From Lichtheimia corymbifera B2541 (taxonomy: Eukaryota > Mucoromycota > Mucoromycetes > Mucorales > Lichtheimiaceae), in the NCBI GenBank assembly GCA_000697475.1, contig JNEU01001132.1, positions 1-64,000 on the forward strand: a DNA stretch of 64,000 nt, written 5' to 3'. The position numbers were made by a program, and so were the translations under genes. The notes under the pieces are model-generated. The model was not told the origin of the DNA, made no database searches, and was given only the letters and a program-made list of their open reading frames with translations. Each line of letters begins with the position of its first letter. Within the stretch, counting starts at the first letter, position 1. Positions 1-64,000 of the stretch are shown here, piece by piece.

Positions 1-96
1 CATCATCACAAAGAACATCATCACAAAGAACATCATCACAAAGAACATCATCACAAAGAACATCATCACAAAGAACATCACAAAAGCATATGGCAA
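1..96. repeat. 15-bp tandem repeat at the window edge
   Basis: Five exact copies of catcatcacaaagaa fill positions 1-75, followed by a shortened sixth unit. Because the unit is 15 bp, all three frames repeat. Frame 1 reads His-His-His-Lys-Glu and stays open from position 1 to the stop at 250-252, so this could be the C-terminal end of a gene cut by the window edge. No family is recognisable, and a plain minisatellite is equally likely. The array may continue to the left. Confidence 0.8.
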
Positions 97-252
97 CGAC
101 AACGGTTTATGACCTTCCTGCGACAAAGCAATTTCTATCATCATACAAACAAGGCACTCTCAATGGAGCGGACTACTATATCATTATCATGTAACTATAG
201 TATCGTTGCGAGCATCGTTGAAGGAAGGTTTACTTATGATGGTTATCTATAG

Positions 253-1439
253 GCACAGCCGACAAGTTTGGTGAAGCATGCGTAAGACCCCAAGTATATA
301 AGGGCGAAAACAAGTCTGGCGAAGGAGTTGGGCTTCATGTAAGACCCTAGGGCGAAAAACAAGTCTGGCAAAGGAGTTGGACATCATTCAAAGATACAGC
401 AGCAGCAGAGAACCTGATCACGTACGTATATCAATTAATGCATTACATTGAAGTGATATCTAACTTTGGTGATTTTACTTTAGATGACACGTCTCAATTA
501 TCAAACACAAAAGCAAAAGCAAAAGCAAGAAGAACATTGTGCAGGAAGACGAGGTGCCATATTAACAACATAACTAGTAGTAGAAATTAAACGTATCCTT
601 ATTTAATTTAACGTGGAATAAACATAATCTACAAAGGACAAGTTGTAGTGGGCTATGCTCAGTCGGGGATCTCGTTTGAAACGCATAAGAATCATGCTTG
701 CCAGGGACTCGCTTCTCTCTTGTGGTGTCGATGAGCAAACGACGTCGTAATCCAAGTCCTCACTAAGATCGGCTAGTCGCTTCATCCTGCAGCAATGGCT
801 AGTGTCGCCTTTCTATCCACGTCCAATGACACGAATGAACCAATGCCTTGTGGAAGCGATTGAAGACGACTATTGACAAGCAGCAACGAACCGATTACCA
901 TGGCAACGATCGCATGAGGCAATAAGGATATACTCAAAGGACATATTCTCCATACACAACCAACCAACCAAGCTCTATTGTCATGTGGATCAAGTTGTTG
1001 CTAGGGGGGTGTTCATCATGCAATGGCCACTTCATCCAGTTGACAGGCGTGTGTTTCACGTGATCCCATACCGCAGACAATCCATACATAGGAACAGTAG
1101 TACCAGTAGTGGATCAATAAAACTCATCTTGCATGCAATGATATCTTCAGCTCAAGCAGCCATGTGTGACACCTATCAAGACCACCCATCCGTGATAGAT
1201 GCGCGTGTAAACCATTGTAACATGACAATATCTTCTTGACTGGATGTTGTTTACGTACCTTTCTAAAGGCGATCATCATCATCCCATTTATGCAGCAATC
1301 TGTCAACAACGCGTGCAAGCAATCAACACATGCTCACGTACTATTACATTCAGTTTGTCAGCTTGCGTATAGTGCTCTTGACACAATCAATCAGCAGCAA
1401 ACAGCTCCATCATCGCGCTTAATATAGTATAGGTAAAAC
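253..1439. other. Intergenic, no supported gene
   Basis: There are only short open frames (at most about 84 codons) in this stretch. None has a recognisable domain or a convincing intron structure, and two neighbouring minus-strand frames at 603-967 do not join into a recognisable protein. I see no RNA gene. Confidence 0.5.
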
Positions 1440-3490
1440 CTGCAGGTATCAGCTACTATCAACTTTCATAATGAAGCGTGGAGGCTTTATGAGAATGAAA
1501 AGGATCAGCGTGCCCGAGAGCATCATGCGGGGAAGTTTACAGTAACATGTGAGATGGGGACTCTCATGCTCATGGACCACCCGCACTGCTTATATTATTT
1601 CCCATGTATTCACCGACGTACGATCCCATTCAAAAATATCACAATGAAGTGTGCGATGTTGATATGAATGGAGTTGATCAGCAGGATCCAGAGAACCTTC
1701 TTACCAAGTTTCACGTTCGAGATGGGGAATCCCAAGGTATTTCATACTAAACGACATTTCATGATTTTGGGCGGGTACGGAATTTCCGTCCGTCATAGTA
1801 AACCTCACATTATAACCTCCCATTCAAGATTTTCAAATCAAGCGTCATGTCTTTATTACGGCAAAGTTGATCAGCGTGTCCAAGAGCATCTTGTGTGAAA
1901 ATATCAAGTCTGAGAAAGGCAATCTCAAGGTTATGGAGCGTCCACGCTCCATATATACCCATGCGTTCATCATCCGACGCTCCCATTTTAATTCTCACAA
2001 TGAAGCCTGCGACTTTAATATGAATGGAGTTGATCAGCATGTCGACGCCCAGCGCCCTGACCAAGTTTGACAATGGAGATGGACAATCGCGGGGGTGTGC
2101 ACTATGCACCCTACTTGCGTTCCGTCCGTCCTATCTTTGGGCCGCCCCGCATCCAAAATATTTATAATGAAGCCTGCGATTTTTAAATGAATGGAGTTGA
2201 TCAGCATGTCTCAGCAAACCTTCTGACCAAGTTTCAAGTTCAAAGTGGGCTATCCCAAGGTAATACATACTAAATGACATTTCAATGAATCCGGCGCGTA
2301 CCCCATTTCCGACCATCCATAGTAAACCCCATATTATACCCTCCCATTCAAAATTTGTAAATGAAGCGTAGGTTCTTTATTAAGACAAAGTTGATCAGCA
2401 TACCCAAGAGCATCTTGTGTGAAAGTTTCAGGTTCGAGAGAGGCAATCAAGGTCATGGATTAATTTATAGTGTGCATGGATCTGTCGGACGGTGCCTGAT
2501 CTGCATATTTAATTTCCAGCTCTTCCCACTCCTTGCTTCTTGCCTCTTCTTCCCATTCCCAAGTGTTGCCCCTTTCAAGTACAATTAACACCTGCAAACG
2601 ATTGTCCTGCTTCAACCCATCATGTCAATCCTACAACTGTATTGATCCGATTGTCTTTGACTGAATGGCAACTCCATGGCGTGTGCACAGCCGTCTTATC
2701 ACTCTTCTACAACACAGCACACGAGTCTCTTGACACAATACACGCTCTTACACATTCCTTTGACACAACCAATCGTTATAGCAGCCGCCATTAGCAAGGC
2801 GTTCATTCTATTGTCTCAAACAGCGTTCACAGCCTTGTCACTCTACTGCAACACACGCTCTTGCACACTCCTCTACCGCGACCAAATGTACAGCAGCTGC
2901 TATTAGCAAGGTCTTTATTCCATTGTCTCAAGTTACCAGCAGCAACTTGTTTTGATACATACGAGTCCAATGGATGGGATGTCATATTAACTATCAAGTA
3001 CACCGCGATCCAAGCAATCTTCACCCGGTTGAGCTGCGATGAAAATGGCCAAGAAAAGAGATCGACCAACAGCAGGATGAATCAGCAAGCGATCATATGG
3101 CTCGTTTCAACCAACATATAGGATTTGCAATGATTATGGATGGATGGAAACTTGGAACTACTAGGTAAGTCATCATAAGGAAGGGTGGATAAGGCTGAGG
3201 ATGATGATGGATTGATGAGAGGGCTTATATCTTCCACCAAAGCTTTTAGTGCAGTGGATTAACCTTGGAATACTCGAGTCAATGCACATAGCAGCTACTA
3301 TTTTGCAATCATGGATGAAGGACGCTTATAACGGCAGCAACCAAGAATATAACACCACATGGATCCCTGTCTCCCTACGTGATTCACCCGTATCTTATTC
3401 AATTTGCAATACTGCTCCTTGATCTTGTTCACTTGATAAACATTCACACTACCATGACGTGCTATTCCTCGACTTTTTCATTGAATGAAA
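1440..3490 (+). repeat. Degenerate repeat element, locus 1 (half-copy of the 29-33 kb palindrome)
   Basis: The first kilobase is an array of degenerate units. Each begins with a variant of aatgaagcgtg, followed about 25 bp later by gttgatcagc. Unit starts lie near 1471, 1642, 1833, 1999, 2166 and 2360, so the spacing is about 166-194 bp. From about 2400 to 3490 a unique tail follows. It matches, in order, the outer right arm of the palindrome at 32.4-33.3 kb and the reverse complement of its left arm at 29.4-30.6 kb, including the stretch around ggatactcgagt and atggatgaaggacg. Only one arm is present, so this is a solo arm or a decayed copy. Short open frames inside it are by-products of the repeat. 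Confidence 0.75.
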
Positions 3491-3948
3491 GTTGGATTCA
3501 ACGTGTATTTACGAGGGGTGGTTTTTGGATTGAAAGGAAGGGAATAGAGATTTGAAGATGGGAAGGCGAGATACGATCATCTACAACAATGTGAGATGGT
3601 GTTGTTGTTCTTTCTCAAGTTGTGTTAAAGCTTCCTAGTTCATATGCTGATAGACGAATATTGCAAAGGGAAGCAATTCGAGAGTGATGATGTCCATCAT
3701 AGTGCTTGTCACAGAAGCATGGTTCATTGAAGTTTGATTCATCATCATAGTAGCTTATTCATTGTGGTGTTCAAGCATACTATGCTTACCTATGTCAATT
3801 CTCACCAAATGCTATCTAAAGCAACCTTGTATAAGAACGAACCATTCCAACGGGCTGCCGCCATAGGCGGACCTTACTATAGGTGTCATATCGATCATGC
3901 ATTTCTCAACCAATAGGATTGACTCTCCCTGTCGTCCCTTGGCTCTGT
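3491..3948. other. Spacer between repeat modules
   Basis: About 460 bp lie between the tail of the degenerate repeat and the first foldback. I see no gene, RNA or repeat in it. Confidence 0.4.
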
Positions 3949-4495
3949 GACACAAACAAGGCCAACTGCATCTTTGACTGTATCACGGCTAGCTACTTGA
4001 CAATGAGCAACGACCTCTTTTTATATAGCATCACACTTACAGCATATGTAAAACATAAAGATGGCCATCTACAATGAAACGTGGAGTCTTTCATAGAACA
4101 AAGTTGCTCAGCGGGGTGAAAGGAATCTTGTGTGCAAGTTTCACGATCGTGGTGGTCAATCCTAAATTTCGCAATGTCACCACCACCAGCCAAAGTGGTT
4201 AGGCGGTCGACCTCTTTGAATTTTTCTTGGCTGGTGGCGACATTGCGAAATCTAGGATTGGCGAGTTTGATTGTGAAGCTTGCACACAACGTGCGCTCGA
4301 CCACGACGAGCAACTTCGTTCTATGAAAGGCTACATGTTTCATTGTAAAGTTTAGAGATGCAGGCGCCTTTACGTTTCATATATGCTGTAACCATGATGC
4401 TATATGAAAGGTGGTATTTATTCATTGTCAAGTAGCTAGAGCGTAATAGAGCTAAAGATGCAGAGGGGCGTGTTTACGTAGCACATCTGTTTGGG
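3949..4495. repeat. Foldback 1 (imperfect inverted repeat)
   Basis: Two arms of roughly 240-260 bp face each other around a centre near 4208. The inner stem pairs the stretch ending in gcaatgtcaccacc (4171 onward) with ggtggcgacattgc ending at 4246. Each arm carries one copy of the core unit (aatgaaacgtgg, then aacaaagttgctc), and each outer end carries a boundary module resembling the sequence around agagctaaagatgcagagg. The arms differ by scattered substitutions and small indels, so this is an aged structure. No transposase is encoded. Confidence 0.75.
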
Positions 4496-5005
4496 GTGAA
4501 CAGAAAGGGCGAATGCATGGTAGTTAATGGATCATTCAATAACGGTCATACATTGGCAGCTAGCATACACTTTTTTTCCTTTCCCAGCTTCTGCTCAATC
4601 CACTTGATGGGAACGATGCACCTGCTCCAGACATTCGTCTCCATCATTCAACTTTGTTGATCCGAGCTGATTTGGCTGAGCTATGCCCAAATAAAGAGAC
4701 ATCAGTTGAGGTGGATAGTGCATGCTGCATGTATGGGCTGATATGCTCTTTGTTTGAGCGTAACTCGGTCAAATCAACTCGGATCAACAAAGTTGAATCA
4801 TGGAGATGAATGTCTAGAGCAGGTGCATCATTCCCATCAAGTCGATTGGCCGAAAGTTGGGAATGAGAAAAAGTACATGTTAGCTGCCAATGTATGCATT
4901 GGAAATGACATATGCGTACCTGCCATGCACTTGTCCCTGAAGTGCTGACTTTTTAGCTCAGGTACACAAACACGCCTCTCTACATCTTTGGCTCTATTAC
5001 GGTGT
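4440..5005. repeat. Foldback 2 (imperfect inverted repeat)
   Basis: The inner stem pairs caactttgttgatccgag (4649-4666) with its complement ending at 4795, giving a centre near 4722 and a loop of about 110 bp. Outer arms pair sequence near 4550 (cattggcagctagcat) with 4885-4900. The outermost boundary modules (4440-4490 and 4960-5005) are shared with foldbacks 1 and 3, so the three structures overlap end to end. The interior differs from foldbacks 1 and 3 and lacks the core unit. Confidence 0.7.
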
Positions 5006-5500
5006 AGCTACTTGACAATCAACAAACACCACTTGCCATATAGCACCACCCTTACAGCATATGTAAAACATAAAGATGCCTGTATCTCTAAACTTTACAA
5101 TGAAGCGTGAGGTCTTCAATCGAACAAAGTTGCTCGTCGTGGTGAAGCGCACCTTGGGTGCAAGTTTCACGATCAGGCTCGGCGATCTCAGATTCACCCA
5201 ATGTCACCACCAGCCAAAGTTGAATCAGGTCGACCTCAAGAATTTTTTTCGACGAGGCTGGTGGTGACATTGGGTGAATCTGAGATCGCCGAGCCTGATC
5301 GTGAAACTTGCACCCAAGGTGCGCTTCACCACGACGAGCAACTTTGTTCGATTGAAGACCTCACGCTTCATTGTAAAGTTTAGAGATACAGGCATCTTTA
5401 TGTTTTACATATGCTGTAAGGGTGGTGCTATATGGCAAGTGGTGTTTGTTGATTGTCAAGTAGCTACACCGTAATAGAGCCAAAGATGTAGAGCGACCTA
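4960..5500. repeat. Foldback 3 (near-perfect inverted repeat)
   Basis: Arms of about 220 bp are almost identical reverse complements around a centre near 5235. A 66-codon open frame at 4997-5197 on the minus strand is repeated exactly at 5274-5474 on the plus strand, which shows the arm identity over at least 200 bp. The spacer is only about 40 bp. Each arm holds a core unit beginning aatgaagcgtgagg. The same hairpin design sits at the centre of the palindrome at 31.25-31.74 kb. The mirrored open frames are not genes. Confidence 0.85.
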
Positions 5501-8500
5501 TTTGTGCAACAAGGCCTTCGGCAAGGGATTGAAGATCCAATCCGATTGGTAGAGGGTGCATAATAGATCCTGCGCGTATAACAAGATCCGCCGTTGATAA
5601 TCCGAATGAAACTCTCTTCAGGTTTACCATGATGTGGCTAATAGGTCAAAATGATCAGCGAGTCCTTGAGTTGCGTAATTGTGTGAGAGTGATAATGACG
5701 TTGCTCGCCTCATGAAACTGGTACTTGAATATATGCTGTATGTCCTCTGCTGCTGGTTTCCATTGTGGTTATTGTTATACAACAAGAAGCATTTGGTCGT
5801 CACCATCAATGTGTGAGATACACGTTTCCGATGATGAAGCCATCCACTGATGTGATGATCATGGACTAAATGTAGCTCGAAATATAATAATCTAGGTAGC
5901 ATACAAAGACCAATCGGTATTGGTTTTCCTTATTGTAAAAGCATTAGCTGTTTAGAGGAATCTTATGAAAGGGGTTACCCTATTGCTCGGTAAAGGTACT
6001 TGTTACAGCTTTTATCGATGTGCGGACACCAAGAATAATGGGGATCATGTAAGCAAAGCGCCGGATGAGAAATCCAAGAGCTATACGCACGCTCACACAA
6101 ACGCCTTATTGCGTGGAATACGAAGACATCAAGTGATTTGTGATACACAGCAGATAGGATGCTTCAATTGATAATGGATTTTACCACCTTGTTTATCTCA
6201 AATGCTGATTCATTCTATGACAATCAATCACACCAAGCGTATTCGTGCAGCGGTCCCATCAATCTATCGGTCCCGTCACCTTTCCCAACAAACGTTTATC
6301 AATCGTTGTTGTCACAGAAGAAATACCCACGCCCACCACCATGCACATATAAACATAGGATGTTGTCGTCTACTACCATACTCCCATCCATCTCTTCTTT
6401 TCCTTCCATTATACCTCTCTTCTGATTGCTGACACTTTCAAACCCCAAGTTGATGTGGCTGATGCTCTTATATTGTGAGCGATCCATGGACTAACTTGCG
6501 GTGGCCTTTAGTAGCCTTCCATTGCTATCCTATTTTTATGTATTATCAATGGTGATGTTTAGCTCTTTATTTAAGGTAGAGCCCGATAATCCTGCTTGAT
6601 GATGTATATAATGTATTTTCATTCCCTCTGATGTAGCTACGTACCTCATGAGATGCATATGCAAACGTGGATTAGGTGGCGTGCCACAGCCCACCGGGGT
6701 GAATGTTGATATAATGGAACATATACATACGGTCTTTTAAGGACCATCACGCTGCCAACTATGAAAAACACATACTGCCACATGGACAAGGCATTGGATG
6801 GAGGTGTTGGACAGCTTTAAGGTAACTAAATTTGTCACATCGCACTATATGACATGGGAGAGTAATGAACTGAACCTTTCCGTAGGATATCATGGAGAAG
6901 TCGCTGAACGCGTACCACCCCAGTGGGAGCATTCATGGTATTTGTGATTATCTTTCGCAACGTTTGTGTATTCACGTGTATTGGAGTAGCGACTCGTCTC
7001 TTGAGGACTACGTGGTGATATGCATACCTCATGTCTCTGCAAGCTGAAGGCAACCCCAAACAACCCAAATCCCGAGAAGTTATTTCTTTGCTGCCCTCTA
7101 TAAGGCGCCTTGCGTTTGGGCCATATACAAGAGTGGCATCTTTTGTGGGTTTGCTTCAGAAGGGGCCTACGTACAATACGGATGTAGCAAATACCAAGGC
7201 CATAATAATACCTCTTTTTTTCGTCCATGGTTAGCAAGATTTCAAGAACCATTCTTTTCTCCTTCAAGCTTCGTGTAACTTTACACCAAAGCGATGCTAC
7301 GTTTGTGAATCCCCTTAAAGGTGGATGATTCCATTTCCTTTCTCGTTCATACCATTAACTAGCCAACAGCATTGATCATCTCCAGCTGTTCTCCCAAGCA
7401 AGTATACCAACGATCCCTTCACATAATGAAGCCTGCGAGTATCCTGGTATGCTGTTTTCAACAAGTACCAGCACATGCCAACATGTGCAGTAGGATCCAA
7501 ACCTGTCATTATCTACATATATGGATCTCTACAAGCAAACCAACCCAGTTTCAGCATACATCCAAAACCGCAGTTGCTGTAAGGAATGACTAAGCAAAAG
7601 CCAGGCCAAAGGTGTATGGCGTACCAGCACTTTTAAACCACTATGCCATATTTGTGAATTGCTCTATTGTTTTATATTATACAACTCGTCTCTCAAATGA
7701 CATCGCCTATATTCATGTTGGGTATAATGAGGACCATACTTTGACGTCTTCCTTTTGTAGTTTGTATTGTACAACATGATGTTGTGTTGACAACAAACGT
7801 TTCATTAGGGCAGCAGGAATGCTTAGTTGGGTACTATATCGGGAACCGGATGATGAAATTTATAGACTCACGGAGGTAATACGAGACTAACAGGTTATAC
7901 GTCGGTATCCATCAAGAGAGCCACATTGGTCTTTCTCTTTACTTCCATTACGCTTTATATGCTACTATCCTGCGCCATGATAGAGTAGTATATGGTAGAG
8001 GACAAAGGAACTGTGTATCAAAGACAAGTTTTACTAACACTAAATGGAAGCAAAGGAGGATTGTTGTTGCTCTTTGGACAAGCGACCAACCCGGTGGATG
8101 TGGATGAATTGTTGTTAAGCTTCTTTGCGTAACTTTTGTTTGTGCTACCATTCCCGCTGTCCCAACGAATATGTACCCAGCTGCCGGGTCTATATTCGCA
8201 TTCAGCGATTGTCGTCCGCGTAAAAAGATATTCCTTTATTCTCTGTATAGCTTCGGTAATATGAAAGGGGAACTATAAAGGAATAAAAGATTCGCATACA
8301 TAATGATGATGATGTCTTGAGTTTTTGCCTATATATGGTGGGAAAAGTGCGTGTGTGAATTTCAGCTTACCCCAGACGCTTTTGGATGCGGGGGAGAGGA
8401 GGTGGAATGAAAAGTAATGCAATTTGACGAAAAAAGTCGTGCATGGCATATTGCATGTACCTGCAGCAGCAACGACAATAAACCATGACAACGACGCTGT

Positions 8501-8707
8501 GCATGGCAACACCCTCTATCTTGGGTAGCAACCTTAAAAGAACAAAAACAACCGACCAAGGAAAAAGAAACCTCCTTTGTCTTGTATCCGGACTATCCTT
8601 GCGGCCATTGTACAACATGCACTATTTCTTTGAGCCATTGTCTCACTTCTTTTTGGTCTTTACCTTCCTCTCTTTCACCCATTCCTGACGCCTGGACGCA
8701 TTACGGC
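5501..8707. other. Long intergenic stretch, no supported gene
   Basis: About 3.2 kb contain only short, unrelated open frames on both strands. The longest, 125 codons on the minus strand at 6890-7267, has no recognisable domain and no plausible splicing partner. A single match to the repeat core (aatgaagcctgcgag near 7424) looks like a chance or relic copy. The last 200 bp, with CT-rich tracts around 8640-8690, are the likely promoter and leader of the transporter gene that follows. Confidence 0.5.
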
Positions 8708-10502
8708 ATGACCGACATTGAAGGATCCACCAAGATTGAATATGCCGACAAGGCCATGTCGTCGTCGTCATTACAAGAATACCGCACCTATCCCATACGC
8801 TTTTACGGTCTCACTGTTATTGGCCTATTGAATATTGCTTCTTCTCTGTGTTGGCTATCAGTGGCACCTGTTCCTGATTATGCATCCGAATATTTTGGTG
8901 GAGCCAGTCTTTCAGTCATCAACTGGTTCTCGAATGTGTTCATGCTCACCTACCTTGTCGCTGGCCCATTATCAAGTATCGTTTATGATCGATGGAACAT
9001 CAAAATTGGTGTAAGGGATTATATGTTTAGTAGGAGCCATTCTTGCTCATCATCATCATCTCAATCATAGATTGTGGGTGGTGCTTGTCTACAAGTGCTG
9101 GGTGCCTGGCTACGTTTCTTTTCATGGTTCGTCAAGAATTCCTCCTCTGGTCGATTAGCTCTGGCCATGGTGGGACAGGTAAGATGCAATGTCCCAAATC
9201 AAGAGACAGCGTTATTGATTCTGTGCAACGAAAACAAAAGGTCATTTGTGCCATTGGTCAACCTTTCATCTTGAATGCAGCAACACCGGTAAGCAATGAA
9301 CAACACTAAGAATAGTCATCATCATTCTCATGCGATCATGATTTACATAGTATGCCGCCCTATGGTTCAGCCCTGATGGTCGTGGATCAGCAACTACCAT
9401 TGGTGGATTGAGTAGGTGATCCATCTCCCAGTGTTATAGATGGAGTTGACTCATTTGTCTTCTTTTCACGTTGTTTAGCAAATGCTGTGGGAATGGCAAT
9501 TGCATCTCTTGTTCAGCCAGCACTCGTTACGGACGTGGATACAATGTGGCAAGGGGTAAGTAGTACAAGAACCCTGAGAGTTACACTGATTATCCCCGGG
9601 AAACATCATCAACTCAAATATACGTTCTTCTTGTAGCTGCTCTTCATCGCATGCGTCAACACAGCTTTTGCCATCCCTGCCTTTTTTATTCCACCCAAGC
9701 CAAAAACACCACCATCCTATAGTGCATCAGCAAGCGATGAACGCAGCATTCCTTTCTTTACATGTATGCGGATGTTATTTACCAATTACAATTACTTGAT
9801 CGTTATGCTTTCATTCGGTGTCCTTTGCGGTCTATTTTCAACCTTGTCGACACTCATGCCACAAATCCTTACACCTTATGGATACACCAACGATGAGGCA
9901 GGCTATGTCACGGTGGCATTTATTGTAGCAGGCATCGTGGGTGCAGTATCATCAGGCCTGGTGATTGACAAATTCAGGGTCCATAAGCTGATTCTCAAGA
10001 CGTTTGTACCTATTCTCGGATTCATGTATCTTGCCTTGCTTATGGTTGGTATGTATAAAAAGTCAAGCTATTGTTTATTTTGGGTAATTGACAAAAGGCA
10101 TATCTAGTGAAAAGCGACAACTTTGCACCCATTATTGTGATCGCAGCGCTCATGGGCTTTTTTACCTTTTCGTTGCTTCCAGTTGCATTGGAATTGAGTG
10201 TTGAGAGTAAGTCATATGCATATAGGATCATGGCATGTACTAACATCATCGTAGGTTCATATCCTGTTTCTGAATCCTTCTCGAGCCCATTCTTATGGCT
10301 GGCATCCCAAATCTTGGGTTTGGTCTTTGTTGTCTCCATGGATGCACTTCGTGCTGGCGATGATGGTGACCCACCAGAGAATATGCGACGTGCCTTGATT
10401 ATGGGTACAGGTCTTTCCATGCCCATCATGGTCTTTTCCACCATTTATAACAGCCGTAATAAGCGTATGGAGACTGAAGAACAGCATCAGCAATCCAAAT
10501 AA
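8708..10502 (+). CDS. SLC49 (FLVCR/DIRC2-like) major facilitator transporter
   Basis: Eight exons join in phase: 8708-9010, 9071-9178, 9241-9288, 9351-9411, 9479-9555, 9637-10048, 10108-10206 and 10255-10502, giving about 452 residues. The product is a multi-span membrane protein. The first span (GLLNIASSLCWLSVAPVP) and the FSNVFMLTYLVAGP segment are typical of the SLC49 family, as is the late stretch LLPVALELSVE followed by SYPVSES, which matches the conserved E-x-x-YP region of FLVCR and DIRC2 proteins. A hydrophilic central loop, rich in Pro and Ser, separates the two halves. Animal members move haem, choline or related solutes, but the fungal substrate is unknown. The ATG at 8708 was chosen because it follows a CT-rich leader and gives a short polar N-terminus; an in-frame upstream start lies in that leader. 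The gene converges with NUC1, with 234 bp between stop codons. Confidence 0.85.
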
Positions 10503-10736
10503 GGCGCGCGCACATCTTTTTGTTCCTTATTACTATTTACCACCTTTTCACTATATCCATTATCCAGCGTGCCATTACATACCCACTTTCACGTGTTTAT
10601 ATTAATGCTGTAACAGTAGTAGTAGTAGTAATCTTATTCAACCCATACTGTAAATTGCTATTAGCCTTATATAATCTTACATGTTTTACAACGTCGTCGT
10701 GCTACTACAATTTTATTCCTAATGTGTAAAGAATAG

Positions 10737-11781
10737 CTATGTTTTGCATGTTGTCTGGGTACAAAGATCCTTAAATTTAGAACGATCGAGTTTCTCAAAG
10801 AATAGCAGACCCGAAGCACGTTCAATGGATTGGAGATCGACTTTGAAATCAGTCAATGCAGTCTTGCTATCAATTTTCTGATTGGGTAGCACAAAAGCAG
10901 CCATGGCATAATCGGATCCAACAGGTGCGAGGACAATCTTGTAGAAATGAGTTGGCACAGCGACATTGGGAACAGTGCCAAGCATTGGATACGTGATTTG
11001 ATAACCTGGGTTCTTGGTTCCAGCATCTTCTTGATTCAAGTAGTACTTTGTAGCATCATCCATGGCTTGTGGTAAAAAGAGAGGGCCCGTGTAGACGTAC
11101 ACATCGCTGAAATTTTGTGTCAAATCACGTACAAATCCTTCAACGTAGGACCAATCTAAACACAAAAAGTCAAGACTTGCATAAAAATCCTTATCATTCC
11201 CACTTACAATGACGATTGAAACCAATGCCAACTTGGGGTGCCATATTGGATAACAAAAAGGTCTCATCCATTGCTTCTTGGGTTTGAACAGCATCACCAG
11301 CAGGAGCCATATGTCCTCGATCATAGCCACTACGACTATAGTCCTTGAGATGAGCACGGAAAAGCTGGGGTAATTCATCATCTTCATGGAAAGACGAGTT
11401 GCTACGATCCACATCAGGATGAGCTGTAAGCGATTCAGCGGTCAAATGTTCTCCCACCCAGTGTGGCAAGCGGAGACGACGATCATAAGAAGCGACATAT
11501 TCCTTGCGCTTGAGTAAATCCACCACAGGTCCTATAAGATACAGTGTTACTATCACCCACCCACACACACACCCACACTACAAGACATTACCTGGATTGC
11601 CAAACTGCAAAATGTCCTCACCCGAAGGAGCGGCATCAGCTCGCTTGGACCACTGATGCATAGCCTGATTCACCATTGGACCATGGAGCACGAAACCAAC
11701 CATGGCCAGGGTTGTCAACATGCCCGTAAGGAAGGCGAGCAAATGACCAACGTTTAGAATAGAGCCTTTAGAGTGACGCAT
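10737..11781 (-). CDS. NUC1: Mitochondrial DNA/RNA non-specific endonuclease (EndoG family)
   Basis: Three minus-strand exons, 11592-11781, 11208-11531 and 10737-11155, join in phase to 310 residues, the usual size for fungal NUC1. The signature DRGHMAPAGD is at about residues 134-143, where the His is the general base, and is followed by the metal-binding Asn region LSNMAPQ...NRHYW created across the second splice. An N-terminal hydrophobic segment (HLLAFLTGMLTTLAMVGFVL) fits a membrane anchor in the mitochondrial inner membrane or intermembrane space. The enzyme degrades nucleic acids and acts in mitochondrial recombination and cell death in yeast. The start at 11781 immediately precedes this anchor; the open frame runs further upstream, but without targeting features. 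Confidence 0.92.
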
Positions 11782-12247
11782 AAAAGAGAGTAGAATAAAG
11801 TGAAAGGAAGGAGAAAAGGGACGTGTATGTAACAAATGGTGTTCCTGGCGGCGGCACTTTATGGCTGTTGCTGCATGATCAATGCTATACCAATAACAGG
11901 ATATGTGCGTGTCCCGTGTGACATTATCTTCATGAGACACAAAATGTATAAACGATTCGATTTACTTTATCTATGATTCCAATTCCAAAAAGAAGGATAC
12001 ATTAGCCGAAACAAAGGGGATGTTCTGTTTAATAAGTAAGAATGCTTTATACATTGCGTGAGGATAAAGTAAAAAAAAAGGAAACGTAGGATCACAAAAG
12101 GAATAATGAGCAATATTATTGTTGCCCATGACGATGTATATGAGAGATAGAAAGAGAGAGAAAGAGATGTATATGTGTGTGAGTACGTAATGGTGGTTGT
12201 AATGCGGTTATGCAGTTGAAAGAAAAAGAAAAGGAGGTAGATGGGTA
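11782..12247. promoter_or_regulatory. NUC1 upstream region and PMC1 3' region
   Basis: This 466-bp gap lies between two minus-strand genes. It should hold the NUC1 promoter and leader (near 11782-11950) and the 3' UTR of the Ca2+-ATPase (near 12100-12247). The part around 12060-12190 has A-rich runs and gagagaaagaga tracts. No specific element could be identified. Confidence 0.4.
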
Positions 12248-15200
12248 TTAGTCGTGTTGATGAAATGACCGCGACGTGTACGAGTATTGTGTATATTGGT
12301 TCTCCTCCTCAAAGGTATCTTGATGATGCTTTCCATTCCATGACAGACGCTCATTACCTGCCATATACATGGAAGGAACCTTTTGTGCATGGCCAAGGTA
12401 TCGTTCACGAGCACTACGTTTGACAAGGATAAAGGCAAAGATATTGTCGGGAATCAAGCGAATCACAAGACCGATAGGTAATGACAAGAAGCCCACAGCA
12501 ACGGAGATAAGCCAATGGATACCATCAATGGGTGTCACTTGGAATGCAGCACCACCAAAGTTGACAATGAGTGCTTGGCCAGCGACGCAAATGACGAAAA
12601 TGATGATGAAGAACTTGTTGGCAAACATGTTCTTGAAGACATTAAGATTGCTGTCGATGCAACGAGAGCTATACAAACGACGACGACGATGGTTAGAACG
12701 CCTGCATACAAATATAAACAAATAGGTAGGCAACACTTACTTGATTTCGTTAAAGATTTGGCAAAAGACAAACGTGTTGAAAACCACTGTTTGCAAGAGT
12801 GGGCTCTCTGTGGGGTATTCAAGCACGTTGCTGTAAAGCAATACAATCATGACGACAATCTGGAAAATGGCTTGTCCAATAATCATTTTCCACATCTTGA
12901 ACGTGATCAGCGGACTGGAGCGAGCTTCAGGGCTACGTTGCAGGAGTTCGGGAGTGGGTGGATCAGTGGCAAGAGCCAATGCAGCAAAGGTATCCATGAT
13001 AAGATTGACCCACAGCAACTGGACAGCCGTAAGTACTGATTTTTGGTTCTCACTGACAACGGACGACAAAAAGGTGAGCACGACAGCGGTGATGTTGACA
13101 GTAAGCTGGAATTGCAAGAATTTTTTGACGGAATCATTGACACAGCGACCCCATGCAATAGCCTTGACGATACTGGAAAAGTTATCATCCATAAGAATGA
13201 TACTGGATGCTTCCTTGGCCACTTCAGTACCAGCGATACCCATGGAGAAACCAACATCGGCCATTTTGAGAGCAGGACCATCATTGGTACCATCACCGGT
13301 AACAGCCACTACATCGCCCAAGTCGCGTAAACGGCTAACGAGGATGCGCTTATCTTCAGGGCTGGAACGTGCGAGGACTTGTAGACGTGGCAAAATGGCA
13401 TCCATCTCTGCAGGTGGCAAGTTACGGAAAACGGGACCTTCCATGACAACGCCGCCAGTGGTGTAGATACCGCATTGTTTGGCAATGCTTTTAGCGGTAG
13501 TCAGGTTATCACCTGTCACCATACGAACAAACACGCCTGCTTGTTGACAATCCTTGACAGCTTCTTTAACGCCAGGTCGCAATGGATCTTCAATACCCAC
13601 AATGCCAAGCAAAGTCACTTGTGAATCTTGTACCAAGTCTTCAAAGGGAACTTCGATTTCATCGCCCACTTGAATGCTGTTTGCTGGTGGCCATTGTTCA
13701 AAATCACGATAACCGATACCAATGGTACGCAAGCTGCGGGTGGCATAGCTTTGGATAATGTTTTCAAGGCGTGTACGATCTTCAGACGTCAGTTTACGTG
13801 TGCGTACATCATGTGCATGGGTGGCGTCACGATAGTTGTTGGGCTGCAAGCTGACAATCGATGAACATCGCTCCAATAAAATCTCGGAAGCACCCTTGAT
13901 ATGAGCACGATAGATGGTGCGACTTGAATCATTAGGATCTTGGATTCGTACAACAGTGGCCATGGCCTTGAGCTCTGAGCTGAAAGGGAAAGCTTGTTCC
14001 ACAGCATAGGCATTACGGATAGAATCATAGTGCTCTGAGCCAATGTCACGCGAGAATTGTAAAAGGGCAGTTTCAGTCTTGTTGCCGACAAAGCAATCTT
14101 GGCCATTTTCATCTTTGCCTTCGAATGCAGTGGAGTTGAGAGCAATGGATTGGTTTAACATGTTGAGCACTTGTTTTGGAGCCTTTTCTTCCACTTGATT
14201 GATATCATGCAAATCTTCACGGTCGCTGGGTGCTTCCTTGAGAAATCGGAATGAAGCGCCAAGCGTGCCAGCTACCACGGCCATCTTGTTTTGCGTCAAT
14301 GTGCCGGTTTTATCAGAGCATACGGTGGTTGCATTGCCCATGGTTTCACATGCTGCAAGTACACGAACGAGGTTGTTGTCCTTGAGCATACGTTGTGTAG
14401 CATAAGCGAGAGCTAATCATGGTTTGTTGTTAGTATGAGATGCAAGTAAATGAAAAAAGTTGTGTGTTCATGTACATACCCAATGTGACGGCAAGTGGTA
14501 AACCTTCAGGGACAGCAACGACAACAATGGTGACCACAACAATGAGAATCTTCATAATGTCCATGACAATATCTGTAGCTTGGTCTGGAACACCATCTTT
14601 CCAAGTGACGAAATAGCGGATCAACAAGACAATCAACATGAGTAAACCAGCAGCTGAACCAAGTTTGGCAATGACTTCGGCGAGATGGTTTAGCTTTTCT
14701 TGCAAGGGAGTGCTTTCAGGCTCTGATCTCAATGCCATCATAGTGCGACCATAGTATGAGTTGACGCCCACGCCTGTAACCATGTATGTGCATACGCCTT
14801 CGAGCACCTTGGCACCAGAGATGATGAATGGATCAGGCTTTGATTTGCTTTCCGTGGCTGGCTTGGCTGATTTGATCAAATCCAATTCAGAGGAGGATTC
14901 CTTGGGAGGATGGGCAAGACGATAGCATGTTTCCCAATTTTGCTTTCGCACAGCGTCAGATTCACCGGTGGCAGCTGATTCATCGCATTTGAGATTGTGG
15001 CCTTCAATAAAGATACCATCGGCAGCAACAATGTCACCAGGTTCAAGATGCAAAATATCACCGACTTGAATGTCATGTACAGAAACCATGCTAATGACAC
15101 CATCACGTGTGCCCTAAGAATTGTGTTGTTAGTGAATGGATGACTTTTATAGGTCATTGCTTAGTTACCTTGACAGCACGATCTTCCTTTTTGGCATTCA

Positions 15201-16082
15201 GTTTGCGGAATTGGCGTTCCTTTTGAAAATCATTGACACTGCCCACGAGAACGACAATGATGACAGCCACAAGAATGGCTACACCTTCCACCCACTTGAC
15301 ACCGGGTATCCGATTGCCCATGGAATCGTATTCAGGTACAGCGATATCTTCATAGAGACCGACACCCAATGAAACAATAGCAGCAATGGTAAGCAAAATC
15401 TACCATAGAGAAATATATAAGTGAGTTTAAGCGTGTTGGATTTAGAAAAGGAAAAAGAGATAATACATACAAGAGTTTTATCTTGAAAAGCCATCCACAT
15501 GAGTTGGAAGATACTCTTTGCCTTTACTTCAGGCAAAACATTATCACCAAAGACAGCCACACGTTGAGGGAAAGCAGTGGCGGGGTCAGTTCTTGTGGCA
15601 CCCGTGGCTGTACTGAGAACTGTCATTGAGCGATGGCGAATGCGGGGTTCAGAAGGGCCTGTATTTGAAGTGGTGGATGTGGCGGGGGGTTGCAAATCAT
15701 TCAAGGTCACATGATTTTGGATCTTTTGGTTTGGCACAAGACCTGTTTGCAGATCGACATGCAGACCCTTTGCGACACCTTGCAGACCTCCAAAGGCATG
15801 TAACAAGGGCAGGTTCTTTGGATCCATTAACGCGGATAATTGCGAAGGTACAAATGCAAATAGGTTGCTGGAATCATTGTGTGGCGTCAGGTGATCGTTC
15901 AAATCAAGCTTGACATGGTCTGCTCCAATGCTAGAATGTTTTTCTTGCAGCGTTGACGGCACAGGCGTTGTTGATGAAATCAATGTGGGATCCTCACTGT
16001 GTAGAGCATCTTGTCGAGTCGATAGTGCTGATAGTCGCTGAGCATCGGAATTAGGAGATGGCGACTGATGTTCGTTCGCCAT
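12248..16082 (-). CDS. PMC1: P-type Ca2+-ATPase (PMC1/PMCA type)
   Basis: Five minus-strand exons, 15471-16082, 15169-15399, 14480-15113, 12741-14412 and 12248-12668, give 1189 residues. The phosphorylation motif CSDKTGTLT has its Asp at about residue 526. Also present are TGES in the actuator domain, the hinge sequence GDGTNDGPALKMADVG, the PEGLPLAV membrane segment and the late VNLIMDTFAALALATDPPT segment. Together these place it in the IIB group that pumps Ca2+ out of the cytosol into the vacuole or across the plasma membrane. About 150 Ser/Thr-rich residues precede the first conserved block, a likely regulatory tail. The C-terminus is short and His/Gln/Ser-rich, without an obvious calmodulin site. 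The start codon at 16082 begins a polar MANEHQSPSP segment. Confidence 0.95.
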
Positions 16083-17669
16083 TGTAAAGACAATGCGTGC
16101 TATAGATGCAGCAAAGGGGGGTTGTGTGTTGGTGGAGGGAAGAAAAGTGAAAAGAAAGAAAAGAGAGAAAAGTGCTCAAGAAAGAAAACAAGACAAACGT
16201 ACCGATGCATCTTTTTTAAAGGAGAGAGTGAGGAGATGATGGTGATGGTTGTATGCTGCAGTTGCATATAGCGCGTGTGGATGAGTGTGTGTGTGTGTGT
16301 GCGTGTGTATATGTGTATGTATGTGTATATGAGCAGCGAATGGAGTGTGTGATCCCGTCTCTGGGTGCGCGCGTGGATATGCGTGTCGCAGTCTGGCGCT
16401 ATCACTTTTAAGTTGGGGGTTAAAAAAGTCATCACTCCCCCCAACGGGATGGATTGACTTGGAGTAAGGTACAGGGGTAAAGTGAAGCAAAGAGGCGCAT
16501 AACGAACAAAAGAGGAGGTCCCGTTTCTGCCGGATGCACTGGTTGAAAAGAAATTTCTTTGCAGCTAAAAGGCTTTCGCCATCCTTTGTGCATAAAGACC
16601 AAAACTAGCTGGGGGTCCGCATGCCGCCAACAGAATTTCGAGACACCCAGGGGAACAAAATTCGCCAATGTCCCTTTTGATTTATTGTCCTTTTACGGTG
16701 GTAATGATGATGATGATGTTAACCGATGCCCATTACTGATGCTATTACTACTGCTACGATTATCATTCTTCCAAATATGCATCGATAAATATCCATGCCA
16801 ACAATGTATATTTAGAATATATACAAACAAACAAACAAAGCAAGCATTGGATATACACATATCACATCCTTCTTCATTCCATCACCGCCTAACCACACGG
16901 GGCTGCAAAAGACTCACACATGTCTCCTATATTTCCCCCTGCTCCCTTGCCTCGTACCTCCTTATTCCCCATCAGCATAAGTCCAACATCCCATCAACAT
17001 GTTGGCTCATACATAACAAGATAGAGAGAGAGAAACATACACACAAAGGGAACAAGAGAGAGACAAAGAGAGAGAGAGAAAACTACCACCACATACACTG
17101 CACCTGCTGACACAGTTAGATAACCAAGAATATCTTTACACTCTATGCTCTTGCTGCTGCATATTTATATCGCTCACATGTACATCAATTGGCTTGCTCT
17201 CTTTTTCCAATCCTTTCCTTTGACTTTTGGTACATAATGGGCGTATGTAAATCGTATCGTCCAAGCCCTTTTGATACTACTATCAGTTTTAGAAACATCA
17301 ATCACACATTCAACAACAATATAGAATATGCAGGTGATGTTTGAGCACCAACATGGCAATTATTTTTGTATCTTGATTCCCCTCATTTGTATTGCCATTG
17401 TTGTAGCAAAACACATTTATGCTACGCTCTTGCTGTCATTAAAAGAGAGGACAATGCGTTTAGTGGCGGGGATTTGTTACACTTATTTACATTGAATGGT
17501 GACACAGCATTTATCGGTGTGTGATGGATTTGGATTTCATCTTGGATAAAGCGTTACTAGTAAAAGATGGCCTGTGAAATACTACAAGCAACATTCCAGA
17601 CATGAATACAAACGACGATAATACTATGGCACCCGACTTTGGCGTTCTTTTCTACTTTTATTACCTTAC
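16083..17669. promoter_or_regulatory. Divergent intergenic region between PMC1 and the myosin light chain
   Basis: About 1.6 kb separate two genes transcribed away from each other. It contains a GT microsatellite near 16285-16330, purine runs (gagagagag) near 17020-17080 and AT-rich sequence around 16790-16850. I see no convincing coding exon or RNA. Short frames over the microsatellite are artefacts of low complexity. Confidence 0.5.
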
Positions 17670-18378
17670 ATGATGACGGGCCCTGTAAGTTGTTGACATG
17701 GCGAAGGAATCTTCCATAGCAACGCCACCTGACATTGCACACACATACACATCTCCTATTTTTTACATCAGGTCACTCGCAAACAACGCAAGACACGACA
17801 AAACTCAAATGTGTTCGCCATGATTGACCAGCAGCAAATGGAGGAGCTAAAGCAGGCGTTTTACATGATGGATACAAACGGCGACGGGGTTGTCTGTCAT
17901 GATGATCTGGAGATCATTTTAAAGAATCTGGGTAAACGGAAATGTTAAAACCCATATTGCATAGTGCACTGATAACAGCTGCTGCAGGGCAAAACATGAC
18001 AAATGAACAAATCCACGATATGCTCAATGAAGCCCCAGGCACCAAAATCAACTTCATGGTGTTCTTGACCATGATGGCTGACAAGCTTACAGGAACGGAT
18101 CCCGAACATGTGATCACTAGCGCATTTGCAGCCTTTGACGACAGTGGCAAAGGTACCATCAATGCCGATTATTTACGGGATTGCATGACAACAATGGGTG
18201 ACCGATTTACCGATGAAGAGGTAATCCATCTTTTTAATTCCTTTCTCATTGTGATGCTCTATAACCCATGGATCTATATCATATCTAGGTCGATATTATG
18301 TTTCAAGGCACGCCCGTGGATGAGCATGGCAACTTTAACTACAAGGACTTTGTGCAGGTTCTCAAGCATGGCGTGTAG
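17670..18378 (+). CDS. Myosin regulatory light chain
   Basis: Four exons join in phase: 17670-17684 (15 nt, Met-Met-Thr-Gly-Pro), 17772-17931, 17988-18220 and 18289-18378, for 165 residues. The second exon opens with a basic stretch that runs into SNVFAM, the hallmark phosphorylation segment of regulatory light chains, with the target Ser at about residue 17. The first EF-hand loop [12 protein letters not shown] is intact and ends in Asp, as in other regulatory light chains. The remaining lobes ([14 protein letters not shown] and the last domain) have degenerate loops. The protein binds the myosin II neck and controls contraction of the cytokinetic ring. Starting at the in-frame Met at 17820 would lose the phosphosite, so the tiny first exon, which has a perfect gtaagt donor, is preferred. 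Ordinary calmodulin is excluded by these features. Confidence 0.87.
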
Positions 18379-21070
18379 TAGAGATATTAAACACAACCCG
18401 CATTGACATTTATACTACCACATACAAGGTGTGATTAAATCGACTTTATATTCTTTTGGTCATAGTGATATCAGCCATTGAATCAGGAACCCCGTCTTTT
18501 ATCCCTTGAATATCATCGTATGCTGGATGTCAGGGAGGTGATCAACCTTTGCAACGTGGATAATAATGATACGCTGTTTTTCATTCTTTGATCGGACCGA
18601 TGTTGCTTGTTATTATCATCATCATCATTGACCTTGCCATGATGATGGTTCCTTTTTCTCTCCCCTGTTAAACACCGGACCTCGTAACCCACGAGGATCA
18701 TGATGATACCTATAACTTTGCTTAAACCGACTTGCATCTTCTTGCACAAATGTTTGGGTCCGCGTTATCCATACTAGAGTAAAATTAAGGAGGCAAGGTT
18801 GAATCTTCAAAAGTCTTTCTCCTCCTTCTATGGCTTCTCTATGTCTCTCCCTTGGAAAACTATATCCCCTTTTTGTTTAGCAAACCCCCTTCACCATCAT
18901 CAACGTCACTAGCCATATTGCCACCCACCCATTCGGTTAAAAAGACAAAGATAGGCAACCCACCCTGGATTGTTTTCTTGTATACGTGTGTAGCATACAT
19001 ACTCACATACCCCGCCGCCATTGATAAACTGCAAATGATCCGCTCAAGGAGCGTCATAAAGGGGGACAAGTTTGTAACATCCAGAAGATATTTGGGGGGA
19101 GCGACATGCGTCAAGCTCCACCCCAATCCTCAAGAAACCGAGAGGAGAATCATCCACCATTTGCAATGAAATATGCATTGATTATGGAAAACGCGAAATT
19201 CCTTGAAAAAGAAAACAGAGAATCCTCTTTTTTTCTTCTTGATTGTCCGTGTTGCATTATAATACCACTGATGTTAATATGAACCCAGATCTTTAATGCA
19301 GCAGCATGTTATGTATTCATTGGCACATATGACACACAAGCACTGCATTGTATGGGTCTATCACCTTTTAGTATATAATTACCCGTAAAAAGAAAAACTG
19401 TCGCCTCCATCGGCTTAGTGCAGCAGCAGCAGCAGCAGCAGATGCTGCATTATCATCATTGTCACCTGCAGAGGTGTAGTAAGAGGATGCATCATCTACA
19501 AGTAGCTTTTGTTGACGCTGCGCATTCAGCAGTGTGCAGGTCTGTTTGCCAATACATCTCACAAAAAAGCAGAATCAAATTCACATGTAGTAAGATGATC
19601 ATGTCATCACCCTCATCAGCCACTTTTCCTCTCTTTTTTGATCGATTGCATGTTTCATTCCATGGATTCTTTTCTTATGCATGTTGCCGGTTATCCGGAG
19701 GAGCAAGAAGCTTCTTATTCCACTATTGACTATGTCCACATTCATTCTTTCTTTTCGGATCGTAAAAAAAGTAAAAAAGCCCATCATGCCGATCGCAATG
19801 TTACGTAAACAAAGCGGCAAGTAACCAGAGCTCTATAGCCACACCACGGAGATTGCTATGTACATGCGCGTATATTTTTCATGCATGTTCTTTGTTGACG
19901 AAAGCTCCATCGTCGGTGATTGCCAGGCTGCATGTTTGTAGCAGTACATCATCATCTCTTTTATCGCCAACAAGGAGGAGTAAGGATGCTTGCCGATCTC
20001 GTGTAAAGCACTCTCTCTGTTGATGTACGTATCAAAACGCCGCTGCTGCTGCTGATGCTGCTACTGCATGCAACATGCATATCGCATGTACGTACTAGAT
20101 GGTCCATGTGATGATGATGAGTTGCACAATTCATCCCCCAATGCATCTCTGACACCATAGTATAGCCCATATCCATGGATGTCTTAATCTAATAACGAGG
20201 CCTTGGCAATGATTGTTCGAAAATAACTTTCAACGTAAGGGTTACTGCATTGCATTTATGTATCGGCTCTGTTACAAAGCAGGAACTACTACTACCACCA
20301 TCACTGTATATTCATGCGTCTCTTTAAAGTCCCGATAAAGTATTTGCTGCACGTAGCAAGCAGCACCCAGCATTTCAAATGCAAGTGTGATTATACAACA
20401 TGTGATCATCTTTATTCAATCATGGACTGTTATCCTATTGAGAAAAAAGGCACGGTTCCAGATATTGGATGCTGTCTCTCTTACATACTATGACGACGGC
20501 GGAGGACTAGGTTAGGATTGATGACTATCAAATGTAATGCAGCTGTTCCTTTTTATTGTTACGTTTCTGTCAAAGGAATCATTGATTAGAAGAGAACACC
20601 TATTTTGGATACCAAACAAATTCAGGGACATCAGAGAAGAGAATGGATGAGAACCCGAGGGGTACTACGTAGGTGCCATTTTTTGGATGTCTTTCACAAG
20701 TGACATAAGGCCTCTTGCATCATTCCCGCCCAAAATTACTTTGTGGGATCCCTTTGAAATGGGTCCAATGGCTACATGTATCCATCTAAGAACAATACCC
20801 TTCTCAACAGCCCTATTATCAGCATCTCGATCGATGCTACAAGTAATTATGTCTAGGTGCAAGTGTTTACATCAATGCATTCATATAAGCAGCACATGAT
20901 CAAATGATAAAAAAGCAAACACAATGATTGAGTCTGGGTTGTACTATGTAATTTGCTGGGAGCGGGCATGAAATTGTCAGGCGAGTAGTGAATGTTGCCA
21001 CAAGCCACTTGGACCTTTGGCGGTGACCCCTGGCATTTTTCCCTTTCTTGAACTGCTCCCTCTATCTTTA
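18379..21070. other. Long intergenic stretch, no supported gene
   Basis: About 2.7 kb contain scattered open frames of at most about 105 codons with no domain, no codon-use signal and no splicing logic. A CAG/CTG microsatellite lies at 19421-19440 and shorter CTG runs near 20040-20060. The final part must contain the promoter of the ribosomal protein gene that follows. Confidence 0.5.
19421..19440. repeat. CAG trinucleotide microsatellite
   Basis: Six to seven uninterrupted CAG triplets lie in non-coding sequence. No gene is attached to the repeat. Confidence 0.85.
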
Positions 21071-22169
21071 ATGTTGCGCAATCTCACTTCATTTGGCCGC
21101 TGTGCCAACATTGCACGGTCTTTGGCTATTCCTGCAGTATCTCGACCCGTTATTTTCGCACGATACGCCAGCAACGAAGCGATTCGCCATAACCGAGGTT
21201 TCCAAGGTGCTGCTGTTGAGCCTGTTGACGATTTGTATGATATTCGCGAAAAGCCGGAATCGCTCTCTTATTTCACTGGCAACTACAAGTACAATGACCT
21301 TCTTATCGATCTGGCTGAATTGCATAAGCGCTATGCCGATTGGGAGGGTGATGAGAACGTCGACCAGACCGTTGAAACGTCAGCGTGGAAGTTACGAGAA
21401 AAGATGGAACAAATGTTGGCTATTCCCTTGAAAACGTCGCAGTGGCGAAAGATTGTTCATCATCTCAACGCTCTTGCATCTTTACCAAAGCCATTGCCAG
21501 AAGCCGTGGAACGTGCCTTGCAACCTTACAAACGATACGATGTCAATGCTACCGGAGCTGGTGGTGAATCCTCCACCGGTGTCAAGACACTCGATGAACT
21601 TGGACGTGCTTATGCTGCTGGCAGAAGAAAGGAATCCAGTGCTAGATGCTGGGTGGTGGAAGGTGATGGCCAGATTTTGGTGAACGGTATGCCATTGAAC
21701 AATTATTTCCAACGACCTGTCGATCGTGATCAGGTGACTCTCCCATTGGAAGCAACACAAAGCACCGAAAAATACAATGTCTGGACCATTGTCAATGGTG
21801 GTGGTAGCACAGGTAGGGTGATGCAGATTAGGGATATAGAATGGAGTTGCTCATTCGGATTTCTAGGTCAAGCCGAAGCTATCAAATTAGGTATTGGCCG
21901 TGCTCTTTTGATTCACGATCCTGAACTCAAGCCTCTTTTACGTCAAGGTAAAAAAGAAAGGATGATAGGTTTTATATATATAGATCATCGATTAACATGG
22001 ATATGTAGCTGGTTGTATCACCCGTGATCCAAGAGTTGTTGAACGTAAGAAGGAAGGTCAACGTAAAGCCCGTGCAAGATATACCTGGTAAGTGGAGGAT
22101 GGTGATACTGGAAATTTGATTGATTCACTCACCTATGAACTATTTTTCTTTTCCAGGGTCAAACGTTAA
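21071..22169 (+). CDS. MRPS9: Mitochondrial small-subunit ribosomal protein uS9m
   Basis: Four exons, 21071-21812, 21867-21947, 22009-22087 and a final 13-nt exon 22157-22169, give 304 residues. The C-terminal part is the S9 fold: the GDGQILVNGMPLNNYF strand, then QAEAIKLGIGRALL, TRDPRVVERKK and the closing KARARYTWVKR, whose basic tail reaches the decoding site in the ribosome. An Arg/Ser-rich, acid-poor N-terminus (MLRNLTSFGRCANIARSLAI) is a good mitochondrial presequence, which is why the Met at 21071 is preferred over one at 21017. The long middle region is the mitochondria-specific extension usual in fungal MRPS9. The last Trp codon is split by the third intron. Confidence 0.93.
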
Positions 22170-22490
22170 AGCATTTCTGTCAACCTGTTGTCATATTATC
22201 TCTTTCTCCTTGTCTTTATATAGATCAATCCCTGCAAATAAATCCCACATGTCATGTATAAGAATGAAGAAACAGCATAGGATGATACATATGGACATTA
22301 TGGGCCTAAATCTCGTCTTGTAATGATGGATAGAATGTAGCATTGTGTCGGTGACATGTTTGCATGAACCAGGTCGAGCCGTGTGTGACAAGGGTGGGGA
22401 TTGGGGGAGATTTGGTTTATCAGCACAGCCGGTAATCTCCGTGGCGGGTTATATCCTTTACTCCTCCTCCTCCTCCTCCTCCTCCTCCTC
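22170..22490. promoter_or_regulatory. Upstream region of phytochelatin synthase with a CTC repeat
   Basis: This 321-bp gap between two plus-strand genes carries the 3' end of MRPS9 and the promoter of the next gene. It ends in a run of CTC triplets from about 22460 to 22490 that touches the ATG at 22491. The repeat is open in the same frame as the gene, so it could also be translated as a poly-Leu extension if an upstream start were used. Confidence 0.55.
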
Positions 22491-24216
22491 ATGTTTCGTA
22501 TTGCCCTTAATACAAATCGTACTCGCATTTCCACCACTACCACACCTTTTCTCGTCAAACGTCGACATGCAATCAACCCTTGGTCCGTACACATGAGCAC
22601 AGCAGCTGTGTCTTCAAAAACCAATGACACTACTCCTACTACTACGACGACAACAACACCTTCCAAGGAGACGGTAGCTGCGCAAACGTCTGCATTTCAA
22701 GATCTCCTCGGCTTAACGAGCCCCAGCCCTGATTTGAAAAACACCTTTTATCAGAGACAACTTCCAGAAACGTTGGTTCGATTCTCGTCTAATCAGGGCA
22801 AACAGCTCTTTCGGTCAGCTATGGAAGCTGGACATGCTGAGGGATTTTTCCCATTGACTGGCAACTTTACCACGCAATCTGAACCTGCTTATTGTGGTCC
22901 TAGTTCATGTAAGTTTCAAGAAATGTGATGTATTTAAGGATGCTTTATTAATGACAATGATAGTGGCTATGGTATTGAATGCATTAGAAGTGGATCCTAA
23001 GCAACGATGGAAAGGAAATTGGCGATGGTATTCAGGTAAATAGAAAGGGGGATTATGAACGTGTGTATCGAGTATTCATGTAATGCATTTAGATGAGTTA
23101 CTGGATTGTTGCTCTTCCAAAGAAGAAATGAAAAAGAACGGCATCACCTTTGACAAGTTTGCATGTCTTGCAAAATGCCATAGCGACGTGGTGGTGAAAC
23201 GTGGCAACGATTTTACACTGGAAGAATTTGTACGAGATGTGCAAGATGTGACGATGCGTTCTGACAAGTTTATGGTGATTTCATTCTCTCGCAAAACGCT
23301 TGGACAAACAGGCGATGGTCATTTTTCACCTATTGGAGCGTATCATCCAGAGTCTGGCATGGTGTTGGTACTTGATACTGCACGATACAAGTATCCAAGT
23401 TATTGGTGCCCAGTGGACGTATTGTACGAATCGATGAAGCCAATTGATAAGGAAACGGGTCGACCTCGTGGATACTTTTTGTTGAGCTATGATGCTGAAC
23501 GACCCCCTGTCAGTTTATGCAAGGTTAAAAATGCAACAGCCAATCAACATAACGAGGAGAATGATAAAAAACGACAAGAGCAGCAACAGCAACAGCAACC
23601 ACAACAACAGCAGGCTGTGGAGGAAAAGACTGTATCGTCAGCACCAGCATTGAATTGGACCACTTTGGCAAAGAGCTTTTGTAAGCGAATTCCTGAAAAC
23701 ATGTGGCTCGAGAAACCAAGGACAATGCAACATGTGGTGCAACTCGTATTACGCAATGTGCCACCAGAATATACAATGATCCTTGCCAATCAATCGCTTT
23801 TGGCAGCTTCAGCAACCATGCCAAATGACGCTCGTTCTTATATCGACACATTACTCCATGACACCACTCAATCCGCTTTATACCCCATTGTCCTCGATGC
23901 TCTTTATCCTTCTTCACAAAGACCAGCCGCCACCAACACAGTCGACCAATATGCTGCCTTTGCAACCTTGTTCATGTTAGGCTCTCCACGTATGCTTTAT
24001 ACATCGTTGCCGCGTGATCTTCAAGAGTCTCTCGATACCTATCGTCAAGACAAGTCCATGTCCGATGTTGTAAAACGAGAAGTGGATCGCATAGGTGTCG
24101 AAGTGAGCGAGTTGACAAAGACTTTTTGTACTTGTGGCCCAGGATGGAGTAGCACTATTGGCGCTACAACCGGCAACAACGGCAATGTATCAATATTAGA
24201 CAAAGACTGTAGTTAA
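22491..24216 (+). CDS. Phytochelatin synthase (glutathione gamma-glutamylcysteinyltransferase)
   Basis: Three exons, 22491-22908, 22964-23035 and 23093-24216, give 537 residues. The catalytic papain-like domain is complete: FYQRQLPETL, the nucleophile Cys in EPAYCGPSS (about residue 135), the His in DGHFSPIGAYH (about 240) and the Asp in VLDTARYKYP (about 258). The spacing matches plant enzymes closely. The enzyme joins gamma-Glu-Cys units of glutathione into metal-binding phytochelatins, for Cd, Zn or Cu tolerance. The C-terminal half has a Gln-rich linker and a helical domain with few Cys, ending with FCTCGPGW. About 100 residues precede the domain and begin with a basic, Ser/Thr-rich segment that resembles a mitochondrial presequence. 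A second in-frame Met at 22593 could give a cytosolic form. Transcription converges with the MSP-domain gene. Confidence 0.92.
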
Positions 24217-24419
24217 TAGAGTTTATGAAACACACACACACACACACCCATCCATATATCATCATCATTTTGAGCATATTAAACATACACACACATGCAA
24301 GATTCTTTATCGAAAACTGTCGCAGATTATATACAAATGTGGAGTATTTTGAGCGGTGTTAGGGAGAATATGTAACAAGAGGGACACCGCCACCTTTCAA
24401 TGGTAGTAAACTCAGATTT

Positions 24420-25520
24420 TTAAAGGAACCTAATCTTCAAACGGGTTTCACGAACGACCACTTGATCCGGCCACCGTTCAACCAGCATTTCTAACCAACG
24501 ACGACGTGTAGAATCCGGTAATGATTGAACCCAAGATTCCACTTGGGTATGGCGTTGAATAGCAGCCCATCGAACGAGAATTTTATCCTTGAGTACCATT
24601 CTTTTTGTGCTGGTGGAGGTGGAACTTGTTGTGGATGCTGCATCATCCAAGTCAGGGACTTGATTGAGAAAGAGCATGACTTGGGTTTGATCACTCGTTT
24701 TTCCTGCACTGGGCCGCACAAAATATCTTTCTTGGGATGCGAGGGATGACCCACTACTGCCACCGATGAAGCTGGATCGAGTGGAACTTGCACTACTATT
24801 GGGCGATAACTTGGCATTGCTCGTAAGGAACTTGAAGACGATAATATGGTCCTCAGGTAACGCATTATGGAGTGTGAAAAAAAGAGTTTGGCCCCGGTGC
24901 CAAGGTGACGTAAAGCACAAGCGACGACTTTTTGTTATCTTTGGTGGTGATAATGGCGATGGTTGTTGTTTTGACGACATGAAAACATTGTCGTCAACAA
25001 TAGTGGCGCTTTTAGTGTCGTTGTGGTGGTGCATGACAATTTCAAGATAAGGCGGAGAAGGTGGTGGAGGAGGAGGCACGTTTCGGAAGCGTGGTACCGG
25101 GCTTGGGTCACGAAATGTCACCCGCTCAACACATTGTCGTCGTTTTTTCTTGACAAGAATTCCTTTCGGTGGTGTCTCTAGCAATGACGAGGAGGAGGAT
25201 CTCAGATATGTTGCTCCAGTAGAGTACTCGGCTGTTGCATTATTATTCTCACTTGACAACTGTGGTTTCAACGTTGACGATGACGACGTGGTGCCTGTTA
25301 ATGTAGTGGTAATTGAATCATTATCCTGTTGACGCTCTTGTTTCGATCCTTGTGTTGTGGTAGGTCGCATCCAACTCTTGAGACTCTTCCATAATGTTTG
25401 CTTGAAGGCCGAAGGTGCAGCTGTTGATGCGACAGCAATAGCTCCTAGTGAAAGAAAGGATCGGCCACTCTTGGCACTTGTTTCACTTTTCGAGCTATAT
25501 ACGGAGGCTGCATATGCCAT
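24420..25520 (-). CDS. MSP (VAP-like) domain protein
   Basis: A single minus-strand exon of 366 residues. The C-terminal half resembles a major sperm protein fold: LCFTSPWHRGQTLFFTLHN, then IIVFKFLTSNAKLSP, YFVRPSAGKT and LKDKILVRWAAI, which match the order of strands in Scs2/VAP proteins. A Ser-rich insertion of about 25 residues splits the domain before YFVRP. The N-terminal half is low-complexity, with a basic KGILVKKKRR patch and a Pro-rich tract. Unlike VAP proteins there is no C-terminal membrane anchor, so an ER-anchored role is doubtful. The FFAT-binding residues were not checked in detail. The assignment is by pattern only. Confidence 0.65.
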   Translation of the reverse strand: MAYAASVYSSKSETSAKSGRSFLSLGAIAVASTAAPSAFKQTLWKSLKSWMRPTTTQGSKQERQQDNDSITTTLTGTTSSSSTLKPQLSSENNNATAEYSTGATYLRSSSSSLLETPPKGILVKKKRRQCVERVTFRDPSPVPRFRNVPPPPPPSPPYLEIVMHHHNDTKSATIVDDNVFMSSKQQPSPLSPPKITKSRRLCFTSPWHRGQTLFFTLHNALPEDHIIVFKFLTSNAKLSPNSSASSTRSSFIGGSSGSSLASQERYFVRPSAGKTSDQTQVMLFLNQVPDLDDAASTTSSTSTSTKRMVLKDKILVRWAAIQRHTQVESWVQSLPDSTRRRWLEMLVERWPDQVVVRETRLKIRFL

Positions 25521-25705
25521 CGCTTAAAATGTGAAAGAGGAAAAGAAAGAAGAAAAGAGAGACAAATGTTGGGGTAACCTATTAAAAAAAGGTGTGGTAG
25601 ATGCACACAATACACATACACCGCCACTTTAAAGAAGAAAAAAGCGGGTTTTGCAGTTGTGTGTGTGTTTATTGTTTGGAAAAAGCAAAAAAAGGGACAT
25701 GGTTT

Positions 25706-25752
25706 GGGGGGGGGGGTAAAAGTGCAAGGCGGATGTAAATGGGGGGGGGGGG
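25706..25752. repeat. Two long G runs in the gap between two minus-strand genes
   Basis: Runs of 11 G (25706-25716) and 12 G (25741-25752) lie 24 bp apart upstream of the MSP-domain gene and downstream of the caleosin-like gene. On the transcribed strand they read as poly-C. Confidence 0.8.
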
Positions 25753-25812
25753 TAATTGGAAACAGGAAATGATTACTTAGTCTGATGATAAAAGTGATGA
25801 CGATATAATGGA

Positions 25813-28431
25813 TCAAGATGGAAGTTGTCTGTTACAGAGTCCTTCCAAGGTAGGTTGAGTGACCATCCGAGCATTGGGGTCATAGAGCATGGTATACGTC
25901 AGGATCCACTGCAACCTGTGTATCATCCTATTCCATTTCCAAGTCAGTCGTTTTGTTTGTATACAAGCATGTGGTCCATCCTATCCCCTCCACTTTTCCT
26001 CTCTTTTTGTTCTTTCTCACACATTCACACGCACTTACCGTGATCGTAGTTGCCACCAACGCAAAGTAGTACTATTACTTTCTGCTGCTCCAAGTGCACG
26101 GAAGCCTCCCCAGAAACCAAGTCCATACATGTTGCCATGGCGTTGACCATACATTTGCACCCACTGACCCAGTCGTTGTCGTTGGGCTGCCAAAATGGGC
26201 GTGTGAAGTGCCTGTGCTACTCGTTCGGTGTAAATGGGTAATAACAGGTACTCTTTGATGGAAAAGGGTCGATGGGACGGCATTGTCAAAGGAGAAAGGC
26301 GTAAATGAACAATAAAAGTGGCAGGAATGGCAACCAACCAGTGGTAGCCGAGACCGCGTAAAGCTGTAATGCGCATTGTATGAGTGAAAATGTTTCAAGT
26401 ACACGTTACATTTATATCAACTTACATGTGAATGTATCAAGCATACTGATCCTGCCAGTATGTTTCTTGTCAAAATAGGCCACTCTTTGGCTCATGGCAT
26501 CATTGTCTTGTCGTTCACTTTGCTTGCATGAGGTCTCATGATCCGTGTGTGTCATAGTTTTGCTGCAACTGTTGGTGTCTTTATGCTCATTGTTGCTTTC
26601 AGCTGATGATATCTCCTCTTTGTTGTCAGTGGTATCAAGGGCTTGGTAATCTTGCTTAACAATAACGGTAGCAGCAGCATCTGTGGATGATGGTTCTTGT
26701 GTTACTAGCAAGGGCTGGTGCTCTTCTTGATCCGGTTTGACAGCAGCAGTAGCAGGATCAGTGTATTCCATCTTTGAGCTTTCAGACACTTGATCACCCA
26801 TAATAGGCTCCTCTTCTTGGGTCTCCTTTATCGGCGTTTCTTCCTCATCCACTGATGCCAAGGGCAACGAAGATGGTTGCTTTTCTTCAGGAGCGGTAGT
26901 AGATGCCTTTTGATCTTGGGAAAGCTGCCCCTGTGTCATGGCAAGCTCCTCTTTCTGTGTGGTCAAAGCGTCATTTTCAGCTATGGATGATGTTCCTTTC
27001 TCAACAGGATGTTGGTGCTGCTCCACTTGAACATGGCTTGATGTATCTTCAGAAATCTCACATAAAGCATCATTACTGCTGCTAATCACATATGGTTCTT
27101 GCCCCTGGGTCTGTGCGGGTTTTGTTGACGCTGATTGGATTTTCTCCTCCTGGATGGTGGTCAAGGCTTCTTGTTTTTGGTGTGGTTTCTTCTCCTCCTC
27201 CTCCTGTTGTGCTACTGGTTCCTGAATAGCTTTTTCCAAAGCTGTATTCTCCTTGTTAACTTGCTCCTCCTCTTGGTGATTCTCCTTGATATCGATCACC
27301 TGTTGCTCGTTTTCTTTGGTGTGGGGTACGGTCATTGTTGATTCATCCTCAGAATCATCAGCAATTGCTGCATCCTTGGTTTCAACGTTGGTCACTGCTG
27401 GTGAAGATGGCTGTTCCTGCTGCTGGTGAGCATTGTTGGTTGTCAATTCAGTCGATCCTGATGGTGTGGAGTCTGAAGGCGAGACAATGATTTGTGGTTG
27501 TTTATAAGACGCATGGTCATTCTTTCTTAATGAAAGCTCATCAACAACAGCATCATCTACCCTCCTATCAATACTGTAGCAGCTGTTGGGTGGAGAGGTG
27601 GTGGTGGTGGTGGTGGCACTCGTGGGAGATACTGGGGGAGTCAATTCGGCAATAGATGCTGTTATTGGTTTGCGTGATTGTTTGGTATCGGAAACGCCAT
27701 ATTCTTCCGCCGCTGTTGGAGTGGGCTGCCGGTCAACGTGGTTGCTTTGTCCATGTTCTATTTGTATAACATGCCGATCAGCATTCATGGTCACACACAA
27801 CTCCTCTTTTTTACCCCAAGGGGAGGTAACAAAAAGAATTACCTTGTTGCTCAGCTGCTGTTGTCTTTTCATCGTTGCTGAATTTGCTGTCCTTCGTATT
27901 GTGTGAAGGCGTGTCATCATTATCATCATGATCATGTAAGCTGTCATGGCCTCCTGATGATGTTGATATGGTTGTTGTTGTGCGAAAACTACTCGTACTG
28001 GTCATGTTGGCGACATCCAATGAAGAAAGATTATCATTAAGGGTATCAACATCATGCTCATCGCGATGATGACGTCCCATGCGCTAATATCAATAGGTTG
28101 ATTAGAGTCCATATCATTGTTTGTATACTTGGATTGTGATGTGGCAAGTGAGGAGAAGAACTAGGGGAGCAGCAAGTTGAAGCAAGGGGATGTGGTGTGT
28201 GTGTGAGCAAACACCACATGAGTACGGATAGCTTACCTTGAAGAAGCGGCGTACTTTTTTTGCACGCTTACTCAATCCTCTTTTCAGGGAGCGTGAATGG
28301 TGGTCTTTTTCATTTTCATCCACTGACATGGCTGGCTCGGATGAAGACACTGTCGTGTAAGATGACTTTTTTCGTTCCGACAGGGACGTCCTTGATGAAT
28401 TACTGGGCGGTGGGACAGAAAAAAAGGGCAT
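25813..28431 (-). CDS. Caleosin-domain protein with long acidic N-terminus
   Basis: Five minus-strand exons, 28237-28431, 27843-28083, 26426-27757, 26039-26363 and 25813-25915, join in phase to 731 residues. The last about 165 residues resemble caleosin/peroxygenase: QRVAYFDKKHTGRISMLDTF (EF-hand region, about 569-588), SLRGLGYHWLVAIPATF (the membrane hairpin after it), FSIKEYLLLPIYTERV, and a closing RLQWILTYTML...LEGLCNRQLPS that parallels the caleosin end. The EF-hand loop lacks acidic residues at positions 3 and 5, and the usual haem-binding His before the loop is Arg, so calcium and haem binding may be lost. The first about 565 residues are Glu/Gln/Ser/Thr-rich and look disordered. Caleosins sit on lipid droplets; that location is inferred here. 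Confidence 0.7.
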
Positions 28432-29429
28432 AATTGATATTGTTTATGTATCCCGCACGTAAAAGATCGAAAATAAAGAGGGAGAGAAGGCAAGATACAA
28501 GAGAAAGAGGAAGGAAAATAGGGAAAAGAAAGGGTGGAAAAACAGAAAGATAGGTTCAACGGCATAAGAAAAAGAACAGCATATATCGACCTCTCATCGA
28601 ATGATGTCATTGGACCAACTTTAACCCGCGTCCTTGTTCAGCGAATCAAAGCGATCGGGGGATCAAGTGCAAAAGGGAAAAAAAGGAAACAAGTTAAATC
28701 CACGCAGTGGCGTGAGTAGAGAGAGTGAACCAACCCAAAAGAGCGTAAGGGCCGTTCGCATTGCTCATGTGGGCAATCTATATTTTATAAACTAGTGGGT
28801 GTAAATAGTCGACGGCATGCTGCAGTGTAATGTCTCACGCACAAAACACAACATTTGTGTGCATGACACCCCTTGCATAGATAACAGTCATCACCCCGCT
28901 TGTCCACACAAGGTAAGCATGGCGTGATCAAAGAGCGTATAGCGTGCATATGGAGAAAAGAAAATGGGCACGGGCCATGTTTTAGAATACAGCTTCTTTA
29001 ACATTGGCCAGATCCCTTGTGCTACTTGTACGATGATCAATGGAGCTATTTAACAATAGGCATGCGGCGTATGTAACAACATTATTATGTGTTCATATTT
29101 GTAATAGCTACCATGGCATGAGCTTATACGACTTTTTATTATTGTCAAATATGTATCCGTCGCTAGAACGGAGATCTAGATTACTTTGACGCCCACGTTG
29201 TACAAGTTTGACTTGTGGTGCTGGATGTGGGCCGATGCCGAGGTGTACAGATTACCCACGCCACTTTTGGGTTAATACGGTTGATCCATATGGGTCCCAA
29301 TTAACCGATCCATTGTTTCAATCGTCCAAAATAGGGCATTCACCAATAACAGCATTCCAGAAACCAGCCAATTGATTCACATCTTATCCATATGAGCTGA
29401 CAGCATGATCTTCCATATATTAAGTTAAA
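28432..29429. other. Intergenic between the caleosin-like gene and the palindrome
   Basis: About 1 kb with no supported gene. The first 300 bp should hold the promoter of the caleosin-like gene. A 61-codon plus-strand frame at 28534-28719 has no recognisable features. Confidence 0.45.
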
Positions 29430-32400
29430 CCCATTTTTCATTCAATCAAACTCAAATAATAGTCTACGGTAGCGTGGATGTCTATCAAGCGAATGGATGG
29501 GAACAGTATAAATTGAATAAGGTAAGGGTGCATCACATAGAGGCAACAGGGATAATGGTGTCATTGTATTCTTGGTTGCTACCGTCATAAACATCGTTCA
29601 TCCATGATTCAAAATACGTTGCTGCATGCATTGACTCGAGTACTCCAATATATCGTCCAGTGCTGTAGAACACCTTGTTTTCCAATTCATCATCATCCTC
29701 AGCCGTATCCACGTGATATGATACATCCTTCCTGCTGACAACGCGACAAGTAACCAAAGCAACATTCCAGAATTCCCCATCGCCGCACTTGATTGCATCC
29801 GTCCACCATATCCAATACGCTGGTTGAAGAAGAGCCAAGGGACCGCTGCTGATATGCTTCCTTTCCTATCCGATTGCTGATATATGTCTTTCTTGATTAG
29901 TTTCCATCATAGAGCGATGTAATTGAAAGCTGATTAGGACATCATCCATTATAATCCATGTATCAAAGCAATAATGACGCATCTTCTATACAATGGCTAT
30001 CCGCTGTTCATGCCAAAATATGCTGCAGCGAAGAATGCTGTTCGATACAATGAAATAAAGGCCTTCATAAGAGAAGCAGCTGCTGTCGCGTTTGGTCGTG
30101 GCAGAGGAGCGTACACGATGGCGTGTGTTGTTAGTATAATGACGAGGCTGTGTATGTTGGTTGGAGGCCTTGGAATAAAGACCTCGCTAATGGCAACTGC
30201 TGTTACGATTGGTTGAGGCAGAAGAGTGTGCAAGAGAACGCGTGTGTTGTAGTGGGGTGACTCGAAGGCTGTGTGCACTCCATGAACTTGCCAATCAGTC
30301 AAAGGCAATCGGATCAAGACAGTTGTAGGATTGACATAATGGGATGAAGCAGGACAATCGTTCGCAGGTTATGGTTGTAGTTAAATGGGGCACCAGTTGA
30401 GAATGGGAAGAAGTGGGAAATAAAGTATGAGTGGAAGAAGTGGAAATTAAATAGGTCAGGCACTGTCCCACAGATCCATGCACACTGTAAATTGATCCAT
30501 GACCTTGATTGCCTCTCTCGAACCTCAAACTTGCACACAAGATGCTCTTGGTCATGCTGATCAACTTTGTATTAATAAAGAACACACATTTCATTTGAAG
30601 ATTTTGAATGGGAGGCTATAATGTGGGGTTTACTATGGATGGTCGGAAATGGGGTACGCGCCGGATTTATTGAAATGTCATTTAGTATGTATTACTTTGG
30701 GATTGCCCACTTTGAACTTGAAACTTGGTCAGAAGGTTCGCTGAGACATACTGATCAACTCCATTCATTTAAAAATCGCAGGCTTCATTATAAATGTTTT
30801 GGATGTGGGGCGGCCCAAATGTAGGGCAAAAGTAGGTTGGGCGCTCCCTGAGCCTGAGATTGGCTATCTCGAGCCTGAAACTCTCATGCAAGGTACTTTC
30901 GACAACGGCGAGCAATTTCGTTCTCATAAAGATGCCACACTTCATTATGAAGATTTTGAATGGCAGCGCCCAAATGAATGGGCGGAAACATACATAAGAT
31001 GTACGGACCGCGCCCGCCGATACTGGTCATCTCGAATATGAAACTTGGTCAGAAGGTCCTCTCGGCCATGCTGATCAACTTTGTTCTCATAAAGACGCCA
31101 CACTTCATCATGACAACTTGTAGAAACAGGTACCTTTATGTTTATACATATGCTTTAAGCGTGATGCTATATGGAAATTGGTGTTTGTCCATTGTGAAGT
31201 ATCATGCAAATGAGCTGTATTACACAAACACGTCCCTCTGCATCTTTGGCTCTATTAGGCTCTAGCTGCTTGACAATGAACCAGGATCACTTTACATATA
31301 GCATCACGCTTACAGCATATGTAAAACACAAAGGCTCCTGTATCTCTAAACTTTACAATGAAACGTGGGCTCTTTAATAGAACAGAGTTGCTCGTCGGGG
31401 TCAGGCGCACCTTGGGTGCAAGTTTCACGATCGTCGTGGCCAATCTCACATTCACTCAATGTCACCACCAGCCTCAGTCGAAAAATCAGGTCGACCTCGA
31501 GAATTTTTTTTCGACGAGGCTGGTGGTGACATTGGGTGAATGTGAGATTGGCCACGACGATCGTGAAACTTGCACCCAAGGTGCGCCTGACCCCGACGAG
31601 CAACTCTGTTCTATTAAAGAGCCCACGTTTCATTGTAAAGTTTAGAGATACAGGAGCCTTTGTGTTTTACATATGCTGTAAGCGTGATGCTATATGTAAA
31701 GTGATCCTGGTTCATTGTCAAGCAGCTAGAGCCTAATAGAGCCGAAGATGCAGAGGGACGTGTTTGTGTAATACAGCTCATTTGCATGATACTTCACAAT
31801 GGACAAACACCACTTTCCATATAGCATCACGCTTAAAGCATATGTAAAAACATAAAGGTACCTGTTTCTACAAGTTGTCATGATGAAGTGTGGAGTCTTT
31901 ATGAGAACAAAGTTGATCAGCATGGCCGAGAGGACCTTCCGACAAAGTTTCATATACGAGATCACCAATATCGGCGGGCGCGGTCCGTACATCTTATGTA
32001 TGTTTCCCTCCATACATCCGGGCGCTGCCAACCCAAACCTCATAATGAAGTGTGGCATCTTTATGAGAACGAAATTGCCTCGCCGTGGTCGAAAGTACCT
32101 TGCATGAAAGTTTCAGGCTCGAGATAGCCAATCTCAGGCTCAGGGAGCGCCCAACCTACTTTTGCCCTACATTTGGGCCGCCCCACATCCAAAACATTTA
32201 TAATGAAGCCTGCGATTTTTAAATGAATGGAGTTGATCAGCATGTCTCAGCGAACCTTCTGACCAAGTTTCAAGTTCAAAGTGGGCAATCCCAAGGTAAT
32301 ACATACTAAATGACATTTCAATAAATCCGGCGCGTACCCAATTTCCGACCATCATAGTAAACCCCACATTATACTCTCCCATTCAAAATCTTTGAATGAA

Positions 32401-33330
32401 GTGTGAGTTCTTTATTGAAGACAAAGTTGATCAGCATGTCCAAGAGTACCTTGTGTGCAAGTTTGAGGTTCGATATGGGCAATCTCAATATCATGGATCA
32501 ACTACAGTGTGCCTGAATTTGTAGGACAGTGCCTGACCAGTTTAATTTCTCACCTCTTCCACTCCCACCATCTTGTCTTTTCTCCCATTCCCAATTGTTG
32601 CCCCATTCAACTACAACTACCACCTTCGAACGATTGTCCTGCTTCAACTCATCAATGTCGATCCTACAACTGCCTTGATCTGAATGTCTTTGACTGGAGG
32701 CCAAGTCCATGGCGGGTACACACCACCGCTACAACACACGAGTTTCTGACACAACACACTCTTGCACATTCCTCTGCCACATTCAAGTGTGCGGTGCTCA
32801 TTCCTGCAGCTGCTATTAGCGATCTCTCTCAATTGTCTCAAGCTACTTGCAGTCACTTGCTTTACAGCCTTTTTCACGTGAACAGCAGATAGTCGTCAAA
32901 TAGAAGCAGTTTTATTTGCGTGTAGCAACTTGATTCAATACATACATGTTCTAATGGATGATGCCATATCAACTTTCAAATGCACCACATCTCAAGCAAT
33001 CTTAAGCTGGATGGGACAGGGGGGGGTTCTTTCTATCAACAGGTTGGATGTGGAACGGTAGTGGTGGAGGGGTACAATCAGTGCAGTGGATGAGAATGGC
33101 AGTGAGTACTTGGCAGAAACGATGGATTATATCACGTGGCTATGGGTGGGGATGATGGTGGATGGGATGAGAGTTGACAAAAGGTGTTGTACAGTTATGG
33201 ATAGTTTTGGGATACTCGAGTGAATGCACCCAGCAGCTATGTATTTGCAATTATGGATGAAGGACGTTTATGACAGCAACAACCAGATATACAATCCCTA
33301 TGTGATTCACCCATACCCTGACCATCCATC
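29430..33330. repeat. 3.9-kb imperfect palindrome (foldback element, locus 2)
   Basis: Left and right arms are reverse complements around a centre at about 31495. The innermost about 230 bp on each side are almost identical (hairpin 31255-31736). The next zone (30.95-31.26 versus 31.73-32.06 kb) is very similar, with mirrored open frames sharing long identical stretches. The outer zones (29.54-30.6 versus 32.4-33.3 kb) are clearly related but diverged. Core units like those of locus 1 occur near 31352, 31880, 32043, 32200 and 32394 in the right arm, with mirror copies on the left. No transposase, reverse transcriptase or capsid gene is inside. The structure resembles foldback transposons, which have long inverted arms made of subrepeats. 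Open frames within it are mirror artefacts. Confidence 0.85.
31255..31736. repeat. Central hairpin of the palindrome
   Basis: Two arms of about 220 bp are nearly perfect reverse complements: a 66-codon frame on the minus strand at 31255-31455 recurs identically on the plus strand at 31536-31736. A spacer of about 30 bp contains caggtcgacctcgagaa and a T run. The organisation and much of the sequence match foldback 3 at 4960-5500, including the outer boundary module with agagccgaagatgcagaggg. Confidence 0.88.
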
Positions 33331-33904
33331 TCGATAGTTTATGTATCAGGGGTCCCAAGGAATAAATTGGCTTTTTCCGAGCTTCTATATTTTGAATGCA
33401 ATGCGCAGTTCGTAGAAAACAGTAGGATTACAAATTATTACTAGAAAAGGCAACAAATAAAGGATTGACGTGGATGTCATGTGGCTGGGTGCACCTGTTG
33501 GAAAAAGTATACCCTGACGGTATCCAGCGGAAAGGCGTCAGCATTCGTCAGCATGTGTACTTCTGACACTGAAATAGCACCTAGTTGTGGAAGCACTTTT
33601 ACTCATATGCAGTTACACATTACCATCTGGTTGGTCCTGTTCATCTTGCTTACCATATTTTACGCCGCCACAAATGCATTGATCTGCTGTATCCATGCAA
33701 CATGTGCGACGCTCTTCAAATCTAGATATGACTGCGTACTACCTCTCCCTAAATATGCAGTCGGCCACCAAGCGGAAAATTTAAGTAGGTATACCACGAA
33801 CCCTGGTAACGGATATCTGATCGGGGAGACTTTGCCGATTCACGCTTGTATAAAACTTTAGAGCGTTGGATCATTTGTTTCTTTGTAGTGGATCACTTTT
33901 GACA
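33331..33904. promoter_or_regulatory. Upstream region of the DHA2-like transporter
   Basis: About 570 bp follow the palindrome. A frame at 33481-33861 begins with GTG and has one hydrophobic segment but no family match, so it is not called. The segment near 33840-33890 is the likely transcription start region for the next gene. Confidence 0.4.
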
Positions 33905-36370
33905 ATGACTTTGACAGCAGCTAGCAGTGATAACAGCTCAATAATAGAAAGACAAACATCCAATGGATCATCGAGCATTGAAACCCACGGTACCGCGGTG
34001 TGTGCTTACCAGGAACAGATCACCACATCATCACAGGCACCTACCAACAAGCATTCAAAGAATAATACGACGCTCATAGAAAAAACTAAGCAATCATTAC
34101 CGACACTGTTATCATCATCATCACCATGGATGAACAAGGTCCAGCGTGGATTTGTATACATTGGATTGTTTATGGGCATATTCGCCATCATTGTCCAATC
34201 CTCGATTGTGGCCCCGGCCATGTCAAAGATCGCTACAGAGATGCATGATATTGGAAATCAAACATGGGTAGCTGTAGCTTATTTCTTAGGATTGAATTGC
34301 GCACAGGCAATAGCTGGAAAGGTAAGGTAAACAACCACACTGCATGCCACACATGATGGAAACTGAAGATCATCATGATATGTAGTTTGTGGATATTTTC
34401 GGTCGTAAACCCATCATGCTGTTTGGCCAGTCATTTTTCAGCATTGGATCTTTGATTTGTGCACTGGCTCCCACCATGAATGGTTTGATTGCTGGTCGAG
34501 CCATTAGTGGCTTTGGTGGTGGTTCAGTCATCTCGCTTGCCTTTGTCATTGCAGCCGATATTACACCCTTGGAACATCGACCACGTATCAACTCTGCTCT
34601 TAGGTATGTATGTAAAGTAATCTTGTAAGAAAGAGTTTCCATTGACAACATAATGATACTACGCATAGCATGGTTTATGGACTTGCAGCCATGACAGGTC
34701 CGCTAATGGGTAATACGTACACATTATTATTGTCATGCTTTCTATATGTACTAAAATAGAGGTTCATAGGCGGTGCATTTGTTGATCAAGTGACTTATCG
34801 TTGGGTAAGTCGAAATGATTCAGCGAATGATCATCGACACCTCTTCTCACAAAGGATCTAGGATTTCTGGTTAAACTTGATTCTTGGATGTACCTCGTTA
34901 ATTATCATGGCCGTTTTCTTCAAAGAGTCAAATACTACGCTGACCCGAGACGAGCCACTGTTGGCCAAGATCAAACGTATCGATGGACTTGGTGTCATTC
35001 TTAGTGCTGGTACAATTACCTGTATCCTATGTGCGCTCAACTGGGGTCCCATGGTAAGAAAAAGAGTGATAGTACCGCAATGACATTAGATTAAATACAG
35101 ATCCACACTAGCACGGTTGGGGAGATGGTCACACCATTGGTGCTTTTGTTGCTACCGGCGTATCACTTTTAGCGTTAATCATTGTTGAAATGAAGGTGGC
35201 TAAGGAACCAGTAAGTTCTATTCCTTCATATCGTTGCACTCCTTTGAAATTGCTCTGACGTTGTTGCGTTCTGCTCTAGATCTTCCCACCCCAGCTATTG
35301 AAGAATCCAAAAGTATCTATGCTCTACCTCTACATGTGGTGTCTAGGATTCGGCTTTGTAGGGATCATGTTTTTTGGCCCGATCACATATCAATCCGTTT
35401 TTGGCAGTGACAGCACAATGTCTAGCGTGAGACTCATTCCGTACTTTGGTAAGAGGGATGAATATGTAGTATGCCACAATCATAGAAAACTAACAAGATA
35501 ACATGATCTACTGCTAGGGGCCCTTATTATCGGAGCCTTGACTTGCGGCCAATTATTGCAATGGTTTCCTTATCCAAAGGTGTATATGATCATCGCTGGC
35601 ACCTTCGTGACTCTTGGGTTTAGTCTTTTCCAGCTGACAAACGAAAATTCAAATTGGGGACATCAAGCATGTTTCTTCATATTATCAGGTACGTGCAACC
35701 GAGCAATGTATGCATAAAAATACCCTCTAAACATTGTTACATACAGGATTTGGATTCGGGTTTTCTCAACAAAATGTAATCTTGACAGTTCAAAGTATCG
35801 CAGGGAAACAGTACTTGGCTATAGCTACAGCATTAGTAAGTCGAATACAGCGTCAACTACGGTAGCCAAGGTTTTAAGCATTGTATAATAGGTCAATTTC
35901 TTTTTGCTTCTTGCATCGCCAATGGGACTTGCAAGTATGTATACGTGTGATTCAATAGCAGGATGATTATTAATAATACACGCATGCTACTATTAGTTTA
36001 TGAAGCTGTGTTTACTGCTTTCCGCTATGCACAATTTGAAGGATTGCCCTCCGATGTACTTGAAGTAGCTCAAGAGTACAATGCACTTGAAAACTATCTG
36101 TACATCCGAAATGTGCCAGCTGAATACCAACCACCCCTTGTTCATGCGTATATGCAAGCAGTGCGCAATGTCGTAAGTCACTTTGTCATCAAATCCAGCC
36201 TTCAACTCATTGGTAGTATGTAGTTCATTTTCCCTGCAGTCGCTGGTGGTATTATTCTTATCGTTGCGCTCATTTCACCCAACGTACGACTTGGTGGTCC
36301 TCCTCCCACAACAACAGCAAAAGGCATCAAGAAGGATATAGAGGCATCTCAATTTGGCGACAAAAAGTAG
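33905..36370 (+). CDS. DHA2-type major facilitator transporter (multidrug:H+ antiporter-like)
   Basis: Twelve exons join in phase: 33905-34321, 34386-34603, 34669-34709, 34770-34804, 34862-35053, 35112-35210, 35280-35448, 35518-35688, 35747-35835, 35892-35934, 35997-36172 and 36224-36370, for 598 residues. About 85 polar residues precede the first span (VYIGLFMGIFAIIVQSSIVA). The motif-A loop KFVDIFGRKPIMLFGQ follows span 2, and the segment LIAGRAISGFGGGSVISLA is typical of drug:H+ antiporters of the 14-span DHA2 group. A short polar C-tail closes the protein. It probably exports toxic compounds or metabolites at the plasma membrane; the substrate cannot be told. The ATG at 33905 follows gaca, and an upstream in-frame ATG at 33866 would add 13 residues. 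Confidence 0.85.
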
Positions 36371-36567
36371 CTACATTCGATACTATAACGATACCTGAAC
36401 AATTCAATAAAATGATATTTATTGTATTACAAAAGCTATATTAAAGGAGCTATGGAAGGGCAATTACAAAGAACTAAACCTAGTATCATATCATAAAAAG
36501 CACGTGATGCTGTGCCTAAATGTCAGGTTGAAATCTCAATCTGGATCAACTCATCCTTCTCTTTTCC

Positions 36568-38873
36568 ATGCATCACCAACCAACATATCATGAAGACACA
36601 CAAGAGCAATCCAAAAAGCGACGTCGACTGAATGAGTCACCACCTCCACCAACAACGATTGACATCCAATGTCTGTTTTGCGACATAGCGATCGAGCGCA
36701 GCAACAGGGAGGAATTCTTGGAGCACATGGAGCATTGCCTGATTCAATTGACAGAGGCAAACCAGATCCGCCGCAACAAGCATCGATCAGGAGCATTCAG
36801 TAAAATGACGACGTGTCCTGCATGTAACGAAGATAGCCCGTTTGATTTCAAGAGTATGAGGGATAAGGCACGGCACCTTAAGCAATGTCTCGTTTCCAAT
36901 GGCACCACACTTTCTAACGTGATGGAAGCACGTGACATCGGCAATGCACCTATTGATCTATCATCTCCATCACCACGACCTATTCACCAAGGCAACAACA
37001 ATATCGATCTCACAATCATCGATGACGACGATGACACCTTTTCATCACAACCACCATTCGAAGACTTTCAAGTGGCAAACAACAAGAGAAGAGATAGCTT
37101 ATTATCAGACGAATCACCACCATCATATACCCATGCTGATGGTGTTATTGACAACATTGATCTTACGGTGCTGGATGATTCTCCTCCTCCTCTCCACGTG
37201 GATGCCTGGTCACAGAAACAAGGGTCGGTTAACGGCGATATGATCGAAGCAGCAGAAGCAAATGACAACAACAACAACCCCGTATTATCTCCCTCTCCAG
37301 ATTCTCAGCGATTGGATGATGATGATGATATTTATGAGAGCAGTGATCAGCAGCAATATTCGCCTATGGAAGATGAATGTTTGGCTCTACTATTATTGGA
37401 TCGGCTATGTCTTGAACAACAATTTACACCATCACCTTTCTTCACACAGCTCAAATCATGTGCAACTGGTATATCCAACAGCGTGGAAGCACGTAGACGA
37501 AGTCTAGATACATTTGAAAAAGTATTCTTCAATCAGCAACTCAATCTTCTTGAGTTATCCACCAAGGATCACTCGACCTTGATGCACGATACCCACCACT
37601 GCTTAAGCCAAACACAGGCACAGTTTCTTTGCAATGTCATCAAGGAAATGCAAGCAAGTACAATCATCATCAAGGTGCACATTTATCCAATGTTGTCTAA
37701 TCAACTACTATCTTCTCTTTCACTAGACACCTGAATGCACTGCTGGGATCACTTGGGTGTATGACGATTATTGTCTTGATGGAAATACTCTTATGGCAAT
37801 TGAACGATTGACTGAATTGGATTGCAGATTGGCGCGAGTTTTATGTTTGTTGGATATTGCAAGCCATCATCCCATGTTTGCTCACAAGAGTAATATGCAT
37901 CAACGTGTAAGTGAGAGTTTTACTCTTCTGAATTACATTTAGCTTACCATGATTTCTAAAGGGTATCCAAAGCCGTGAGACACAACGCTCTTCTGTGGAT
38001 GGTGACGATGATGATGGCCATTCAGTCGTTGCTGTCGATCTCACTGGGAACTCGGACCATTCACTCGATGAAATTATACTATCGTCTTCATCCGACATTG
38101 TGGAACTGGATTTTGATGATGATGATGAAGCAAGCATTCAAAGCCATTCGGACGTTGCGAAATCACAGCAAGTGGGAGACCAATCGGATGCCAATGTGGT
38201 TGAAAACCATAGCAGCGACACTTCAATATCCAAGCAACAAGCAAATGATCAGAATGAGGATTCATGCTGCATTGGATTTAATACTCCGCCGAATGCTCAT
38301 GCCAAAGACAAGCATCTCCATGATAATGAAGGGGATGAGGATACGGATTTTCAATGTGACAATCTCACAAACAGAGAATTGAATGTAAGTATCATATTGG
38401 GATCCTACATCAAGATCTGATGCTTTTGAAAAAAGTTCTTTGCAGATGCATATGGCCTTGAAAGTGGGATGCGGAAGCAAACGATCGCATTGTTGAATCG
38501 AATATGGAAAGAACGTGCGCATCAAGAGAACAGCCACAATGACGGTGACGAGCCAAGATCTGTGGATGGATAATCCAAGACAGTGGAGTTGATACGGCAT
38601 TTAAAATCTCGACAAGATATCTGGAACAAGATACTGCGGTATGAGGTAAGTTCAGGTTAGATACAACTTTGATCCAATCATAATCTGACGTCTGCTGTGT
38701 CAATAACAGTGCGTGGACCTGGAGAATTACGATGGCAGCGGTGAAGACTTTACTTGCGATCAAATACGAAAGGAGCTAGATTACCATGTACGTAATTATT
38801 AACATTATGTTTATTGTATTATAGTCACTAATAATGGCCAATGCTATAGGGATTCTTGAAAAAGTCTAAATAA
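36568..38873 (+). CDS. SLX4: SLX4-like structure-specific endonuclease scaffold
   Basis: Exons 36568-37674, 37727-37906, 37962-38384, 38436-38544, 38584-38645, 38710-38787 and 38850-38873 give about 660 residues. The N-terminus has two Cys/His clusters (CLFCDIAIERSNREEFLEHM and CPACNEDSPFDFKSM), resembling small zinc fingers. Three acidic SUMO-interaction-like motifs follow (IDLSSPSP, IDLTIIDDDDD and IDLTVLDD). The C-terminus resembles the conserved SLX4 domain that holds SLX1: FFADAYGLESGMRKQTIALL, RIWKER, then VELIRHLKSRQDIWNKILRYE and a last helical part. SLX4 organises nucleases that cut branched DNA. The frame contains TAA at 38571-38573. I remove it with a 39-nt GT-AG intron (38545-38583); otherwise the protein ends there and loses the last domain half. 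Confidence 0.6.
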
Positions 38874-39007
38874 ACGATAGCTGAAACATCACGCAGCACT
38901 GGCATTGTCGGGCTATGTAAGCTTGGCTGGCTGGCTTTTGATAATCTCACACTCAGTTTCGTTCCCTTAAAGTTGCTGCGCTATTCTCTTTCTTTCTTGA
39001 ACAAACC

Positions 39008-42000
39008 ATGGACGTAAGTTATAGTTGGATCCATCGCCTTGAGAATCTTGTGAGCTGAATTGTGTTTATTAGATTGAGCCACACGAGGAGACAGCTAAAA
39101 AGGACGTGTCAGCACCCGATCTTGGAGACAATGGGAATAAATCACCTACACGTCGCAACAGGTCGAGTCGTCGAAAGTCGTCCTCCACCACTATGGATGA
39201 TTCAACGCACAAAGATACACCATCAAAAGCACAAGGATCTCGTAACAGCACAACACGACACAAATCCAAAAAGTCTGCAACAGCGACCAAGTCAAAGCAA
39301 AAGGATGACACCGAGAATGCTGCATTAAACGCCAGTACAACGGGTGATGTGGACGACACTGAAGACAAAAAGAAACGCAGCAACCAAAAGAAGGAAAAGG
39401 TCGACAAACAACCACAACCAAAACCATCATCTTCATCATCAGCAGCAGCAGTGGTAGTAGACGCGTCCAATAATCAACCATCAGAGCCTGTCAGCCAAAA
39501 GGACACGACAAAGAAGAAGCATCGGAAACGCCGCTCAAGCAAGAAAGATAAAGATGATCACCAGGCAACTACGAATGAACCAGAAAGCACATTATCAAAT
39601 GATTCGTCACATGCGCAACCACAGCAACCATCCTCCACAGCAACAGCAGAGCCTGCAAAGACACGACAGCGAAAAAAGAAAAAGAAAAGCAAAGAAGCAG
39701 GATCAGCAGACGCGTCAAAACAACAAGAGGATTCGACCTTGTCACCATCCAACGATTCATCATCACATGTAAAGCAGCAACCAGCATCCTCCGCGACAAA
39801 ATCAACAAAGACTCAAAAGAAGAAAACCAACAAGGAAACAGCAGCAGCAGCAGCAGCAGCACCTGACGCGTCCAAGCAGCCTGAGGATTCGACTCCGTTA
39901 TCAAAGCCCAAAGAAAAGGAATCAGCGGGTGACAGCAGTAATCGCAAAAAGACTCGAGACAAGCGCACCAAAAAGCCGGATACCCGATCATCACAACAAA
40001 AGTTCAGTCCTTCATTTGTCGGTGGTAGCCGTCGTCGTCTTGCAAATGGAGTGGAAGTCACCGTATATCCCCGTGGCAATGGTGCATGGAGACAACCAAA
40101 GCCAGTCTTGGATACGCCTGTTTTCATATCCAGTAGCGTGGAGGAATTGGATATCCATTTTGCCAATGATGTTCCTCCTACCAAAGCCCCTCCAAAGATG
40201 CGTTCAGATACTCAGCATGATCGTGTATTAAGCGAGGTGACCATTCGATTGCCCAAAAAGAGCGATAAATCGTCATCAGCCAGTAAGTTGGATCTCATTT
40301 TTCATGATGACAACATGAACTAATATTGATCTACATAATAGATGCCACTTCCCCTCCCGCTTATTGTCATCCAGATGATCGTAATCCACGCAAGAAACGA
40401 CTTATGTTTAACGCCTATCCCAGTCCTGAATCGATGCAAGAAGAAATCCAAAAAGGCACCTTGATCCGTGGTATTATACGTATCAGCAAAGCACATACAT
40501 CAGAGGCCTATGTTGTTCCAGACACGCTTGATCATGATATTTTCATTCTTGGACGTCGACAACGCAACAGAGCTTTGGAAGGAGATGTTGTGGCAGTGCG
40601 TTTATTGGATGTGGATAAGATATGGGAACGCAAAAAGGAAGAGGTCAGAAAGAAAAAGGAAGAAACAGCCAAAGAGAAAGCAGCAGCAGCAGCAGCGAAT
40701 GGCAAGGGCGCCAAGGAAGATGCATTATCCGAGAATGATGATGATGACGACGAAGAAGAAGAACAGACCCATGATGAAGAAGAAGAGGAGGAGGAGGAGT
40801 ATGATGAGGATAAGAATAAGCCAAAGTACTGTGGTGAAGTGGTTGGCATATTGGATCGTGCTCCTCATGACGCCATTGCTGGGTAAGTCCACCCTATTTA
40901 AGTTGGGATATATCTAACTTGTGATATTATTAGTATCCTCAAAGTGGAACGTCCCAACGCCAATGCACCCAAGGTGAATGAGGATGACAAGACAAAGGAA
41001 CCACCTCGACTCGTTTGGTTCAAGCCAACTGATAAGCGTGTACCTCTCATTGCGATCCCTTTTTCATCCGCGCCTGAAGATCTATTGGAAAAAGAGGAGC
41101 AGTATACTAGCATGATTATGACGGTAAGATGGGTATATATACATTTGTTTTTGATATGGGTCAACTCATAGTTTGTCCTTAGGCCAGGATTGTAAAATGG
41201 CCCATTGATGCCGTTCATCCATTTGGAAATATCGTTAGCACCTTGGGAATGGTTGGCAGTATCGACACAGAAGCCAAAGCTATTCTCGCTGATTGTGGCG
41301 TCAAGGATCGTCAGTTTACCAATGCGGTTGTAAGAAGCTTGCCAAAAACACCTTGGAAGATACCCAATAAGGAATACAAGATTAGGCGAGATTTAAGATC
41401 TGAACGTATCTTTACGATTGATCCTGCAACGGCCAAAGGTATTGATCAATTGAGTAAAGGACAAGGATTGGCTTATTAATGTAATCGTACTTTAGATTTG
41501 GATGATGCTGTACATGTCAAGGAGTTGGATGATGGCAATTTTGAGGTTGGCGTCCATATTGCCGACGTATCATTTTTTGTCAGGGAGCGTACTGCACTCG
41601 ATGGAGAAGCCCGTGAACGCGGAACAAGTACCTATCTCGTGGATAGAGTCATTCCTATGCTTCCATCCTTGCTTTGTGAAGAACTTTGCAGCTTGAATCC
41701 GGGAATTGAAAGGTAACGTATCATGCATGCAGGGGATGGTGGCAACCAAGAGGCTTATGGATTATGTGTTGCCAATAGGTTGGCTTTCTCAGTTATATGG
41801 AAAATGGATTCGACTGGTGTTATTCTTGATACTTGGTTTGGAAGAACTATCATCAAGTAAGTGAATTGGGATGCCATGTTCATACGTCAACAAGCCTAAT
41901 CTTTATCATCAGGTCATGTGCCAAATTAGCCTATGATGATGCTCAGTGTGTGATCGAGGGCAAGTCACTTCCCGAAACAGCCAATGTGCATGAGCACCCA

Positions 42001-43288
42001 CGTAAAGGCGTAGAGCAATCTATTCTCAACCTATACTCGTTGTCACAGCATATGCGTAAACGACGATTTGAAAGCGGTGCTTTATCCATGAACTCGGTGC
42101 GCCTTTCATTCAAGCTTAATGAACAAGGGGAGCCAGAGGACGTGTGGGTATACGAGCTTAAGGAATCGAATCGACTTATCGAAGAATTCATGCTTCGTGC
42201 CAACATGAGTGTCGCCGAAAAGATTTGCAGTCAGTTCCCCAACGAAGCACTTTTGCGACGCCATGCACCACCTATTGAACGAAGATTGGTACGTGGTCTC
42301 TACTAATACAGTGAATGGATCAATATTCTAAACCTATGTGTATGTGTTTTATAGGATGAGTTTCTCAAGCATTCAGAGAATCTGGGATACAAGCTCGATG
42401 GTAGCAGTGCTGGCAACTTGCAAGCATCATTTAATGCCATTGAATCTCAAGAGGTCAAGGATGTTTTGATCACGTTGGCCATCAAACCTATGCAGCGAGC
42501 CAAATACTTTTGTACTGGTGCCATGGATATTTCAAAATACAACCATTACGCCCTCAATGTGCCTTTGTACACCCATTTTACGTCGCCTATCCGTCGTTAT
42601 GCTGATGTCATTGTGCATCGTCAATTGAATGCAGCATTGAAGAATGCAGGTGAGTCAATGCAATATCTAATAACTTTGGGAAGGAATATCTAATTTTTTC
42701 TTTTCAGATTCTTCTGGATATGATGACCAAGAGGCTCAACAGATAGCTCTAGAATGCAACCGGAATCGTGATGCAGCCAAGAACGCCCAAGACATGAGCT
42801 CACAATTGTACCTGGCCCATTATCTGCACAGATTGCAAAAATCCAAGGGCGCTATTATCAGATCAGCTGTGGTTGTTCAAGTATATAGCGAAGCTGTCGA
42901 TATTATTGTACCAGAATACGGGATTGAGAAACGCATTCATGTGGATTCATTGCCTGTTCATCAACACAAGTTCAACACCAATGACATGTCTTTGTTGCTC
43001 TACTGGAAGAAAGGTGTGCCTGTGCCCACACATGAAACGGAGAACAACGTGCAAATCGTCAGTGAAGATGAGAATGATAGCGACAATGATTCATGCCACG
43101 GTATTCCTATTGCTAAGGCGTCTGAAGTGGCCCACACCCCCGGACAATGCTTGGATGAGGAGCAAGGAACACAGCTGTTCAAGGTGTTTACTAAATTCGA
43201 TGTGCTTATTCAAGCCAATGTGGTCAAGTCTCCCCCCATCATTAACGTTTATCTCGTCAATCCCTTCGCCACCATGCCATCCACATAG
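39008..43288 (+). CDS. DIS3L2: DIS3L2/Ssd1-family RNB protein
   Basis: Ten exons join in phase: 39008-39013 (6 nt), 39073-40282, 40342-40882, 40934-41123, 41183-41438, 41496-41712, 41779-41856, 41913-42288, 42355-42649 and 42708-43288, for 1249 residues. About 400 Lys/Ser/Thr/Gln-rich residues come first, followed by cold-shock domains ([34 protein letters not shown]) interrupted by an acidic and poly-Glu insert. The RNB domain then carries DPATAKDLDDAV, with four Asp at about 729, 735, 737 and 738, and the signature [16 protein letters not shown]. An S1-like end closes the protein. All four metal-binding Asp of RNase II enzymes are present, unlike the inactive Ssd1 of budding yeast. The role is 3'-5' RNA decay or mRNA binding. 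Its stop codon is 15 bp from that of CENP-O. Confidence 0.92.
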
Positions 43289-43303
43289 AATTCGTTTTTC
43301 TTT

Positions 43304-44380
43304 TCACGCATTAAAAATTGTTTTATATGCATCCAGTAGTTTGAGTGTCTGAAATTTTGTTTCTATATCCTTTGTGTCATAGGGCGTTTGAATGGAGGAA
43401 GGTATGCTAGTCTTCACTTTTGTAGGATATTCGGATGTCAAATCTTCATATATCAATTCGATTCGAATCTTCGTCTTGTTGCTGTCCCTCTCATCCTCAT
43501 CCTCATCCTCGCCCTCCTCTGCAACGATTTTCTCAGCAAGGATGATATGATCTTTCGCCTTTCTCTCCGCGGAAATGCCAACAAAGGAGGGTCGCTCTTT
43601 GCAATAAACGCCAAGCTCTTCCACCTGCTCTCGTCTCGATACATAGGCAAGCAAAAACACATGCAGTATCCGTAACAAAGCCTTAAAAAAGAATAAATGA
43701 ATATTCAAAGCCTCCCTAGTATCATAAATACTATACCTCCATATCATGTGGTAGGAGTGTATCCACCATCTCTTGAAGTGGTATGAAATAAGGAATTGTA
43801 TGCTGGGCGACTGAGATAGAATTATATTCCATGGATGCAGGATTGCTCAAAAGAAGATAATAAGGTTCGTAGTACTTGGCTGCATAATAATATCATTGTG
43901 AGCTATAAGCTAGCAGATAACTGAACGAAGTACCTTTGTAATATGTTTCAAGACGGATACCCGTATTCCCTTGATATTGGAAGGTGGTGCGGCCTGTCAA
44001 ACGATAATAGCTCACTACTTCTTGTACACATCGTGCTGACGACACTGCCATCCATTGCTCAAGAATCTGTAAACCACGTGCATCAATATCAATTCGATTG
44101 GCTTGCTCGTTATCTTTTACTGACCTGTTGTTGCATCTGTGTCATTTGAGAAGCCTTGTAACGGGTCGTATCTATTCAATAACAAAGGGCATTGGTTATC
44201 CAAACACGGTATCCAAGAAACCAACACATTACCTCGAATTTCCTCTGAAAAGCGTGTTGCTGCAATATATCCTATCCGCTCTTCCATGATTTCACGCTCC
44301 AATCGTTGCTTTTCTTCTCGTGCCTTGTTCACTATCGGATTGTTAATGAGCATGCTATTGGATAACAAGGACCACAGCAT
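43304..44380 (-). CDS. MCM21: Inner kinetochore protein CENP-O/Mcm21
   Basis: Five minus-strand exons, 44233-44380, 44125-44171, 43934-44066, 43737-43879 and 43304-43681, join in phase to 282 residues. An N-terminal coiled coil (KAREEKQRLEREIMEER) leads to two RWD-like stretches: YYRLTGRTTFQYQGN, then GIRLETYYKAKYYEPYYLLL, and SVAQHTIPYFIPLQEMV, the sequence order typical of CENP-O. An acidic Glu/Asp run near the C-terminus precedes KIRIELIYEDL. The protein is part of the COMA/CENP-OPQUR group that links centromeric chromatin to microtubule-binding factors. It converges on the RNB gene with 15 bp between stop codons, so the 3' UTRs must overlap or each must lie in the other coding region. Confidence 0.78.
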
Positions 44381-45820
44381 TACATCGATGGCGTAGATCG
44401 CTAATGTCGGCTTTCAGTCTGTCTTGAGGCGTAGGGAGACTACACGCAACATGCCTTGAGTACTCTTTTTATGGAAGGTGCATTGGACCAGGAAGCTTAC
44501 AATGTGTCGTCGTCTTCAAGCATGGTGTATGTATGTCACAAAAGCAGAGTTGTAAAAGAGAGCCTGGAGAGGGACCCAAAAAGTCAATTTCGATACCAGC
44601 ACGTGACATCAACTATGCCCATTACCCACTACCCACTACTATTACTACTATAATAAACCATTCGGTTTCATTCAAATGTCTAAAGTTTTAATGAATGGAT
44701 CAATGCATCACTAAAAGTGATAAAAGAGACTGTACCTTGATAGAGAATTGTAAGGGCGTGGTTACAAAGGTTACCACACATCATACAAGCAGCAAGGAAA
44801 ACAGCCCGCATTTATTTGAGCATGGATAGTCCTGGTCTCTGAAGATCCAAGTATGAAAGAAAAGAGACTACATATCATTGAATTGACAGCTACACTAATA
44901 TCACCAACCGAGTGCATAGCCGTTGCAGGCCAATGATAATATATTAAATGAAGCCATTTCTAGTAGACCTTGTGATACACAGCGGCTATGTATCCAATGA
45001 CTGACGGCTCATGTTTTACCATGTCAACGAAACAAATTTCATTCCAAAAACTCGGGTCGACGACATGATAGTTATTGGAAACAAATAGAATAAATAATGG
45101 ATTGGAAAGTACATTGTGACCAAACCATTCAGGGACACGGCATATCTAATCATCACATTGTTGTGAGACATCCCAGCTACCATGGGTCGTAGGATAATCG
45201 TCGGTAAATAAAAAAAAAAGGATGATTAACATGTATTGTGTATTTGCCAAGGCGGTCATCATGCTAACCAGGATGGAGCCAAGTGGTAAGAAAAGAAAAA
45301 AATGCTGGGTCTCATTGACGACGCTCGAGCCAAACGGCTGGGTTTATTTTTTGGGCATTGGTCAACAACATTCCATGAGCTGGCTTTTGGTGACACAACA
45401 TCCCACCCATTTGTATAACCGACATTGTTCTTGTGTAAGATGATAAATGCTACTACTACGACAACCATCCATAGCTGTAGTCTCTATGAACATGTATGAT
45501 ATTGAAGCATAAAATGTGTATCAGCAGATGTAAAAGGTAGGGTACCACAAGGAACATACGCGTCTCAATGGCTGGTTGCTATCCTTACCAATGCATCGCC
45601 ATCATGGGGACAAGAGCCCAGACCTGTTGCTATTGTTATGCCGCATCACCAATGGAATCAAGGTCCATGGAAACAGTCGCACCCATTGAAGAATTGCCAT
45701 TTTTGAGTATTTAGAGTTTGCTTTGGGTTCCATCTCGGTCTCGATCGCTTTCTTTTCTCTCTTTCGTTTCCCTTTTTTTTATTTCCTTTCCAAGTGTGGT
45801 ACTGGCTCCTCATTGCGTTC
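44381..45820. promoter_or_regulatory. Divergent intergenic region between CENP-O and the acetyltransferase
   Basis: About 1.4 kb lie between two genes transcribed away from each other. I see only short frames without domains. CT-rich sequence near 45740-45800 is the likely leader of the plus-strand gene. No RNA gene or repeat is visible. Confidence 0.45.
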
Positions 45821-46601
45821 ATGTCGCAACAACAGCAACAACAGCAACCGCTTCCTCCTCCATCACCTTCCTCTTCTTTTTCATCAAATACGCGTGAACG
45901 ACACATTTCATTAAAAGAGGACAAGGTGTTGGTGGTACCAACACCTACTACTACTACTACTACTACGGCTGCAGCAGGTCAATTCCTTTTCTCTTTTTAT
46001 AGCCGTAAATGAAGCGTAGATGATTGATGGTGGATGCAGGAATATAGGTCTCCTTCCCCCGCCATTGGCCTTGGATAACAAACCAACAAGCATAGTAGTG
46101 GAGGGCAGTGACATTTATCATGATACGTACAGCTGCATGTTTCGGATATCGCTCGATTCAAAACGCACAACAGGTAAAAAAAAAGTGTCCCTTACTTACA
46201 TGCAGCACACGCCACATACATGCACATATACACTGACACAACAACAACAACAACAATCTTGCTTTTAGCTGCCTTGTGCTATTTACCAACACGCTTTCAG
46301 AACATTGTTGAATTTTATCATACTGTAAGCAGTAATAGCCTCTCTCAATGATAATAATCTTACATGAGGATCATAGGAGATACCACATGCATACCGTGAT
46401 AGAGGCATCGGTGAAGCCATCCTAAACAAAGCATTTATATGGGCAACACAATCACATATGATGGTGATACCGACATGTCCATTCACACGTCGCTACCTTG
46501 AGCGACACACCGAATGGTTGCCATGCATTGTACAAAGCGAGCAAGAAGGAGTAACACGTTACGTGCAAAGACAACAACAACAACAGCAGCAACAGAGCTA
46601 G
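45821..46601 (+). CDS. Small GNAT-like N-acetyltransferase (NATD1/YidJ type)
   Basis: Four exons, 45821-45977, 46048-46173, 46269-46324 and 46377-46601, give 187 residues. The core is a short GNAT domain: AALCYLPTRFQNIVEFYHT, then EIPHAYRDRGIGEAIL, where RDRGIG is the acetyl-CoA loop, and VIPTCPFTRRYLERHTEW, a C-terminal block typical of the small NATD1/YidJ family. The N-terminus is Gln, Pro, Ser and Thr repeats and the C-terminus is poly-Gln; both look disordered. The first intron is uncertain: a donor at 46005 (gtaaat) would give an exon to 46004 and add nine residues. The substrate is unknown. Confidence 0.72.
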
Positions 46602-47180
46602 GAGAAACCATGATGAATCATAATATTAACGCCACCACCATCATGCATCACATATGAAAAAAAGACACCAAAAGATATAATCGCATAATAGTTTTCCTTA
46701 TCTCTAAAACACACGCATTTGTACATGAACCCACATAAAGAGTGAAATAGTCAATGCACAGCCTTATCGTTCATCAACATTGTCTGTTGTTACCCAACAT
46801 GGCATTGCAAAAAAAGGAAAAATGGAAGGATAAAGAACATACAGAGAATAGATTACTGCTTATCATAAAGGATCCAATGAAACAATGGCAATATTATTAG
46901 GGATATGCAGCTCTCCTTGATATGTGTACCACCAAGAAGGTTCATATTTATTATTGTAAAATAGGTATAGGCGTGTAGTTAATAAGGGATGGGGAGAGTG
47001 CGTGTGCGTGTATATATGCGCGCGCCAAAGCCAGCTCGCGTTTATTGTTTGCCTCCTATCTACCACTGTTCTATCTCTCTTTCGCTCGCTCTCTATTGTT
47101 ACCCTCCCTCAGTTTCGGTCACCCACACCTCTTCACTCGACAAACGACAAGCACGATCCTATTGTTGTTCTGCACACGCA
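46602..47180. promoter_or_regulatory. Upstream region of the SNF2 gene
   Basis: About 580 bp between two plus-strand genes. CT-rich sequence at 47070-47130 precedes the start codon at 47181. I see no gene or RNA. Confidence 0.45.
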
Positions 47181-50136
47181 ATGACAGTCAATGTTGCTGG
47201 TGAACCGCACTGTTCGAGGTGCGATCGTGGAGACAAGGACACGTTTCGATTAGTAGTACGATCAGACGCTGAGAGCACCACACGATACCTGTTTCATGTC
47301 CACCGAGACGAAAACTTGGAACACATTCTATTGCGATTGTACAAGGAATTCCCCAACGAATGGAGAAAGGATGTCGTGTATTACTTTTACGTGGATATGG
47401 GTGGCAGCTATTATCCCGTTGAACATGCATTTTGGTTGCGAGGTATGTGTGTGTGGTTGATTGACAGCCCAAGCAGGAATCATGTGACATGGTATCACTC
47501 ACTCATGGGATGCCTTTATAGATCGAGATCAAATTTTGGTTACAACAGTCGAGGATGAATCACAGTTACCGGATGTGAGCATGAATGCAGGTAAAAAATA
47601 ATAAGGTGGAGCCTATTCTTTTATGTCTGATCCATGCATATAGTCCATGCACAGCTTCGACCCCACGTCCAATTGCAACCACATCAACAAGAAGGCATTG
47701 AACAAATGATTTACATGGAAAAGGCATATCGCGGTGGTATCCTTGCTGACGACGTAAGTAGTAGTACTATTCACATTCATGACATGATCTTAATGATTCC
47801 GCTCTTTTCCATCCAGATGGGCCTCGGCAAGGTGAGTAATATCCATGATGGACTAATGCTCAAGGAACTCAACCTTATTTCTTACGATTAGACGCTGCAA
47901 ATGTTGACATTGATCATGCGACAACAACCAAAATTGACGGTTCGGGCACCAACTCTAGTCCTTGTCCCTTCACGTGGTGTATGTTAAACAAAGCCGCAAC
48001 ATTCAAAACACACATTGACATGGGGGGTTTTTTTTTAGTTGGGTGAACAATGGGCTGAGGAGATCCGTACAAAGACGACCTATGGAAGTTTACTATATTT
48101 TCTCTACAATGAGGAAACGCTTTTGCTTTTGGAACGTAAGTCTGCTTGTTGGAAGGATGGATCGTCAGTTGTTTTCTCAACGTGGTTACTTTTAGAGCCC
48201 TGTTTTCGCGTTGTTATTGCCACGTATGACCGATTACGCAGTGAATTCCGCAATCGACAGATATCCGGTGTCAGTGCCCCACTCATTGATATGGAATGGC
48301 ATCGTGTTATTCTTGGTAAGATGGTATTATGGATTGACGCGGGCCTTTATCTAAGTATTTGAGGGTATAGATGAATCCAACAAGATCCGTAGCATGAAAT
48401 CCATGGTCACAGAGGCAGTTTTATCATTACGAGCAAAGTATCGATGGTGTATGACAGGCACTCCTTTGCAGGTATGTAAAGGGATCAAGGGGAAAAATAG
48501 AGAGACAGTGATGGCTTATGGATGAAGCACTCCTTAGAACGAGCTTTCAGAATTGTTTCCATTGTTTGCATTTCTGGAGATCCGCGTTGACGCACAACAA
48601 AAGATGAATGTCGATTACATTTCTGGATTGCTCAGGAAGCATATGGTGCGTCGAACCAAGGAATCATTGCAGACCAGCTTGACGATTCTTCCTCGTAAAG
48701 AAAACCGCGTGGTGCTTGAATTTTCAGACGCAGAACGAGCCTTATATGATTACCTGGAACGTGTTCTCTACGCACGGATCAAGGGTAACCGACAATATGG
48801 CATGAGCGGTGACTATACGACCATGTCCACAGCCGCCCTTTTATATTTACGTTTGAAACAAGGTAATAGAATCAATCCTCAGTGGTATGATACTTTTTTC
48901 TAACGAGAACAGCTTGTGGACATTTTCGCATCTTGTTGGACAAATTTCCCGATCTTATTCCAATGATCCAAACCCGTGATGAGGAACAGGTCGTGGCCGC
49001 GCTCGATAATGAAGATGAAAATGAACGATCTGCTCGAGAAGATGGAGAAACAGCCGAAGCATTCAATGTCATTGAGAGTTTCTAGTAAGTATGGCGCGGA
49101 GGGAAAAAAAGAAAAACCAAGATCCCATGTGACTAAAGCACCTATTAGTGAACAATTTGGTGACAACGTTGAAATGCCTGATCTCCACGCTCTTCAAAAG
49201 CTTCCCTATATGGATCATTCGACAAAAGTAGGATGGCTGATTCGTTTTTTGCAAAAGACATTGTTGGAGACCAAGTTTGAAAAAGTGGTAGTGGTGACAC
49301 AGGTAAGCAAGCGAGACATTCCTCTTCTTTCTTTTTGAAATTTGACCTTTGTTTGCCTAGTTTGTAGACCTACTGATGGTGATATCCGATATCCTCAGAT
49401 CGATCAACATTCGACATAATACTTGCAAGTTTTACATTCAGAGGGGAGAGGGTTGCATTCTTTGTCGTTTGACTCATTGCTCTTTTTAGATCATGGTGAT
49501 ATGAGTGGCGCATCACGGATGATCAGCTTGCGTGAATTCAACCACAGGCCTGAAGTGAGAGTGATTTTACTTTCTTTGAAAGCTGGTGGTGTTGGTCTGA
49601 ACCTTCAACGGGCTAATCACATGGTGATTTTGGACAGATGGTAACGTATCACAAAATGTATGTTGGTTGGTGCCTGTGATACTTATATGCATATGTAGGT
49701 GGAACCCAGGTAAATTGGAGGGCTGACGGAAAGAGCAAAGGATGGCATAGAATATTCAATTCGATTTCTCTGTGATACTTTTCCCCCTTGCTTTGATGAT
49801 AGCAACGATGGGTAAGCTAAGGATGATGACTGAACGATATGCAATACGATATTGATTCTCGTGATATAGATCAAGCCATTTCCCGCATCCATAGAATGAC
49901 CCAAAACAAGCAAACCTTTATTCACACAGTCGTGATCAAGGATACAGTAGAAGAAGGGCTAATGGACAATGTGCTCCGGAAAAAGGTACGAAAACCCACC
50001 ATCGTTGATTTATTACGCTCTGTGTACTTAACTCTGTATACGTTAGAGCGAATTGTTCCGATCAGTCGTGGCGGATGAGGACCATGGTCATGCAAAAGGT
50101 GCTGATATTGTTATGCTCGACGCGGAAGAAGAATAA
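47181..50136 (+). CDS. SNF2-family ATPase, Rad5/Rad16-like, short form
   Basis: Seventeen exons: 47181-47442, 47522-47590, 47644-47753, 47817-47831, 47892-47978, 48039-48135, 48196-48315, 48371-48471, 48538-48862, 48913-49084, 49149-49302, 49361-49451, 49490-49640, 49699-49709, 49803-49811, 49870-49985 and 50047-50136, giving 659 residues. Helicase motif I is DDMGLGKT, motif II reads DESNKIRS where DEAH or DEGH is usual, motif III is TGTPLQN, and motifs V and VI are SLKAGGVGLNL and DQAISRIHRMTQ. These fit the Rad5/Rad16/TTF2 branch, but the RING finger and HIRAN domain are absent. A roughly 140-residue N-terminus with one CSRC pair has no recognised domain. The exon 12-13 junction (38-nt intron) is the weakest join. 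Expected role: ATP-driven DNA translocation in repair or transcription. Confidence 0.82.
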
Positions 50137-51026
50137 GCTTTCCCGCTATTATTCATTCCCATTGCTATTAGTTGCGGCTCCCTCCCCGCCTTCCCTTTCT
50201 TCCCCCTCCCCCATTTTATGCCTGTTTTCCCTCTTTCTCTCTATCTCGCTCGCTTTCTCTCTCTTTCAGCATACTGCAGGACAGCATCTTGTTGATTGTA
50301 TAAATGTACGATGTTATATAGTGACAAATGTATATATATTATACACCCAGATTTATCAGTGGCGTCTTACTCGATTCGGTAATACCAATGATCCGAGCAC
50401 CCTATGGACGAATTTGGTGTTCCCTGTTCCTGGAGTGCAATGTTCGGAGGATCAACCTTAACATTATTGCCCTGTGGAAAAAACAACGAACAGCATGGCC
50501 ATAGCAATAGTGCTCCTGGACCCGCTTTTTGTCTTTATGGCCCATGACAGGGCGTAGCACAGTCGTGTTGCACGTAAATTGCAGCAGGAGTTTGTTGCCG
50601 TTGGAAGAAAAAATCAAGCAATGATGATGCTGCATGCATTAGTGATCCACACACTACTTTTTGATGTCGTACTGAGTTTTTTTCAAGCGGGCAATAATAT
50701 TGATTTGTACATCACGAATCACATTTATTCGGGTGGTCAGTGACGAAGGAGGGAGAGATATAGATGATAACACCCAAGAGACAAATGGATGAATACAATA
50801 GGAAGGCAATAGTGATGGAAAAGGTCCGTGGGTTGATAATCGTAGGTGTTCAAAATTAAGGTCGAGAGCATGGATCATGTGCAAGTAGTGCTTTTTTTTT
50901 CCTATTTCACTCGGTCTACTTGTGTCTTTCTCTCTTTCCCTTTCTTGTATACCATCTATTTTTCTTACTCAAATTCAATACCCACGAGAGGCTCGCCTTT
51001 TTATAAACGAACACGACTTTTTCGAG
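50137..51026. promoter_or_regulatory. Upstream region of the NDT80-like gene
   Basis: About 890 bp with CT-rich tracts near 50180-50270 and 50900-50960. The second lies just before the start of the next gene. Only short frames without features are present. Confidence 0.45.
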
Positions 51027-52914
51027 ATGCAAGACAACAAATGGTCACCATCTCAAGATCCACCTCATGGTTACATGGCGTTGTCTAACACAAACTACCC
51101 CTCTTACCGCGATCCCGCAGCTGTTGCTGGTGCTCAACCACAACCACAACCACCGGCTGTTCCTCAACCTCCACACACGGGCGAAGGTTCTATTCATGGG
51201 TAAGTAATATCATTTTATTGTGAGGGGAAATCAGATTAATGTGTGGCCCGGGAGAAAAAAACGTGATTATGGTGTATGTGCACAGATACCTACTACAGGT
51301 GATTAACTCTATACGCGTGGGATGATGATAGGTTAATGTCAATGACGCAGCCTGCCACACCACAACCAGAAAGCGTATCATTACCTCCAACTCCTCTTGG
51401 TGATAAATCACCACAAAGCACTACAAGCGGTGGTGCTGGTGTTGCCAATGCTACTCCAGGCGGTGGTGCTGCTGGTGCAGTTCGCCCCATGATTCCTACA
51501 CGACCAGCCAGTTTTTCGGGTACTACTACTACCACCAACGCTTTTTCTTCACATCCTTATCCTGACTATGTCAATCGGAAACGACGCACAGAATCGATCT
51601 TTTCCTTTGAAATGGGTCCTACTTTTTCGTCTACAAAGCAGCTTGAAGAGCTTTATAGCCTTGATCAAAGCAACAGGTAACAAAGATGCAGATGATCTTA
51701 CGCGCCCGCGCTTATAGACTTATTCATCGTAGATATCAAATCCAATTACATGCCAAAATGGACCGTGGATTCTTTCGAGCTGAACAGGATTGGGCATGTT
51801 ATCGTCGCAACTATTTCCAAGTGAGCAGCACGTTCGATGTTCATGGTGTCAATTATATGCTACAAGGCTCTGAAGTACCCTGCTTATTACGCACATCACA
51901 AAACGAGATCCTTCAAATCGAATACTTTTCAATTGGCGTGAGCGCACGTGTCACTGGGAATCCAGACAAAAAGATTGAATTGGTGCAGCATACTCCCAAG
52001 CGTGACAAGGGTCCACAAATGATTCCTAAACCACAAGCGATTCGAGCTGGTGGCAACCTTCACTTGGCATCGGTGGGCTCCAATCATCATATTGCTACTT
52101 TTGAGCGTATGCAATTTAAAACGGCCACAGCCAATAATGGAAAGCGTCGAGCTGCACAGCAATATTATGAAATTGTTATTGAACTCTATGGCAACACAGC
52201 TCAAGGTCAAGAGATTTGCGTGGCAACATGTTATTCGGCACCCTTGGTTGTGCGTGGTCGTAGTCCTGGTCATTATGCAGATTCACATACACGTTATCGA
52301 CATAGCTCAGTAGCTTCTTCTTCATCAGCAGCATCATCTCAACATCCTCCTCCACCTCCTCCACCACCTTTACAGTTGCCAACATCACCTCCAGTGAATG
52401 ATTTGGCGCCTTATTATTATGATTATTCTTCTCCACATCCTCCTCCTCCTCCACATCCTCATCCTCATCACAGTCCTTATCCACCACCACAACCACCCAC
52501 TTCCACTGCTTCGGATTCCTATTTTCAAAGACCTGAGAACAAGATTTCTATGCCACCTCCTCCACCACCCATCATGTCAACGGATCCAGCGTATTATGAA
52601 TCAGGTCAACCAGGATTCTATTCCAGACATCCAGAAGCTAAGGTATGTATACAATAAGGAAATATACCTCCAATCGGGAAATCATCCTTACTCACACGCT
52701 AAATTTCCTCAACAAGGATCCCTCATTTTCCACAACAACACCCTACAATGCTTATGGTACCACAGCTCATCCACCACCACCACCACCATCAGCAGCAAAT
52801 GCACAACAACCACCACCACCTCAACATCATCCTTCACAATCATCTCATCCTTATGATGATTACAGTGCATCTTATTCTTCCTCTTTGCAGCAGCAACAAC
52901 AACAGCAACATTAA
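51027..52914 (+). CDS. NDT80/PhoG-domain transcription factor (Vib-1/XprG-like)
   Basis: Four exons, 51027-51199, 51332-51676, 51718-52642 and 52717-52914, give 546 residues. The NDT80 DNA-binding domain covers about residues 170-390 and includes KMDRGFFRAEQDWACYRRNY, FFSIGVSARVTG-like sequence, KKIELVQHTPKRDKGPQ, FERMQFKTATANNGKRRAAQ and APLVVRGRSPGHYADSH, all strongly conserved in fungal Vib-1/XprG. The N-terminus is Pro/Ser/Thr-rich, and the C-terminus has long Pro, His, Ser and Gln tracts of the activation-domain type. In ascomycetes these factors control secreted proteases, starvation response and heterokaryon cell death; the role here is inferred. The third exon is joined by a 41-nt intron, whose readthrough frame would begin a false start. 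Confidence 0.93.
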
Positions 52915-53307
52915 GAACTTCTTTCCCTATGCTCGTTTAACAAAGATGATTAAGAAAAAACTACCAACAACAGCAGACAGAGCAACAACGGCTGGGCCGT
53001 TTAAAATATTCAAGTTGTGATCCTCCCTTTTTTTGTATTTGATATTGGATATGATTATATAATATTATAGTTTAGATGTAACAAGAAGAAAACAGATATA
53101 TAAATTTCCAAGTGGCTGGTCTTATGGTTACTTTTCAATGCAGATCATACAAACCCCGAGGGGGTGGAATGAGGGGATTTGAACGTGTGTGCGCGTGTAA
53201 TGTGTTTCACCTTTCCTTTCCTTTCTCTCTCTCTCTCTTTTTCTCTCTTTGGGTCAACTTTTTCTCTTTTCCCCCAACAATCCCAACAATATTTTCTTCG
53301 AGCCACC
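52915..53307. promoter_or_regulatory. Gap with CT-rich leader before the acyltransferase gene
   Basis: This 393-bp gap ends in a long pyrimidine tract (53205-53275) and the sequence gccaccATGG, a strong start context. No separate gene is visible. Confidence 0.5.
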
Positions 53308-56027
53308 ATGGCTACTGGCTGGCTACATAATCTTACCTATGACATAGCATTATGGATATTCATCCTTGTGCTCGAGATCTTTTTCAGAGAAATACGACCA
53401 AGAGGTGCTCATAGAGTACCAAAGCAAGGACCTGTCATTTTCGTCGTAGCCCCTCATGCCAACCAAGTAAGCTCATTTGAACCACACACACACGCATGTA
53501 CACACAGCTTATCGACGCATGGTGCAATGTAGTTTGTGGATCCCATTATATTGATGCGTGAATGTGGACGACGGACCTCGTTTCTTATTGCCGAAAAGTC
53601 GATGCACCAAAAAGGGATTGGCACGTTTGCACGCATGATTCACGCCAGTAAGTAGTAGTAAAAACATGATCATTCTTTTATTGACACACACACTCTTTTC
53701 CTATCCTACTAGTCCCAGTGATTCGTCCACAAGATTTGGCTGTACCTGGCAAGGGGCGTATCCAATTGTTAAATCGCAAATCCGAACCCTGTCGAATCAC
53801 TGGTGTTGATACCCAATTTACCCAACAATTACGTCCAAAGGATATGATTGCGTTACCCAAAAATGCCGGCAAGGCTGAAGTCACCGAGGTGGTGTCAGAT
53901 ACCGAGTTGATGATCAAGCGAGAATTCAAGGAACTCAAGGCACTGGAATTGCTATCCAATGATGAGGGTACTCCATACAAGTGCATGCCACACGTGGAAC
54001 AGGAGTCGGTGTATCGCTGTGTTCATGAAGAACTCTACAAAGGTCAAGGCATTACCATCTTTCCTGAAGGAGGCAGTCATGATCGTGCTGAATTGTTGCC
54101 CTTGAAAGGTAGGGTTGTTGTCATATCCCCTTCCACCCCCCAACAAGACTTATCATAACGCATGATATATATATAATATATATAGCTGGTGTCACCTTGA
54201 TGGCTTTGGGTGCTATGGCCAAATACCCTGGTCTCGATGTCAAGATTGTACCCGTAGGTAAAGTATAGTAGGCAGAGAGAGAAAATGGGATCATCTTCTA
54301 ATGTTTATTAGGTCTCAACTATTTCCATGCACATCGCTTTCGTTCAAGAGCCGTGATTGAATTCGGCAATCCTATCACTATTGCTCCGGATTTGGTTGAA
54401 AAGTTCAAGCAAGGTGGTGATCCAAAAAGAGATGCTTGTGGTAAATTGCTGGATACCATTCATGGAGCACTCAAGAGCGTAACAGTCAATGCGGGAAGTT
54501 ATGAAACCTTGATGGTAAGTACAAGTCAAGGTGATCAAAATGCTTTATTGATGGTATGACCCTTTAGTTGATTCAAGCAGCACGACGTTTATACAAGCCT
54601 GCTCATCGCAAGTTGCATATTTCTCAAGTGGTGGATCTCAATCGTCGATTCCTTATTGGATACAACTTGTTCAAGGATGATCCCAAGGTGATTGAATTGC
54701 AGCAACGGGTCCTGGCTTATAATCAAATGATCAAATACCATGGCTTGCGTGATCATCAAGTCTGCAGAGTGGATCTCAGTGGTCGACGTACATTGATGCT
54801 TCTTTTGAAACGCGTGTTTATATTATGTATTCTCACGTTATGGGCATTCCCAGGGTAAGAAAGAGATCATCATCCTCGTATGAAATTTACTCATCGTGTG
54901 ACCTATACATAATAGTGGTATCTTGAATCTGCCTGTAGTGATTGTTGCCAAGATCATCAGTGCCAAAAAGGCCAGCGGTAAGTAGTACAATCATTTTTTA
55001 TTACCATGACAACCCTACTTATATACTATCTGCAGCTGCTGTCAAGGGATCCACTGTCAAGATTGCAGGACGTGACATTTTGGCCACATGGAAGATCCTT
55101 GTTGGACTCGTTCTTTTACCTATGTTGTATGCATTCTACAGTCTTTGTATGTTGGTTGCCGTGTTACAGACCGATTGGGATCTTCGATGGAAGCTCATGT
55201 TGCCTGCTGCGACATGGGTGATGCTCCCCTTTGTTTCATATGCAAGTTTACGATTTGGTGAGATTGGAATTGATATTCTCAGGTAACAACAGGTAGTGTG
55301 GTACAAGATGGGACCCAAAAAAGCTGATGATTTATGTATAGATCGCTTCAACCTTTGGTCATGTCTCTTTTGGATCCTGATGGTGTTCAAACATTGCGAG
55401 CCAACCGCGAAAAGTTGTCACATGACATTACGGATCTTATCAATGAATATGGACCCAAGGTGTTTCCAGATTTTGATGGTATGTTATTTATGGAGACCAC
55501 GAGGAATGATGCTTACCAATAATCAACATGTAGCCGAATATATTAGTCGTACGACGAAAAAGAGCGATACAACGCAACAACGACCTGCAGCGACACGAAG
55601 CAGTAGTTTCAGTTGGTCAGTGGCTACTACACCTAGCCGATTACCCAAAATTGCTAGTGGATTCTTTCAACAAGCAGTGCGCATGGGATTGGATGACAAG
55701 AGTATATTCAACTGGGGACGCATTGAAGAAGATGGTAGTGGTGGTGATGACAATTCCTTTTATTTGGGTCGACTCAATGGTAGTTTGACACCTGCGACCA
55801 GTCGTCGTGGATCGGCCAGTGAATCTGATGCTGGCTCATCCTCTGCCACATCATCACGCAGTCGTGCAGGCAGCTTTGGCAATGATGGATTTAGAGTGGA
55901 AGCAATGACCAGTCTGGCGAAACGGCCCAAGTTTAAGATTGAGGATTATGATGAAAAGAAGAAATTGGAAGATGAAGGTTATGCAGGTGATCGAGAGGAG
56001 GATGAGCAGCATAAAAAGTTAAAGTAG
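53308..56027 (+). CDS. SCT1: Glycerol-3-phosphate/dihydroxyacetone-phosphate acyltransferase (Sct1/Gpt2 family)
   Basis: Ten exons join in phase: 53308-53466, 53533-53647, 53713-54108, 54186-54257, 54312-54514, 54568-54854, 54916-54977, 55036-55282, 55342-55478 and 55534-56027, for 723 residues. The acyltransferase motifs are HANQFVDP (His at about 50) created across the first splice, FLIAEKSMHQKGIG and FPEGGSHDR (about 208-216), followed by VGLNYFHAHRFRSRAVIEFG. Two or three C-terminal membrane segments (LILCILTLWAFPG-like, LVGLVLLPMLYAFYSLCMLVA and ATWVMLPFVSYASL) anchor it in the ER. It performs the first step of phospholipid and triacylglycerol synthesis. The polar, Ser-rich C-terminal tail is probably phosphorylated, as in yeast. 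Sct1 and Gpt2 cannot be told apart here. Confidence 0.93.
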
Positions 56028-56156
56028 TTTAGTTAGTCCAGTCATCAAACATTTTGCATGAATTAAAGTCACACGCTTTTCTACACAGAAAGTCCACCAC
56101 CCACCCATTCCTGCTATTATACTGCTTTCTTTACTCTTTTATTTTGCAGCCCCCCA

Positions 56157-58878
56157 ATGTCTTCTGCATTCGACGCATTTGTCACTGTTCACCAGTATCA
56201 ACTGACCTCGATCCCCAAAGATCTATGGTTGGTAGGTTACCATTCAATCGATTCCCCAACCCTCCCCCGAGCAAATGCTTTAAAGTGCGCGTGAACGCGT
56301 TCTCATACTCCATTGCAACCACGTTTAGCCCTTGTTTATGAAACTCGGCGAGGATTATTTAGATGCTGGCAAGTATATTTATATACGATGATAATGATAG
56401 TCATTAACGCGTGGTGGTTTATGAATAGGCAATTATGTTGAGCTTCATCAAGGCGATTGTCTCGAAGGATATTCGTTGCATGTCAAAAAGGATCAGAAAT
56501 TGGAGAAGCACGGGTAAATAGAGAATACCTTGAATGATAGACAAGTAACAATCTAACAAGGATAATAGCGATATCTTTTTAGTGGATCATGCATGGACGA
56601 CGCATCCCGAGACAGCACGCAAGGAACTTTTGGAAAATCCCAATCTACTGGAACGTTTGGAAGGCATGATGAATATCGAAGCTGAGGATGAGCCTGAGCT
56701 CAGTGAGGATGAAGAGGAGCAAGTTGAACACGACGATGAGACCATCAAGGCAGTAGCAGAGCAAGCCAATGTGAGCTACCAAGAAGCCAAGGATGCTTTG
56801 GAAGCTGAAAAATATGAAGTCGTCAATGCTATTACGGTAAGCATTTATAAATGGGATGCATGATTCTGGTATTCATTCTTTTATTTAGCGCTTGACTTTG
56901 GATGAGGATTTCAAAAAAGAGTCGGAACGCTTGCAGGACCAAGTCCTTGGTCAATTGATTGGTATGTCCGTGTGTGTGTGTGCTATTGATCCAATGACAT
57001 TCTATTCATTCTGTTATAATAGCTAGTGGCAAAGCTCAAGAAAAGGAAAACAAGGTCAAGAAGGAAAAGGAGGAACGACACAAGACACGTGTGGAGGCAT
57101 GGAAAAAGGCACGAGTGGATCGCGTATGCAAGGATATGTGGTCGTATCTCCAAACCTATTCATACGCTGTGTTGCAACAAGATGGTCAACCCAAGACTCA
57201 AACAGCTTGGTACATGAACGACGAAGTTGGTTCGGCACTGGCACATTCATCAGATCCCAATGTTGTTTGTGTCCCCTTCATCTTTTCTCGTGGTGCCAGT
57301 GGTATGATCCCCTACAGCGTCATGTTCCCTATCAAGGATATCCAGCCAGGCGAAGTCATGACATGCGACCTTGTCCCTAAAAAGTTGGAACGTCCTCTGG
57401 ATCGTGCAGCGTACTTGATGGCTTTCCAACAACGTGTTTTACCAGAGCATAACATCCACCACCAAAACGATCTGGTACAAGCCTACAAGGTATATACATC
57501 GAATCGATGGCATGACATAGCATCCTACTCATTAAGTATATCTATTATTAGATGTTCCAAACTCGCCTTGATCAAAAGCATTTTAAGCCTGACGTCCAGC
57601 CTGTTGTTCAGCAGCAATCGAATGTGGAAAAGCAAGATGTCGTCAAGGTTTACAGCACCACTGAATATGTGCGCCAGTATTTGAAGCTTCCCAATGCCAA
57701 GTTTACCAACTCGGTTGATTCCGCCGATTTGATCTGGTGTAGCCAAGACTTTGATGGATATGATAAGCTCAAGCCCAACCAAATGATTAACCAATTCCGT
57801 TATGAAAGCTGTGTCACCTACAAGCAACGTCTTGCCCAACTTGTGCAGTACGGTATCGTCCATCATCCACCCTTTGTTCATTGTATATATGGATATGCTA
57901 ACAAAGAACCTTTATGCAGGGAAACATGGGGTGCTCCTCAATGGTTGCCTCGTACTTACAACATGACCACCCAATTGACCGAGTTTGTTGGTGATTACTT
58001 GGCTCATAAGGATGAGGAGAATGATTTGTGGATTACCAAACCATGGAACTTTGCACGTGGCATGGAGATTGATGTATCTGGCCAATTGCCCTTCTTGATC
58101 CGCCAGTATGACTCGCCCACACCCAAGGTGGTGCAGCAGTATATCACAAAGCCTTGCTTATACAACCACAAAAAGTTTGATTTGCGATTCATTGTCCTTG
58201 TCAAATCCGATGGTACAGTTTGCGTCTACAAGATGTTCTGGATTCGCCTCGCCAATAAGCGATTCAACTTGGGTAAGGCTAGCGTGGATAAGGATAAGGG
58301 TGTCTCCATGGATACTGATATGGTTGCTATGCACAGAGAATTTGGATGATTACGAATGCCAATTTACCGTGATGAACTATTCCAATTTCCCCATGACCCA
58401 ACTTGACTACAAGAGCTTTATTCACAACATTGAAAAGCAGCACAGTATTCAATGGAGCCCTATTCAAGAGGATATTCATAATGCTATCAAGGGTAAGCTC
58501 TCTCTCTTTGTATAGCGTGGAATTGCAGGATATTGAATGCGTGTGATTTTAGATGTTATTTCGGCTGCCATGTCAAAGAACCAACCACTTGGTCTATGTG
58601 AAGAATCAGCACCTTCTTATGGCGCATTCAGCATGTATGGTGTTGATGTGATGTTGACAGACACATACAAGCCTGTTATTTTGGAAGTCAACTTTTCGCC
58701 TGATTGTACTCGAGCTTGCCAGGTAAATATTTATTTATATGCTTCCTTGACAATGATCCTCACACACACTCTCTCTCCCCTCTAGTATGACCCTGAATTC
58801 GTCAATAATGTGTTCAAGGCTGCTGATCCTCGCTTTGGACAAGTGGCACAAGGCTTGGATGCTTTCCATGTACTATAG
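56157..58878 (+). CDS. TTLL12: TTLL12-like tubulin-tyrosine-ligase family protein with a UBA-like insert
   Basis: Exons 56157-56231, 56329-56368, 56429-56513, 56569-56836, 56889-56961, 57023-57489, 57552-57852, 57907-58272, 58337-58492, 58553-58722 and 58786-58878 give 697 residues. Keeping the in-frame 54-nt segment 57853-57906 would give 715. The N-terminal part contains DIFLVDHAWTTHPETA, as in animal TTLL12. The C-terminal ATP-grasp part has WLPRTYNM, DLWITKPWNFARGMEIDV, STPKVVQQYI-like sequence, FDLRFIVLVKSDG, NLDDYECQFTVMNY and VILEVNFSPDCTRACQ. Between them, residues about 120-160 (ETIKAVAEQANVSYQEAKDA onward) look like the UBA domain of NAC-alpha or HYPK. The intron after exon 2 is GC-AG. 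Human TTLL12 is thought to be catalytically inactive; activity here is unknown. Confidence 0.88.
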
Positions 58879-59076
58879 ATAGAAGGATAAATACACGCAT
58901 TAAAAGACATAATGGACATACCTAATTCATGTTGTGTTTGTGGGTAATGGCCAATGGAAACATAAATTATGCATTGTGGATCGCACGTGACACAAACAAG
59001 TATTTATAGGATGACTGTGGAAATCGCGTTCTTCCAAACGCGTATATACGCTTTATTCGCTCTTTGGACATTGGCC

Positions 59077-60421
59077 ATGGTGGAGATCAACGACGACTTT
59101 TTTCAAACAAAAGACTTTCAAGAGAAACTGGAGAGGTAGATCATGCATTGCTTGATAACACGATACTTGTGGTCGCTCACTCTATCATTCTTAAAGCATT
59201 ATTCGAAATGGAGATCCAGGGTAAATGACGTCCAAAAACAACTGCTCGAGTCGTTTGGCATTAAAAGCAAGGAAACACTTACACAACCAGATATTTAAAA
59301 GGGTGTTGACTGCATCAGTTATCCGAGGCGAGCTTGAGAAGCAACTGGTAAGTAGGTTCGATCTTTTCGTTGCACAAATGTTCATTGTGTTTTATATAGG
59401 GAATTGAAGAGCAAGCTCTTAAACCATGGAAAAAGACTGTAAACCATCATATTGACACCACTTTTGTAAGTCATCTTTATCCCATTCAAGCCATTTTACT
59501 GATGAAGATCATAGACCAAGATAATGGAAGAGGAAGAGAATCCGCCTAGCGAACCTGAAGAACCAAGCAGTCAACAGGAAGAAGATACCCAGACACCAAA
59601 GGAATCGGAGCCAAGTCATGAAGAGGAAACTAAATCAGATCAAGAAAGTGTGAGTGGTTACGCTTGTCATATTGTGATAATCTTACCGTGTTCAAACAGG
59701 ACAATGTTCAGGAAGAAGAAGAAACGAGCCAACGAGAGACACCCGTGTCATCTGCATCAGACAATGAAGCCACTCCAAGCAAGAAAAAGCCAAAAGCACC
59801 AAAGCAGCCACGCAAGAAACGTGAATCAAAAAAAGAACACAAGGTAGATTTACAAAATGGGAGAGATATGGCCGTTTTTTGACATGGAAACCATTAGACT
59901 TCTGCGACAGAAGAGTCCATCAAGCGTCTCAAGATGTACATAAACAAATGCGGTGTGCGTAAAGTATGGCAAAAGGAGCTGGCTGATTGCAAGACAATGA
60001 AGGATCAAGTCGAGAAGCTTAAAAAGATCCTTGCAGATCTTGGTGTGGAAGGTAAGCGGTCACGTGATGGAAGGGATAGAAGTTGATGCTAAACACATTG
60101 TATCAGGTCGTCCAACCCTTGAGAAATGCCAAAAGGTCAAGGCTGAGCGAGAAATCAAGGCTGAGGTGGAGAGCTTAGATACCGAGAATATCATTGAGAG
60201 TTCAAGTCGCCGAGCAACACGTTCCCAAGGTCCAAAGAGGAAGCGACGAGTGATTGAATCGGATGAGGAGGATGAGGAGGAAGGACCGGGACAAAAGGTA
60301 GCTGACTTGAACAGGGTTGAGACACAACAAAAATACTAACGGATGGATTGTGTAGCTCTCACGAACCGAGAATAATCCCCTTGATCTATCCTTCTTGGGC
60401 GATCAGTCAGATAGCGATTAA
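59077..60421 (+). CDS. HIRIP3: HIRIP3-like histone chaperone
   Basis: Nine exons, 59077-59135, 59197-59220, 59272-59347, 59400-59465, 59515-59649, 59700-59843, 59898-60051, 60107-60297 and 60356-60421, give 304 residues. The C-terminal core LKMYINKCGVRKVWQKEL, LKKILADLGVEGRPTLEKC and EVESLDTENIIESSSRR matches HIRIP3, a histone H2A/H2B binding protein. A Glu-rich stretch, a Lys-rich stretch and an acidic segment flank it. The N-terminal exons encode a DEK_C-like helical motif (VLTASVIRGELEKQLGIEEQ). The join of exons 2 and 3 was chosen to keep this motif in frame, and that first region is the least certain part. The gene converges with the coiled-coil gene, 217 bp between stops. Confidence 0.8.
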
Positions 60422-60638
60422 GTTCTTTTATATGTATACATACACATACATCAATAACAATTAGCATTATCACACTTTTATAAATACATGTACAACTATT
60501 GCTGTCATCAAATCGCCATCTATGTAGGAGCAATATGCACAGCAGTGCTGAAAAGCGAATAACAGGGGAGTAATGATGAGACAAGCAAGAGGTGGTGATG
60601 TTGTAACTTACTACACGCCCATGTGAATCTTTATTATA

Positions 60639-63600
60639 TTAAATGTCAATCACTTCGCTTAAACATCCACTGCAACGTGGGATATCTAAAAACTCAAAGA
60701 ATTCCGGCTTTTGACGTGGAGGCAATTTTCCAAGGGCAGGCACCCGTCGATGTTCCTCTTGTGCTGGTTCTTCTTGATGTTGTCCTTCTTCTTCTCCTTC
60801 ACTCTCGCTTCGAGTCCAATCAAAGCCATTTTCACTGACAGGGCTCAATCCATTCATCATCAACTTGACTTGAGCATTGTCCAGTGCAGCTCTTCCATTT
60901 TCCATCGTCTCTTCGTTTTGCTCTCTTACGGCTTGTTGATCATTCCACATCCGATCTAAGTGTGCCTTGTACTCGGCATGTAATCGTTGAAGTGTCGTTT
61001 CCAACTCTCGTTTCTCACGCTCAAGTCGGGTCTCGGACTCGAATTGCCTGTCTCGAACTGTTGTCAATTCACGGCGAATGGTGTCAAAGGCTTCCAATTG
61101 CCGATCCAGCCGGCTCTGAAGCTCTTGAAGCTGTGCCTCTTTCTCATCGTATTGCGTTTGCAGTTGTTTTGCTTTGTCAATGGCTTCGTCACGCTGTTGA
61201 ACGAGGGATCCATCATCCACATGCTGCTTTTGCTCTTCAAGCTGTTGTTTTAAGCGCTCCACTTGCTCCTGTTGCTGTTGCCTGCTAGTCTCAGCCTGCT
61301 CCATTTCACTTTGTAATTGGGTGATTTGTTGCTCACGCTGCTGCAGCTTCATTTGAACTTGCCGAAGTTCATGAGATAGCTTTTGGTTGTCTCTACTGTA
61401 CGTTTCTCGAAGGGATGTCTCGCGTGCGGTGGAATTCTCCTCTGCAAGTTGATGTGCCTCCTTCACCTTTTCACGTTCCTGGTCGAGGGATGCGTGTAGC
61501 TCAGTGATCTTAGCGTGCAGTTGCTCCATATCACGATTCGATTCTTGCTTAGCAGCATCGTGTTCATCTATAACCAAAAATTAGCTAACCAAAAGAGAGA
61601 TATTGACTCATGACTTACCTTGCAATGCTTTCAACTTTTCATGGTGCGCTTGCATAGCCTTTTCATGTTCTTGCTGTGCCTTAGAAAGAGCGTCTGCATG
61701 CTCATCTAAATACACAAAAAGCATGTTAGCAGCCGTATAGATGCACGCGAGTCGTTTTTTGCAATCACCTTTTAAAGCGTTGGCCTTTTCAATATGTTCA
61801 GCGATTGTCTTTTCATGCTCTTGTATTAACTTTTTCAATTCCGCATCATGATCGGCTAAGAAACCATGTTAATATACACGGATTCGTTATACAACCATCT
61901 ATCAATGCTCACCTTGTAGCGACTCAATCTTTGCATTATGCTCAACTTGGATATCCTCATTCTGTTGCTGGGTCTTTTCAAGGGCAATCTTATGTTCAGC
62001 TATGACATAAACGGTTAATACAATCCGCGTGTGATGCTTCAACCAACACCCCAACGCTTACCTTGTAGGTTCTCCAATTCCTGCATATATTGCTTCTGCT
62101 CTTGTTCTCGGGTATTTACAAGCTCTAGCACCTTGATGAGTTGCTTTCTATCATTGTCACTAATGCACATATTTACCTTCCAATGATTTGATTTTCTCGA
62201 GATGTTCGGCAGTGACTTTTTCATGTTGCTCACGTTCTTGCTTCAGCATACGTTCATATTCAGCTACGATGGTATATAATGAGATAATGTCTTTTGGTTT
62301 CGCACGCTGGTACAGCATACCTTCAAGTGATTCGATTTGTTGCTTGTGCTCCATGATTGCCTTTTGACTCTGCTCTCGTTCTTCTTGCAGTATTTTCTCA
62401 TGCTCAGCTATAAAAGAGGGTTTAACCGAGAGCAATACACACATCACTGTCGCCCGTACCTTTTAATGCAGCAAGATTATCTTCTTGGCTCTTCAACTCG
62501 CCGTGTGACTTTTTACGTTCCTCTTCCAAAATCAATGCATGTTCATCTATCCAAAGCAAACAAAGCATCAGTACCACGGGTAAATATCCTTATGTGTTGA
62601 TTCCCACCTTGCAGAGCCTTGATCTTTTGGTCATGATCTTCTAGCACCTTTTGTCTTTGTTCACGTTCGGAAGCGAGTTTGGAATCGTATTCACCTATAC
62701 CCCGATAAGTTAATCATCCCATATTGGATATCAAAGCCATACTTACTATGCAGATCACTTATTTTCTGGTTATGCTCCTCGATTGTCTTTTGATTGAGCT
62801 GACGTTCATTAGCGAGTGCGGACTCATGATCACCTTTGACACATGTATCAATACAAGCTCATATCCAATGGCATCCATATCGTACCTAATAGCGTCTTGA
62901 TCTTCTCGTCATGCTCATTGGAAGCTTTTTCAATCAGGCCACGTTGTTCTTCAAGCTCCTTTTCATGTTTGGCTACAGTAACATGTCAGTTTATGCAGTA
63001 GGTATGCCATCACAGTAAAAGGTACCTTCAAGCGCCTTGACTTCTTCCTCATGCTTTTTGATCGCCTCTTCCTTCTTCGCCTGTTCTTCAGCGAGTGCTG
63101 TCTTATGAGCAGCTATTGAACGGCTGTTAGATGCTAGGACAATAAAGTCTCGAAATAAGCTACGCACCTTGCAATGATTCCAACTTTTCATTGTATTCCT
63201 GGAAGGTCTTTTCGCGGTCTTGACGTTCTTTTGCTAGCAAGGCATCGTATTCCTCTACAAGAAAAGGCCATGTAAGACACCAGAATGAACCACCAGTGGG
63301 ATAGTCTAATAATACCTTTCATTGTTTGCTCCTTTTGCTGGAAATCTAGAGTCGCTTGATTGGCTTGTTCTCGCTCTTTGGCCAAGGCTGCTTCATAGTT
63401 ATCTAGAGCGAGATTGTAAGTTTTAGCATATACCATTTTGCAATTCTCTACGGGCCTCCTTACTCACCTTGCAAATCTTTCATCTTGAGCTCATATGCTT
63501 CAATCGACTTTTGACTCTGCTCCTGCTCCTTTGCCATTGCTGCCTGGTGATCGTCTATATCATATTGAAGAGTGTGAGTCGGCTATCCATTTCTCCATGT

Positions 63601-64000
63601 TTATACTTTACCTTGGAGCGATTTTAGCTTGTCCTCATATTGCTGCAATTGATGTTGATGTTCTTCTTGCTTCTTTTCAAGCATCGTTTTGTACTTTTCT
63701 AAATCATCGTATAAGCAACTTTCCAATCGATGTCATCCATTCCCTTCCTTACCATCCTCGGATTTGATCTTTTCTATAAAGCAAATTAATTACATATCAA
63801 AACAATGTATGTCATGCAAATGCACTACCTTGAAGAGCTTCTGTTTCTTTCGTATGTTGCTCAATGACTTGCTGCTTCTTGTTCTCGACCTCTTCAAGCG
63901 CTGACTCGTGCTCGGCTATTACTCTAGTCAATCAGCGGTCCTTTCAACGAGCGTCTTTTTGTTACCTTTGATGGTTTCTAGTCTTGCTGCAAACTCTTTT
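60639..64000 (-). CDS. Long coiled-coil protein, 3' part, with a one-exon-per-repeat array
   Basis: The gene runs off the right edge, so its start and N-terminal domains are unknown. The terminal exon 60639-61567 encodes about 309 residues, mostly Glu/Gln/Arg-rich coiled coil, with an acidic segment (SESEGEEEGQ) and a short end containing PRCSGCLSEVIDI. Upstream lie fifteen intact 87-nt exons with low ends at 61619, 61769, 61913, 62177, 62321, 62460, 62608, 62747, 62886, 63026, 63168, 63316, 63468, 63612 and 63829. There is also a 21-nt exon at 63753-63773, a damaged 86-nt exon at 62062-62147 and a partial exon from 63966. Each cassette is 29 residues, for example EHEKILQEEREQSQKAIMEH followed by KQQIESLE. 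A CLIP-type microtubule linker is possible, but no CAP-Gly domain is in the window. Confidence 0.85.
62062..62147 (-). pseudogene. Damaged cassette exon (86 nt)
   Basis: The exon keeps a normal donor (gtaagcg) and a tag acceptor at the expected place. It is one base short of 87 nt, so splicing it in gives a frameshift and a stop within about eight codons. The intron separating it from the preceding exon is only 29 nt (62148-62176), shorter than all other introns here. The frame offset by one base still reads KQLIKVLELVNTREQEQKQY, so the loss is recent. Skipping this exon joins its neighbours in frame. Confidence 0.7.
63753..63773 (-). other. 21-nt mini-exon of the cassette array
   Basis: The exon encodes Glu-Lys-Ile-Lys-Ser-Glu-Asp, one heptad, in the same 1-1 phase as the full cassettes, with normal gtaagg donor and tatag acceptor. 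It resembles the last seven residues of a full cassette (EKIKSLE), so it is probably an internally deleted copy. Confidence 0.7.

Follow-up and report, generated by a model that had tools for sequence, protein, structure and literature searches.

A golgin-like gene of Lichtheimia corymbifera with a coiled-coil rod written largely as one 29-residue unit per symmetric exon

Background

In titin, the PEVK region carries one small repeat per exon, and the length of the spring region is varied by exon skipping. To our knowledge, the evolution of golgin rod length and sequence is not well understood. PMC5840792 reports GM130 and golgin-45 only in Holozoa, and PMC6660245 describes the binding of a Golgin-45 peptide to GRASP55, with GRASP55 His18 and Cys103 partnering two Golgin-45 cysteines in a zinc-finger-like site. 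A fungal precedent is provided by Aspergillus, where binding of the Bug1 tail to Grh1 is based, according to PMC10275640, on an AlphaFold2 model with genetic support.

Here we describe a locus of L. corymbifera B2541 that, on the sequence evidence given below, is probably a genuine gene whose spliced product is a GRASP-binding golgin, with ends conserved in other Mucorales and a 28-exon rod derived mainly from tandem duplication of exon plus intron. The predicted protein resembles GM130 (GOLGA2) and, as far as the latter has been described, its counterpart in fungi, Bug1, in having a GM130 N-terminal motif, a predicted long coiled-coil rod and a putative PDZ-type tail with an upstream hydrophobic stretch, the last as in the model of Aspergillus Bug1-Grh1. 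It differs from both in that its tail is of the Golgin-45 kind with a CxxC, its rod consists mostly of one 29-residue unit per exon, and no Pfam family scored over the cut-off in the pieces scanned (residues 1-235, 821-986, 987-1295 and short end pieces). It shares with Golgin-45 the CxxC followed by seven residues and a hydrophobic end, the His/Cys partners being kept in GRASP; however, it is 1295 residues long with a GM130-like start, whereas Golgin-45 ends near residue 403 (judging from the Cys393/Cys396 numbering in PMC6660245). For the array, the closest likeness is titin PEVK, a tandem repeat region with exon duplication and loss (PMC6469411), although PEVK is an elastic spring region and the array described here a coiled coil. 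No comparable exon-coded coiled-coil rod was found in the open literature by exact-word searches of titles and the beginnings of abstracts (PMC2447309, on the troponin T gene, was among the papers listed), and a search of open papers for golgin together with Mucorales, also by exact words, yielded no paper.

A predicted gene of 32 exons

The window, i.e. the whole stretch of DNA analysed, comprised 64,000 nucleotides (contig C398, positions 1-64000) of a genome of 35 Mb in 432 contigs. With its 225,198 bases the contig extends past the window, and the analysis took in two further stretches from outside it. Exon borders were obtained by automatic gene finding followed by curation by eye, and the result is a predicted gene model. 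The automatic model was replaced, as it contained two fused exon pairs, doubtful GC donors and small introns.

In the curated model the gene occupies the minus strand of C398, with its ATG at 66275 and its stop at 60639, and removal of 31 introns leaves a single open frame of 1295 residues. All 31 introns end in AG and have GT donors, except for introns 1 and 6 with GC donors (C398 66159-66215 and 65015-65069, beyond the window); the other 29 are GT-AG. Introns 15-31 are 51-65 nt long, and the array introns 50-72 nt. Two introns, 26 (62264-62320, 57 nt) and 30 (61706-61768, 63 nt), are open in frame; if retained, they would contribute 19 and 21 further residues, respectively. The features of the model, in window positions unless stated otherwise, are as follows.

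C398 60639-66275, minus strand: golgin-like gene, whole (32 exons, 1295 residues, eye-curated model); window part 60639..64000
60639..61567, minus strand: exon 32, the last exon, with a unit-like stretch at its start and the conserved tail, kept in orthologues, at its end
60642..60674, minus strand: Golgin-45-like tail, CxxC followed by the seven last residues (stop codon at 60639-60641)
61619..61705, minus strand: cassette exon 31, 87 nt, gene model
61769..61855, minus strand: cassette exon 30, 87 nt, gene model
61913..61999, minus strand: cassette exon 29, 87 nt, gene model
62062..62124, minus strand: short exon 28, 63 nt, phase 1-1, gene model
62177..62263, minus strand: cassette exon 27, 87 nt, gene model
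62321..62407, minus strand: cassette exon 26, 87 nt, gene model
62460..62546, minus strand: cassette exon 25, 87 nt, gene model
62608..62694, minus strand: cassette exon 24, 87 nt, gene model
62747..62833, minus strand: cassette exon 23, 87 nt, gene model
62886..62972, minus strand: cassette exon 22, 87 nt, gene model
63026..63112, minus strand: cassette exon 21, 87 nt, gene model
63168..63254, minus strand: cassette exon 20, 87 nt, gene model
63316..63402, minus strand: cassette exon 19, 87 nt, gene model
63468..63554, minus strand: cassette exon 18, 87 nt, gene model
63612..63698, minus strand: cassette exon 17, 87 nt, gene model
63753..63773, minus strand: microexon 16, 21 nt, seven residues, gene model; resembles the last seven residues of the unit by eye
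63829..63915, minus strand: cassette exon 15, 87 nt, gene model
63966..64000, minus strand: window part of exon 14 (78 nt, C398 63966-64043); exons 1-13 lie beyond the window

Exons 4-31 constitute 28 consecutive exons of phase 1-1 (nineteen of 87 nt, four of 78 nt, two of 63 nt and one each of 66, 75 and 21 nt), and since all 28 are symmetric, skipping of any cassette leaves the reading frame intact. Eleven of them are exons 4-14 (four of 87 nt, four of 78 nt and one each of 75, 66 and 63 nt), with exon 14 spanning the window edge. Seventeen whole exons, all in phase 1-1, lie on the minus strand within 61619-64000: fifteen of 87 nt, one of 63 nt and one of 21 nt. An earlier note on this DNA had read fifteen 87-nt exons of identical phase in this interval; its count was exact, with the 21- and 63-nt exons and the 11 upstream exons falling outside its claim. 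The gene architecture, a coiled-coil rod written largely as one unit per symmetric exon, is unusual.

The 29-residue unit and the register of the rod

The 19 full-length units share a mean of 29% amino acid identity, compared to 10.4% for shuffled units and no more than 15.8% for rotated registers, in agreement with the claim that each 87-nt exon encodes one diverged, homologous copy of a helical unit, with equal length and phase. At the DNA level, identity between the 87-nt exons averages 49% with a maximum of 64%. Broken down by codon positions 1, 2 and 3, identity between units is 44, 68 and 36%, a pattern that points to constrained coding sequence. The chance that the array is an assembly or gene-finding artefact is, in our judgement, negligible: the model was curated by eye rather than from cDNA, but its 87-nt exons have diverged too far to be explained by collapsed or expanded reads, the 32 exons give one open frame, and the codon positions show constraint.

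The most regular positions of the unit are Leu 28 (17 of 19 units), Leu 7 (16/19) and Lys 24 (14/19), followed by His or Tyr at position 3 (18/19) and position 21 (16/19) and Ile or Leu at position 25 (13/19). When units were rotated against each other the best match, at 15.8%, was obtained at 11 residues, and the unit is read on this ground as 18+11. Across exons 7-31 (682 residues) the hydrophobic period has its maximum at 3.63, where the power is 34.2, against 23.6 at 29/8, 3.2 at 11/3 and just 0.2 at 3.5; in the rod parts encoded by exon 3 and exon 32 the maxima lie at 3.55 and 3.59, respectively. A core period of 3.63 (approximately 29/8), together with an 18+11 unit, means that the border between two full units keeps register. 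The note had suggested that each cassette boundary should shift the register or use hendecads; the 18+11 reading at about 29/8 answers this question, and a shift is not borne out at borders between full units.

A coiled coil whose period lies close to the value for a free alpha helix is expected to supercoil little, and the array rod, with 3.63 residues, would accordingly be only slightly supercoiled. Judged by its periodicity, the protein appears to have a long coiled-coil rod, as golgins of the GM130/Bug1 type do. The 751-residue array would measure ~ 111 nm if it formed a continuous helix.

Odd-length exons

Nine array exons deviate from 87 nt. Of these, a profile of the 87-nt unit clearly matched exon 13 (14.9 bits), with weak matches for exon 14 (3.3 bits) and exon 10 (2.4 bits) and a score of 0.5 bits for exon 28, while exons 4, 5, 6, 9 and 16 scored below zero bits or were unmatched (five of nine). 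Membership of odd-length exons in the array is assigned by phase, border position and likeness by eye. They may be trimmed copies of the unit, a reading which we infer and no more, as the profile matches only exon 13 clearly. Lengths of 26, 25, 22, 21 and 7 residues shift the 3.625-residue seam by 62, -37, 25, -74 and -25 degrees, respectively, and none of these shifts places the seam on the far side of the helix. The 21-nt microexon (window 63753-63773), which has an 87-nt cassette on either side, codes for precisely seven residues.

Orthologues share the ends and not the rod

Nine orthologues (P0001-P0009) were collected, all through tail searches; those with a name are from Absidia, Hesseltinella, Cunninghamella, Mucor and Phycomyces, all of the Mucorales, and one is a JGI metagenome protein. 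A search with the conserved tail gave six proteins of 1181-1351 residues (6 of 120 candidates), and an array-less query three proteins of 367-447 residues (3 of 315 candidates). In BLAST comparisons with low-complexity masking, alignment is confined in all nine to the last 160-179 residues, with identities of 43-51%. An N-terminal motif is common to P0001-P0005 (five of nine). P0006-P0009 are without it and may be truncated predictions, which makes the absence of cassettes from these four weak evidence.

As recorded, none of the nine orthologues has the 29-residue unit: the unit profile reached 344 bits on this protein and 2.0 bits on the best stretch of any orthologue. The strongest self-match of the six long orthologues lies at a lag that is a multiple of 7 in every case (at 60, 11 and 7 in the three short ones), and their core period is 3.495-3.54; in contrast, self-matches of this protein peak at lags of 29, 87 and 58. 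Sharing of the ends and not of the rod suggests that the ends have been kept while the rod, heptad-like in the orthologues and built on the 29-residue unit here, is different in kind.

Residues 560-990 were also compared to the protein collection and gave no match at E ≤ 1e-10 among the 7996 candidates sharing most words with them (712-2266 residues), a result that limits, rather than excludes, array-bearing relatives, especially badly predicted ones. In the search for paralogues, all seven matches listed at E ≤ 10 for a 145-residue query of five cassettes were at this locus, and exon 32 matched, besides itself, only three places at E values of 0.16-0.84. A scan of prokaryote contigs produced 23 pattern matches, none of which was confirmed. 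One hit in the viral collection (L018) was dropped, since its frame continues past the tail and no GRASP-type end was present in the 40 codons read. The collection lists PF24161 for P0001 and P0003; a rescan of these two proteins found no Pfam family at E ≤ 0.001. Pfam matches on coiled-coil pieces of the protein described here were disregarded, all being under the cut-off.

The two ends and their candidate partners

The earlier note had proposed looking upstream of the window for an N-terminal part. This part was found, and it points to a golgin with a GM130-like start. The GM130-type motif R..KL.AA.KKL..(F/Y)Q is present, albeit as a short match of 21 residues. A profile of the N-terminus, built from this protein and P0001-P0005 (six of the ten sequences), had two matches in PDB up to E = 10, both of them to GM130 peptide (E = 0.002). 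We consider the N-terminus to be a predicted basic helix of GM130 type.

At the other end, the tail alignment (eight of ten sequences, leaving out P0003 and P0006, which are close to the others) shows CxxC plus seven residues with a hydrophobic last residue, and the Golgin-45 peptide of PDB 5h3j ends likewise in CxxC plus seven residues. With anchoring at the C-terminus, a single shuffle in 20,000 equalled the score of the Golgin-45 tail, and not one in 20,000 equalled the score of the last 11 residues of Golgin-45. A single-sequence query with the tail retrieved nothing from PDB up to E = 10, and a tail profile retrieved two mannanases (E = 0.83 and 1.3) and not the Golgin-45 peptide. By its spacing and shuffle scores, the tail is a putative Golgin-45-type tail, and the protein looks like a golgin to judge by its ends.

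Candidate partners are encoded in the same genome. A GRASP gene at G000:C167:163452-163841 was the sole convincing one of three matches on two contigs. With exons joined by eye, its product aligns to GRASP55 (PDB 3rle) at E = 2.6e-65, with a histidine and a cysteine retained where GRASP55 has His18 and Cys103, positions being counted on the alignment to 4kfw. A hit to the GRASP family on the second contig, C412, was rejected as a GRASP; by eye it looks like a single-PDZ proteasome chaperone. The Uso1/p115 head domain is present on C392. In the mechanism that we propose, the C-terminal tail would clip, through a shared zinc site, to the PDZ domains of the GRASP protein encoded in this genome, the N-terminal basic helix would engage Uso1/p115, and the array rod would most likely serve as a tether, whose reach would be set by the ~ 111 nm rod (under the same continuous-helix assumption).

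A different account of the ends is convergence, a basic helix and a PDZ ligand having arisen independently in an unrelated coiled-coil protein of Mucorales. Both matches are short, at 21 residues each, neither tail search retrieved Golgin-45, and PMC5840792 reports homologues of GM130 and golgin-45 from Holozoa only. On the other hand, GM130 peptides were the sole PDB matches of the N-terminal profile, the tail match has exactly the same spacing and scores better than shuffles, and the partner residues are retained in the organism's GRASP; we therefore regard convergence as rather unlikely, while giving it some weight.

The likeness of a fungal protein family to GM130 at the start and to Golgin-45 at the tail, by matches that are short but statistically supported, goes beyond what PMC5840792 reports, and the joining of the two on one fungal protein is the more surprising by-product of this analysis. 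It is conceivable, and we offer it tentatively at somewhat less than even chances, that Mucorales keep an undivided golgin, one chain whose start is GM130-like and whose zinc-clipped GRASP tail is Golgin-45-like, and that a single GRASP ligand of opisthokonts was the ancestor of both golgins of animals or the material from which they were pieced together. The rod would then have been free to be rebuilt; in this lineage 28 cassettes of exon plus intron would have made of it a helix bundle with a 3.63-residue period and almost no supercoil, its length changing mostly in steps of 4.3 nm.

Origin of the array

The rod array most likely grew, in the main, through successive tandem duplications of an exon and the intron beside it. 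Full-length unit borders fall at one unit position throughout. Unit-like stretches in register flank the array, one where exon 3 ends (1 of 370 null positions was as good) and one where exon 32 begins (score -11.5 compared to -11.9 for the best of 466 non-array offsets; 0/466, by a small margin). Adjacent 87-nt exons are 52.5% identical in DNA, compared to 49.3% in permuted order (p = 0.006); among the five separations tested, separation 3 also gave an excess (p = 0.018), and separations 2, 4 and 5 gave none in the order permutation. Common borders, flanking unit-like stretches and likeness of neighbours all fit tandem duplication of the exon with its intron.

The intron sequences themselves are nearly saturated and do not decide the origin of the array. 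Similarity between introns averages 4.63 compared to 4.41 (sd 0.09) for shuffles, a difference of which shared branch-point signals could explain part; the order test for adjacent introns gave p = 0.058, and separations 2 to 5 were without excess. It is also conceivable that the 29-residue repeats first arose within a long exon and that introns were inserted later at the same spot in each, for instance by intron-creating elements preferring CAAG. CAAG, a site recurring in the units, ends 15 of the 29 exons from exon 3 to exon 31, and the introns show almost no mutual similarity, both of which would suit this scheme. However, it requires approximately 29 insertions at one homologous codon position, and exons 4-31 contain neither an undivided double unit nor an off-site intron; the greater likeness of neighbouring exons is compatible with either order of events. 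We consider later intron insertion improbable and retain tandem duplication of exon plus intron as the preferred reading.

With 64% DNA identity in the best 87-nt pair, growth among the 87-nt units was not recent, which speaks against a rapidly changing array and is compatible with an old one. No relative with an intermediate array was found among the nine orthologues or in the comparison of residues 560-990 to the protein collection.

Cassette skipping and rod length

The earlier note had described the cassettes as interchangeable modules whose gain, loss or skipping changes rod length. The part of this that stands is that skipping of a single cassette keeps the frame; present-day exchange or skipping gains no support from exons whose closest 87-nt pair has diverged to 64% identity. 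Following the titin spring region as a model, the array might be a regulated length device, with cassettes skipped to make rods of varied length. All 28 exons are symmetric, so that any skip would be in frame, and introns 26 and 30, if kept in the transcript, would leave the frame open throughout. Retention would nevertheless introduce an in-frame stop in 22 of 29 introns and a frameshift in five of 29. The splice sites of introns of 50-72 nt are usually paired across the intron, and introns of this length thus favour recognition across the intron and make skipping the less likely outcome. Overall, a regulated length device seems to us quite improbable.

Over evolutionary change in the genome, each 87-nt cassette would add ~ 4.3 nm without breaking the frame or the phase of the helix. 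Fixed ends joined by an exon-coded 29-residue rod might in this way offer a genomic route to changes of tether length that stay in frame and in helix phase.

Neighbouring genes

Two gene pieces were recognised on the plus strand of the window beside the golgin-like gene. Positions 58041-58346 belong to a gene of the tubulin-tyrosine ligase family, of which they carry a piece (PF03133, E = 1.6e-17). Positions 59898-60297, where one intron was read across by eye, carry a gene piece that weakly resembles the CHZ histone chaperone domain, at a score under the cut-off (E = 0.0016), and this CHZ-like gene piece lies, by eye, tail to tail with the golgin-like gene.
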